Assembly: GCA_963681505.1 (NCBI GenBank)
Contig: OY811977.1
Coordinates: 1,995,217-2,059,216 of the forward strand
DNA length: 64,000 bases
Source: Eunapius fragilis
Lineage: Eukaryota > Porifera > Demospongiae > Spongillida > Spongillidae
Direction: 5' to 3'
In this document: one piece after another, positions 1-64,000 of the stretch
Position numbering within the stretch: the stretch's first letter is position 1
Layout: every line of letters starts with the position of its first letter
The notes under the pieces: model-generated
Database searches by the model: none
Told to the model about the DNA's origin: nothing
What the model saw: only the letters and a program-made list of their open reading frames with translations
Program-made: the position numbers and the translations under genes

Positions 1-1344
1 TTTCCAGAGTATTACCAAGAAGGTCTGTTCACCCCAGAAGATTTATTGAAGCTACTGGTGAGTCGTGGTGCCATAGCTATGGTCAGAGACGGTGAGTACC
101 TGATGCCTGCACTGCTACCATGCCTGGATAGTGACCAGATATCCAAGTATCGTTACCAAGGTACCCCGCTAATGATCAGGTTCACCAACGGCTGTGTCCC
201 TACTGGCCTGTTCTGTCGTCTTGTGGCCGATCTTCTGTCATCCTCTTGGAAAGTGTGCAAGAACGGGGATCAGCCAGTGTGCCTGTACCACAACTGCGTC
301 AGGTTAAAACAAGAGGACACTCTAGAAATAGTGACCCTCATCAACATGTTCTCCTACATCGAAGTGCACGTTCGTGAGCCCTCTGGTGAGCCCTCTGGTG
401 AGACGTGTGGGGAGGTAAGAGGCTGTGTCTACAGTGGTATCCAGAGGGCCTGCAGTGTGCTCAAGTACAATGCCGTGGAGTTAGAAGATGGCTTCTTATG
501 TCCAGGAACCAGCTGTGCTTCAGGTGCAGACCCTCCCCACCTAGCTGTAGTGAGGAAATCCAGAGGAGCAGTGTACAAGTGGAATTGTACCAAGGTAGAT
601 GATGAGATGGGAGATCTGAGTGAGGACCAGCTGATGTGGTTACCATCTTTGGGTGGGGGGAATGGCACACCAAGACAAGATGCATCAGGTACGTTAAGGC
701 GTCAATTGGAGGGCTGCTATTGGAATATTGTGGTCCCATCACTCCACAGAGGCTGTGGACTATGAAATGCGCCAAGCAGTTGGGTTTGGACCGTTGGGTG
801 GGGCAAAGCAAGAGCCCATATCGATGGAAGGTGAGCAGACCACCTTGGTTCACAACAGTTTACAAAGACAGGGAAGGAGGGAGGGAGGGAGGGAGGGAGG
901 GAGGGAGGGAGGGAGGGAGGGAGGGAGGGGATGGTGGGGCATGTAAAGGGTCTCTGATTTTAAAAAAGGGTGTTTGTCCATTAATTTATTCTAACTACCT
1001 GTCTGTTAAATTAGTTGTTGGCAGTGAAAATGCATGAAGGCCTCGTAGATGGAAGGATGTTGAAGGTTCACATAGCTTACTCATGCATTTGAATTAGACT
1101 GGAGTGATGCATTGCTGCACTGTGTTCAATGAGTGCAGTTTATTGTGCACACAATCTACATGTATGCACATAAGTATATACATACATACTTACATACATA
1201 CATACATACATGCATACATACATACATACATACATACATACATACATACATACATACATACATACATACATACATACATACATACATACATACATACATA
1301 CATACATACATACATACATACATACATACATACATGCATACATG

Positions 1345-1375
<31 letters not shown>

Positions 1376-1696
1376 ACAGGCGTGCCCTCCATCAAACATT
1401 TGACTTGCTTAGCAAGACTGGTTGGTGGTGTGAGGAAGAACGTCAACATCATACAGAAGACCAGTGGTCACTATGGCAACCTGGGGATGCACCTCCTTAA
1501 TGATGACAACCTTGATGTAGTGGATGCACTTAAGGAGAAGTACCACCATGACCCTGAAGAGATTGTTACTGCCATCTATAAGAAGTGGATCACAGGTGCT
1601 GGAAGACAGCCTGTAATCTGGAGGGTTCTAGTTGGTGTGCTGAGAGATATAGAACTGAACAGTTTAGCAGATGAAATTGTAGAAATGTGTTGTTAG
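1..1696 (+). CDS. Death-domain protein, 3' end (partial; COR-like region plus C-terminal death domain)
   Basis: The reading frame is open from base 1. I join <1..688 to 1380..1696: the donor GTACGT at 689 and the acceptor TTACAG ending at 1379 are in phase and the frame stops at 1694-1696. The upstream exon has the pattern of the segment after ROC/COR or NACHT modules in invertebrate signalling proteins (YLMPALLPC, then PLMIRF and VPTGLFCRLVADLL). The last ~100 residues look like a death domain, a six-helix homotypic adaptor fold: LGMHLLNDDNLDVV, then a helix ending KKWITGAG, then the signature WRVLVGVLRDIELNSLADEI. The 5' part, which would show a GTPase, NACHT or LRR region, lies outside the window, so the exact family is unknown. 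The likely role is assembly of apoptotic or innate-immune complexes in the cytosol. A 12-bp duplication near 378-402 encodes EPSG twice. Confidence 0.6.
871..929 (+). repeat. (GGGA)n simple repeat in intron
   Basis: A GGGA tetranucleotide tract of about 15 units lies inside the single visible intron (689-1379) of the death-domain gene. Reading frames across it are artefacts. Confidence 0.95.
1179..1372 (+). repeat. (TACA)n followed by (CA)n microsatellite in intron
   Basis: About 40 units of TACA run to about 1345 and are followed by a CA dinucleotide tract. The tract ends just before the 3' splice site at 1379, so it overlaps the branch-point and pyrimidine-tract position. Reading frames on both strands here (Thr/His/Ile or Cys/Met/Tyr repeats) are artefacts. 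Confidence 0.95.
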
Positions 1697-2373
1697 GTTT
1701 GAATCATTGTTGTTAAAGTGTTATCCCCTCTACCCCCTCTATCCCCCTGTATCCCTCTATCCCCTCTACCCCCCTCTACCTGCCTTTATCCCTCTATCTG
1801 TTTGATGCAAATGTTGTTTCTTGTGATAACTGAGGTTGTTTAGGTTATTAATTTTGTGGTAGCTGAGTGGGCATTAATTGTTGTTCACCACCCAAACCAG
1901 TTTGCAGTAAGCATCAATTTTGGCTGGTACTGCTCAACAGCTGTCTCTCCCACAACCCAGGTCTGCTCAAACCTCTTCTTTCTACAGTTACAACAGCTTC
2001 GCACAAACACCAAAATAACTGCAAGTGATCTGACATTACCAAGCAAAAAAAAAACCTTTTCAGGTCAATTCAAAGGAATATCCTACCTTTTCAGGTCAAT
2101 TCAAAGGAATATCCTAGATATACTACACCCACTCATGTCCAACACACAAACACACTCAGCCTTCATAGATTAGGAGACCAACCTTCTTTTGCCACACCCA
2201 CCCATGCAGGCATGCCAACACACAAACACACTCAGCCTTTGCTTGAAGAGGTTACATGCATAGATTAGGAGACCAAGATCTTATTCAGGTTCCCTGTGAG
2301 GGACAGAGGGGGACCAGAGGCCTAACACTTTGTGGTTACAACAACACCTAACCACACATATTTCTACATGTGT
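1697..2373. other. Intergenic, with short duplications
   Basis: No gene is visible. CCCTCTA-rich microsatellite follows the stop codon at 1730-1800. A perfect 31-bp tandem duplication occupies 2055-2085 and 2086-2116. A longer imperfect duplication shares the words CAACACACAAACACACTCAGCC and CATAGATTAGGAGACCAA (about 2128-2183 and 2195-2275). The phrase TGTGGTAGCTGAGTGG occurs at about 1855 and again at about 2646. Confidence 0.7.
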
Positions 2374-2697
2374 CATGAAAGTTAAAACTACATCACACGA
2401 CCCTTCCTTGGTCTGACACACGGGGGTGGGAGATTCATGTAGAATATGGAACAAGCAGGTGGTGGGTGCAGGGTGTGTATAAGGAACGGATGGGTGTATG
2501 TGATAGGGAGAAGCGTGATGGTGTGGAGAGAAGGTACGCACTGAAGAAGAGAAAGGGACTCTGCCCAAAAGATATAAGTTTTATGCTAATCTAGTTGTGT
2601 CTACTGTTGATGTAAGCAGTTAATTGTTGTTAGGATATACTTATTTGTGGTAGCTGAGTGGGAGGGGTCGTGTGATGTAGTTTTAACTTTCATGACG
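2374..2697. mobile_element. Foldback/MITE-like element ending at the start codon of the next gene
   Basis: The segment beginning GTCATGAAAGTTAAAACTAC at about 2374-2406 recurs as its reverse complement at about 2664-2696, giving inverted repeats of about 33 bp around 257 bp. The right end stops 2-3 bases before the ATG at 2699. The 5' UTR or promoter of the Z-alpha protein gene is therefore at least partly transposon-derived. I see no transposase and no clear target-site duplication. Confidence 0.6.
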
Positions 2698-2698
2698 C

Positions 2699-3766
2699 AT
2701 GGCGGAAAGCTTGAGTGAACTTGAAGGCAAGGCTTTGGAAGCGCTTCGCAACTCTCATTCGCCACTAAAGGCACTGGGTGTCGCCAAGGCGATAGGAAAG
2801 ACAACAGCAAAGGACGTCAACCCGACGTTGTATGGATTGGAGAAGAAGGGATTGGTTTGTAGACATTTAGACGGCCAGACGCCAATGTGGAGGATAGCCG
2901 GCAGCAGTCCAGCTAGCGCAACTCCACCCATTCCAGCTACGTGGAACGACGCCCCCTTGTATACAAGGAGGGATTCGGGCAATGGAGAAGTGACCTTCTC
3001 TCCCGTACGTAGGGATGATGTTTTGAACCAGTCTATTGCCGCCATGACTCTGTCCCAACCGCTCAGCATTCCTTCCGATTCCGGCGACGGGGCGCCTGTC
3101 CCGCAAAATACCGCGCTTGTAGTGGACACAGGGCTTGCTACACTTGCGTCAGCTCCGCCGGAGGGTCACGTGCCTAGAGACAGACCTAGTACCCTCGTAC
3201 CAGTAATTGGCGGGCAGGCGGAACAAACTCAATGTAATGTCCCCGGACCAAACGGGGCATCCGTGACCCCAAATGGGGCAACGGTGTCCCCTGATGAAGT
3301 AAGTGCGGATGGAATAAACGTTACCTCCAATGGAATAGGTGCTGCCACCGTGACTCCACCTCCAACCACGCCCCTAACACCACAGGCCCAGACCACTGGC
3401 ACACCATCACCGACTCGTAGCGACTCCCAATCCCGGGACACTCCGCCCTTCTCAAGTGGCAGGAAAAACAAGCAGCCGGTCAAACTTGCAGCGAACTTTG
3501 GAGCCTCCACACCTCCCACACCTCTCAGGGACCAGGTCGTCAGGGACCAGGTCGTCAGGGACCAGGTCGTCAGGGACCAGGTCGTCAGTTACCTGGAGAC
3601 ATGCAGCAGTGCTGTTGATGCAAACACAGTGGCCAAAGGCATCGGGTGTAAGTCAAGAGGGGACGTGTACCCTGTTTTAACTGGTTTAGCAACCGATGGG
3701 ATTGTTAGAGAAGAAAGGAAAGACGGTTCAGTGATTAGCTTATGGAGGTTGATACCTAAGCCTTAA
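2699..3766 (+). CDS. Z-alpha domain protein (two Z-DNA/Z-RNA-binding winged helices, no recognised catalytic domain)
   Basis: A single-exon 355-residue protein. Residues 2-68 form a Z-alpha winged helix: the recognition-helix motif KDVNPTLYGLEKKGLV has the Asn and Tyr that contact Z-form nucleic acid in ADAR1 and ZBP1, and the wing TPMW keeps one Pro and the Trp. Residues 70-275 are Ser/Thr/Pro/Gly-rich and probably disordered. Residues 277-296 are four RDQVV repeats. Residues 297-353 form a second winged helix (motif DVYPVLTGL, wing ending SLW). There the Asn and Tyr are replaced, as in the Z-beta domains that do not bind Z-DNA. No deaminase, kinase, RHIM or dsRNA-binding domain is visible. 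The ATG at 2699 follows a foldback element. The gene lies 684 bp upstream of the ADAR gene on the same strand, and both are intronless and CpG-rich. It could be a sensor, a decoy or an ADAR-derived paralogue. Confidence 0.85.
   Translation: MAESLSELEGKALEALRNSHSPLKALGVAKAIGKTTAKDVNPTLYGLEKKGLVCRHLDGQTPMWRIAGSSPASATPPIPATWNDAPLYTRRDSGNGEVTFSPVRRDDVLNQSIAAMTLSQPLSIPSDSGDGAPVPQNTALVVDTGLATLASAPPEGHVPRDRPSTLVPVIGGQAEQTQCNVPGPNGASVTPNGATVSPDEVSADGINVTSNGIGAATVTPPPTTPLTPQAQTTGTPSPTRSDSQSRDTPPFSSGRKNKQPVKLAANFGASTPPTPLRDQVVRDQVVRDQVVRDQVVSYLETCSSAVDANTVAKGIGCKSRGDVYPVLTGLATDGIVREERKDGSVISLWRLIPKP
3527..3586 (+). repeat. 15-bp coding minisatellite (RDQVV x4)
   Basis: Four identical 15-bp units, AGGGACCAGGTCGTC, lie directly before the second Z-alpha-like domain. 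Units are in frame and would act as a variable-length linker. Confidence 0.95.
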
Positions 3767-4430
3767 GACACACACTTTATCAATACACTTTGTATGATTG
3801 TCAGTCTGTCATGCTTGTTTAATATATTGTGCAGAAAAATATTATAAACCATTATTTTATGTACTGTGTTACTGATATCGTGTTTTTTGTAAAAATTTGA
3901 TTATAATAGTGTTTTAAATATACATGTATATGTGAGTTTTGAGTGTACTGTATTTAATAGTTAGAAATGCAAATTATAGTATTTACTGGCACCCAACTAT
4001 GGCTTTCAGTACAAAGATTAAAATGCTGGTCTTAGTGCCTGTGAGATTTCCACAGGATTTGAACAATGCTGCATGATTATGGATACTTATGTATAATGTC
4101 TTATCATCCCTAACGCGGTGTTCTTTTTTTTGCGTCCACTTATTACCCGTGTAACTTTCAGGTACATGCACCTATCTAATCTCGTACCCAGACTCACGTA
4201 GCCACAGCTTACTAAGTAACGTGGGGGAGGGGGGGGGGCGGTAGCGGATCTCTGGGTACGAGATTAGAACATGACGAGCGAGATGTATACGGTAGACTAA
4301 GCCTTACCTTGATAAGGGAAAATGCTCGGACAAGATCCAGCTGGCTTCTTTTATTATTATGTTAATTACATTGTAATTAGTCTTACTAATCTTTCCACAT
4401 AACTCAATTTTTGAATTTGTTGTTGCATTC
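3767..4430. other. Intergenic, AT-rich, containing one small MITE
   Basis: No coding potential is visible. The 3' flank of the Z-alpha gene is AT-rich and has no textbook AATAAA close to the stop. The only structure is the inverted repeat at 4176-4267, listed separately. Confidence 0.6.
4176..4267. mobile_element. 92-bp MITE with 17-bp terminal inverted repeats
   Basis: CTAATCTCGTACCCAGA at 4176-4192 is the exact reverse complement of 4251-4267. The interior is G-rich (4221-4241). It is a small non-autonomous foldback element of unknown superfamily. Confidence 0.7.
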
Positions 4431-4450
4431 CGATTGGCCACGTGACCACT
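4431..4450 (+). promoter_or_regulatory. CCAAT (inverted) and E-box directly upstream of ADAR start
   Basis: ATTGG (an inverted CCAAT box) is followed by CACGTG at 4439-4444, six bases before the ATG at 4451. The same nonamer CACGTGACC occurs in the BET1/ACTL6A divergent promoter at 9374-9382. The word match is seen; a function is inferred. Confidence 0.45.
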
Positions 4451-7400
4451 ATGGCAGATTGGCTGTACGAGAGTATAATTAGCTACATGGAGCCCAGACG
4501 GAAATACACCACACCAGACCTCGCGAAGGCCGCGGGGCTAAGCCAGGCCAGGGACGTAACGCCCCTACTACAAGACCTGGAACGGCAGGGCAAGATACAG
4601 CAAGTCACGGGAACTCCCTACTGGGAGAGGATCCGTTTCGACCGAACGAGGGGGCCATCCCCTCGTGGAGGGCGGCAAGGAGGGAGCGGTCACACGCAGG
4701 ACTACAGCTATTCTCGCCAAGGTGGCGGAAGGGGTGGCAGTGGTGACGGCGGCGGCGGTAGAAGTGATCGCCATTCGAGCGGCAGTGGTCCGACTGCCAA
4801 CATCAGGGACAGACTGTTGTACGCCATGCAAGCGATGAACGGGACGCCCGTGACCGCGCTGGCACTAGCCAAACAGCTCGGGTTCCCTACGCGCAAGCAT
4901 GTCAACCCGACCTTGTACGCGCTTCACAGAGAAGGCGTCATTCGCATGTCGCAAGACGCGGGGCCACCTGTCTGGAGCGTTGGCCCAGTTCCGCGCCATT
5001 TGGCCGTCCCGGCGCCGTACGGCTTCGACCCCTCAGCAGCTTCCAGCGGCGCGCAACCCGTTCCCCCACCGTCGGAGGAGGAACTCGCTAGGAAACTGTT
5101 GGACGCCCTCACCAGCTCGGTCGGGCCCCAGACGACCCTTCAGCTGGGGAAGTCCGTTTGCGCCTCGCGGAGCGCCATCACTCCCGTTCTGCATAGGATG
5201 GGGCACGAGGGGATCATCGCGGCCCTGCCCGGCAACCCGGAGAGGTGGTCTGCGAAGAGCGGTTGCGGGGGGACAGCCCCTAGTAACCCACAGCAACAAA
5301 AACATGTGACCACTAATGTTGATGTTCCCTCTGGAGATGTCCTACCTTGTCTTGGTGACACTGGGACAGGGAGTCAGGAGGAGGGAGATGAAAGGCCGTT
5401 GGTGATGGATGTACAAGTGCCTATGGAGGTGGTATCTGTGGGGCCCACATTGGAGCCAAGTGGACCACTGTCCCAGGAAATGGGCCCTGCGTTAGAACAA
5501 TGGAGGTCCGTATCGGGACAGATGGGGTCCACATCTGAGCAACGCAGGTCTGCATCGGAACAGGCAGTGTCCACATCTGATGCGGATCAAACCACATCGG
5601 ACCATTGGGGGTCTATTTCAGGATCCGCGTCAGATACAGACCTGGCGAGGAGGCCCACATTAGAACAGAGAGGGTCTGCGTCAGACGGGCCGCCATTACA
5701 GAGCAGCCCTGTCCCAGGGGGTGAGGAGGACATCTGCCGCAGGCTCCTCACCCTGCTCACCACCACGTCCTCGCAGCTTACGGCGCTCCAGCTGGCCCAG
5801 AAGTTGGGCATGAGGAGAACCGACGTTAACCCCTTGCTGTACGGGATGGAGAAGAGGGGCGTGGTCAGGGCGGTGAAAGGGAGCATGCCCCCAAAATGGT
5901 GCCTCGTCGCCGACGACAATGACAACGACGACAACCGCCCTGCAGGTACCCAGTCCTTCGAATTCTCCACATCCAGCATGCAGGGTCAGGACGTGGGCCT
6001 TGAGTTAGAGCCATCCGGAGACGCGGACATGGAAGACGGAAGTAAGGACAAGCTGTCGCAGTTTGCCGACATGTTGGCCCCCCTCCCTCCCGACGACACT
6101 CGAGGCCGCCTGCTCCTGGTACTGCAGTCCGACGTCACCATGCAGTACACGGAACTGGAACTGGCCCGTTACCTCGGCTTCTCCTCCAGACGCGACGTCG
6201 CCCCCACCCTGCAGGCGTTGAAATCCGAGGGGTTGGTCAATCACACGGTCGGCTTGTTCCCGGTCAGGTGGGGTCTCGTGTCGGGCAGCGACGCCCCCGT
6301 GCCAACAGACCCTATCCCGTACCCCGTGCCAACAGACCCCATCCCGTACCCCGGACCCAACAGTGCATGCAGCATGGCTGAGCTAACCAGGCCACCCATG
6401 GCTGCTCCGTACGCGCCACCACCAAGTACCGCATTGTCTCCTCTGGTGTCCGAAAGGATCGCCGAAGACGTCACTCGCAACCCCATCAGCCGTCTCACGG
6501 AGTACTGCCAGGCCAAGAAGTTCGACCTGGTCTTCGCCGAGCTCCGGGAGTACGGACCCCCGCACAGGAGGAACTACGTGGTGGCCGCCCAGTTTGCTGG
6601 CCACAGCTTCGAGGCCGAGTCCACCAACAAGAAAGACGCGAGGAGGATGGCCGCCGACCTAGCGCTGCAGTCCGTACTGGCCAGCCAGGTCTCCTACGGT
6701 CAACAACAACAACAACAACAACAACAATCCCTCCTCCACCAGATGCTTCCCGGGCCGGCGGCGGGATTGTCCGAATGTTCCAGCATCCACGACAGGGTGG
6801 CCCAGCTCAGCCACGACTTCTACCTCCAGGTGCAGAACTCCCTCCAGGCACCCCAGCCAGGACGCAAGGTGACCGCGTGCTTCGTCATGGAGGACACCGC
6901 GTCGGGCGCGCACACGCCCGTCGCCGTGGGCAGCGGGACGCGCTGCATCACCGGGGACCAGATGAGCCTGGAGGGACTGGTGGTGAACGACTCGCACGCG
7001 GAGATAGTAGCCAGGCGTTCCCTCCTGCGCTTCTTCTACAGCCAGCTCAGGGAGTACCACCGGGGGGGCTCCTCGGACGACACCATCTTCTGCGAGTGGG
7101 TCGACCACCCTCCGCTCCTCGCCGTGAAGGACAACATTAAGTTCCACCTCTACATCAGCACAGCACCTTGCGGGGATGGCGCCCAGTTCTCCCGGGGTGA
7201 CGTCCAGAACCGCGAGCCTCCTCCCCAGGCCTCCGCCCCCGACGGGGGCGGAGGCAGCGGCAACCCCCACCAGCCGACCATGTCCGCCAAGACCCAAGGG
7301 GTGCTGCGTACCAAGATGGAGGGTGGGGAGGGGACCATCCCCATCGCCGGGGACGCCCCCCCACAGACGTGGGACGGGATACTTCACGGGGGGCGCCTGC

Positions 7401-8110
7401 GCACCATGTCGTGCAGCGACAAGGTCGGGCGCTGGAACGTCCTCGGGCTCCAGGGGGCGGCCCTCTCCCACTTCGTCCGCCCCGTATACCTCACCTCCCT
7501 CACCCTGGGGTCCCTGCACCACCACGGCCACCTCTCGAGGGCCGTCTGCTGCAGGTTCGGCGACCTAGCCGCAGGGGGGGTGGGGGGAAGGGGAGAAGGG
7601 GGGGGAGACGACCTAGCCGCGGGGGAGGTGGGGTTGGCGGGGGTGGGAGGGGGAGGAGGCTTGCCCGACGGCTTTGAGGTCAACCACCCTCTGTTGGGGC
7701 GCGTGAGGGGAGGGGACGAGATGAAGAGGCACACTGAGAAGGCATGCAACTTCAGCCTCAACTGGGCGCACGGGGACCAGCTAGGGGAGCTAAACGACGG
7801 TGGGAACGGGAGACCCGTCCCCATTCCGGGGCTACCTCGGTCCCAGCTCTCGCTCGCCTGCTCCCGGATTTCCAAGGCGAGCCTGTTTGGCCAGTTTGTC
7901 GCTCTCTGCCAGCTGACAAACAGGACCGACCTGTTTGCCGGCAGGAGCTACAGGGAGGTCAAGGAGGCTGCGGCGGGCTTTCGGCGGGCCAAGGAGATGC
8001 TGTACAAGCTGTGCGAGCAGAAGGGCTATGGGGTGTGGATGAGGAAGCCTCCTGAGCAGGAGCAGTTTGACGTCAGTGTCTTGGAAAGGTTGAGACAGTA
8101 TGACACATAG
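4451..8110 (+). CDS. ADAR: ADAR: double-stranded-RNA adenosine deaminase with five Z-alpha-like domains
   Basis: A complete single-exon gene of 1219 residues; I choose the ATG at 4451 because upstream in-frame codons are not ATG and CACTATGG is a fair start context. It converts adenosine to inosine in dsRNA. Five winged helices lie at about 2-66, 117-180, 209-270, 426-487 and 548-613. A single dsRNA-binding domain at 677-746 contains NKKDARRMAADLAL. The deaminase spans about 778-1214 with the zinc and catalytic residues H849, E851 (NDSHAEIVARR), C907 (APCGDG) and C988 (SCSDK). The second and fourth Z-alpha domains keep Asn, Tyr and PPxW; the first, third and fifth have lost Asn and Tyr. Human ADAR1 has two Z domains and three dsRBDs, so the balance is reversed here. 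Oddities are a polyQ run (about 754-762), a duplicated VPTDPIPYP, and a Gly-rich insertion in the deaminase (about 1040-1070). Confidence 0.96.
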   Translation: MADWLYESIISYMEPRRKYTTPDLAKAAGLSQARDVTPLLQDLERQGKIQQVTGTPYWERIRFDRTRGPSPRGGRQGGSGHTQDYSYSRQGGGRGGSGDGGGGRSDRHSSGSGPTANIRDRLLYAMQAMNGTPVTALALAKQLGFPTRKHVNPTLYALHREGVIRMSQDAGPPVWSVGPVPRHLAVPAPYGFDPSAASSGAQPVPPPSEEELARKLLDALTSSVGPQTTLQLGKSVCASRSAITPVLHRMGHEGIIAALPGNPERWSAKSGCGGTAPSNPQQQKHVTTNVDVPSGDVLPCLGDTGTGSQEEGDERPLVMDVQVPMEVVSVGPTLEPSGPLSQEMGPALEQWRSVSGQMGSTSEQRRSASEQAVSTSDADQTTSDHWGSISGSASDTDLARRPTLEQRGSASDGPPLQSSPVPGGEEDICRRLLTLLTTTSSQLTALQLAQKLGMRRTDVNPLLYGMEKRGVVRAVKGSMPPKWCLVADDNDNDDNRPAGTQSFEFSTSSMQGQDVGLELEPSGDADMEDGSKDKLSQFADMLAPLPPDDTRGRLLLVLQSDVTMQYTELELARYLGFSSRRDVAPTLQALKSEGLVNHTVGLFPVRWGLVSGSDAPVPTDPIPYPVPTDPIPYPGPNSACSMAELTRPPMAAPYAPPPSTALSPLVSERIAEDVTRNPISRLTEYCQAKKFDLVFAELREYGPPHRRNYVVAAQFAGHSFEAESTNKKDARRMAADLALQSVLASQVSYGQQQQQQQQQSLLHQMLPGPAAGLSECSSIHDRVAQLSHDFYLQVQNSLQAPQPGRKVTACFVMEDTASGAHTPVAVGSGTRCITGDQMSLEGLVVNDSHAEIVARRSLLRFFYSQLREYHRGGSSDDTIFCEWVDHPPLLAVKDNIKFHLYISTAPCGDGAQFSRGDVQNREPPPQASAPDGGGGSGNPHQPTMSAKTQGVLRTKMEGGEGTIPIAGDAPPQTWDGILHGGRLRTMSCSDKVGRWNVLGLQGAALSHFVRPVYLTSLTLGSLHHHGHLSRAVCCRFGDLAAGGVGGRGEGGGDDLAAGEVGLAGVGGGGGLPDGFEVNHPLLGRVRGGDEMKRHTEKACNFSLNWAHGDQLGELNDGGNGRPVPIPGLPRSQLSLACSRISKASLFGQFVALCQLTNRTDLFAGRSYREVKEAAAGFRRAKEMLYKLCEQKGYGVWMRKPPEQEQFDVSVLERLRQYDT

Positions 8111-8749
8111 AAGGACACCTTCCTCAGAGGTGTGTGTGTGTGTGGTGGAAGTGTGGTTCATGTATTCAGTTTGTTTTATTTTATTTTTTGTATCTACCTA
8201 CCCTTCTTTCTTCTCCAACCCCCCCCCCCCCCCCCCCCCCCCGCCCTCGTTGGTCCTGTGAATCATTTCTTGCAGCCTTTATCCCGCACTGTACAGAGAT
8301 ATGCACTTTGTTATGTGGAGGTCATTACGCAAACGTAACTGCATGTAGATCAACTAAGTAAGTGGGTGTGGCATGTCATATAAACTATTGAATTCTAAAT
8401 ATGGTGAACGCGCCCACATGATCTGTAAAAAAAAATTGCTGCATTGTGTAATTGAATTCTATCATTTGGTTCACAACAGCATTGTATAAGACCAGGTGCC
8501 CATTCCTTCAAGTGATACTTATTTCAGCCCTCACAGTTTATCCTTTTGCTTAGAGACATCAAACATTCATTCCACTTGAGCATTTCTATTTAAAATAAAA
8601 ATACAATGAACAGCAAAGTATACATGTCGCAAATTGCAGTAGTCTGTGCACTCGAGAGCAAACGCTGTAAAAATAAAATACAATGATTTCTGAACTGATA
8701 TTGATGATATTGATGTAGTCTGGTTTTTTGGGATTAGCAGCCACTGCAG
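8111..8749. other. 3' flank between convergent ADAR and BET1-like genes
   Basis: Holds a (TG)n run at 8131-8144, a poly-C run at about 8219-8242 and AT-rich sequence, serving as 3' UTRs of the two convergent genes. No ORF here resembles a protein family. Confidence 0.6.
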
Positions 8750-9351
8750 CTAGCTGGACATCACCCAGTTGATGAGGAAGTAAGCCACGAAGAAGAATAT
8801 GGCGGCAGCCAGGGTGAAGTAGCACATGTACTTGCAGTTCTGTGGCTGCGACCTGTTCATGTTCTGCACACGCTTGAACGTGCCTCCGAGCAGGGAAGCA
8901 GCCGATTCAAATATGCCTGCCTAGGGAGGGAATATGGGAGCGTAATAGTGTGCATGTGTGTGTGTGTGTATGTGTGTGTGTAGAAGGAAGGAAAACGAAT
9001 GTGAAGGTGGTTGCGGTTATTCAGCTTTATTCGTACGGGGACGTGGGAACGAGCAAAACTTACCGAGTTGTCCATGTAAGTAACTTGGTCTTTCGTTTCC
9101 GACCTCAAGTCTACTGCGAGCTGAATAAGTTGGCAGAGAGACACTGAATACGTACTCGTCAAAACGCTCGGCCTGATCTCACGTGCTTTAGGGAAGAGAC
9201 CTTACTGGCCACCCCTTCAATCAATCGGTCATTCTCGCTCTCGAGCAGGTCCTCAGAAAACTTAGCTTAGGAGAGAATGAACAAATCGATCGTGTGCTGA
9301 CACCTGCTGATCTTTACGTACCTTACCTTTGTCCTTATCGCGCCATGCCAT
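8750..9351 (-). CDS. BET1L: BET1/BET1L (GS15)-like Golgi SNARE, complete, four exons
   Basis: Complement of join(8750..8920, 9064..9120, 9183..9265, 9327..9351). All junctions are GT-AG and in phase, giving 111 residues, the length I recall for human BET1L. It starts MAWRDKDK. The SNARE heptad helix includes [20 protein letters not shown] and [12 protein letters not shown], then [10 protein letters not shown] and a C-terminal membrane anchor ([20 protein letters not shown]). This pattern, including the LAxD and LLxG positions, matches Qc-type SNAREs of ER-Golgi and intra-Golgi vesicle fusion. It is a tail-anchored protein facing the cytosol. Exons 2-4 are too short to stand out as ORFs. The start codon faces the ACTL6A start 98 bp away. 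The BET1L versus BET1 assignment is a judgement from length and remembered sequence. Confidence 0.88.
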
Positions 9352-9449
9352 AATTTCGTAGCTAAACTGCTCTCACGTGACCCACGTTTTTTGGGCGCTA
9401 TGCATGAACGACTGCAATAATAATACGCGAGTGCGCACGAATTAAAGGT
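9352..9449. promoter_or_regulatory. Divergent (bidirectional) promoter of BET1-like and ACTL6A genes
   Basis: The 98 bp separating the two start codons must include both 5' UTRs and core promoters. It contains the palindrome TCACGTGA at 9373-9380 (E-box) and several CpGs, with no TATA box. Both genes begin with a 25-nt coding exon. Confidence 0.7.
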
Positions 9450-12400
9450 ATGAGTGGTGCTGTGTACGGAGGAGGTAAGGATCAGTTTGGTTCGTTGTTT
9501 TCAGGTTTCAGTTCATTTTTTGCCTTGTACACAGACGAAGTAGGGGCCCTGGTGTTTGACGTTGGGTCCTACACCACGCGTGTCGGCTATGCTGGCGAAG
9601 ATACCCCGAAGGTAAATTTAAGCACGTTGCCCGGTGCCATGCGACATCGTTGTCAAGCACTTCGGAGTTGACTATTGTAAGATGCGTGCGGGAGGCTAGG
9701 TGCAGTCGTTAGATACCCTGCTTTGATCGACCATGTGGGCTTTGCAGCTGCTGTGTGCGTAGTGCCGAACACAAGTTAACTTGGGAGGGTGGAGGTGAAC
9801 AGAGGGAGTTGATCCCAGGGGGGGAGGGGGGGGGATGTCAGTACAATAGACAGTAATTCAGATTGTTGGCGTTGATGTGGAATAAAGTTTATGACAGCTT
9901 GACACAGCAGGTTAAATGTTCGTACAATTTCCCTAAGCAACCAAGACGTAGTCTACTATTGTTCATCTTTATCTGTTCCAATTGCAATGCACAAATAGCT
10001 AAACCTTCATTACAGCATGTTATAGTTGCAATAGGCTGCAGCTGTGACCATTTCCGCCCTAAAGCTAGAAATGCATTAATAACAAGGCATGATATTTGGA
10101 ATAAAGTATGACCTACCGTAGTTAATCTCAAGGTACACCTTGCATGGGTCATGTCATGATGATAACATTAATACTGAACACTCCTCAGAGTTTTTTATCT
10201 CACAAAATAGGCTATTTGCTTCTCCCATTCCTCCCCCCCCCCCCCCAACCACCCTCCCGTTATTAGTTATCATTGTGGCAGCTGTATGTTATGCTAGAGT
10301 AAAGCTTGCAATGGATGTGGCACAGGGCCTCAACGTACAGGCTTTTAATGGTGGCACAGGGCCTCAACGTACAGGCTTTTAATGGTGGCACAGGGCCTCA
10401 ACGTACAGGCTTTTAATGGTGGCATGGGACCTCAACGTACAGGCTTTTAATGGTGGCACAGGACCTCAACGTACAGGGTTTTAATGGTGGCACAGGGCCT
10501 CAACGTACAGGCTTTTAATGGTGGCACAGGACCTCAACGTACAGGCTTTTAATTGTGGCACAGGGCCTCAACGTACAGGCTTTTAATGGTGGCACAGGGC
10601 CTCAACGTACAGGCTTTTAATGGAGGCACAGGGCCTCAACGTACAGGCTTTTAATGGCACAAGGCCTCAACGTACAGGCTTTTAATGGTGGCACAGGGCC
10701 TCAACGTACAGGCTTTTAATGGTGGCACAGGGCCTCAATGTACAGGCTTTTAATGGAACATAACCATACATTCTGTCGTTCATTTCCTATTCATTATTGC
10801 TGTTCCTCAGGCTGATGTGCCGACGGTGATAGGGGTGGGGCCCCAGATGGAGACACCCATGGAGACAGGGGACAAGGAAGGATCGGCAGCCGTTCCCCAG
10901 CGGAAGTATTATATTGACAACACCTTTATCCACGTTCCCAGAGAAGGGGTGGAGATGGTGTCCCCCATGAAGGATGGCATGAGTAAGTTGCACGTGATGG
11001 GCCTCCCCCCCTCCCCCTTCCTTTACCTTAACAGATGGCATGAGTACGTTACATGTGATGGGCCTCCTCCCCCTTTCTTACCTTAACAACGTGAAGCATG
11101 AGTGCGTTTCATGTGATGGGCCTTCCCCTTGCTTACCTTAACAACACGGTGTTTCACAATATGATATTGATACCTGCTGTGCGTTGGCATGGCAACTGGC
11201 CATATCCAATAATAAAACAAGTCGGCTATTTTTCTTTTGAGTTGCTATTCAATAAGTGTCGATTTTTTTTTGTTCAGTTGCTGATTTGTAACTGTTCAGA
11301 GCTGTAATGTAGCTGGCATTGTCAAGTCATTATCAGGTGTTAGAATCCATCTCCTCTCCTCTTCCCCCATACTCCTCCCCAGTCCCATCCTCCTACCCAG
11401 TCCCCACGAGTCCCCATACTCCTCCCCAAGTACAAGTAATGACCCCTCATACTCCTCCCAAGTTTGTTCCCTTCTCCTCCCCAGTCCCACAATCCTCGCC
11501 AATAATGTTCTCCCATACTTCTCCCCAGTCTCATACTCCTCCCCAGTAATGTTCCCATACTTCTCCCTAGTAATGTTCCTATACTCCTCCCCAGTCCCAT
11601 ACTCCTCCCCAGTGATGTTCCCCCAACTCCTCCCCAGTAATGTTCCTATACTCCTCCCCAGTCCCATACTCCTCCCCAGTAATGTTCCCCAATACTCCTT
11701 AAGACTGCTGTGCCTTCCTTGTGTGCCTTCCTTGTGTACACACAGTCGAGGACTGGGACAACTACCAGAAGTTGTTGGACCACCTCTTCATCAGACATGT
11801 CAAATCTAACCCGGAGCTCCACCCTGTCCTCATGTCCGAAGCACCTGTAAGGCTTCATTTTAATGCTAGGGATGTTGGGTTGCCATAGTAACACTGGTGT
11901 AATAATCATTACCACCCTGTATTGTGAAGTGTTGATGTTCTATGTAATAATATGTTCCAGTTCATTCCTTTGATCTGGAAAACAGTATGATCCAGTCATT
12001 AGCCTGTAACCAATGCTCTGGTAGTATCATTAGCCTGTAACCAATGCTCTGGTAGTATCATTAGCCTGTAATCAATGCTCTGGTAGTATCATTAGCCTGT
12101 AACCAATGCTCTGGTAGTATCATTAGCCTGTAACCAATGCTCTGGTAGTATCATTAGCCTGTAACCAATGCTCTGGTAGTATCATTAGCCTGTAACCAAT
12201 GCTCTGGTAGTATCATTAGCCTGTAACCAATGCTCTGGTAATATCATTAACCTGTAACCAATGCTCTGGTAGTATCATTAGCCTGTAACCAATGTTCTGG
12301 TAGTATCATTAGCCTGTAACCAATGCTCTGGTAGTATCATTAGCCTGTAACCAATGTTCTGGTAGTATCATTAGCCTGTAACCAATGTTCTGGTAGTATC

Positions 12401-15391
12401 ATTAGCCTGCAACCAATGCTCTGGTAATATCATTAGCCTGCAACCAATGCTCTGGTAATATCATTAGCCTGCAAACAATGCTCTGGTAGTATCATTAGCC
12501 TGTAACCAATGCTCTGGTAGTATCATTAGCCTGTAACCAATGCTCTGGTAATATCATTAACCTGCAACCAATGCTCTGGTAGTATCATTAGCCTGCAACC
12601 AATGCTCTGGTAATATCATTAACCTGTAACCAATGCTCTGGTAATATCATTAGCCTGTAACCAATGCTCTGGTAATATCATTAACCCTGTAACCAATGCT
12701 CTGGTAATATCATTAACCTGTAACCAATGTTCTGGTAGTATCATTAGCCTGTAACCAATGCTCTGGTAGTATCATTAGCCTGTTACTTTCCTGTAAATTG
12801 CTAGTGGGTTTTTCGTTTTTTATATCGGATGTGTTGCAAGTTGGGAGGGCTAGGTTTGCGTTGACAGAGAAGTTGTACTTCAGTAATTTGGGGTAGCACT
12901 AATTGGGGATTGCTGCATTTTGTTTCATGGTAGTTGCCATAGTGACCCTACTTGTTCCTTCACCCTCAGTGGAACTTGAAGCAGAAGAGAGAGAAGCTAA
13001 CTGAGCTCATGTTTGAGACCTACAACGTACCCGCCTTCTTCCTGGCCAAGACTGCTGTACTGTCAGCGTAAGTACATGACGTCAACTGATTTGTTCCGGT
13101 TTTGATGCGCATGCATGTGATGTTCATGTCAGTGCTGAAAAGGGGGTCTGCTGTGTGGCTGGAAGGGGGGGGGGGAAATGTTTTAGATCTGGGAGATAAC
13201 TCTGGCAAATACATAATAGCCATTAGGTGAATTATCGATTGTGTTGAAGTTTTTGCCTACTGAAATTATATGCAAAAAATAAGGCAGCATTGCAAATCAG
13301 AAGAAAAAAAGAATTACTTTTAAAGATACATAGATGATGAGGGGAGGGAGGGAGGGGATGGGGAGGGAGGGGATGCTTTCCTTTCCACCACTATAGGTCC
13401 ACACAACCTTACCTCCACCCTCACCTCAGGTTTGCTAATGGTCGTTCCACTGCTCTGGTGGTCGACTCGGGAGCGACGCACACGTCAGTTGTTCCCGTCC
13501 ACGACGGCTATGCCCTCCAGGGGGCCGTGGTGAAAACGCCGCTGGCGGGGGACTTCATCACGGCGCAGTGTCAGAGGTTCATGGACGATGTCGGGGTGGA
13601 GGTGGTGCCGGCCTACATGGTGGCCAGCAAAGACGTGGTGAAGGAGCGGGCACCCGCCAGCTACGTCAAGAAGAACATCCCACCCGTGACAAAGTCCTTT
13701 CACCAGTACATGGTTAAGGTATGGGACAGGGTCTCTTCAGTCCATGAGGGAAGGGTGTGTGCCAGCCGGGTATTGTGTGTTACATAATACTGTCACCTAT
13801 GTATGGGCGGGGCTATCTCCAATGTATGGGTGGGGCTATCTCCAATGTATGGGTGGGGCTATCTCCAATGTATGGGTGGGGCTATCTCCAATGTATGGGT
13901 GGGGCTATCTCCAATGTATGGGCGGGGCTATCTCCAATGTATGGGCGGGGCTATCTCCAATGTATGGGTGGGGCTATCTCCAATGTATGGGCGGGGCTAT
14001 CTCCAATGTACGGGCGGGGCTATCTCCAATGTACGGGCGGGGCTATCTCCAATGTATGGGCGGGGCTATCTCCAATGTACGGGCGGGGCTATCTCCAATG
14101 TATGGGCGGGGCTATCTCCAATGTACGGGCGGGGCTATCTCCAATGTATGGGCGGGGCTATCTCCAATGTATGGGCGGGGCTATCTCCAATGTATGGGCG
14201 GGGCTATCTCCAATGTACGGGCGGGGCTATCTCCAATGTATGGGTGGGGCTATCTCCAATGTATGGGTGGGGCTATCTCCAATGTATGGGTGGGGCTATC
14301 TCCAATGTATGGGCGGGGCTATCTCCAATGTATGGGCGGGGCTATCTCCAATGTATGGATGGGGCTATCTCCAATGTATGGGCGGGGCTATCTCCAATGT
14401 ACGGGCGGGGCTATCTCCAATGTATGGGCGGGGCTATCTCCAATGTACGGGCGGGGCTATCTCCAATGTATGGGCGGGGCTATCTCCAATGTACGGGCGG
14501 GGCTATCTCCAATGTACGGGCGGGGCTATCTCCAATGTACGGGCGGGGCTATCTCCAATGTATGGGCGGGGCTATCTCCAATGTACGGGCGGGGCTATCT
14601 CCAATGTATGGGTGGGGCTATCTCCAATTTACGGGCGGGGCTATCTCCAATGTATGGGTGGGGCTATCTCCAATGTATGGGTGGGGCTATCTCCAATGTA
14701 TGGGCGGGGCTATCTCCAATGTATGGGCGGGGTATCACCATCCGTGTTTGTGGCACAATACACTAACTGAAGGGCCTTCTATTACCACTTATTTCACATT
14801 AATTTATCACTTTTATTAATGTATCACTTTTATTAATGTATCACTTTTATTAATGTATCACTTTCATTAATGTACATTTGCCATTACTAGGCTGTCTTCA
14901 TGATTTCTGCTGTGTTTGTAAACTCAATGATTTAAACAACAGCAGTAAACTAGTCACACTGCTCAGAACTAAATACAATCAGTGCAAGAACCCTATAAAG
15001 TGGGCTTTATTTAGAATACAACTGTGTAGATGTGGCAAGTGTGTGTAACAGTAAGCCTTGCTCTGTGCACACAGGAGGTGCTCCGCGACTTTTCAGCCAC
15101 CGTGGCAGAGGTCTCAACCAGCAACCTCAAGGATGAGTGAGTTTTTGTTACCGTATTTTGTTCCATGTACGTAACGGGACGTCTTATGACAAAATTTGGA
15201 TTTGTGGATATGTTTTCAAGTAATTTCTTTTGATCTGTTTACCCATATTAGACGCTAATACCTTCTGCAAAACCAACTTTTACGCACTTAAATTGGAACC
15301 ATCCGTGCGGAGTTATAAAGCGCTGAATTTTTAATTAAGACGTACTTTTCAATAGAAACGGGTCATCTTCTTTTTAGTTTGATTACTTTGA

Positions 15392-15432
<41 letters not shown>

Positions 15433-17722
15433 CTACATGTTACTTGCTCTTTGCCCGTACAGGATTGAGCAGAGCTCCAGCATACTCTCATCCACCTACG
15501 AGTTCCCCAATGGATACAACATAGGGCTGACTGTGGAGAAGTTCAAGTTGTGCGAAGGGCTGTTTGATGCTTCCCTGCTCAAGGTCTGTCGTACACTCGC
15601 ACACTATTTAGAATTTTGTTCTCGTATTTATGGCGACCAATGCGTTCACGCATTATGCACAAAGGGTATCTGTGTCAAAGTAATACGCACACAATTATTG
15701 TATTTGTATGTACACTTCAAGCTGTACTTCATTTGTGTGTGTGTCTCTGTCGTATATGTAACAGGGTATCAGTGGAGGTGATCTTCTTAGCATCCCGAAC
15801 TGTGTTCACAGCTGTGCTGCCATGTGCGATGTTGACATCAGACCAGTGAGTCACTCAGAAGTTGTGATTGTTAAAGATTTTAATAATTGATTTTAATAAT
15901 AGCATGATTTATTAATAATTCATGCATGTTGTTTCTCCTAAATATTTATTTTATAATATTTATTTTATTGTATTCTTGTACTCCTGTAATAGTTTAATAA
16001 ATAATTTTAGGTAGTAATAATTGTACTTAAAAGATTTTAATAATTGTACTTAAAAGATTTTATTTTTCATTATAATCTTTTGCTGCTTGTGCAGCTGAAT
16101 TGTGGTCAACTAACAACAAACAACAGAGCATTTGGCTGGTTTTGGTTTTGTCTTTAATAAATAATTTTGCTTTGCATTTTAAAGCTCACTCATTTTAACC
16201 ACAAAGTCTAACACATTATACCACTTGTTCAAGGGATGTCATGGTTCAATTATTTCACATCCTGTCATGTACAAATTTAATTTAAGACTTGCATCCAACC
16301 AATTACCATAGTCTTCCCATTTACATGGGTGGGTGGGGGATGACTCTATTCTTTGTGCTGCAGGCTCTGTACAGTAGTGTGGTAGCTGTCGGAGGCAACT
16401 CTTTGCTAAGTGGGTTCACAGAAAGGCTGAACAGGGATCTGTCTCACAGAACGCCACCTGTAAGTACACTTGGGTCTGGCCCCTCATCCCCACCTGTAAG
16501 TACACATGGGTCTGGCCCCTCACCCTCACCTGTAAGTACACATGGGTCTGGCCCCTCACCCCCACCTGTAAGTACACATGGGTCTGGCCCCTCACCCTCA
16601 CCTGTAAGTACACATGGGTCTGGCCCCTCACCCCCACCTGTAAGTACACATGGGTCTGGCCCCTCACCCCCACCTGTAAGTACACATGGGTCTGGCCCCT
16701 CACCCCCACCTGTAAGTACACATGGGTCTGGCCCCTCATCCCCACCTGTAAGTACACATGGGTCTGGCCCCTCACCCCCACCTGTAAGTACACATGGGTC
16801 TGGCCCCTCATCCCCACCTGTAAGTACACATGGGTCTGGCCCCTCACCCCACCTGTAAGTACACATGGGTCTGGCCCCTCACCCTCACCTGTAAGTACAC
16901 ATGGGTCTGGCCCCTCATCCCCACCTGTAAGTACACATGGGTCTGGCCCCTCACCCTCACCTGTAAGTACACATGGGTCTGGCCCCTCACCCTCACCTGT
17001 AAGTACACATGGGTCTGGCCCCTCATCCCCACCTGTAAGTACACATGGGTCTGGCCCCTCACCCTCACCTGTAAATACACATGGGTCTGGCCCCTCATCC
17101 CCACCTGTAAGTACACATGGGTCTGGCCCCTCACCCCCACGTATAACAGCAATAACCGATGCAGCATGTATAATTGTAAAGGCCTTGTAAATTGCAGTAA
17201 AACATCGGTAAACTAAAGATGACTAGGCAACATGTTGTGTGCAACGCTATAAATTATAGTAAACATCAATAAACTAAAGGTGACCATAGACTAGGCAACA
17301 TGGTGTGTGCAATGCTATAAATTATAGTAAAACTAATGTGTTACTGAAGCTATAATTGGATTCATTGCATTACATACAACATTGTTATATATGTTGGCCT
17401 TCAATTTTATTCATTACCCCTACCAACAACTTATTCGTTTAGAGCATTCGTGTGAAGCTGGTGCAGAATCCCACCACGGTGGAGCGTCGGTTCAGCTCTT
17501 GGATTGGTGGATCAATCCTGGCATCCCTGGTAAGCCCACGCGAACCTGCACACGTGGAATGCTCTGGCAGATGATGTGCACAGTTCTAGTAATATTGTGC
17601 TGGATGCTTGGATTTTAGTCTCTTCCCCCACTCCTCCTTAGGGTACTTTTCAGCAAATGTGGATTTCAAAGCAGGAGTATGATGAAGTGGGCAAGAGCAT
17701 TGTGGAAAAGAAGTGCCCTTAG
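9450..17722 (+). CDS. ACTL6A: ACTL6A / BAF53 (actin-related protein of chromatin remodellers), complete, twelve exons
   Basis: join(9450..9474, 9535..9611, 10811..10982, 11746..11846, 12970..13067, 13430..13718, 15075..15136, 15463..15583, 15765..15845, 16364..16459, 17443..17529, 17642..17722) encodes 429 residues, the length of human ACTL6A. It runs from [17 protein letters not shown] to a C-terminal VEKKCP. Actin-fold landmarks include [41 protein letters not shown] (region of divergence), [17 protein letters not shown] and [18 protein letters not shown]. The protein is a nuclear subunit of BAF/SWI-SNF, INO80 and TIP60-type complexes, bound through an HSA helix of the motor subunit. The 59-nt intron 1 could be read through by an ORF scan, but splicing it out restores the conserved N-terminus. 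Introns 2, 3, 4, 6 and 10 each contain a tandem array. Confidence 0.96.
10311..10756 (+). repeat. Intron 2 minisatellite, ~34-bp unit, about 13 copies
   Basis: The unit contains GGCACAGGGCCTCAACGTAC and AGGCTTTTAATGGT. Copies are nearly identical with GGGCC/GGACC variation. It sits in the ~1.2-kb ACTL6A intron 2 and ends about 55 bp before the exon 3 acceptor. Confidence 0.95.
10972..11146 (+). repeat. Triplicated exon 3 / intron 3 boundary of ACTL6A
   Basis: The exon 3 end and donor (GGCATGA then GTAAGT at 10983) recurs as GGCATGA-GTACGT at about 11037 and GCATGA-GTGCGT at about 11096. Each copy is followed by GTGATGGGCCT and CTTACCTTAACA. The unit is about 58 bp. Only the first copy has a strong donor. 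Confidence 0.8.
11346..11700 (+). repeat. Intron 3 CT-rich minisatellite
   Basis: Irregular repeats of CCCATACTCCTCCCCAGT with spacer TAATGTTC occupy most of the 3' half of ACTL6A intron 3. ORFs on either strand are repeat artefacts. Confidence 0.9.
11994..12783 (+). repeat. Intron 4 minisatellite, 31-bp unit, about 25 copies
   Basis: The unit is CATTAGCCTGTAACCAATGC followed by TCTGGTAGTAT. Variation is mostly at a few positions (TGTAAC/TGCAAC, GCTCTGG/GTTCTGG, GTAGTAT/GTAATAT). Copies are directly adjacent with no unique spacers. Confidence 0.95.
13797..14735 (+). repeat. Intron 6 GC-box minisatellite, 23-bp unit, about 40 copies
   Basis: The unit is TATGGGCGGGGCTATCTCCA plus ATG. It contains GGGCGGGGC, the binding word of Sp1/KLF factors. 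The variants are almost all C/T at CpG positions (TACGGG versus TATGGG, GGGCGG versus GGGTGG). Because 23 is not a multiple of three and the unit lacks stops in the forward direction, all three forward frames stay open for ~1 kb; none is a gene. Confidence 0.95.
14806..14873 (+). repeat. Short AT-rich tandem repeat in intron 6
   Basis: About four copies of a 17-bp unit, TATCACTTTTATTAATG, follow the GC-box array. Confidence 0.85.
16455..17140 (+). repeat. Minisatellite amplifying the exon 10 5' splice site of ACTL6A, 36-bp unit, about 19 copies
   Basis: The unit begins CACCTGTAAGTACACATGGG. The first copy is the true exon 10/intron 10 junction (CCACCT then GTAAGT at 16460), and every later copy repeats the same donor consensus. 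Donors at 16460 + 36k for k = 0 to 10 (last at 16820) are all in the exon 10 frame, with no stop between them. A 35-bp unit then breaks the frame, with the next donor at 16855. Confidence 0.93.
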
Positions 17723-18035
17723 AGAGACTTGCCACTCTTTTTCATTTTTTTTCTTTTTCATTTTCCTCTTCTGTTTTGGGGGGATTTGCCTATCACGAGG
17801 GGTGTATGCTGCGGTGTTGTGTGCGCATGTGATCCGTGATGTTAACAGTTAACCCTCCATTTAATTCATGGCTATGTTAGTAGTTTTGTATTCATGGCGC
17901 TGTTTCGATCGTTGGCTTGGCGACCGAAATACAAAAACAGTTCTGCCCGTTTTTTTTTTGTTGTTGTGGCTGTTAAATTTCAAAGATCGTACAAAGCGAG
18001 TGTGGTTTACATATGACAGTCGGCTGAGCACTAGA
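17723..18035. other. Intergenic between ACTL6A and the cadherin gene
   Basis: About 313 bp, with a T-rich stretch just after the ACTL6A stop (17740-17775) that may lie in its 3' UTR. The 17868 ATG is in frame with the cadherin and lacks a stop, but the ATG at 18036 places a signal peptide at the N-terminus, so I treat this stretch as promoter/5' UTR. Confidence 0.55.
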
Positions 18036-21000
18036 ATGGCTTCACATCTGAAGTCCCGTAGCTGCGCGTGGCACCTGGTTGTAGCCGTCGCCATCCATTT
18101 GCTGTTCTGTCCGCAGGAGGTCCACTCTCAGAGCGCAGAGTTTGGTCCCATCGCCGTCCCCGTGGTGTTTGATGAGCTGCAGCCGGCGGGGACTACCGTT
18201 GCCCTGATCGACGTGACGACTTACGGCTCCGATGCCGAAGGAGGAGCGTCTGTGTCTGGTGGAGTGTTTTCCATCCCCACAGACGGAGATGCGCAGTACT
18301 TCAGGATCGCGAGCTCCAGTACGGAGACGGGCGCGACCGGGAACTTGACCAGCGCCGTTGTGTTCGACGGCAAGGTACCGCCCCAGCTGGTATTCACATT
18401 TACAGTGACTTTCATCGCGCCGGATGGTATCACCTCCGCTAGTACTGGTGTCACCATTCAGCTCCAGCGCGTGAACCAACCGCCACGCTTCGCTAACCGC
18501 ACTTACGACGTTCGGCTGCCGGAGAAAACTCCTGGCGGGACGATTTTTTTGACAGTCACCGCCACAGACCCGAACCCTGTAGAATTGGAGTCCGTGATCG
18601 ACGAATTAACAGGCCAATCAGAACTCAAATACGTCGACACTAGTGGCCTGGTGACATACTCTATCGTCGGAGGAGATGCGAGAAACATGTTTGCAGTGGA
18701 TCCCCAAAGTGGAGACCTCTCTCTCACACCTCAGGCCGACCTTGGCATCGCTAGTGGGAGCGAGTATAACCTTACCGTCACTGCTACTGACGGGGGAGGG
18801 CTCACGGACAGTGCCGTAGTGCGTCTGCACGTGGTGGCCATCAACGCCCACTCCCCGATCATCACGAGCCCGCGTTATGCCTCAGCGACCATTCCCGAAG
18901 ACACTCCGCTCGGCTACGTGGTTTTGAGCGGGATCAACGCCACGGATGCGGACTCCGGGTCGAACGGTCAGATCCGTTACCTGATTTCATCGGGTGACGT
19001 GACCGGGAGCTTTGGCATAGACGAATCCACGGGCGAGTTGACTGTCTCCTCCCCCTTGAGTTGGATCGTGGCTTCCACGGTGACCCTTACCATTCTGGCC
19101 CAGGACGGAGGAACCCCGCCCCTCTCCGACGCCATGGAGGTCGACGTCACCGTACTGCGGATCTACAACTATCCGCCCGTATTCTCGCAACCGTCGTACG
19201 TCGCTAGCGTCCAGGAGAATCTTCCAGCGGGAGCTGAGGTTTTACAGGTCGCGGCATATGAACCGATCGCCGAAAACGTCCTAACCTACTCCATCGTAAA
19301 CGGCTCCCGCGGATCGTTCGCTATAGATCCCATGAGCGGGCTGATTACGACCAACGTCACCGTCAGTAGAGCGCTCACTCCTAGCTTCAACCTGACCGTG
19401 ATGGCCGTCGACAATTACGTCAACCTGTCTCTTCGATTGTCCGCCCTGGTCACAGTGTACGTCGAGATTACTAGCTCAAACGACCATCCCCCGCAATGGG
19501 CCAGATCCGCGTATCACATGGACACCTTTGGGGTACCCGATAGGACCGACATCGGAGTAATGACCGCCACGACACGCAACGAAGGGCCCGCGGCAGTGAT
19601 GACGTATTCCTTTTCCTCGTTGGATCCGACAAGACCCTACGCCTTTCGGATATATCCCACCACGGGGCTTGTCCGAACCAACGAGTCTATCAGCTTTGAC
19701 AAGCAGGAGTATTACTATTATACCGTCAGAGCCCAAGATAGCAGTAAAATCCCGCAGTATGCGGACGTCCCACTGACCATCCAAGTCCGCACAACGAACC
19801 TATTTCCTCCTATGTTCAGTGTGCACAGCGTCAACATCACGCTTGTTCAGAACGTCACCGTCGGAACAGTAGTACTCAACCAAACGGCAGTTGACTGGGA
19901 CACGGGGGTAAACGGCATGGTGCGATATAGAATACTGACACTGTTTGACCAAGCCGCTGGGTCGTTTGATGTTCATGCGACGAATGGTCAAGTATACGTG
20001 AACACAAGCCTGAATTACGGATTGAAGTAAGTATACATGTTGTGTATTGATCAATTTTATTTTGTCCTTGGTTATCATGGGTATCAATATATGCATGCCA
20101 TATTGTATTTACCTTGTTCTTGGTATCATGGGTATCAATGTATGCATGACATATTGCATAGCATTCTATAGAAGTGCAGCTTACATTTTGAATTGCAAGA
20201 GCTATAATTCTCCGCATAACTGCATGCTGAACTAATGATATAGCTGTGAGTAAAAAAAAAAAAACTCTAACTATTCATTGTCTTTTGAATTAATTACCAG
20301 TACGTTAGTTTAGTGTCATTTTTGTCAGTTAGAGAACTCATAATAAATCAAATTTCCACATTTCCTTGTAGGCTTCAGATCTTCTTCATTCTCCAAGCCT
20401 ATGACGGTGGATATCCAGATCCACGCACCGACACGATCAATGTAACAGTCTCAATCCTACACACTCCTCGCATTGCTCTAATGAAAGGGTACCAGATAGT
20501 TGTTCCTGAAAACGAGCCTGCAAATTTCAGTGTGATCACTTTGCTCAACTACACTTTTGACCCGGATGTTGGCAGTGGAGGCATGTTTCAATATCTTGAT
20601 ATCAAAGCTGACGACAATTTACCAGTGCCTTCATTTGCAATCAACCCTCATAGTGGCGAGATCACAACTTTGAGGAGTTTTGATTACAACGTCCAGCCAA
20701 TTATTGTGGTGACAATATTGATGCGTGATCTGGGCATTCCACCATTGGAAAGGTACCAGAATCTCACCATTTTCATCATACTACCTCCTAAATTTTCGTA
20801 CAATACCTCAGCGAGCATCTATGAGTACCTACCGTATGTTGTGGTGCTGCGTGAATACAGAGCAACAAATTTGGGCATAGGTGCCGGTTCAGAGGTCATT
20901 ACGTACAGCATCATTGACGGTGACCCCCAGGGAGACTTCAGAATAGACCCTTCAAACGGTGGAATCAATGTCACTACAGGTCTCAACAGAACAAGGTATA

Positions 21001-24000
21001 CCTCCTATACTCTCACAATTCTTGCTATAGATCACGGAACGCCACCTCTCAGTGGGACTGGTTATATGTCTGTCACTGTACTAGAGTATAATAAGCATGC
21101 TCCCATTTTCACACAAAATCCTTACACTGTTCATTTCTTAGAGAATACCACTGCTGGAAGTGTGATTTACAGGGTGAATACTACTGATCAAGACACAGGC
21201 ACAAATGCACTGCGGCAATATTTCATGTCTAACACAACAAACACTACCAGGTTTATAATAAGGAATACAACAGGTGAGATAGTGACCAACAGCACATTCA
21301 ACCGAGAAGCACTGAGTGTCTTTACATTTATGGTGATTGCTGTAGACAAAGGGCTTGTCCCTGGACCCCTAACGGGTACAACTACAGTTCAGGTATTTCT
21401 GGATGATGTAAATGACAATCCTCCCATCTTCAATGCCTCCTCATTCAATGGCAGCATGGTTGAGCACTCACCTGCAGGCACTTCGGTCCTCCTTGTGCAA
21501 GCCACTGACAAAGACCCAACGTCGCCAAACAATAAGTTACGCTACTCTCTTGCCAGGGACTTGAGTGATCTGTTTGTTGTAGACCCTGTTTCCGGAGTGG
21601 TGTATGTCAATGGTAGTGTGGATTGGACAGATGGACCTGTCATTGAGTTAACTGCCATAGCAACAGACTTGGGCACTCCTCCTATGAGTAGCAACTCTAC
21701 AGTGTTTATCGCCATTATTACCATAAATTACTATGCTCCAGTTTTCCGGCTATTGACTCTGTCGGTGCTTGAAGGCCAGCCTCTGGACACTATGGTTGGG
21801 TGTGTTCTCGCAACTGACAGGGACAACCCAGGGAACAATTCTGAGGTGTGGTATTCACTAAGCCATGCCTCAACTGGGTGGACATTCGTAATGGATATAT
21901 CTGGTTGTGTCATCACAAATGCAACTTTGGACAGAGAGGTTACACCACAGTATAACACAACTGTCCAAGCAACCGATCATGGCACTCCTCCAATGTCGAC
22001 CACTGGCACTCTCACCATCATTGTGGTAGATGTTAACGACAATAGTCCAATATTTGCATCCTCCTTCTACTCGGCCACTGTTACTGAGATCATTCCCATC
22101 GGTACGTCCATACTGCAAGTTCACGCCAGCGACCAGGACATTGGAACCAACGCTCTGGTGAGGTACTCCATTGTGGAGGACTTTGCCAGGGCAACCTTTG
22201 CTGTTAATGAATCCACTGGTGTGCTGTACGCTGCGGGTCTGTACCTCTATGAACAGCAGCACTTCTACCAGTTCCACGTTGTTGCGATGGACAGTGGTGT
22301 TCCGCCACTAAACGACACAACCTTGGTCCAAATCTCTTCAACAGATTACAATGTACACCCACCAGTGTTTGGGCAGAGCAGCTACTCGGCTCAGTTGAGG
22401 GAGAACTTGGCTCCAGGCCACGTGATCTTTCGTGTGAACTCAACCGATGCAGACTCAGACAACAACGCCATCACGGGCTACAGTCTGGCCCCTACACCTG
22501 GTAGTACGTACTTTGCCATTGATAGTGACACAGGTGTGCTGTACACCACAAACTTCATTGACAGGGAGGTGACCCCCTTTTTTAATCTCACTATTGTGGC
22601 AAACAACACCCAATCGGACCACCCACTTTCATCCACGGTGTCTGCATTCATTCTGATCACTGACCTAAATGACAACAACCCCACATTCCCACTTACTGTG
22701 AATATCACAGTTTCAGAGGGCACTATGCCTGGTACGGTGATATCTAGGCTTCTGGCAACTGATGGAGATGAAGGCTTGAATGGAACTGTGCTGTACTTTA
22801 TTTACAATGGGAATGATGAGCACACATTTGAGCTGGATCCGGATTCAGGAAACTTGACTCTTAAAACTTACCTGAATGTCCAGGCCAAGCCTCTGTACAT
22901 GTTTTCTGTTATGGCAAGTGACCTTGGCACTCCTTCCCTGTCAAACTACACAAATGTTCTGGTCACTGTTATAGGCAGTAATAGCCATGCACCAGTCTTC
23001 ACCAGCGATACGTATTTGGTGACCATATACCCCATGATTACTACTGGTCAGGTTGTAGCCTTCATATCAGCCTTCGATACTGATCAGAACAGTTCATTGA
23101 CTTATACTCTTTCAGGTGGAGGTGGCCAGTTCAAATTGGCCTCAAACACAAGTGGAATTGTTGTATCTGTTGCTAGCGCTACCCTTAGTTCAGCATACAA
23201 TTTAACCGTTCAGGTCTCAGACACTCTCCACATTTCTACCACTCAACTGCAAATTCAATTGTACAAGGTTGACTTTATACAATTCAAGGCATTCAACTTC
23301 AATGCCAGCATAGCCCAAAATGCGCTCATAGGAACCAGTATTTTCAACCTTGCTCCCAACGTCATGCCAAGTGGTAGCTACACTTACAGTATTGAGTCAG
23401 GAAACGTTGGGGGTGTATTTCGACTGACAGGTTCGTCCGTTGAACTGGCTGGGCAACTCAACTATGAGAACCAGTCCTTGTACGAACTTACAATTGGTGT
23501 ACAAAATAGCTTTGGAAATAAATCATATGCACTCCTACATATTCAAGTCAATGATACCAATAAGTACCCCCCTCTGTTCCTTTTGAATACGACCTTCATT
23601 GCCATTCCTGAAACTACCACTACAAACTTACCTATCTTTTCCATGATCACCACAGATCGTGATGGCTTGGCTGCTAACCGATATGCTGCATGTTTATTTC
23701 AACCTTCGTCACCCGTTGTATCTTTTTTGCCTTCATCCTGCAGGTTGCAGCTAAACTCACCCGGTCTGAACTACCTGACTGGACCTCATACATACAACCT
23801 GACAGTTAATGCCTCAAACATCGTAAACCCTGCACTCTCTTCAATCTCTCAGTTAAGCATCAAGGTCCTCAATGGCAACAAGTATTCGCCACAGTTCACC
23901 ACCAACCTGGCTTCTGTGCAGTATTATCTCGACGAGAATTCCACTGTGGGTACCATCATTACCACTGCCACTGCCACAGACCTAGACATTGGGTCAAGTG

Positions 24001-27000
24001 GCGAAATAACGTACGGGATGTTTGGAGACCAACATCACTACTTGGACTTCACCATCGACACATACACGGGTGTAATCTGGCAGTCCAACACCTTGGATTT
24101 CGCACGCCAGTCATTCTACATATTGGCTGTTGTGGCTGGAGATGGGGGCAACCCGGGACGCACTGCCACAAGTCTGGTCAACATTCAGATCGTCGACACG
24201 AACAACAACGCCCCCATGTGGCAGCGGGACTCTTACTCGGCAGCCATATTGGAGAACACGACGATCAATTCGCAGCTGATAACAGTTGCAGCCACAGATG
24301 GCGACCATGTTGACATGTCCATATCCTTGCCTGCACTCCGCCTCCAGTACGGATATGTGTCATATTCCATCACAGCTGGAGACCCACTTAATCAGTTTCG
24401 GATTAACATAGACACAGGAGTGGTCACCATTGTGGCTCCACTTGACCGAGAACAAGTACCAGCATATAATCTCACCCTCACTGCAACAGACGGGGGAGGG
24501 TTGTACAACAATGCATATCTGTACATACAGTTGCTGGACGTTAACGATAACGCACCTCTATTTCAAAACATCACTTACAGTGCTACCGTGCCTGAGAATG
24601 CTCCACTTGGTACCTTCATGGTTCAGTTAACAGCAATGGACAAAGATATAGGAACTAATGCCATCTTCACCTTTGCAATCACTGGTGGAAATACGTACAA
24701 CTCCTTTCGCATCAATGCCACTACAGGCAATGTGTACACAAATGCATCTTTGGACCGGGAGAATATATCAGTGTACAACCTTGTAGTGACTGCAACTGAT
24801 AAAGGAATACCTACCCTGAGATCTTCTGTCAACCTAACTGCAAGAATCCTTGACATCAATGATAATGCTCCAACATTCACACAAACGTCCTACAATGCAA
24901 GTGTGTACGAAAACAGGACTCTTGGCTTTGTCATCAAGCAAATTGTTGCCACTGACCCAGACTACGGTGAGAACAGCACTGTAATGTACTCAATCGTGAC
25001 TCAAAACAGCACACTACCATTGCCATTTGCCATAAACATCAGTACTGGTGCACTTGTGGTGAATGGACATCTCAATTATAAGACATCTGTAAATTACACA
25101 TTTGTCATATTGGCCCAAGATTCTGGGAACCTCCAGATACGTCTCTCCAGCTATGTAAACATTACAATCTACATTATTGCCCAGAATCTGAATCCTCCAT
25201 TGTTCCTAAATGCAAGCTACACTGGGTATGTTCTCCTGAATGCAGGTCCTGGTGCAATGATCCTCACTGTTAGCGCCTATGATAATGATGCTCTAGTGAA
25301 TGCCCAGTTTTCATTTTCACTGGACTTCCGTGGAAATATTCTATCTAGCGCCAACTTTGTCATTGATCCGCTGACTGGGAGAGTGGGAACATCTAATACC
25401 ACAGCCCTAAGCAGAGCAAATCCGTTGGTGTACAATATCATTGCAGTTGCAACGGACATGGGTATTCCACCATTGTCATCGACTGCAAATTTAACCATTG
25501 TGGTGATTGATGCACCGCAGTTCAAACAACTGACCTACAGTGGGCAGATCTACGAGAATGAGCCCAGCTACACATCTGTTATTTCAGTAACAGCTATAGG
25601 CATAAATCCAGTTGGATACTCAGTGTCATCACTGGTAACATCGCAGGGTGATTGCAGGATTCTGTGCAGCAATGCAAGCTTCTGTTCTTCACTGGGATTC
25701 ACCCTTGTGCCTCCTTCTATTCCCTTGCCATTTGCAGTGAATTGGTCCACTAACGTAATAGTTTCCAATGCTTCTTTTGATCGGGAAAATATTAGTGAGT
25801 ACGTTGTGACAGTAAAGGCTTATGACATAGCCTCAAACGGTTCTTTATACAACACAACCTGCATCTATGTGTCAATCCTTGACGTGAATGACAACAGTCC
25901 AAAATTTGCCAAGCAGACGTATTGGGCTAACATCTCAGAGAATGCAAATAATGGGACACCAGTTGCTACTGTGACTGCCACAGATGTAGACATTGGTGTA
26001 AATGCAATCATCCAGTACAGCATTATCACTGGTGGTGAGTATTTTATAATCAACTCAACATCTGGACTGATTCTCACTCGTGCAAGTGGCTTTCGCTATG
26101 AGAGGCAGAACATATACAACCTCACAGTAATGGCCAGGGATGGTGGAACTCCACCACTGAACAGTACAGTTACAGTGACTGTAGCTCTCTGGGATGAAAA
26201 CAACTACCCTCCAGTGTTTTCACAGACCAACTACTCCTCCAGCCTGCTCGAAAATCTGCCAGCAGGGAGCACTGTAATCACTGTTTCAGCTGGTGATATA
26301 GACTCTGGCATCAATGCCCTGGTGACCTTTCTTATTAATTCCAGCAACCCTGCATGGGACTTTGTGATCAACAGCACCACGGGAGTGATCACCACAGCCA
26401 AACCTTTGGACAGGGAAAGCATACCTTCCTACAACCTGACACTTGTAGCTATGGATCATGGTGTACCTCCTTTGTACGGGACGTCCACAGTTATGGTTAA
26501 GGTGTTGGATGCCAATGACAACCAGCCTGTCTTTGTTGGCTCTCCATATGTGGTAAATGTCACAGAGAATGCATTGCCTTCTTTGCCCATCTTCAACTTG
26601 AAAGCTACAGATGCCGATATTGGCACTAATGCTCTAATTTTCTTTTCGCTGATTAGTGTCGTCCCAAGATCAGATGCATTTGAGGTGAATCAAACAACTG
26701 GAGCAATCAGCCTGACTGCACCATTGGATGCAGAAGCATCCCTGCTCTATGTAGTCTTGATAATGGCAGGCAATGGCCCAGCACTGCCCAATCAGACCAC
26801 ACTGGTGAATGTTTCAGTGAATGTGCTAGATGTGAATGACAACAACCCTTACTTCAATTCAACCAGCTTTTCTGCAGCTGTGCACGAGCATGCCCTCGTG
26901 GGGACACAGGTGGCACAACTCATTGCAAAGGATAATGATTCCACAGCAGCAAACTCAATTGTGTCATATTACATCATTGGAGGTTTCAATATTTCCTTGT

Positions 27001-30000
27001 TTTCCATCAATTCGACAACAGGAGTAGTCTATCTTCACTTGCCATTGAACAAACGAGATGCTTACTATCTGCTGATCATTCAAGCTCAAGACAACGGATT
27101 GCCATCACTTTTATCTAACACAACACTCTTTGTCACAGTACTCCACACAAATGACTATCCACCATATTTCACGCAGGATTCCTATTTATTTGGTATAATA
27201 GAGAACGAGCCTCCACACACCCTCGTTGGACAAATTCAGGCATTTGACATTGATTTCCAGGAAGTAGTTTCCTATGCTCTCTCTAACTCTTCAAATGATG
27301 CCATGTTTTTTTATATCAACTCTTCCACTGGGCAGATATATTCCACTATATCTTTTGACAGTGAGGAACAAAATGTGTATTTGATAGTTGCATTGGCAAT
27401 GGATAATGGGACAATGTCAAGAACATCTCAAGTGAACATCACTGTTGATGTACTCAATGTATATGATGATCCCCCTGAATTCCTTCAAGATGAGTACAGT
27501 GTATCATGGCCAGAAAACACTCCCATAGGAATGGTGTTACTGACGATTACTGCAGAGAATCGAGATGTGGGAAACGATTCCAGAATAGAGTACCTGCTTT
27601 CAGGAAAAGACTCATTACCCTTTGCAATTAACTTCTCTCGATATGGGAATATCAGCCTTGCAAAGAATTTGGATAGAGAACAGCAAGATCTGTATAGGTT
27701 TGTGGCAATGGCCAGGGATGCTGGGTACCCTATCCTGAATACAACATCAAACATTACTATACAGGTGCTTGATGTGAATGACAATGTGCCAATTCTCAAT
27801 GCATCTTCATACAGTGCAAGTCTAGTTGAGGATGATTTAATTGGAACATTCATTATGGTTGTGTCTGCCACTGACAAAGACATAGGACTGAATGCTCGTA
27901 TGTCTTTCTCACTATCCAATTCATTTCATAACCTTTTTGTCATTGGGAACACCAGTGGTACTGCCGGGAATATGCTCTGTGTGTTGTGGTTGAATGGGAG
28001 CTTGGACTATGAGACTGTCAAAAACTACACCTTTTTCATTGTAGCTACAGATGCTGGATCACCTCCACTTTCTTCCTCATCACAGGTTAACATCTTCATA
28101 AATGACAGTATGAAAAACGAAGTTCCACCCATATTTTCTGCCAGTACATACAATGTCACAGTCCCAGAAAACACACTGTTACAGTCCTCAATAATTCAAC
28201 TTCTAGCCACTGATGGTGACACTGGAATCAATGGAATTGTCCGATACTCGATTGTGAGTGGAAACTCTGGTGACTCATTTGCAATTGATGCAGCAACAGG
28301 GTGGGTTATTTCAACTAATTTCTTCAATAGGGACAACGCTCCAACTTTCAGCCTTACAGTGCTGGCTGCCGACATGGGGACACCATCATTTTCAGCATAT
28401 GCAGTGCTGCAGGTGACAATAGCAGACGTAAACAATAATCCACCCGCATTCAGCTCCCGTGTGTACACTACTGTCATTCCAGAGGATACACCCATTGGAC
28501 AGGTCATTGCAACCATACTGGCCAATGACACTGACATAGGAATAAATGCAAAAATCAACTACACGATTGTTGCTGGTAACACCACAGTTTTTAGGGTGAA
28601 TTCTCAGTCTGGGGCAGTCATGACTGCAGCGAAACTTGAGTACAAGACAGTGATGGGCTATGATTTGTCAATAATGGCTCAAGATGGAGGGATGCCACCC
28701 TTGTATGACATAGCTAACCTTAGGATTGTCATCACTCAGGTAGATCAATACCCTCCTGCTTTCCAGCAGTCTCTTTACAACCTGACAATATCGAAGAGCA
28801 CAACTTATGGTACAGTTCTAGCATATATGGTTGCTGCAAATGCTGATGTATACTCCAGCACTCCTATTACATACAGCCTTATACAGTTGAACAGCAATGT
28901 TACCAACTTTGCTATAAATCCAAACACTGGTGCCATATCAGTGATTGACGCCAACTTTGTTGTTGGAGTAATTCAGGTAACCATCCAGGCCAAGGGTGCC
29001 ACCAAGTTCTATCCTACAAATGCCACTCTACTGGTTAACGTCGTGACGAATACAACTATACCTGCTATTCCCATCATTTTGGTGCCCGAAAACACGCCAC
29101 CGCAATCTGCAATACGTCAGCTTGGCCTTCCAGGACCTGCAGCGTTGTCTTCTGGTTCAAGCTTGCCTTTCTCTGTCCTGTCAGATGGTACCCTGACCCT
29201 GACGGCTCCACTAGATGCCGAGACAAAATTGGCTTACTGCTTCAACGTGAAAACCACGCTGGCTTCCACCATTTTCTACAACATAGTCACGGTGCTTGTT
29301 CAAGGTGTCAATGACCTGGCCCCTCAATTTGAAAGCAGCTCCTACATAGCCCACCTGCCGGAGCTGGCCCCGGTCAATACCACAGTGGCATACATCAGCG
29401 CCTTCGACAGAGATGTTGCACAAAGCAATTCAAAAGTTCAGCTCTCTATCACCGGTGGGAATGGATCGGAAATATTCACTTTGGACCCTACCTCAGGACG
29501 GCTCATTCTCATTTCTTCGCTTAACTATGAGGCCACGAGTGTATATAACCTGGTCGTCACAGCAACGGACTCGTCTCTCTCCTCCTCTGTCAACGTCACT
29601 GTGCTCATCACGGACGCCAATCTGCACAGTCCCAAGTTTGATTCCTCATCCTACTTCGCCAACGTCCTAGCCAGCGATCCTGTGGGACGCAGCATCCTCA
29701 CTGTGCGGGCCACAGATGCCGATACCGGGACTAATGCGGATATCAGTTACTTCATTGTACAGGCCAGCGCCCCCGCCGCCTTCTCCATCAACTCCACCAC
29801 TGGGGCTATTTATAGTAGTGCCACGTTGCTTCCCGCTGCCTACTCCCTCACCGTGTTGGCTGCAGATAGGGCCGTCCCCCCTTTGACGGATAAAACCTTT
29901 GTCACCATCACAGTATATCCTACCAATGTGAATGCTCCTGTCTTCAGCTCCCCCGAGGGTTACAGTGTGACTGTACCGGAGTCCGTGAGAGTCGGGTCTT

Positions 30001-33000
30001 CTCTGGCACAAATCACTGCAACAGACCCTGACGGCAGTAGTTTAATTTACACTATACTTGCTGGCGACACAGTCCACTTTCAGATTAACCCTCTTAGTGG
30101 ACTTATCACCCTCACATCGGGACTGAGCTATCTAGTGCAGTCTTTCTACACCCTCACCGTGCAGGCGGTGGATGCGGGTTACCCGCCCAAGTCTGCGAAT
30201 GTGGCGGTAAACCTCACGGTCCTTCGAGTGATCGCAGACCCCCCGCAATTCAACCAGAGCGCATACAGCATCTCTGTGCCGGAGGACACCCCTGTCGGGG
30301 CGGTACTCCTGCGCATGTTTGCCGCCAGTCTCCCGGGAGTCGAAGTCAGTTACTCTATCTCACAGAACGCCCTCAGTCCGACAACTCAGCTGCCCCTGTT
30401 CAACATCAGCGCCACCACAGGAGAGCTTGCCGTCAGCTCTGCCCTCGATTACGAGACCCTGAGGAGCGCCGACATCGTGGTCAATGCGCTCGGCGTGACC
30501 TACCCGATCTCGCTCTCCAACAGCGTCCACGTGACTGTCACCGTCGTCGACGTCAATGACAACCCTCCTATTTTCACGCGGGCAGTGTACCAGGCGACCG
30601 CCGTGCGGCTGTTGCCAGCAGGAGAGTTGGTGCTCACTGTGGCCACTACCAATACCGACTGGCCTCTCGTGTATTCCCTCGTCGGGGGCAACGGTGTCGG
30701 GGACCTGTTCCGGATTGATCCGCTATCGGCGGAGATTACTACGGTACGGAGGGTGGAGGAGAATGACACACAAGCGTACAATGTCACCGTGCAGGTGTCG
30801 AACGGGAAGTACCTCAGCAATGCCAGCGTTATGGTTCAGCTTGTAAGCAGCGGCAGTTTCTGTGAAGGTATGTAAGAGTTCATATATTTATTTATTTATT
30901 TATTTATGGGAACACCAGCTCTGGATCGGGGTGACCCCTCCTGCGAAAAAGGGGGTGGGGGGGGGGGGGGGGGGGGAGGGATGGAGTGCGATTGTTGTTG
31001 TGAAAAGGAACCTAACGCACATAACATGTCATTTAGGGCAATACGCACAAAAATATGCCCTTTTGCAGATGAAATGGGACCTAACACATTAATAGGAAAA
31101 TAATTCTGGAAACCTGAAATGTTCTCGACAAAATACTTACGCAGTGATAATCTGGCTATGTATGAAAAATACAATGCCTTATAAATATATCTGATACTCA
31201 AAGACGAGGACATATCCGACTTCCAAAATATATTTTTTAAACGTCTTTTTTTGTTTCATTATATACACATGCATGTGTACGTTATCCAATGCTCTGTGCT
31301 GCCTTACAGGACCTGGGTACTGCACCAATATTCGTCCAATGCTCTGCAACATGATACGTACGACCACAGCGCCTTACACAGCATGCGTTCCTTACTGCAA
31401 TTCCTCCGACTACGTAAGTTTGTTGCTCCGGGAACTCCTGCAGTCAATCACCTTGTAGTTTCTCAAATGCCCAAAATTGTAATCCTATTAAAAAACCAAA
31501 AAAAAAAAAGAAAAGGAAAGTAAAAATAGGAAATTAAACTCCTAGATGAAATCCATAAAAATAAAACAAAAATGAAATACCGTCAATTAAACGCCACAAA
31601 AAACGACAAAAAACGTTTGCGTTGAAGATTTGGATACTCACCACAGAAATACCAGCACTGTTGTAAGGGTGGTTGAAGGTTGGATACATGCTTGGACAAT
31701 CGATGATTGCAATCCAAAAACCTGGCGATGCTGCTGTTTTTTTTTTGGGTGGGGGGGGGGGGGGGGGTGGGGGTGGGGGTGGGGGTATTCATGTTTGTCG
31801 TCCCAAATAGACACCGCGGCATTTAGTTGGGATTTTACGGAAGTTAGATCTGGTAATTTACTAGCAGCTGATTCAAATTAAATGAAATAAGTTTTTATGA
31901 GGTGACATTTGAATTTATTTGAATAGTAGAATTAAGAATTGTCTCAGAATAGAGTTGATCCTTCAGTTAATTCAATAACCTATCAAAAAGCCAGGCACTG
32001 CATAAACTTCCTAGTGTGTATGGAGTACCAATTGCATAATGGACATCAGGTACGATGCTAAGGCGTTGCTTCCTAAAATGCATGCCTCTGTTGATCAGCT
32101 CCTGTGTGCAATTAAATTGGTTCCACTGTTGTACTGATTTCATTGAATTTCTTCTTTTTTTTTTTTTGTTTTTGTTCTCTCCCCATCAGTTTTTGTCTTC
32201 TCTAAAGACTGTCTGTATCAATCAGTACTGCCAGAACCCCACACTGGTGAGCATGAGTCAATTAAGGCTCACTTTTAACCTTACATGTACAACTCCCCCT
32301 CCTCCCCATCCCCTCCAGGTGCCATGCAATGTTACCAATACATGTAACGACACCAACATACCTTGTGGAGGGAAGTGCCTCCCATCCACTGGCCTCTGTC
32401 CACCTCCCACAAACTTGTGCTTCCCCTACACTCTCACCCAACCTTGCGATGGTATCGGTCTGACCTGCCTTGTCAATCAAACGCTCGTCCAAAGGGCAAA
32501 CGGTTCTCGGTACTGCACGTCTGCCCCAACCTCCTGCAGCATTACAGGTTTCATGTACTGCGAAAACACCACAAAGTGTGCAAATCTCTCGGACCCGCTT
32601 CAGTGCTCCTTCTGCCCCAGCGGGGAGGCCTATTGCAGTTGGACCAAGTCCTGCGCCCCCCTCTCCACTCCGTGCTGTCCTCAAGGCCTCGTGCCGTGTG
32701 CACTGCTGGGGAAGTGCCTCGCCAGCAACAGCCGCTGTGCGCTGACAAACACTGCTCCTGTTGTGACCACAACTCTGATATACCTTGAGAGCGTCGCTTC
32801 ACTGAATGTCTCGGCCGCTCTGGAAGGTGCTGGTCGCAGCGTTGGCCTGCTGTTAGGCAATGGGTCACTGGCCGTCGATGTCGATAAGGATGAAGTGGGG
32901 ATAGCCATCACTGATGCCTCTCCCATTGCACCAGACGTCGGAGAGTGGCAGTATGCACTGTGCGCTGACATAGTTTCCGTTGATCCCCCTGGAGGTTGCT

Positions 33001-36000
33001 CAAACCTAACTTCTAGTTGGAACCCAGTAGGACCAGTCTCAGACGTGCAAGCACTGGTGCTGACAAACAGGGCTAGGCTCCGCTTCATAAGAAAGGATGT
33101 CCGGCTTGAAGGGGCCGTCTGGTTGAGAGTGAAGCTCTGGGATGGAAACTTGGATGGATATCACAACTCCACAGATGCAGTGAGGCAGTACCTCCCCTTC
33201 TACTCCTCCACTGTGCCCTTTGTTTCTAATGGAACATACAGCAACGGCTCTGCTCTCATTGCAGTCCTCGTCTTTCCCTCGGTCCTGCCTCCAACGTTTA
33301 ACTCTCTGGCCACTCTGAAATTCTCGAGTATCGTGGCAGATATTCCGTTTGTCAATAACCATGGCAACACCATTTCAGACCTGATCATATCCGTTGGTGT
33401 CCTGTACTTGCCCGTTTTGCCCACCAATAGCACCACAGGTTGGCCGGTGAACCAGCAGCAATATGACTCACAGCTACCAGTGTCTGCCAGGGGTCAGTAC
33501 CTCGACCAGGTAGCCTCTGTCAACCCCACACGCCTCCAAAGAGCAGCCGCACTCGGCTCCGGCCAGCTTCCCGGCGTGGGCGTCTCCATTGACGCCGCCA
33601 CCAGCGGGGTCGCCGGTCGGTGGCAGGTGTCGTGGAATGGGGAGGAGCAGTACTACACCTACGTCGACACCCTTGTAAACCCGCCCACTGCCACAACGCT
33701 CTTTGTTAACACGACAGCCAGGCTGAGGTTCCTCCCCAACCCTGCGTCGTGTGGGAACGCGTCCATCCTGCTGCAGCCGTGGGACGGGTACTGGAATGGA
33801 AGCAGCGAGGCAGGTAGCGGGTACGTCCTCGCCGACGGTGTGGGTAGTGTTGTCGCACGCACTGGCGCAGGCGTATCCACGTACAGCACCAACGCCTGGC
33901 AACGGGCCACCCTTGAGGTCACCTGCGTGGCTTACAGTCCTGCCATTCTGTCCCCCGTCGTGTTTCTTGACCCCGTCCCCTACCAGGTCAGCTATCACTA
34001 TGATAGCCTTTTCACGCTGCTGGTAGCACGCAACTTGAGCTTTCTGAGTTCCAGATTTGGCTCGTTGGAGTCGGCACTTAATCTGGCCCTTTTATCCACT
34101 GTTCAAATTGTCAGATTGGCCGCTGCAAATGCCACCTGGTAAGCTTCCTTAACCTGGGGATGGTGTGTGTGTGTGTTGTGTGTGTGTGTGTGTGTGCGTG
34201 TGTGTGTGTGTGTGTGTGGATATGAAAATATAATAGACAACCTTGGTATGCGAACAATTGGGCTTAATCAGCCTGGGTACGGGGACAATCATCCTGGGTA
34301 AAGCACTAAAAATGAGTCGTGCAGCAGTTCCCATCCGCAGTGTTTACCATTGAAGGAGATATGCATGTTATTTATAACCTTCTAAAAGGTTTGTGTGTGT
34401 ATTACAGCAGTTGTCCTGCCTTCAACGTCTAATTTCTCTGATCCACCAGTACCAACGTGCTGTTCAGAATCATAGGGACCCAACCGAATGTATCCACCGT
34501 AGCCACCAAGATTGCTTCTTTCCGTGTGAACTTTATTTCTCAATCATTTGACATCATAGAAATTTACCAAGGTAATGTGTCCCAGATCTGAACTCGTGGT
34601 GCGTGAATGCCTGCGTTTGTGCACGTCTACGTGTGGGTGATGGTTAAAACAGACTTAGTGGACAATATACTGACTGTAATTACGTCATTCAAGTTAGTAT
34701 ATTACTATGTTTGATTGTTGATGCTAAGATGGCTTGATCTGACCTCCTGTAAAAATTCATCCGGTTTAGTTTTCATTAAACCTTTATGGATTTGAGTGTC
34801 TGATGAACGTGTAGATGGGCACAATATTGGTACATGTATGTAAATCAGTTCAAGAATGTACATCATATTTCTGTCTCTGTCCCATTGTAACGTTCGTTCC
34901 CTTCAACACTTGCACACATACCTATTGAACACTGGCAGATTTCTCTTATGGACCAGGTGTTGGTTGCCCCAAATCAAGTGCTTCTCCTCACTACGGCACT
35001 GTCATCAACAGCCTCATCTCAAACGTCTCTCTGGACAAGAACGGCGACTTCCTTGGAATGGCGGTGACGTCTTACCAAGTGCCTTCAGGCCAAGGGGTGT
35101 GGCAGTACCACCGCTCCAACTGGTCCGCAGGGGACAGTGACCCCACCCAGTACGTCTGGTTCAACTTCCCTCATGACGTGTCTGATAGAAATGCGCTGTT
35201 GCTGCGAGGCTACGATCGCATCCGTTTCATTCCCAGGCCCGGATACTTCTGGTCAGCCTCTAGCGGGCCACTGGTAACAGCCAAAGCCTGGGACATGTCA
35301 AAAGGGTTCACCTCTTCCTCCTCCTCCGACGACGAGCTGTCTCTCCTGAACGTTAATACCAATCCTGACGTAGACACGCTGCAATCCTTAACCAACCCAA
35401 TCGGACTTTTTAGCATCGCCACGGTGACCGTGGTGGCTACCCGTTACGGCTGCGATGGCGTGCCGAATTCGGGTATGGTCCATGACGCGTGCTGCGTGTG
35501 CGGGGGCAATGGCTCCCAGTGCCCAGGCTGTGATGGCCGTCTGGGCTCCGGAACTACAATCGATTCCTGCGGCGTCTGCAATGGCAATGACACCAGCTGT
35601 CTCCGTTGTGACTACGTACCCTTCTCTGGTGCCGATGGCAGCACTGGTTGTGGCTGTGTCAGCAACGGGGAGATGGGTGTGGTGTACAGCTTTTTAGATT
35701 GCCGTGGCGACTGCTATGGGACAGCACAAGTGGACAGGTGTGGGGTGTGCTCTGGAGACAGCACTGGACATGCATACAACAAAGACATGTGAGTTGTAGG
35801 AGGATTTGAAGCTCCGATATATCAGAATGAAGGGAGAAGGGGGATGGAGGGTAGGGATGGAGAGTAGGGATGGAGGGTAGGGATGGAGGGTAGGGATGGA
35901 GGGTAGGGATGGAGGGTAGGGATGGAGGGTAGGGATGGAGGGTAGGGATGGAGGGTGTGGAGGAAGTCGGGATGAATACCATGCATCAGTAGTACGTTGT

Positions 36001-39000
36001 CCACCCCCTGGATCTAAACTAATTTCATACATAGCAATTAGAGACTATCCACGTGTTCTGAAAGTTGTATAAAGCCCTGTTGAACCTCAATCAGAAAGTA
36101 AGATCTGTTAATAAGATTCCCCTTGACTGCTTTCATCAAAAAACAAAATTCTGGTAAAACTGATATTTTTAACCAAAATGTTCTTTTAAATTCATTTTTA
36201 TAGTACAAATAATCATCACTACACTCCAATGATAATAACCTTCAGCTAGTGGTTGTTCAAATGTTATTAAATACCGTACCATATAGTTTGTTTTCCCTCT
36301 CTGCAGAGATTGTGCTGGTGCCTGCTTTGGAAATGCCACCCTAGATCTCTGTGGGGACTGCACCGGACCAGGCACACCCATCTCTCCCAACCAGAACCTC
36401 GACTGCACAGGCGTGTGCGGAGGCCCATTCAGGGCGGACAGCTGCGGAGTGTGTCAGCTCCCCAACGCCACCACCGGATCCATCGTCGAAAACAGGGACT
36501 GTGCCGGAGTGTGCTTTGGAGGTGCCAAGCGGGACTCCTGCGGGGTCTGTTACGGCGGCAGCACGAAAGTGTTGCCAAACACGCACCTCGATGCGTGCGG
36601 TGTGTGTGGAGGCAGCAACGAGACCTGCAGAGGCTGTGACGGCGTCCCCAACAGCGGTCAGGTGGTCGACAACTGCGGAATTTGCGGTGGAAACGACTGC
36701 GGCTGCTTCAAGATCGTGTCCGTCTCTCCGACCTACACGCCACAAAATGGCTCGACCGTGCTGACCGTCAGAGGGGCCGGGTTCTTTGTGAACCAGTCCA
36801 GCTTCAACCCAAAGGGGGACAATTGCAACGTGACTAGGTACGCCAGTGTGGACACCTCCATCACTGGTGTATGCCTCTTCACTCTTCCATCGGGTGGTGG
36901 AGTGCTCAGACCACCAGCTTACCTCGTCAGCCAGAGCGTGCTCAACTGCGTGACCTCTGGCATCACCACGTTGTCTTCCGACCTGTTCAACGTCACCCTG
37001 CAGGTGAGCATAGCGGGCGGCCCCTTATCAAACGCCCTCCCCTTCACGTATTATCGCAACTCATCCATACTTGCCACTGGAGTGTACCCCAGTGGGGTTG
37101 AGGTGGGCGTGGCTGCAAGCGTCGCCATCCAAGGAGTGGGATTCGTCAACACATCCGCTTCAGTGTGCAGAGCGACTCTGTACAGTGCCCAGGCCAGCTG
37201 TTCCTTTGCGGCACCTCTTACGGTTCCCGCAGAGTACATCAGCGGTACCCAGATGGCTTGCAGCCTGCCAGCGTCCCTCCAGCCTTGCCAGATATGGCTC
37301 ACCCTGATGTTGGACGGACAGGTGTCGGGTCAAGTCGGGAAAGGTTCGCTGTTCACTTACCACAGCGCCCCACCCAAAGTGACCAGCGTACACTTCTCTG
37401 ACGACCTGGCGTCACTTTTGATTCAATTTGATCGCAAGGTATCGCTGAATGGAACGTCGTCTATATCCAGCATCTTCACAAGCGACACGTACACCCTACT
37501 CGGGGGTCCAATGGCCACCTTCCAGTGGACCAACTTATTTCAAAGTGGTGCAATTGTTTCCCTTCCAGCCAGTGCCATGGTCACAGTCAACTCCCTCATC
37601 GGGTTCAGGGATAACACAGTTGTTTCAAGTGGGGCACTGTTCCCCTACGCTATAACCAACCTCTCGGTACCGGTCAGTCCTGAGCTCAATGCAGTACTAC
37701 CCTTGGCCGTCTTGGATGGTCCCAGTTCCATACCAGTGTGTGGAAATGTAGCGTTCTCTGCAGCTAACTCAATGTACGCTGGCTACAAACCATTGAGGTA
37801 TCACTGGGACCTGTTCATCCCAGATGCCTTGTACCCTGGATACAACACACTGCTAACATCCTTTAACTCTGTTTCTGATAATACCTCAGAAATATCCATG
37901 GATTCATCGCTGTTTAAACCAAATGCAACGTACACCCTACAACTGGTGGTTTCAAATGCCATTGGCCTGTCCAGCACTCCAGTCGTAAGGTCCCTTGTAA
38001 GAGCGAGCACCGAAGTCCTTTCCATTTCCTTTGGAGGTGGCCCCCTTGTCAGGGAATACCAAGCCAGCACCCCTGTGCTTATTGAATCTACACTCCAGGT
38101 AATGGGGTGCACAAACGCTGCTACCAATTTCACCCTGCAGTGGTACGTCTACAAGGTTACCAGCACTCGACCTTACACTTTGGACCGGCTGAGTCTGCTC
38201 GGAATCCACACCTCCTCTCCCAGCCTGTTCCTCCCCGCAGGAACGCTTGCGGAAAATGGGAGCTACGTGGTGACCCTCCGAGCCGCTACAGGAAATGGCC
38301 TCCTCTCGTCTGAGCAGAGCCTTAACCTCACCACCACTCTGACACCTTTGAGGGCCTGGATTCTCGGCGGAGGCAACCGAACCATCTCCCGGAACTACAC
38401 GCTTGTCCTTGATGGCAGCTCAACATCTTTCAGCGACCTCCTCCCTCCTCCAACGTACGAGTGGAGTTGCGTCACGGTTGCCACGTCAGGACCCTGCTTC
38501 AACCAGTCCACATCGCCAAAACTGCAGCCGATAGTCCTTCCCCGCTCCGATACAGTTCGATTGGCAGCCGCAGACCTCCTGCAGGGAGTAGACTTCAATT
38601 TCACCCTGCGTGTGACGCAGGGGATACAGCGGTCCGTAGCAGTGGCTGTCGTGAGGGTAGCGGGAGCTTCAAGGCTGCCCCGTGTGGAGATAGTGACGCA
38701 GAGCAGCAGTGCCGTTGTGGGCAGCAAGACCACTCTGGAGGGGCTGGTGTACTCGACACTGGTGGTAACGGATGTCCATTGGGTGTGCGTGCCTGTACCA
38801 GGTATGGTGGGGGAAAGCTGGGACATCTGTACATTTGTAGATACATGTGTGTATATATGCATTGTGTATATCCAATTGTACATAAATACCATACATGGAA
38901 TACTTCCGAATGCTTCAATACTGTACAATACTGAAATATGATTAGTTTCGTGAAGTGTAATTTTAATTAAAGAATGACATATGGGACAGTGTCCAGCCTA

Positions 39001-42000
39001 ATCCCCACTTCAATATTTTCAGGACAAGCAAAAGAAAAATAATGCTTGCATTGAAATGTATGGCTAATTAAAAATTCAGTGCCTTTTTAAATTTTATGAT
39101 GGATAGTGCAATTTTCGATGCCTAATGACCATTTGATAGAGGCCTTTAAAGCTAGCACATTAATTACCTGCTCAATGAAATTGATGAAAAAAAAAATTTT
39201 TAACATGAAATCTCGCATGAAATTGCTAGAAATGTGTAAACTACTTTAAAAATATTCACTTTTCTCCTGCACAGGCCAGGGCTACATTGATTTGACCTCC
39301 TCTGCTGTTCAAAGCCAGGTCTACTACCCTGATGCCTCAACCCTCCCTACTTCAAATCCAACGCTCAGCACACTGCAAGCGTCCGTCACAACTTTGCTTA
39401 TCAGCAGGGCCAACCTCATCCTCTCCCCAAACACACTCTCACCTAACCTTGCATACACGTTTGTGCTCGCGGCCACCAACCAGGACGGCACAGCGTCTTC
39501 GAACATCACCATCACTACTCACCCCGCCCCACACTCCCCAGTACTCCTTGTCAGTCCAGCATCTGGAGTTGCCTTGGCAACCATGTTTACACTCTCTGTA
39601 GTCAACCTGGTGGATAGCACTGTGAACGTTCCTTTCATGTACCGCTTCGGCTTAACCGACACATCGGGTGGAATCGTCTGGCTGACTGGGCCCCAGACCA
39701 TTAACACCCTCGATGTCACCCTGCCGGGAGGTAACCCCCTCACTCTAGTGGCCCGCGTGACCGATAAAAGCGGCAGCTATGTTGACACCAATGCCAGTTG
39801 CATAGTAACCCCTCAGCCATCGGTAGGTGCAGGTATCTTAAACAGCCAGCTCTCAAATATCACTTCGCGGTACCATGCAGACAAGGATTGGAGGACTTTC
39901 CTTGCGGACACGACGTCATTCCTGCTGCAGGCCAACTCGACTGCTGCTGAGCTGCCTTCATCGTTGAAGGACAGCCTGTTGGAGCAAGTGTCCGGTATTC
40001 TCAGTGGACCTCTCCCACAGACATCAGCTGATTATTCCGTGGTGACATCCATGCTGTCTCTGATCACTAACTCGCCAGGTGGGTACAACGCCGTCATGGC
40101 GATGAGCATTGCCGAACAGCTGGCGGGTTGGTTTGGGTCACAGACCACACTCGACACCTACAATGTGCTACCAGGACCACCGGATGGATCGCAGCCATCG
40201 GTGTTGCTTAGCAACACAAGTGGGGCATTGAACCCAAACAGCACAAGTGCCCTCGCTGCTCAAACTGCCCAGAAACTGCTGGACTCCATGAGCCAAATTG
40301 CATCCACAACGTCGGCCAAATCTGCTGCTACCCTCTACACAAGCGGAGTTCAAAACATTGGCCGAGCCCTGTGCAAGCAGATCGTAACAGGCGAAAAACC
40401 AATTGCACTTTCAACACCCACTTCTCAGCTGTACGTACAGAGAGGTGTGCCCATGGGTGCTTTCAATGTATCGAACCTGCTCGTTGATTTCGGCAGCACT
40501 GTAGCTGCGACGTACAATAGCTCCTCGTGCAGATCACCACTTGTCGCTTGCGATGAAGCTTGCATCCAAGGCGTTACCTATACGCGTGACCTCTTTGCAA
40601 ACTCCACCTCACTCATGCTACAACTCTCGCCCAGTGCGGAGCAAAAGATTAATTCCAGTATTGCAGGGATCAATATGCAAGGGATAGTAACATTTTCGAG
40701 CATTTTCTCTGTCACCGTTTCCATCCCAAACCAGAATAGGTTAATGAATGTTAGCGGACTGCCTTCTCCATTCCAAGTGTACATTCCGGCACAGATGTTG
40801 CCATCGCAGCAAAACCTACCCCTGTGCTTCTACCGCTCACTTGTGAATGCTTCCTCCGCTCCAAGCGACTCTTCATACCTCTGGAAGCTCGACTCCACAG
40901 CTCCTCCACTTAATACCACCATTGGCGGCAAGCAGTACTTTGTGTGCTCGTTCACTCACTTGACTGATTTTGTGATCGGATCCCTCCCGCCTCCTGTCAT
41001 CGTCACAAAACCTCCACCCATTGCAACCACCACTTCAGTGAAGGTGTCAGCCTCTTCCAGTGTGTACCAATCCAAATCCCGCAAGGTCCCCACCATCTTC
41101 CCGACCACAGCCCCACGCACTACAATCGTCACAGCTCAGGCCGACGTCGTAACTCCAGCTGTAGCTTCGGTGCTTCCAATTTCTTTCGTCATACTAGCAG
41201 TGGTAGGGGCCGTGGTCATATTCTACCTTGTCTGGAGGAAGAAGCACAGGGGCACCGTCAAGGTAACGCCCGTTGAAACACAGGTCACTCAGCCAGAACT
41301 TGTGAAGAAACCTAGCACACTTCTGCTCCCCCCTGAGCAGGCAAAGGTCCCCATGCAGGTGATCAGGCTCACCGAGAGCGGGGAGAGGCAGAAGGTCGGA
41401 ACACTGAACATCCTCCCTTCAATCCGTCTCAGAGAGCTCCGTCAGCAGATCACGGAAGACATGGAACCCTTCAAGGGGAAGCCGTTCTACCTCTTGACGA
41501 AGCAGCTCAGCGACATAGAGCCGGCCGCAGAGCAGCAGATGTTTGTGAGCCTGGTGTACGGGAACAAGTACATCTTCGTCAGAGATGTGTCGGACAGGGA
41601 CGAGTACGCCAGGCAGTTCTGCACCTGCGGCAAGGCAGCCCAGTTCCTCTGCACGGGCTGCACCTCCCAGGGCTACTGCAGCGAGGAGTGTCAGAACGAC
41701 CACTGGGTCAGCCAGCACCAGAGGGAATGCGCCGTGCTCTCCGAGAAGAAGCGGAGGAACGAGATACTGCACCAGCATCGTCCGATGAGCATCGCTGGCA
41801 TGGCCTCCAACATGGGCGCCGCCGACGTCAAGACCACCGCGTCCGACTGGAAGAGCTTCCTGAGGGCTGCCAAGCCTCCACCGCCCCAGGTTGCCATCAA
41901 AATATCCCCGGAAAAGGCCGATGCCGGCTCCGGTGATAATAAAGCAGCGTCGCAGCCTACAAGCTCGGAGGCTGTCGCGTCGCCTTTGTCACGGAATGGT

Positions 42001-43029
42001 AACGCGCCGGAGGTTGCTTGTTCTCCCGACAGAGCGTCGTTCGGGCCCGCCTCGCCGCAGCAGCAGGGCACATCGGAGCAGACCTCCGTCCACATTGCCT
42101 CTCCCGACCTTAACGTTTCCTCGCCTCTGCATCAAATCACTTCGCCCGAGCCAACCTCACCGGTCGCCTCACCTGTGGTGATTGTTGACCAAACTGAAAC
42201 TAGACCATCTGTACTGTCTCCCATGCCTCAACCACAGGCAACCTTGGGCCCGACCAACAGGCTGCCCCAGATGAAGCTGCCAGGAATAGAAGGGTCCAGG
42301 CAGTTCGTTGCACCTTTACCCAAGATACCATCATTTTTGGCCAGGGGGCCTCCACCCCCGCTAGTATCCCCAGTTACCACGCCTGCGACCCACCCTTTCT
42401 TTTTGGCTCCGACACCTCTGCCCAGGCCTGGCTTTATTTCGCCCACACGAACAACCACAGGGGTTGCCACTTCGCCATACTTACCTGTATCCCCAGTTCC
42501 AAACGCAAACGCCTTGTCCCCCAACCCTCTATCCCCGGTACCTGGTCTGCAGCCCGCACTCAGGATTCAGCCCCAGGCGCTTTTCAACAACAGGAGTCCA
42601 GGGTTGCAGCAATCACAACAGCCGCCACTGTCGCCCGTTCATCCCGTCTCTAAGGTTCCACCACACCAGCAGGCCTTGTTCGAGCCTGCCAACCCCCAGC
42701 TGCAGAAGCGTCCCTCGATGTTCTCCGGAGAGGCCAGGCTCACGATGCAGTCCGTCGTACCCGATGACCTCGCCATGTCCATGTCGCTGAACGCAAGCAT
42801 GTTCAAGAAGGTGCGCGACGAACCGCTGATAGGAACCAAGGAGGAAGAGGAAGGGGAAGAGGAAGGAGAGGCAACGTCTGAGGAAGGGGAGGAGGGCAGC
42901 GAGGCCGAATTGAAGGACTCCGAGGACGTCACCGGCTCGTCTGATTTGTCTGATGACGCGGAGGAAGAGGAGGAATCTACAGGTTCTCCGTCAGCTGCTC
43001 CGCCACCACTACAACCGAAAAAGAAATAA
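18036..43029 (+). CDS. Giant cadherin receptor with IPT/TIG, REJ, GAIN/GPS-like region and cytoplasmic MYND zinc finger
   Basis: join(18036..20026, 20372..30867, 31310..31413, 32190..32246, 32319..34138, 34450..34571, 34939..35788, 36307..38801, 39275..43029); all junctions are in phase and encode 7229 residues. The signal peptide is MASHLKSRSCAWHLVVAVAI onward. About 38 cadherin repeats fill ~40-4160, with DxNDNxP-type linkers such as VNDNPPIF and VNDNAPLF, many degenerate. Then come a Cys-rich segment (~4165-4356), repeated WxY/LRFxP/WD modules (~4360-5020), GVCxG Cys-rich repeats (~5033-5282), two IPT/TIG domains (~5280-5500) and a REJ/PKD-like region (~5600-6160). A GAIN-like stretch ends C6536-SFTHLTDF. 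The membrane helix is ~6609-6632. The cytoplasmic side has a possible ubiquitin-like fold (~6671-6755), a MYND finger (~6761-6797), a Ser/Pro-rich region and an acidic tail. No beta-catenin site is evident. The role in adhesion or signalling is inferred. Confidence 0.9.
31414..32189 (+). other. Cadherin intron 3, no gene
   Basis: The intron is AT-rich, with an A-rich tract at 31490-31620 and a G-rich microsatellite (GGGGGT units, about 31747-31785). It ends in a T-rich tract before the acceptor at 32189. Nothing coding is recognised. Confidence 0.7.
35823..35957 (+). repeat. Cadherin intron 7 minisatellite, 13-bp unit
   Basis: About ten copies of GATGGAGGGTAGG lie inside the 518-bp intron between the exons ending at 35788 and starting at 36307. 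Confidence 0.92.
38802..39274 (+). other. Cadherin intron 8 with a transposon-end-like motif
   Basis: AT-rich intron. At about 38983, GGGACAGTGTCCAGC matches the outer tip of palindrome P2 (about 51382 and, inverted, 58165-58179). I found no second end here, so this may be a decayed relative or a chance match of a self-complementary word. Confidence 0.45.
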
Positions 43030-43153
43030 ACGTGCAAGGAACAAATCTATCACCCTGATATTGTGTATAGTCACTCGACTGTGATAACAAACTGACAACC
43101 TTCATTCATGTGTAATTTATATATCATCGTTTCCTTTTGTTGCAAATAATAAT

Positions 43154-43170
43154 AAATAAATAAATTATAT
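43154..43170 (+). promoter_or_regulatory. Polyadenylation signals of the cadherin gene
   Basis: Overlapping AATAAA hexamers (AATAAATAAATAAA) lie about 125 bases after the stop codon at 43029, at a suitable distance for 3' end formation. Confidence 0.65.
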
Positions 43171-43277
43171 TTTATCGTGGGATTGTACACGTCATTAAAA
43201 ATTCAGGATTTAGGCCACTGTAATACTCCATGATACTTATTTCCAGTGCGTGAGAAGTTGCAGTGCTGTATGAAAGT

Positions 43278-43462
43278 TTGGATTTACAATATATTTACTA
43301 CTGTTCAAATGTGGTGCAAATGTGTATGTAAATATGGTATATGTGACATTTCCACAATAGTAAATGAAAGCTTCATATTTAGGTATTGGTGTCACATATA
43401 CCATATTTACTAACACATTTGTACCACATTTGATCAGTAGTAAATGTATTGTAAATCCATAT
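43278..43462. mobile_element. Hairpin MITE nested at the left end of P1
   Basis: Arms of about 70 bp (43278-43348 and 43391-43462) are imperfect inverted repeats sharing ACAATATATTTACTACTG-type ends. The uninterrupted P1 right end reads GGATTTATGG where the left end has the hairpin after GGATTTA. It is therefore an insertion into P1. Confidence 0.65.
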
Positions 43463-43917
43463 GGAACGCGGATGCTGCCAATAATCGGGGAAAATTTATT
43501 ACGGTTAAATAAAAATTTCGTGTAAAAATATAAATAATAAATAAAAATTTCGTGTAAAAATATAAATAATAAATAAAAATTTCGTGTAAAAATATAAATA
43601 ATAAATAAAAATATATATAAAATATCCGCTTTACGGAGAGAATACGAAGGAATACGGTATGATCTTTCTATATTATCAGCCTGCCAAGTCAACAACAACC
43701 GTAGGCGCGAAGCGGCTAATTCGGGGGCAACATCACGTCGCGACACAATTAACGCTGCCCCTGTCTTCTGTTACACACGAAACACACGCCCCCACAACTC
43801 CTACAAAGCATCTCTTAACACCGCGTCCACGAGTAAAGTGGGTGAAAACGGCCAAAATTTGGGGGAGGTTTATAATATAAAAGGTCCGCTGATTATTATT
43901 TTTCTTTTCTGACACAG

Positions 43918-44076
43918 GATACTGTTACTACAACTCTTGAGACAACATTTGATGCGTTCAGTGAGAGGACCATTGGTCTGCCGCATGCTATCTACGAGCT
44001 GGCAAGTGACCGGTCGACATCAGTGGCATCCGATGTTTTGCTCGTCCAAAATGCTCCAGAAGTGCACAGTATATGA
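43918..44076 (+). other. Exon-like ORF inside the TTAA transposon
   Basis: A 52-codon frame follows a GACACAG acceptor-like site and begins DTVTTTLETTFDAFSERTIG. It ends at TGA and could instead be spliced at a GC donor (GCAAGT, about 44002). The composition looks protein-like but I recognise no family. It may be a captured host exon. Confidence 0.3.
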
Positions 44077-44574
44077 ACTGAAATGAAATTGTGAACTTGG
44101 GATTGTCATTTGTGTTGAAAATCGTTTTACAAGTAACACCGCTGTATGTATCGGGGTGGAGATGTATAGCGCTAGCGCTTGAATAGGAGCGCCCAACATG
44201 TACTTTATGTAAATCAATCCATACAATAGTGTAAAAGTCCACTAGTGACTGTACCAGTGTTGGCTGTGAATGCTCTCCTTCCCTATAGTCACTGGAACCA
44301 GGCTATAGCTGTGCACAATGTCGCGAGGCAAACTATTTCGGTAAAATAGCATATCGATACACACGTACACGCATGTACACCATTGATAACGGTAATAAAG
44401 ATTACAAAATGTTTGCTTTCTCTCTGAATTTTAATTTTTAAACTACTAACTTTGCTTTTGATTGCTTTATCATGTTCCAAGGGATGTGGTAGGCATAGTG
44501 CAGCCTTGAGATTTCTCAGGGGGCTTCTGCAGGCTTGATTGTGCATGGGATTACGCTTTATTCTTCAAGGTGTT

Positions 44575-45091
44575 TTAACATACTGCTTTGGTAGATTGTT
44601 TCCTCTTCGCATTCTCATCATGATCACTACCTGCATTGTCCTCATCACTGGCCTTCTTCCTACCAAACAACTTGGTAATTTCTGCACGTATTTCATTCTC
44701 CCCAGGTAAGGTGTAGCGACCAGGATAGAGAGACTGAAGCTCCTCTAACATAGCACATGGACTCATTTTGTCCGAGGAAACTCGAGCTCCTTGATCAAAT
44801 ATCCTTCTTATGTTGTACGGTTCCAAGTATATGCTCGACCATACTGAGTCCCTAGCTGCGGACGCCCAACCTTGCAATTGGTGTTTATGGTTATGATTCA
44901 ATGGTTAGCTCCTCTAGCTCTGTTGCCTTTGCTATCTCAATTCTAGCTGCTTTTCTTTGCTCGCTGCCAATCGATAGTCGCTTCGGACCTCGTTGCCCAG
45001 TACTCCGAGCAAGCGCCACTCCAGGCTCTATACACCATTGCAAGCACATCCGCACCTTTTGCATGCGCTGCCACACATGGCCATGAACCAA
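44575..45091 (-). pseudogene. ORF remnants inside the TTAA transposon
   Basis: Two minus-strand frames overlap end to end: 44891-45091 (basic, containing KRLSIGSEQRKAARIEI) and 44575-44901 (108 codons, containing SIYLEPYNIRRIF and YPGRYTLPGENEIRAEITKL). The second has an amphipathic, protein-like composition and a charged tail. The frames are offset, so either an intron or a frameshift separates them. I cannot assign a family; this could be a decayed transposon protein or a captured gene piece. Confidence 0.35.
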
Positions 45092-45659
45092 CTTTGCATT
45101 TGCAACGATGAGGCTGTTCGGAATCCATTGATCCCGTGTAGATTAACTATTGGTGGTTAGTTAACTGCAGTATTTGGACTGGTCCCATGAGCTTCATCGC
45201 AATTGTTTGGCGAATGGGCATTTGTTTAAAGGATAAAAACGTAATTTTTATCTCTTCCACAAGTAAGTACGTGATCGCGAAGGGTTTTAGTATTCGTATT
45301 AGCATTCAAAATCCACTTTATACATGCCTTTTTGAGTACCGAACCGCATTATTAAAAGTATGCACATCTCTTCTACAACACATCCATTTGGTACAGGATA
45401 GATTCTTAGTATAATCCAATAGGTTCTTGTACTAGAATTTCATATAGTGCTTACGACTGCATTACTAGCGGACCTTTTTTTTTTTTTAATGCCCCCAAAT
45501 GGTGACCCAGTTTACTCGCGGATGCGGTGTTAACAACTCCAACTGGAGGTAAACCTCTCACCGAGGGGTACACGTACGGATGGGGTGGGTGAAAATTTAC
45601 CATCTAAGGGGTCTAGGAGAACTCTGTTGGGTACGTGTAGCTAAAACCAGGAGCAGGAG

Positions 45660-45990
45660 CAGGAATTGCTATCTGGACCCTCTACATGTACTTAGGATGC
45701 ATACATGTGCAACGCATTCTGGATATATGCAAGACCCTCTAGAATGTGTGCACATGTAGTTAAGATGTGGGCAAGGCCCTCTACATGTACCTAGGATGAT
45801 GTACTAAGGATGTGGCAAGACCCTCTACATGTACTTAGGGTGTGTGCAAAGCCCTCCACATGTACATAGGATGTGTGCAAAGCCCTCTACATACTTAGGA
45901 TGTGTGCAAGGCTCTTTACAAGTAGTTATGATGTGTGCAAGACACCACATGTACTTAGGATGTCTGCAAGACCCAGTTGATAGTGAAATT
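45660..45990 (+). repeat. P1 left-arm minisatellite
   Basis: Units of about 31-33 bp carry CCCTCTACATGTACTTAGGA and TGTGTGCAAG. The inverted, longer version is at 48950-49440. Confidence 0.85.
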
Positions 45991-46489
45991 TTTGTATGAT
46001 GTACTGAAACTGTGCAGCCAGTCTTAGAGTCATCATATTTGATTGATGTGGATATCCAGTTGGTGTTTTCATGAAGTTGCAGCACACAACCTATACTTTG
46101 GCCTTTTGTGAACCACTCAGTATATTAAGATTCATAAATGAAATGCTCATTCCAATGCCACAATTGATCCTAGTACAGCAATTGTTTGATGATTGTGATT
46201 GATGGCACAACCAGATGTTTTACATAGGTGTAGATATATTTGACTTTTTAAAAAAAGCCAGCAGGTTTGAGTCTTTTTTTTTCATTTTTGAAAGTGTTGT
46301 CTTGTTAGTATTCATTCCTCTGTTCATTGGTATCCAATTTTTTTTTTAAACCTCCGAATACGATTCTTTCTTCTTTCTTGGGGGGGGGGGAGGGGGGGGG
46401 GGGGGGGGGGGGGGGGGCATAGAGAGGTTAAAGATACTAATTTCATATTGAATCAAACAAAGCTTGTCAGGCTTTTCTTCAATCAATGG

Positions 46490-46880
46490 GAAGGGGACAG
46501 GTGTAATACTGGTGTGTGAGGGGGTAGGTGTAATAGTAACACTGGTGTGTGAGGGGTAGGTGTAATAGTAATACTGGACAGGTGTGTGAGGGGTAGGTGT
46601 AATAGTAACATTGGTGTGTGAGGGGGTAGGTATAATAGTAACACTGGTGTGTGAGGGGGTAGGTATAATAGTACCATTGGACAGGTGTGGGAGGGGTAGG
46701 TGTAATAATAATACTGATGTGTGAGGGGGTAGGTGTAATAGTAACACTGGTGTGTGAAAGGGTAAATGTAATTGTAACACTGGTGTGTGAGGGGGTAGGT
46801 GTAATAGTAACACTGGTGTGTAAGGGGGTAGGTGTAATAGTAATACTGGTGTGGTAGGGGTAGATGTAATAGTGGTACTG
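46490..46880 (+). repeat. P1 left-arm minisatellite 2
   Basis: Units carry GGTGTGTGAGGGGGTAGGTG followed by TAATAGTAACACT. The inverted counterpart is at 48690-48930. Frames in it are artefacts. Confidence 0.85.
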
Positions 46881-47717
46881 GTGTGGAGAGGTATAAGCCA
46901 TATCCACAATATTCTTATCCAGCGTCAGACTGCTTCATCATGTATGCTTAGTGTGGAGAGGTTAGAGAGGCATATTTGAGTCTAGAAAAATTAGTGGCAG
47001 CTATTCATATTTGTAATAACAATGAGTACACAGAACATGTGCAGGGATCAGCTGCAAGCAATAAATAATACATGCACACATACACATCACACATACACAT
47101 GCACACAAACACATACACTCACACAAATATTACAATTCCTGCTTCTGGTTTTAGCTACTCCCAAACTCTGTCTTCCAATATGGCCTAGTATGAAGACCAG
47201 AGCCGATTTCAGCGTTGCTACGAACTTTTGCCGAAATAAAACTACAATTGACTGCTTTTGTCTACTTATAGTAGTACATCAAATCGGAACCTACGAGACA
47301 TATAGGAATCCTGCAGGATGATGATAGATAATTGTCTAATCTCCTTGAAGAAGGTTCACGTGTGAATGGCTGGACACAAGAAGTACTCTTGTAAGTCCTG
47401 GCCCCCCCCCCCCCCCCCCCCCCCCCCCCAAGGAAATTGGTTATTAGAAGCTAGGAAATTATAATCAAGAGCCTCATAAATCAACATATTCAAACTTCTA
47501 TGTGTACCAGTTGTGTACAACTTTACACCAAATGTGTTATTTTAAATAAACTACTGTATAGGTAACCTGAATGAAAAAGATTTTTGTATCATAAGAAACA
47601 ATATATACTCATACTCCTCCAGCATGTACTGCATGGTTATTGTTACTTAATGAAACTGTAACTCCACTGAAACTATGGCAGAAAAGACAATGATTTAAAA
47701 ATCTCCTTCACTTTTAG

Positions 47718-47870
47718 TTTGATTTTGAAGTGTACGGCATTGATTGGGATGGCCCTACAACTCTTACTGATGAAGCTGAACAAGTGGTTTTGGATGATCT
47801 TTCTGCCGGGTATTCTTTCAAGTGGTCAGAAACGTCCACTACATGGTTTGCCACCAATATCAGAAAATGA
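47718..47870 (+). other. Exon-like ORF in the loop of P1
   Basis: After a CACTTTTAG acceptor-like site, a 50-codon frame reads FDFEVYGIDWDGPTTLTDEA and continues to TGA at 47868. The YGIDWDGP word reminds me of C-terminal regions of transposon-encoded integrase-core proteins, but this is memory, not a search. It is the only protein-like segment in the loop. Confidence 0.3.
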
Positions 47871-48949
47871 AATTGAAAATTCCTTCATCAGGCATTTCAT
47901 GGTTGCTAATTAAAATGCATGTTCACAGCACAGTGAGCTAACAGTGACCTGTGAAAATGTTAAACCATTTAACGTTTTGTCTCATTCAATTATATCCATG
48001 CACATGAGTTCTTGTTCTCTCATGTCTTTTCTGCCATAGTTTCAGTGGAGTTACAGTTTCATTAGGTAACAATAACCATGCAGTACATGCTGCAGGAGTA
48101 TGAGTATATATTGTTTCTTATGATACAAAAATCGTTTTCATTCAGGTCACCTATACAGTAGTTTATTAAAATTAACACATTTGGTGTAAAGTTGTACACA
48201 CTGGTACACATAGAAGTTTGAATATGTTGATTTATGAGGCTCTTTATTATAATTTCCTAACTTCTAATAACCAATTTCCTTGGCGGGGGGGGGGGGGGGG
48301 GGGGGGGGGCAGGACTTACAAGAGTACGTTTTGTGTCCAGCCATTCACACGTGAACCTTCTTCAAGGAGATTAGATATTAAAATTATCTACTCATCATCC
48401 TGCAGGATTCCTATATGTCTCGTAGGTTCCGATATGACGTACTACTATCAGTAGACAAAAGCATTCAATTGCGGTTTTATTTCGGCAAAGGTTCGTAGCA
48501 ATGCCGAAATCGGCTCTGGTCTTCATACCAGGCCATATTGGAAGAGTTTGGGAGTAGTTAAACCAGAAGCAGGAATTGTAATATATGTGGTGTATGTGTG
48601 ATGTGTATGTGCATGTATCATTTATTGCTTGCAGCTGATCCCTGCACATGTTCCGTGTACTCATTGTTATTACAAATATGAATAGCTTGTATTACTATTA
48701 CACCTACCCAGTGTTGCTATTACACCTACCCCTCCCACGCCTGTCATTACCACTATTACACCTACCCCTCCCACACCAGTATCACTATTACACCTCCCCC
48801 TCACACACCAGTGTTGCTATTACACCTACCCCCCTCACACACCAGTGATACTATTATAACTACCATTTACACACCTGTATTATTATTACACCTACCCCGC
48901 CCACACCTGTCCAGTATTACTGTTACACCTACTTGTAAAGTGCCTTGCA

Positions 48950-49440
48950 CACATCCTAAGTACATGTAGAGGGTCTTGCACACATCCTAAGTACATGTAG
49001 AGAGTCTTGCACACATCCTAAGTACATGTGGAGGGTCTTGTACACATCCAAAGTACATGTGGAGGGTCTTGCACACATCCTTAGTACATGTGGAGGGTCT
49101 TGCACACATCCTAAGTACATGTAGAGGGTCTTGCACACATCTTAAGTACATGTAGAGGGTCTTGCACACATCTTAAGTACATGTAGAGGGCTTTGCACAC
49201 ATCCTAAGTACATGTAGAGGGTCTTGCACACATCCTAAGTACATGTGAAGGGTCTTGCACACACCCTAAGTACATGTAGAGGGTCTTGCCCACATCCTTA
49301 GTACATCATCCTAAGCACATGTAGAGGGCCTTGCCCACATCTTAACTACATGTGCACACATTCTAGAGGGTCTTGCATACATCCAGAATGCGTTGCACAC
49401 ATATGCATCCTAAGTACATGTAGAGGGTCCAGATAACAAT
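48950..49440 (+). repeat. P1 right-arm minisatellite (inverse of 45660-45990)
   Basis: About 14 copies of CATCCTAAGTACATGTAGAG followed by GGTCTTGCACA. Confidence 0.9.
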
Positions 49441-49885
49441 TCCTGCTCCTGCTCCTGGTTTTAGCTACACGTACCCAACAGAGTTCTCCTAGACCCCCAG
49501 ATGGTAAATTTTCACCCACCCCCATCCGTACGTGTACCCCTCGGTGAGGGGTTTACCTCCAGTCGGAGTTGTTAAGAGATGCTTAGTAGGAGTTGTGGGG
49601 GCGTGTGTTTCGTGTAACAGAAGATAGGGGCAGCGTTAATTTTGTCGCGACGTGATGTTCCCCCCGAATTAGCCGCTTCGCGCCTACGGTTGTTGTTGAC
49701 CTGGCAGGCTGACAATATAGAAAGATCATACCGTATTCCTTCGTATTCTCTCCGTAAAGCGGATATTATATATATATATATTATTTATTATTTATATTTT
49801 TACACGAAATTTTTATTTAACCGTAATGAATTTTCCTCGATTTTTGGCAGCATCCGCGTTCCATAAATCCAAACTATCATGCAGT

Positions 49886-51081
49886 GTATCGAGAGTTACG
49901 TTAGTAACTCTCATATAGGATTTGACCCCGATTATGAATGTCATTAAAAAAACGCGACCCGCTTCTAACAAGACTCCCGACGAGCGGATGGCTTACCTTG
50001 TTATCGTCGTCGTACAAGAAGGCAACAACAAGCAGTTTCGCGTTTGTTTGATGTCACAAAACCGCGTGGTTGTAGAGAACAAAACAATTTTTGAAACTCG
50101 TACCCAGTCCCACGTATTTCTCGTTCTTCTTCTTCTTCTTCTTGTTCTTGTTCTTGACCACGCATAACTCGGGATAGGAACACTTTTAAGAAATGAAAAT
50201 CACACCAATGGCTTCAGAATTCACTTGCATTTTCGCTTCTGTGGTCAAAACGTCTCGAGGCTACATGACATTTATCGGTGGTTGTGTTAGCAAATCACGT
50301 ATAGCTTACTGCACTGACACGACTCGGATAGGTCCTACGTCGCTCTTTATACGAAGAACTAGCAGTATACATCAAATGTGTACGGTCTGGGCACTACACG
50401 TAGTGGTAATTAACTTTGGCGGTTATGTATTTTTAATAACGTGCACGTGCGTACTATAATCATTCTTGTTAATATTCGATCGTTGTAGGTTTGACGCTCT
50501 TTGTAACTTTAATAGTGAAGTTTTTTTTTCTCAAAATGCCTTCATGCACGTCAGGATAAGAAGAAAGCCAAACGACGAGCATAGTACCTCAAAACTAGAG
50601 ACGACGTATTAGATTCAGCCCGAGCGGAACTACAAAGCAGAGCCTGAAAAGAAGCGGGCCTCTCAAACGTGAAAACTATCGAGCAGAGCCTGAAAAGAAA
50701 CGGATCTCTCGACGCGCAAGGTATCGAGATGCGATTAGTAGGGGGGGAGAGGGTGCTGTCTGCTTCTGGCCCGATACAAAATGCGTTTGTGGGTTCGATC
50801 GCGCTGGTGCGACAATTAATAACCTCTCTTCTATTTCGGCCGCCCCTTAAAAGCCCCCTCAGATCCTGAAAAGGAACGGACCTCTCGACGTGCAAGGTAT
50901 CGAGCAGATCCTGAAAAAAGACAGCGATATTGCCATAGTCCTGAACGTGCATCTCGCTCGGCGAAAAGAGTTAAGGTCACTCAATGGTATGTCGTACCTT
51001 TACAACCTCCCTCTCATATCAAGATGGATTACTTAATATGCTATACGGCTCATAATCGGGTATGAATAAAAATCAATGAAA
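49886..51081. other. Transposon-derived segment between the palindromes
   Basis: 49891-50190 is a diverged direct repeat of 58203-58530: both start with a 22-nt hairpin, then ATATAGGATTTGACCCC, then CGCGTGGTTGT and a CTT-rich tract. 50190-51081 has no counterpart in the second copy and includes the basic-repeat relic at 50545-50965. Confidence 0.65.
50545..50965 (+). pseudogene. Relic of a transposon ORF with basic 'YRxDPEKRR' repeats
   Basis: Allowing frameshifts, the plus strand encodes repeated words: YKAEPEKKRAS, NYRAEPEKKRISRRARYRDA, then DPEKERTSRRARYRADPEKR. I know such Arg/Lys-rich PEKRR repeats from proteins next to Helitron-type helicases and related elements in marine invertebrates. 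Stops and frameshifts interrupt it, so it is dead. Confidence 0.5.
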
Positions 51082-51370
51082 CAAGTAAATAAAAACATTC
51101 TCTATGAGAAAGTTGGTGGCATATAGGATTTGAAGGCAATGGTGGTGTAAAAAGGAAGGAAACAAGGGTCTAGTAATAAGGAAAAATGGAATAGTCCTAT
51201 ATTTAGCACATTTCTATATGTAGGATATAGTATGTTGTTCGTGTGCTAAATATAGGACTATTCCATTTTTCCTTATTACTAGACCCTTGTTTCCTTCCTT
51301 TTTACACCACCATTGCCTTCAAATCCTATATGCCACCAACTTTCTCATAGAGAATGTTTTTATTTACTTG
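51082..51370. mobile_element. Hairpin element copy A (perfect ~129-bp arms)
   Basis: 51082-51210 is an exact reverse complement of about 51242-51370 around a ~31-nt loop. It starts CAAGTAAATAAAAACATTCT and ends in the inverse. It is related to copy B at 58564-58847. Confidence 0.9.
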
Positions 51371-52137
51371 TATATATATGGGACGGTGTCCAGCAAAATC
51401 ACCCTTCTGGAGTTTTAATTTTATCACTATAAAAATTGTACGTTACGCAAAGCAACATATCTTCACAACGGTTTTATATTTTCTTTTCAAATTTCGTACA
51501 CGTGTTCACACATCAGTTCTCTCTGTGCAAACCGATTTTGGTGCTCTAGATATTTTCCGTGCCATGGTTACAAAGGTCTCTAACCCAATGGGTTAAGATT
51601 CCACATTTTTCCAGATACGAGTGACGATAACACGTCAAATTTGGAGTGTACATAGAAGGGTCCTGTAGCTACTGATTTCTGCAGATCGTTAAGTTTTTTC
51701 TTATCCGTTACGGAGATATGGATTTTCAAAGTAATTCGACATTTCGCGCCACTCACCTTATTCCAATATGCCATTATGTAATGGTCACGCCCTTTAAATT
51801 TGAAGTTAGGTATTAAATGAACTCCGCTTTGATCGTTCTATACGTGGTGTATAAGCGAATCGATCGTACCTCGTACGCTATGTTTCAACATAAAACAGTA
51901 TCGTACGTTCACATGTATCGCTTATGATGGATGCTGTGAATATTCATGGTAGTTTATATTGTGCACCCTTTTTCTATATCTGCTCAGTTTGTACCATGCC
52001 TTCTAATCATGGGGCCACCTTCTTCACCCTCTACACCCTCTACACTAGTCTGGGGACCAGATGACTTGCTTGCGACAGTCAGTTATCTGGTACACAAACT
52101 GCAGTACCTTTACTCAGTATGGCATATATCTCTAGAC

Positions 52138-54172
52138 CATTCATATTCACTGCCTTTCTTTCTATCTTACCTCCTCCTCCTTCTCCTCATCTCCTTCCAC
52201 CTCTTCCTATCTTCCTTCATCCACCCATCCTCCTCCCCTCCTCTTCCTCTCCTCCTCCCCTCCTCCTCCTCCCCTCCTCCTCCTCCCTCCTCCTCCTCCT
52301 CCTCCCCTCCTCTTTCTCCTACTTTTACTCCCTCTCATTTTCCCTCCTACCTTCCTTCCTATTACACCTAACACCCCTCCTACTCCTTTCTTTTGATTGC
52401 ATCCACACCTCACCCTCCTCCTCATCCTCCTACTTCTACCTTTCTACCTGTTGCATCCTCCCCTCCTCCTTTCATTTTTCCCGTTGCATCCACCCCTACC
52501 TTCTACTCCCCCTCCTCTACCTCCTTCTCCTCCTCCCCCTCCTCTTCCTATCTTCCTTCAACCACCCATCCTCCTCCTCCCCTCCTCTCCCCTCCTTCTC
52601 TACCTCCCTCCTCTTCTCCTCCTCTTACTCCCTCTCATTTTCCCTCCTACCTTCCTTCCTATTACACCTCCCCCTCCCCCCTCCTTTCGTTTGATTGCAT
52701 CCAAACCTCCAATCCTCCTCCTCATCCTCCTACTTCTATCTTCCTACCCGTTGCATCCTTCCCTCCTCCCCTCCTGCTTCCATTCTTCTTCCCGTTGCAT
52801 CCACTCCCCACCTTCTCCTCCATCTCCTCTACCTCCTTCTCCTCCTTTTCCTATCTTCCTTCATCCACCCATCCTCCTCCTCCCCTCCTCCTCTTCTCCC
52901 GTCCACCTCCCTCCCCTCCCCCTCCTTCTCCTCCTATCTTCATCCACCCATCCTCCTCCCCTCCTCCTCCTCTCCGTCTCCCCTCCTCCTCCAACCACCT
53001 CCTCTCCTTCTCCCTCCTCCTCCCCTCCACCTCCCTCCTCCTCCCCTCCTCCCTCCTCTGCCCCACCTCCTCCCTCCTCCTCCCCTCCTCCCTCCTCCTC
53101 CCCTCCTCCTCCCCTCTCCTCCCCTCCTCCTCCCTCCTCCCTCCTCCACCCTCCCCCCCTCCGCCTCTCCTCCTCCTTTCCTCCTCCTCTCCTCCTCCTC
53201 CCCTCCTCCTCCCCTCCCCTACTTCTACCTTCCCACCGGTTGCATCCTCCCCTCCTCCTTCCATTCTTTCTGTTGCATCCACCCCCTACCTTCTCCTTCC
53301 CCTCCTCTACCTCTTTCCCTCTTCTCCCCCTCCTCTTCCTATCTTCCTTCATCCACCCATCCTCCTCCTCCTCTCTTTCTCCTCCCCTCCTCCTCTTATC
53401 CACCCATCCTTCTCCCCTCCTCCTCCCCTCTTCCTCTTTTCCTCCTCTCCTCCTCCTCCTCCTCCTCTTACTCTCTCTCATTTCCCTCCTACCTTCCTTC
53501 CTATTACACCTACCCCTTCCCCTCCTCCTTTCTTTTGATTTCATCTACACCTCCCCTCCTCCTCCTCCTCCTATGTCTACCCTCCTACCTATTGCATCCT
53601 CCCCTCCTCCTCCTTCTGTTCTTCCCGTTGCATCCACCCCCACCTTCTCCTCCTCTTCCTCTACCTCCTTTTCCTCCTCTCCCTCCTCTTCCTATCTTCC
53701 TGCATCCACCCATCCTCCTCCTCCTCTCCTCCTCCTCCCCTCCCCCTCGACCTCCTATCTTCCTTCATCCACCCATCCTCCTCCCCTCCTCCTCTCCTCC
53801 CTCTCCTCCTCCTCTTACTCCGTCTCATTTCCCTCCTACCTTCCTTCCTATTACACCTACCCCTTCCCCTCCTCCTTTCTTTTGATTTCATCTACACCTC
53901 CCCTCCTCCTCCTCATCCTACTTCTACCTTCTTACCCGTTGCATCCTCCCCTCCTCCCCATCTTCCTTCTTCCATTCTTCCAGTTGCACCCACCCCTCTC
54001 CCTCCTTCACCTCCTCGTGTTCCTCCTCCCCATCCTCTACCTCCCTATCTTCTACCTCCCTATCCTCTACCTCCACACCTCCCCCTCCTCTACCTCCTGC
54101 TCCCCTCCTCTACCTTCTCCCCTCTCCTCTACCTCCTCCTCCTCCTTCTCCTCCTCCCCTTCCACCTTCTTG
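52138..54172 (+). repeat. Polypyrimidine tract (CCTCCT/TCCTCTACCTCC), ~2.0 kb
   Basis: Almost uninterrupted C and T, with periodic islands such as TTGCATCCACCCC and CTTCCTATTACACCTACCCC at intervals, indicating an irregular higher-order repeat. The sequence class can form H-DNA/triplex. Confidence 0.93.
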
Positions 54173-54845
54173 GGTAGGGAAGGTATTTTATATTAACCAC
54201 TTTGTTTCAAAAGAAGTGTTCATCTCGATATATATGTTTTCACCTAGGAGTCAGCGGAATGTATTTTTTGGGATGTGCAAACTACATGCAACTAGAAAAG
54301 GCTATTATAATACAGAGCCTGTCTGAACTCTAGAGCTCTACACAAGGGAATGTATGTTGGTATAAGCCTTTCATGAATATTATTATCCATTGTCAGTACA
54401 GATTGTGGGTGGCCAGTGGTTTACATAGACAAGCAAGCATGGTAGAATGGGTCCATGGTAGAATCCAAAGTACCTTGTACATGCTCTACATGGAAGTTAG
54501 AACAAGTAGTTTTGAACTACATGCGTGCATGCCATAGCACGAAGGTCTTTCCAAAAACGAAGTACACTATAAGTAAGGAGAGGGGGGAAAGAGGAGGGGG
54601 GGGGGGACATCTGATGTCCCTGACTAATTGTTGGCAGTGCCTACTAGGTTGTTGCATCATCACCTTTTTAGTTGTAAAATAACCCATGAGAGGTTATATT
54701 ATATATGCTGAAGTGCCAAAATGATTCCGGGTGCTTGCAAATTTACAACACATTGACTTACAATACCAATAGTTTTAAAGCTGGATAAATAAGGAATTGC
54801 ATCTTCCGACACATGTCTCTTATCATGCAATGGAAAGGAAGGTAC
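54173..54845. other. Loop of palindrome P2
   Basis: About 670 bp of mixed-composition sequence with no recognisable gene. A 75-codon plus-strand frame at 54455-54682 crosses a poly-G run and looks spurious. Confidence 0.6.
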
Positions 54846-57395
54846 AAAGAGGAGGAGGAGGCGGAGGAGGGGGAGGAGAAGGAGGTAGAGGAAGGGGAGA
54901 AGGTGTGGATGGATGCAACGGGAAGAATGGAAGGAGAAGGAGGGGGAGGAGAGGGAGGATGCAAAAGGTAGGAAGGTAAAAGTAGGAGGATGAGGAAGAA
55001 GAGGTGTGGATGCAATCAAAAGAAAGGAGGAGGGGGAGGGGTAGGTGGGTAGAAGGAAAAATGATAGGGAGTAAGAGGAGGAGGGAGGAGAAGGAGGGAA
55101 GGAGGAGGAGGGGGGAAGGAGGAGGAGGATGGGTGGATGAAGGAAGATAGGAAGAGGAGGAAGAGGAGGAGGAGGAAGTAGAGGAGGGGGAGGAGAAGGT
55201 GGGGTGGATGTAACGGGAAGGAGGACGAGGAGGAGGAAGGGAGGATGCAAAGGGTAGGAAGGTAGAAGTAGGAGGATGAGGAGGAGGAGGGGGAGGTGTG
55301 GATGCAATGAAACGAAAGGTGGAGGGGGTGGGGTAGGTGTAATAGGAAGGAAGGTAGGAGGGACAATGAGAGGGAGTATGAGGAGGAGGAGAGGGAGGAG
55401 AGGAAGAGGAGAAGGAGGGGAGGAGGAGGGGAGGAGGAGGAGGGGAGGAGGAGGGGAGGAGGAGGGGAGGAGAATGGGTGGATGAAGGAAGATAGGAGGA
55501 GGAGGAGGGGAGGAAAGGAGGAGGAGGATGGGTGGATGGAGGGGGAGGAGGGGAGGATGCAACAGGTAGGAAGGTAGAAGTAGGAGGATGAGGAGGAGGA
55601 GGGGGATCAAGGAGGGAGGAGGAGGGAGGAGGGGAGGAGGAGGGAGGAGGAGGGGTGGAGGAGGAGAGGAGGAGAGGCAGAGGGGAGGAGGAGAGGAGGA
55701 GGAGGGGCAGAGGGGAGGGGGAGGGGAGGAGGAGGGAGGAGGAGGGGAGGAGGAAGAGGGGTAGGTGTAGTAGGAAGGAAGGTAGGAGGGAAATGAGAGG
55801 GAGTAAGAGGAGGAAGAGGAGGAGAGGAGAAGGAGAGGTGGAGGAGGGGAGGAGGATGGGTGGATGAAGGAAGATAGGAGGAGAAGGGGGAGGGGAGGGG
55901 AGGAGGAAGAGAGGAGGAGGAGGATGGGTGGATGCAGGAAGATAGGAAGAGGAGGGAGAGGAGGAAAAGGAGGTAGAGGAAGAGGAGGAGAAGACATAGG
56001 AGGATGAGAAGGAGGTGGAGGGGAGGTGTAGATGAAATCAAAAGAAAGGAGGAGGGGGAGGGGTAGGTGGAATAGGAAGGAAGGTAGGAGGGAAATGAGA
56101 GGGAGTAAGAGGAGGAGGGAGAGGGGAGGAGGAGGGTGTGTAGATGAAGGAAGATAGGAGGAGAAGAAGGAGGTAGGAGGTAAAATGAGAGGGAGTAAGA
56201 GGAGGAGGAGGAGGAGAGGAGGATGGGTGGATAAAGGAAGATAGGTAGTGGAGGAGGGAGAAGAGGGAAGGAGGTAGAGGAGGGGAAGGAGAAGGTAGGG
56301 GGTGGATGCAACGGAAAGAATGGAAGGAGGGGGAGGATGCAACTGGTGGTAAGGTAGAAGTAGGGAGGGGAGGAGGAGGGAGGAGGAGGGGAGGAGGAGG
56401 GGAGGAGGAGGGAGGAGGAGGGGAGGAGGAGGGAGGAGGAGGGGAGGAGGAGGAAAGGAGGAGGGAGGAGGAGGGGAGGAGGTGGGGCGAAGGAGGAAGG
56501 AGGGGAGGAGGAGGGAGGTGGAGGGGAGGAGGAGGGAGGAGGAGAGGAGGTGGAGGGAGGAGGAGGGGAGACGGAGAGGAGGAGGAGGGGAGGAGGATGG
56601 GTGGATGAAGATAGGAGGAGGAGGGGAGGGAGGGAGGTGGAGGGAAGGAGAGGTGGAGGAGAGGAGGAGGGGAGGAGGAGGATGGGTGGATGACAGACGA
56701 TAGGAAGAGGAGGAGAAGGAGGTAGAGGAGATGGAGGAGAAGGTGGGGAGTGGATGCAACGGGAAGAAGAATGGAAGCAGGAGGGGGAGGAGGGAAGGAT
56801 GCAACGGGTAGGAAGATAGAAGTAGGAGGATGAGGAGGAGGAGGGGAGGTTTGGATGCAATCAAACAAAAGGAGGGGGGAGGGGTAGGTGTAATAGGAAG
56901 GAAGGTAGGAGGGAAAATGAGAGGGAGTAAGAGGAGGAGAAGAGGAGGGAGGTAGAGAAGGAGGGGAGAGGAGGGGAGGAGGAGGATGGGTGGTTGAAGG
57001 AAGATAGGAAGAGGAGGGGGAGGAGGAGAAGGAGGTAGAGGAGGGGGAGTAGAAGGTAGGGGTGGATGCAACGGGAAAAATGAAAGGAGGAGGGGAGGAT
57101 GCAACAGGTAGGAAGGTAGAAGTAGGAGGATGAGGAGGAGGGTGAGGTGTGGATGCAATCAAAAGAAAGGAGTAGGAGGGGTGTTAGGTGTAATAGGAAG
57201 GAAGGTAGGAGGGAAAATGAGAGGGAGTAAAAGTAGGAGAAAGAGGAGGGGAGGAGGAGGAGGAGGAGGGAGGAGGAGGAGGGGAGGAGGAGAGGAAGAG
57301 GAGGGGAGGAGGATGGGTGGATGAAGGAAGATAGGAAGAGGTGGAAGGAGATGAGGAGAAGGAGGAGGAGGTAAGATAGAAAGAAAGGCAGTGAA
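54846..57395 (+). repeat. Polypurine tract, ~2.5 kb, inverse of the CT-rich arm
   Basis: GGAGGA-type purine sequence complementary to 52138-54172, with the same islands inverted. It is about 0.5 kb longer than the left arm, so tandem copy number has changed since duplication. Confidence 0.93.
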
Positions 57396-58202
57396 TATGA
57401 ATGGTCTAGAGATATAGGCCATACTGAGTAAAGGTACTGCAGTTTGTGTACCAGATAACTGACTGTCGCAAGCAAGTCATCTGGTCCCCAGACTAGTGTA
57501 GAGGGTGTAGAGGGTGAAGAAGGTGGCCCCATGATTAGAAGGCATGGTACGTGCATGCTTACATGTACATGCCACAAACTGAGCAGATATAGAAAAAGGG
57601 TGCACAATATAAACTACCACGAATATTCACAGCATCCATCATAAGCGATACATGTGAACGTACGATACTGTTTTATGTTGAAACATAGCGTACGAGGTAC
57701 GATCGATTCGCTTATACACCACGATCAAAGCGGAATTCATTTAATACCTAACTTCAAATTTAAAGGGCGTGACCATTACATAATGGCATATTGGAATAAG
57801 GTGAGTGGCGCGAAATGTCGAATTACTTTGAAAATCCATATCTCCGTAACGGATAAGAAAAAACTTAACGATCTGCAGAAATCAGTAGCTACAGTACCCT
57901 TCTATGTACACTCCAAATTTGACGTGTTATCGTCACTCGTATCTGGAGAAATGTGGAATCTTAACCCATTGGGTTAGAGACCTTTGTAACCATGGCATGG
58001 AAAATATCTAGAGCACCAAAATCGGTTTGCACAGAGAGAACTGATGTGTGAACAAGTGTACGAAATTTGAAAAGAAAATATAAAACCGTTGTGAAGATAT
58101 GTTGCTTTGCGTAAGGTACAATTTTTATAGTGATAAAATTAAAACTCCAGAAGGGTGATTTTGCTGGACACTGTCCCATATATATATATATATATATATA
58201 TC

Positions 58203-58847
58203 GGAAGTTTTGTTAGAAACTTCCATATAGGATTTGACCCCGACTATGAATGTCATTAAAAAACGCGACCCGTCTGTAACAACACTCCCGACGATCGGAT
58301 CGTGTAGCTTGTTTTAGCAATCGATCTAGAAGTCAAAAATGAGTAGTTTCGTTTTTGTTTCATGTCGCTGAACCGCGTGGTTGTTGAGAACAAGAGTGTA
58401 CTGCCCGTCCTCGTACCCAGTCTCGGAACAAGGGGCGGGTCGTCTTCTTATTCTTCTTCTTCTTCTCCTTCTCCTCCTTCTTCTTGGCAACGCATAACTC
58501 AGGACAGGAACATCGGCTGGAGGACTCGCTTTTATATAATATATGGAAAAAAAATTAAGAAAACAAGTAAATAAAAACATTCTCTACGAGAAAGTTGGTG
58601 GGATATAGGATTTGATTATGACATTGGTGGTGTAAAAAGCAAGGAAACAAGGTCTTATCAGAAGGGAAAATGTCATAGTCCTATATTTAGCACACAAACA
58701 ACACATGCCCTAGAAATGTGCTAAATATAGGACTATGACATTTTCCCTTCTGATAAGACCTTGTTTCCTTGCTTTTTACACCACCAATGTCATAATCAAA
58801 TCCTATATCCCACCAACTTTCTCGTAGAGAATGTTTTTATTTACTTG
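58203..58847. mobile_element. Second copy of the 22-nt-hairpin/large-hairpin element, including hairpin copy B
   Basis: 58203-58224 is a 22-nt palindrome followed by ATATAGGATTTGACCCC and sequence matching 49913-50190. Hairpin B has exact arms 58564-58693 and 58718-58847. Between them the copy lacks the ~870 bp present in the first copy. Confidence 0.82.
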
Positions 58848-59350
58848 TATAATTAATTGCTGAGGGCATGGGTGTCTCTTAGAATGTCAAATTATTTTAA
58901 AAACTGAAAAGATATGCGCTAGGTCCCTTTCGATCCCAAATATAATTCTTAAACCATTAGACATTGATTAATTGGTGTTGTTACAAGCTTGTTTGAACTG
59001 GACACCTCGCAGCTAAAAATCCAGTAGCCATGCACTACATAATAAAGAGGTTGAACGAAATTACAGTTGCAAGACATAGATAGGTCTGTGCAGAGATAAT
59101 ATATAGATGGTCTGTGGTACTTTTTTTTACAAGTCACTTCAATAGATGCACATACCCAGGTCTGTGCAGAGATAATATATAGATGGTCTGTGGTACTTTT
59201 TTTTACAAGTCACTTCAATAGATGCACACCAATTCAAATGATATACTTCTTGCAACAGAGCATACTCACACAAGGCAGTCGAGGCTTCGGAGGCTCAATC
59301 GGTACCATCTAGTCACGAAGGTAACTAGCTATATATATAGTGGCCTGAAT
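58848..59350. repeat. Intergenic with a 66-bp tandem duplication (59092-59223)
   Basis: AT-rich, no gene seen. The 66-bp unit begins AGGTCTGTGCAGAGATAATA; copies at 59092-59157 and 59158-59223 are virtually identical. Confidence 0.8.
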
Positions 59351-59357
59351 GTTTAAT

Positions 59358-60150
59358 CAAGGACACTTAATTATTACTTGGACTGGAAACCACCGCGTAA
59401 CGTAATACAATAAATTGTCGCAATCCTCGTTGCGCCTCGTTCCCAACCTTTTCAGACAAAAAAAGGCTTTTGTGAAGTTGTCTTAGCTTTGGAGTGGCTT
59501 ACAGTTACAGAAAGCTGTTCTTTTGTTGAGGTAAACCCGTTAAAAGTCTTAAAGATAACGTTAACATACGGGTCTTAGCTTCTACGTGCATATTTGCCTC
59601 GCTACGCTACTTTGGTTAGGCTCCTGGACACACCGATGAGTAGACATTTGTTATGAAAGGTGTTTCCAGCGCTTAATGGTATGATACAAGTCCTATGTTA
59701 GTTTTTATTGAAAAGGATGTTTCTTAAAGTAAGGGCAAACGATTTTAATCGAACGATGCGCATGTTTTGTTGTCAGGCCACTGCAAATATGGTAATAGTT
59801 ATGGCCTTATTTAACGTTTCACAGTGGTTTCTCTAAGTCCAGATTATATTTACATGATGAATGAACCTATGTTTATTTCTATACATTGCCTTGAACTGAT
59901 GTTTATTAATTATTGGTTCATTGCTTATTTTGAATTAGCGATGCCAAAAATGCAGAAAGGGAAGCGAAGAATGGTTTGTACATAACAAAAATCAATGTCG
60001 CAGCACCCCAGACAAGTCCCACTCTTCTGATGCACTATAACAGTCACATCGTCGTGTACATGTACTAACTCATTAATAATTCATGAGCAACGAGGATAGC
60101 GACATGAATTTATTGTGGTTTCCAGTCCATGTAATAATTAAGTGTCCTTG
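59358..60150. mobile_element. 793-bp MITE with long terminal inverted repeats and 7-bp target duplication
   Basis: The ends are CAAGGACACTTAATTATTAC and its inverse, with similarity continuing about 65 bp inward (GGACTGGAAACCAC). GTTTAAT lies on both sides (59351-59357 and 60151-60157). The interior has no coding frame. Confidence 0.82.
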
Positions 60151-60157
60151 GTTTAAT

Positions 60158-60433
60158 TACGCGTACATTTTAGTACCACTCTTTTGCCACGTCACATGGC
60201 CATTTTGATATTACTGAACGAGGTCGACCAATCCTTTATCTAGTCATTACTTAGGATACAAGACTTTCGCGCTGCATATGTAATCGCCCTTGCCAAGTGA
60301 AGCATTGCACGAACTCCATATAATGACGTCACCCTTCCCGTTTAGAAGTAGCATCGTAAAAAGCATATTTGAAAGATGGTTTGGCGCTAAATAGAGCTGG
60401 ATGTATACATATGATACGTACAAGACAACTTTT
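60158..60433. other. 3' flank of the ACSBG-like gene
   Basis: Short unique stretch; nothing coding recognised. No clear AATAAA on the minus strand before the MITE. Confidence 0.5.
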
Positions 60434-62006
60434 TCAGTCAGAATCTTTGTACATGTCTTGAACAAGGTCTGCATACTTCTCTAAGACAACCCGTCTCTTC
60501 AGCTTCATTGTTGGTGTATACTCTCCTCCAGATATACTAAAATCCACAGGAAGAATACGGAATTTCTGCAGGAAAGAAAATAGTACATGCAGTAATCACC
60601 TTCCAGAAGAATGCAATAACTGAATTCACCAGATTTTGATGACTAAAGCTTGTATATTTGTAACAAAAATTTGAATTTTTAAAAGCTTTATAACATTGCC
60701 TCGGAATTTAATGTGCCACACCCTCTAATTCACATTTGCAAACAACTAAACACTGCCTCTCAACCACACACACAAAAAAAAAAAAAACGAACCAACTATA
60801 CCTGCACAGTTGCAGCTCTTGAAATTGCATTCTCGTTTGTTTTCTTGATAGCATTCTCAATGTATGCCAGCACTTTGGGATCCTCTCTGGCTTCACTGGC
60901 TGCAGAAATCATATCGGCAGGTAATAAAGCAAATGAAAGCATATTTGCCAAGTACCTGTGACAGAAGTTGAGCCTATTGCTTGAAGTACTGACATAGCCA
61001 TGGCATCAAGCTCATCAGTTGGCTTGGCTTCCTCATCCAGCTATATGGTATGAAGCCATATTAATACTCCACACTACAGTATTACTGAGATTGGAACAAG
61101 TATGGGGTCGTTCGTAAATTACGTCACACTATTTTTGACCATTATGGACCCCCCCCTCCCCCCTTGTCACACATTATCCCATACTGATGTATGCTTAATG
61201 TATACATCATCACACTGACTGATACCCCCTCCCCCCCCTTCAGCGTGACAATTTATCGGGCCCCTTATGCACGCCAAGCCTCCACCACGTGTGTGGGTTA
61301 CTTGCACTCATACTTGCTACCATCAATATGCAACTTGTCTAAACGCTTCTCAGCCATTTCTCATATTAAAATTCACACATTGTTAATTTAGCTTATCAAT
61401 TTATAATTAAAAGCCCACGAGGCTATCAGGTTACACCTGGGCAGTATGGTACATGAACCACTTGTAGCTGCACTACCCCCATTGGCTACTGCCCTCAGAC
61501 ACAAACGTACCTTACACCTGAGAGTCACCAGCATGGTGAGATACTTCTGATTATCGCCCACCACCATGCAGGCACTGAGAACCTTGCAGTGTTCCAGTAG
61601 GCAGTTCTCTATGGGGATGGGGGCTACGTTCTCCCCTCCACGTGTGATCAGAATCTCCTTTATACGGCCTGTGACATACACATATCCTGCCAGGATGGCA
61701 AACATTTAAAAAAATTAAACCTTATGTGAAGGCCAAACTGAAACAAAAGGCAGACATTTACAACCACAAATTCACACAGGCATGCAAGTGATGCTTAAGC
61801 ACGATTAGTGAATGAACAAGGCCTTCTTACACAAGTACAACATTGCTAGTGCCACCGAAAAGATTTATGGCATCGACTATGATTATGGCGCTATTTTACA
61901 ACAATGTTATTTACATATGTTCTGGACCAGGCTGTTCCATCAAGCCTTTCCTTTCTAAGAACTGCACTTTGTAGAGTTTAGTACAGTGATACAGGGCTTC
62001 TTTGGC

Positions 62007-62037
<31 letters not shown>

Positions 62038-63385
62038 AACACCCAAATTCGGTCCCTTTGGGAATGAGACTCTCCCAATTAAGCTTTGCAGCTGCACATG
62101 AATGGCACCCCCCACATACCCGTACCATGCCTACCTCCCCCCTCCCACGTACCATCCGTATCCACTCTTCCAATGTCTCCAGAGTGAAGCCAACCACTTT
62201 CGTCAACAGTCTCCTTGGTCTTTCTCTCGTCATTGAGATAGCCCATGAACACGTGACGCCCACGCATGCATATCTCCCCATCTCCGTTTGGACCTGGGTT
62301 GTCAATCTTCATCTCTGCACCAGGGAAGACCTTGCCAACAGAACCTGTCTTGTGGTTGCCTGGGGACATTTTAAAAAGAATTGGAGTCAGCCATTACTAA
62401 ATGGTTGATCAGTGTCTAAAGCACTAAAACATATCAGGGGGCTTTGCCATCAGAAAAAAATTAGAGTGTAAAGATTTATACTGTCAAGGTTAACTCCAGG
62501 GAATTACGGTTCATCATACGGCAGCCACTGTAATGCGCGTTGCATGCCACCCAGCATATATAAGGCCTCTTACCAGGAGACGAAATGGCCTGGGGACCAG
62601 ATGATTCGGACATTCCATACAGCTCGTAGAGTGGCATGTCGAAGTCGAGGAAGAAATCCAGAACTTCTCTTGCAATGGGTGCAGCAGCTGAACCCTACGG
62701 TGGTGTTCACAACAATGCATAGATGTAGCTACTCCCTCTCTACTACGCACAAGGGTACATAAAGTTGCTATGGAGAAATGTGGCACAACAGTTTTAGAAG
62801 TTGAAATTATTCCCAGATTCATGGTATTCCCTCACAGCACTGTACCAGGCTAAACTTATTTCTTAGTAGTTCTACGTACCAAGAAATTTCAATAAAATAA
62901 ACACCTTATTACAGGTACTGCCATCAGAAAAATTCTGGATTACGTCATTGTTAATTAACTCCAAGCGATTCTGTAATTCATCACCTGGCAGCCACATGAA
63001 TGTACCCCCAACGGTAACACCTTGAACAATCCCCCCCCCCCCCCCCCCCCCCGTATAGAAGTGAAATTCCATTTAAAATAGAGTTGAAAATAAGGTGTAA
63101 CACATCAGGCAACACAAAGGAACAAATCATTACCATTAGTCTACACCACAAAGGGAACGAATCATTACCATTAGTCTACACCACAAAGGGAACGAATCAT
63201 TACCATTAGTCTACACCGCGCAAGTCCCATCTTCTCTCGCAAGTTTTTGAATACCAACCTGTTACATAACATGGATAAAAAAGTGATCAAATATAAAAAA
63301 CTGCTTGTAACTGGAATAAAAGCAATGATAATTGACCCCATGATTGATTTTATCCAGTTACAAACACCAGGAATTTTGCACTGTA

Positions 63386-63446
<61 letters not shown>

Positions 63447-64000
63447 CTGCTACCCTACGAATTGCCATCAGTGAAATAAAAAGTCTGTGTCATTAGTAAT
63501 CCAAGCGATTCTGAAAACACATCATATGGCAACCTACCACCACAACAATGCAAAAAAATTAAGGACCGATACCGTACACAGAAACTAAAACAAGACATAC
63601 GTGCACTAATGAGGGCAAAGGTTGGTTTCTCACATCAAATCATACCCTACACACATTCACCATTTGTAAAACTTCAATTACAGACCCACCACTTCTAATG
63701 TCTAATAAATCAACTGTGACAATCATACATACCAGCAAAAAAAAAACAGCAGGTTTAACATACGCGTTGGCAAGCCAGTAACCCCAAGCAACAGCCAATC
63801 CAGACTGTCGATTCAGACTTGATTCTCGACCAACACTCTACATCACACAAACATGGATAAAAGATGTCTATGTGCTGTATACAAGCCACACCTACCTTAC
63901 TTTTTTCCAACACAAATCCCTTAAACCCGGACGCTTGGTTCATCTGCAACTCAATATTATCCTTGAACTTTTCCCAGACACGGGGAACACCCACAAAACA
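60434..64000 (-). CDS. ACSBG: Bubblegum-type long-chain acyl-CoA synthetase, C-terminal part (partial)
   Basis: Complement of join(60434..60565, 60802..60899, 60956..61040, 61511..61686, 62153..62359, 62574..62694, 63204..63258, 63764..63804, 63896..>64000). All junctions are GT-AG and in phase, giving the last 339 residues; the N-terminal half is beyond the window. It activates long-chain fatty acids to acyl-CoA through an acyl-adenylate. Landmarks in order are GVPRVWEKFKDNIE, ANA-LVFKNLREKMGLARCR, YELYGMSESSGP (adenylate-binding), GEICMRGRHVFMGYL, GWLHSGDIGRVDTDG, YVYVTGRIKEILITRGGENV, DNQKYLTMLVTLRCK and a C-terminal VLEKYADLVQDMYK. Order and wording match ACSBG1/2 rather than ACSL as I recall them. 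The 41-nt exon (63764-63804) is the least certain, but its frame and phases fit both neighbours. Confidence 0.9.
63125..63233 (-). repeat. Triplicated 5' splice site of an ACSBG exon, 35-bp unit
   Basis: On the minus strand the exon end GGTGTAGACTAATG and donor GTAATGATT (exon 63204-63258) are repeated twice more downstream in the intron at exact 35-bp spacing, with GTTCCCTTTGT between. Confidence 0.85.
63387..63441 (+). repeat. (CA)n microsatellite in ACSBG intron
   Basis: About 27 CA units. Confidence 0.95.

What the first reader, a model, noticed from the sequence alone, without database searches (positions are those of the whole stretch)
2699..8110. Seven Z-alpha-type domains in two adjacent genes, one a Z-alpha-only protein
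Seen: a 355-residue protein with two Z-alpha-like winged helices and no other recognised domain lies 684 bp upstream, in the same orientation, of an ADAR with five more. Known: in vertebrates Z-alpha occurs in ADAR1 and ZBP1 and senses Z-RNA/Z-DNA. Inference: this could be a pre-vertebrate Z-nucleic-acid sensing locus in which editor and sensor/decoy arose by local duplication. The Z-alpha-only gene is the best candidate for an undescribed component.
Basis: partly seen in the sequence, partly recalled or inferred. Interest (0 to 1): 0.85.

Follow-up and report, generated by a model that had tools for sequence, protein, structure and literature searches.

The report
Z-RNA-binder gene beside an ADAR1 gene
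In an unnamed animal genome, an RNA-editing enzyme gene with five Z-nucleic-acid-type domains sits next to a small gene made of two more such domains and little else, a possible partner or rival of the editor that has not been tested.

Summary
Confirmed, with a qualification. Two single-frame genes lie 684 bp apart on one strand: a 355-aa protein with two winged helices (2699-3766) and an ADAR1-type editor with five more, one dsRBD and an intact deaminase (4451-8110). The seven helices are one family (leave-one-out profiles 31.5-65.0 bits; 0 of 2000 shuffles each). Only three look like canonical Z-alpha: one in the small protein, the 2nd and 4th in the ADAR. They alone keep Asn173, Tyr177 and P-x-W together and are basic (pI 9.2-10.4). 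The other four have lost Asn and Tyr (pI 6.2-8.0) and resemble non-binding Z-beta. Three genome-wide searches (219 Mb) found Z-alpha only in these two genes, so their adjacency is unlikely to be chance. The domain tree does not confirm local duplication and leans against it, weakly. Sponge ADAR1s with several Z domains and a further Z-alpha protein in Anthozoa are published; a Z-alpha-only gene joined to ADAR1 was not among the papers listed by 8 searches. Best reading: a one-site Z-RNA binder without recognised effector that competes with or tunes the neighbouring editor. Sensor, split ADAR module and decaying copy remain open. Expression, binding and relatives could not be tested.

The parts
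2699..3766 (+). Z-alpha-only gene, 355 aa, one open frame
2711..2905 (+). Zo_1: canonical Z-alpha domain (KDVNPTLY...TPMW)
   Evidence: Pfam z-alpha 39.8 bits; residues; motif
2906..3526 (+). Pro/Thr/Ser-rich linker, probably disordered (from composition only), no known domain
3527..3586 (+). four in-frame 15-nt repeats coding RDQVV; the last copy opens helix 1 of Zo_2
   Evidence: positions read from the translation
3572..3763 (+). Zo_2: degenerate (Z-beta-like) winged helix at the very C-terminus
3767..4450 (.). 684-bp intergenic stretch, GC 0.36, ATTAAA at 4017, no remnant of dsRBD or deaminase found
4451..8110 (+). ADAR1-type gene, 1219 aa, one open frame: 5 winged helices, 1 dsRBD, deaminase
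4451..4642 (+). AD_1: Z-beta-like (Asn and Tyr lost, TPYW kept); nearest compared relative human ADAR1 Z-beta
4799..4990 (+). AD_2: canonical Z-alpha (KHVNPTLY...PPVW)
5072..5263 (+). AD_3: degenerate winged helix
5720..5917 (+). AD_4: canonical Z-alpha (TDVNPLLY...PPKW)
6086..6289 (+). AD_5: degenerate winged helix
6482..6673 (+). double-stranded RNA binding domain
   Evidence: Pfam dsrm 41.8 bits
6923..8050 (+). adenosine deaminase domain, ADAR1-type, zinc and catalytic residues kept, Gly-rich insert
2367..2701 (.). 335-bp inverted repeat (41-nt arms, 95% complementary); the right arm ends on the ATG of the Z-alpha-only gene; may be unrelated background

Best explanation
The locus is an editor/binder pair for Z-prone double-stranded RNA. 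The ADAR (shown: two competent-looking Z-alpha domains alternating with three Z-beta-like ones, then a dsRBD and an intact ADAR1-type deaminase) is brought to duplexes that can flip to the Z form and edits them (inferred). The small protein (shown: one competent-looking Z-alpha at the N-terminus, about 220 linker residues, one Z-beta-like domain at the C-terminus, no recognised catalytic or signalling domain) binds the same ligand through Zo_1 (inferred) and so competes with, shields from or tunes the ADAR, while the C-terminal domain gives a second contact with protein or nucleic acid (inferred). Background published in other animals, not shown here: ADARs keep self duplexes from triggering RIG-I-like receptors.
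For: Domain content; Asn173, Tyr177 and P-x-W together only in Zo_1, AD_2, AD_4, and the same three are the basic ones, pI 9.58, 10.41, 9.24 against 6.18-8.00; deaminase nearest human ADAR1 (289 bits against 234 for ADAR2) with HAE, PCG, GEG and SCS kept; no effector found in the small protein; the only Z-alpha loci found in the genome are these neighbours; five RIG-I-type C-terminal domain matches in the same genome; knock-down of planarian adar1 raises dsRNA-response genes and its lethality is rescued by co-knock-down of an RLR (PMC8797187, abstract).
Against: No binding, expression or interaction data. Lack of an effector is also what a decaying copy would show. Zo_1 lacks Pro192, and its position 169 is Ala (also Ala in human ADAR1 Z-beta and in the second domain of ZBP1, of which the latter is solved with Z-DNA). 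The tree does not group Zo_1 with the ADAR domains. A second, non-binding domain is not needed for a simple decoy. Z-beta-type domains may bind other things: one paper argues for G-quadruplexes (PMC11942513, passages).
Confidence: 0.4

Rival explanations
1. Sensor: the small protein is a functional counterpart of ZBP1, binding Z-RNA through Zo_1 and passing a signal through its linker or C-terminal domain by an interaction that is not RHIM-based.
For: Two Z-type domains and no enzyme, as in ZBP1; Zo_1 pairs with human ZBP1 Z-beta in both trees (98/95; 93/95, below the tool's mark for a shown clade), and 3eyi, 2l4m and 4ka4 are rows 2, 3 and 5 of its PDB matches.
Against: The ZBP1 Z-beta row was only 47 residues long, without helix 1. 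No RHIM core in the protein; no RHIM over the cut-off in the six-frame genome (best 18.5 bits against 20; a 22-position model, so a weak test). ZBP1 has both domains at the N-terminus (PMC13131548, passages).
Confidence: 0.2
2. Split ADAR: the small ORF is an alternative or separate N-terminal module of the ADAR gene, made from the same locus by splicing, read-through or recent fission, rather than an independent gene.
For: Same strand, 684 bp apart, the only Z-alpha loci found; the array of domains would simply continue.
Against: Own ATG, own stop, an ATTAAA at 4017 and no ADAR-like remnant found between the genes; GC3 0.53 against 0.76.
Confidence: 0.13
3. Decaying partial duplicate of the ADAR 5' end with no function.
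For: Zo_2 has lost the Asn, the Tyr and both prolines; a 15-nt tandem repeat has grown at its edge; a decayed ADAR-type exon exists elsewhere in this genome (contig C3).
Against: 355 codons stay open (0 of 500 Markov controls reach this); Zo_1 keeps Asn173, Tyr177, Pro193, Trp195 and the basic charge; the C-terminal domain is still predicted to fold.
Confidence: 0.12
4. Nuclear Z-DNA binder acting on promoters, unrelated to RNA editing.
For: Z-alpha domains bind Z-DNA as well as Z-RNA (PMC11293857, abstract); alternating CA/TG runs that can form Z-DNA occur nearby, for example about 1345-1373 (by eye).
Against: Adjacency to an editor would then be accidental; a narrow scan for clusters of four basic residues reported none in the small protein.
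Confidence: 0.08

Closest known systems
Sponge ADAR1-like proteins (Amphimedon queenslandica: three ZB, one dsRB, one AD domain)
   Same: Several Z-type domains, one dsRBD, one deaminase (PMC4323055, text parts 1 and 2 of 3).
   Different: Five winged helices here instead of one to three in the sponge ADAR1s listed there; no neighbouring Z-alpha-only gene is described in the parts read.
Vertebrate ADAR1 p150 (Z-alpha plus Z-beta)
   Same: Mix of a competent Z-alpha and a Z-beta that has lost the key Tyr; ADAR1-type deaminase.
   Different: Five domains in the order degenerate-canonical-degenerate-canonical-degenerate; one dsRBD instead of three.
ZBP1 (DAI)
   Same: Two Z-type domains and no enzyme; Zo_1 resembles human ZBP1 Z-beta.
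   Different: No RHIM found; one domain at each end of the protein; the second lacks the binding residues.
Non-ADAR Z-alpha protein of Anthozoa (Romero et al. 2024)
   Same: An invertebrate Z-alpha protein outside the six known kinds, predicted from sequence (PMC11298590, passages).
PKZ of fishes
   Different: No kinase domain found in the small protein.

Membership tests
Z-alpha domain family (PF02295) | Profile score over the curated cut-off (21 bits) | tested here: met
   4 of 7 domains, including Zo_1 of the small protein (39.8 bits); no match for Zo_2, AD_3, AD_5
Z-alpha domain family (PF02295) | Asn173, Tyr177 and P-x-W, held to be needed for Z-binding (PMC11298590) | tested here: met
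   Met by 3 of 7 (Zo_1, AD_2, AD_4); not met by Zo_2, AD_1, AD_3, AD_5, therefore called Z-alpha-like
Z-alpha domain family (PF02295) | Winged-helix fold | tested here: met
   2 of 7 modelled: Zo_2 pLDDT 93.6, AD_3 86.8; five not modelled
Z-alpha domain family (PF02295) | B/A-to-Z conversion | not testable with these tools
   Needs purified protein and circular dichroism
ADAR1 | At least one Z-type domain, dsRBD and deaminase in one protein | tested here: met
ADAR1 | Deaminase of ADAR1 rather than ADAR2 type, catalytic residues kept | tested here: met
   289 bits to human ADAR1, 234 to ADAR2; HAE, APCGDGA, GEG, SCS. Position 375 is Thr as in ADAR2; 376 Arg, 449 Ala and 455 Ala as in ADAR1 (my reading against the table in PMC6651903)
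ADAR1 | A-to-I editing activity | not testable with these tools
   Needs an enzyme assay or paired RNA and DNA reads
ZBP1 | Two Z-binding domains at the N-terminus | tested here: not met
   One canonical domain at the N-terminus, one degenerate at the C-terminus
ZBP1 | RHIM motifs | tested here: not met
   No [IV]Q[ILVC]G core, no Pfam RHIM match in the protein
PKZ | Kinase domain fused to Z-alpha | tested here: not met
   No kinase match in the protein
Paralogue of the neighbouring ADAR by local duplication | Domains of the two genes group together in a tree | tested here: inconclusive
   All seven as one clade p-AU 0.062; Zo_1 with AD_2 0.139; Zo_1 with Zo_2 0.074; the five ADAR domains together 0.318 (12 rows, 68 columns, 1 of 9 inner branches starred)

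The most novel reading that the evidence does not exclude
An undescribed animal Z-nucleic-acid regulator: a host Z-alpha-only protein encoded next to ADAR1 that competes with the editor for Z-RNA, or senses what the editor misses, and is neither ZBP1 nor PKZ. In a bolder form the gene is under feedback by editing: its start codon, and an 8-codon upstream frame (ATG at 2692, read), lie in the arm of a 41-bp hairpin that would be an ADAR substrate if transcription starts upstream of 2367.
Probability: 0.25. Interest if true: 0.82.

Novelty: new variant of a known kind. Interest (0 to 1): 0.56.

Why it matters
A 2023 review lists ADAR1, ZBP1 and PKZ as the only Z-alpha proteins of eukaryotes (PMC10523160, abstract start as listed); a 2024 paper adds predicted ones, among them one in Anthozoa (PMC11298590). 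A Z-alpha-only gene physically joined to ADAR1, in an animal with RIG-I-like receptor domains and no recognised RHIM, would make it possible to ask what Z-RNA recognition does without ZBP1-type cell death: tuning the editor, or sensing by other means. The pattern of three likely binders and four likely non-binders also gives a natural test of what Z-beta-type domains do.

Tried and rejected
Local duplication read from DNA: blastn of the small gene against the ADAR gene gave two short weak matches (44 bp at 75%, 23 bp at 87%). Remnants of dsRBD or deaminase between the genes: none found; one match upstream (36 aa, E 0.10) was taken as chance.

Mobile-element origin of the 335-bp inverted repeat before the ATG: a DNA search found no other copy (the tool warns that very common words are skipped), and no target-site duplication was seen by eye. 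Such fold-backs are common here, 5 with arms of 41 nt or more in 64 kb, so the one at the ATG may be background.

Retrogene reading of the intronless ADAR: dropped, since other deaminase and RIG-I-type genes of this genome are also long single frames.

External placing of the three weakest domains (Zo_2, AD_3, AD_5) by their own profile: a Crp-family regulator ranks first (E 0.015), ADAR1 Z-beta second (E 0.021). Their membership rests on internal homology. In the seven-domain profile search the mouse ZBP1 Z-alpha chains (E 0.11) rank below some bacterial winged helices.

Naming the organism by 18S rRNA: not achieved. Synteny in relatives: not testable, no relatives held. Zo_2 fold searches: Foldseek puts an uncharacterised bacterial protein and a bacterial regulator first, ADAR1 Z-alpha 4th; VIA puts PKZ Z-alpha first, tied with rows of several other winged-helix families. 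A scan of viral contigs with the seven-domain alignment was not possible and was not replaced. The AD_3 fold search was never run. The genome search with Pfam z-alpha returned 3 of the 4 domains that pass the cut-off singly (AD_1 missed), so weak Z-alpha domains elsewhere may have been missed too. Some clades tested were named after the tree had been seen.
Full report
What is there. The window is part of contig C7 of a 218.9-Mb genome in 24 contigs. It is treated as animal because ADARs are described as a metazoan innovation (PMC4323055, abstract); the species could not be named. ORF 2699-3766 encodes 355 residues; the next frame encodes 1219 residues from its first ATG at 4451 to 8110. Both are single frames on the + strand, 684 bp apart. 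The longer one has a dsRBD (41.8 bits), a deaminase (300 bits) and z-alpha matches (76.9 bits in all), so it is an ADAR. Its deaminase is closer to human ADAR1 (289 bits) than to ADAR2 (234 bits) and keeps the histidine, glutamate and cysteines of the active site.

The seven domains. Aligned, they share Pro, Leu, Gly and Trp at four invariant columns. Leave-one-out profiles give 51.3, 35.9, 32.2, 60.6, 31.5, 65.0 and 48.3 bits for Zo_1, Zo_2 and AD_1 to AD_5, with 0 of 2000 shuffles of each reaching its score. A profile of all seven finds ADAR1 chains, Z-beta (7.4e-11) and Z-alpha (8.5e-7), first among PDB sequences; the first bacterial winged helix comes at 0.011, ahead only of the mouse ZBP1 Z-alpha among the Z-alpha kinds I recognised in the 60 of 61 rows shown. 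A profile of only the three weakest (Zo_2, AD_3, AD_5) does not separate them from bacterial winged helices. Pfam z-alpha accepts 4 of 7 scanned singly. Against specificity, bacterial winged-helix families also pass their own cut-offs in the ADAR: HTH_Crp_2, TrmB and LexA over the whole protein, FaeA in AD_1 and HTH_IclR in AD_4.

Binders and non-binders. Romero et al. (PMC11298590, part 1 of 5 and passages) hold that Asn173, Tyr177 and the pPxW wing are needed and that look-alikes without them do not convert DNA. Here 3 of 7 qualify: Zo_1 (N, Y, TPMW), AD_2 (N, Y, PPVW), AD_4 (N, Y, PPKW). The other four, Zo_2, AD_1, AD_3 and AD_5, have Tyr, Thr, Thr and Ala for Asn, and Thr, Gln, His and Gln for Tyr; AD_1 keeps TPYW. 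The prolines are not absolute: the second domain of human ZBP1 has neither in this alignment yet is solved with Z-DNA (3eyi); changing its Tyr abolishes conversion (PMC13131548, a preprint, passages). Charge, which the motif does not use, splits the set in the same way: pI 9.58, 10.41, 9.24 against 8.00, 6.18, 7.95, 7.19. The ADAR thus alternates degenerate, canonical, degenerate, canonical, degenerate. Human ADAR1 Z-beta has likewise lost the Tyr and does not bind Z-form nucleic acid (PMC11942513, abstract and passages; the paper argues that it binds G-quadruplexes instead). AD_1 is its best match among the rows compared (37.7 bits). Two degenerate domains were modelled and fold as winged helices: Zo_2 pLDDT 93.6 and AD_3 86.8; the other five domains were not modelled.

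One locus. A genome-wide search with Pfam z-alpha returns 3 places, all in these two genes. It missed AD_1, so weak domains elsewhere could also be missed. The whole small protein finds itself and AD_4 only; the ADAR N-terminus finds itself and Zo_1 only. If the second Z-alpha gene could lie anywhere, the chance of falling within 1 kb of the first is about 2 kb in 219 Mb, near 1 in 100,000 (inference). Common origin or a shared reason to stay together is therefore likely; which of these holds is open. Zo_1's highest pairwise score is with AD_2 (45.1 bits), against 37.4 bits with human ZBP1 Z-beta. The tree of 7 local and 5 mammalian domains (68 columns) has one starred fork, the two ZBP1 Z-alpha. 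Zo_1 pairs with human ZBP1 Z-beta at 93/95 (98/95 with 10 rows); that ZBP1 row is only 47 residues, without helix 1. All seven local domains as one clade are 7.2 log units worse (p-AU 0.062), Zo_1 with AD_2 5.8 worse (0.139), Zo_1 with Zo_2 6.4 worse (0.074), the five ADAR domains together 2.0 worse (0.318). This leans against recent local duplication without rejecting it.

Company in the genome. Other deaminase matches: a 423-aa frame on C18 with deaminase only, a second 649-aa frame on C18 that I read as ADAT1-like, and a decayed ADAR-type exon on C3 in which the catalytic HAE reads HGE. Five RIG-I C-terminal domain matches lie in long frames, four of them on C8. No RHIM passes its cut-off (best 18.5 bits against 20), a weak test for a 22-residue motif.

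How it may work. The ADAR has what is needed to find and edit Z-prone duplexes. The small protein could hold the ligand at one site and has no recognised enzyme, RHIM or other effector. The simplest role is to compete with or tune the editor; a sensor with an unknown partner is the main rival. In planarians adar1 knock-down raises dsRNA-response genes and its lethality is rescued by silencing an RLR (PMC8797187, abstract), which gives such tuning a purpose. A 41-nt inverted repeat whose right arm ends on the start codon would put the AUG in a hairpin (fold z-score -9.36, 0 of 100 shuffles as stable) if transcription starts upstream of 2367. Fold-backs are common in this window (5 with arms of 41 nt or more), so this is a lead only.

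What is known. ADAR1 with several Z domains is published for sponges: three in Amphimedon, two in Oscarella, Sycon and Corticium; one in Ephydatia (PMC4323055, parts 1 and 2 of 3). Herbert traces Z-alpha to Porifera and Capsaspora (PMC11293857, abstract, its sections 2 and 5 and passages). A non-ADAR Z-alpha protein is predicted in Anthozoa (PMC11298590, passages). Eight searches of the open-access library listed no paper that, by title and start of abstract, describes a Z-alpha-only gene next to ADAR1. Seven of the eight lists were capped (20 of 21, 20 of 27, 20 of 24, 15 of 23, 12 of 225, 12 of 863, 8 of 57; one search showed 6 of 6), and most subscription journals are not held. Five winged helices in one ADAR and the neighbour gene make this a new variant of a known kind.

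Noticed in passing
2367-2701: 335-bp inverted repeat with 41-nt arms (95% complementary) whose right arm contains the ATG of the Z-alpha-only gene; an overlapping 8-codon upstream frame starts at 2692. No second copy found in the genome.
   Followed up: partly
47512-48200, 58553-58858, 51081-51371, 43279-43459: Four more near-perfect fold-backs with arms of 178, 142, 130 and 70 nt (93-100% complementary); such hairpins would be long dsRNA if transcribed.
   Followed up: no
13744-14819: Minisatellite that stays open in three frames, coding repeats of the type [19 protein letters not shown].
   Followed up: no
17868-43029: Run of very long single frames, one of 3520 aa, that read as cadherin repeats and further extracellular modules (by eye, no domain scan).
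   Followed up: no
L008:1444-1641: Decayed copy of an ADAR-type exon elsewhere in the genome (contig C3), HAE changed to HGE, followed by a stop.
   Followed up: partly
L015, L016, L018: Cluster of RIG-I-type C-terminal domains on contig C8 (four matches, three held as loci), in open frames of 727-805 aa.
   Followed up: no
4451-8110: GC at third positions of the ADAR gene is 0.76, against 0.53 in its neighbour and 0.49 in the long cadherin-like frame.
   Followed up: no
1376-1693: Exon of the gene upstream that looks like a death-fold domain by eye; Pfam gives only a weak PYRIN match below cut-off (E 0.03).
   Followed up: no
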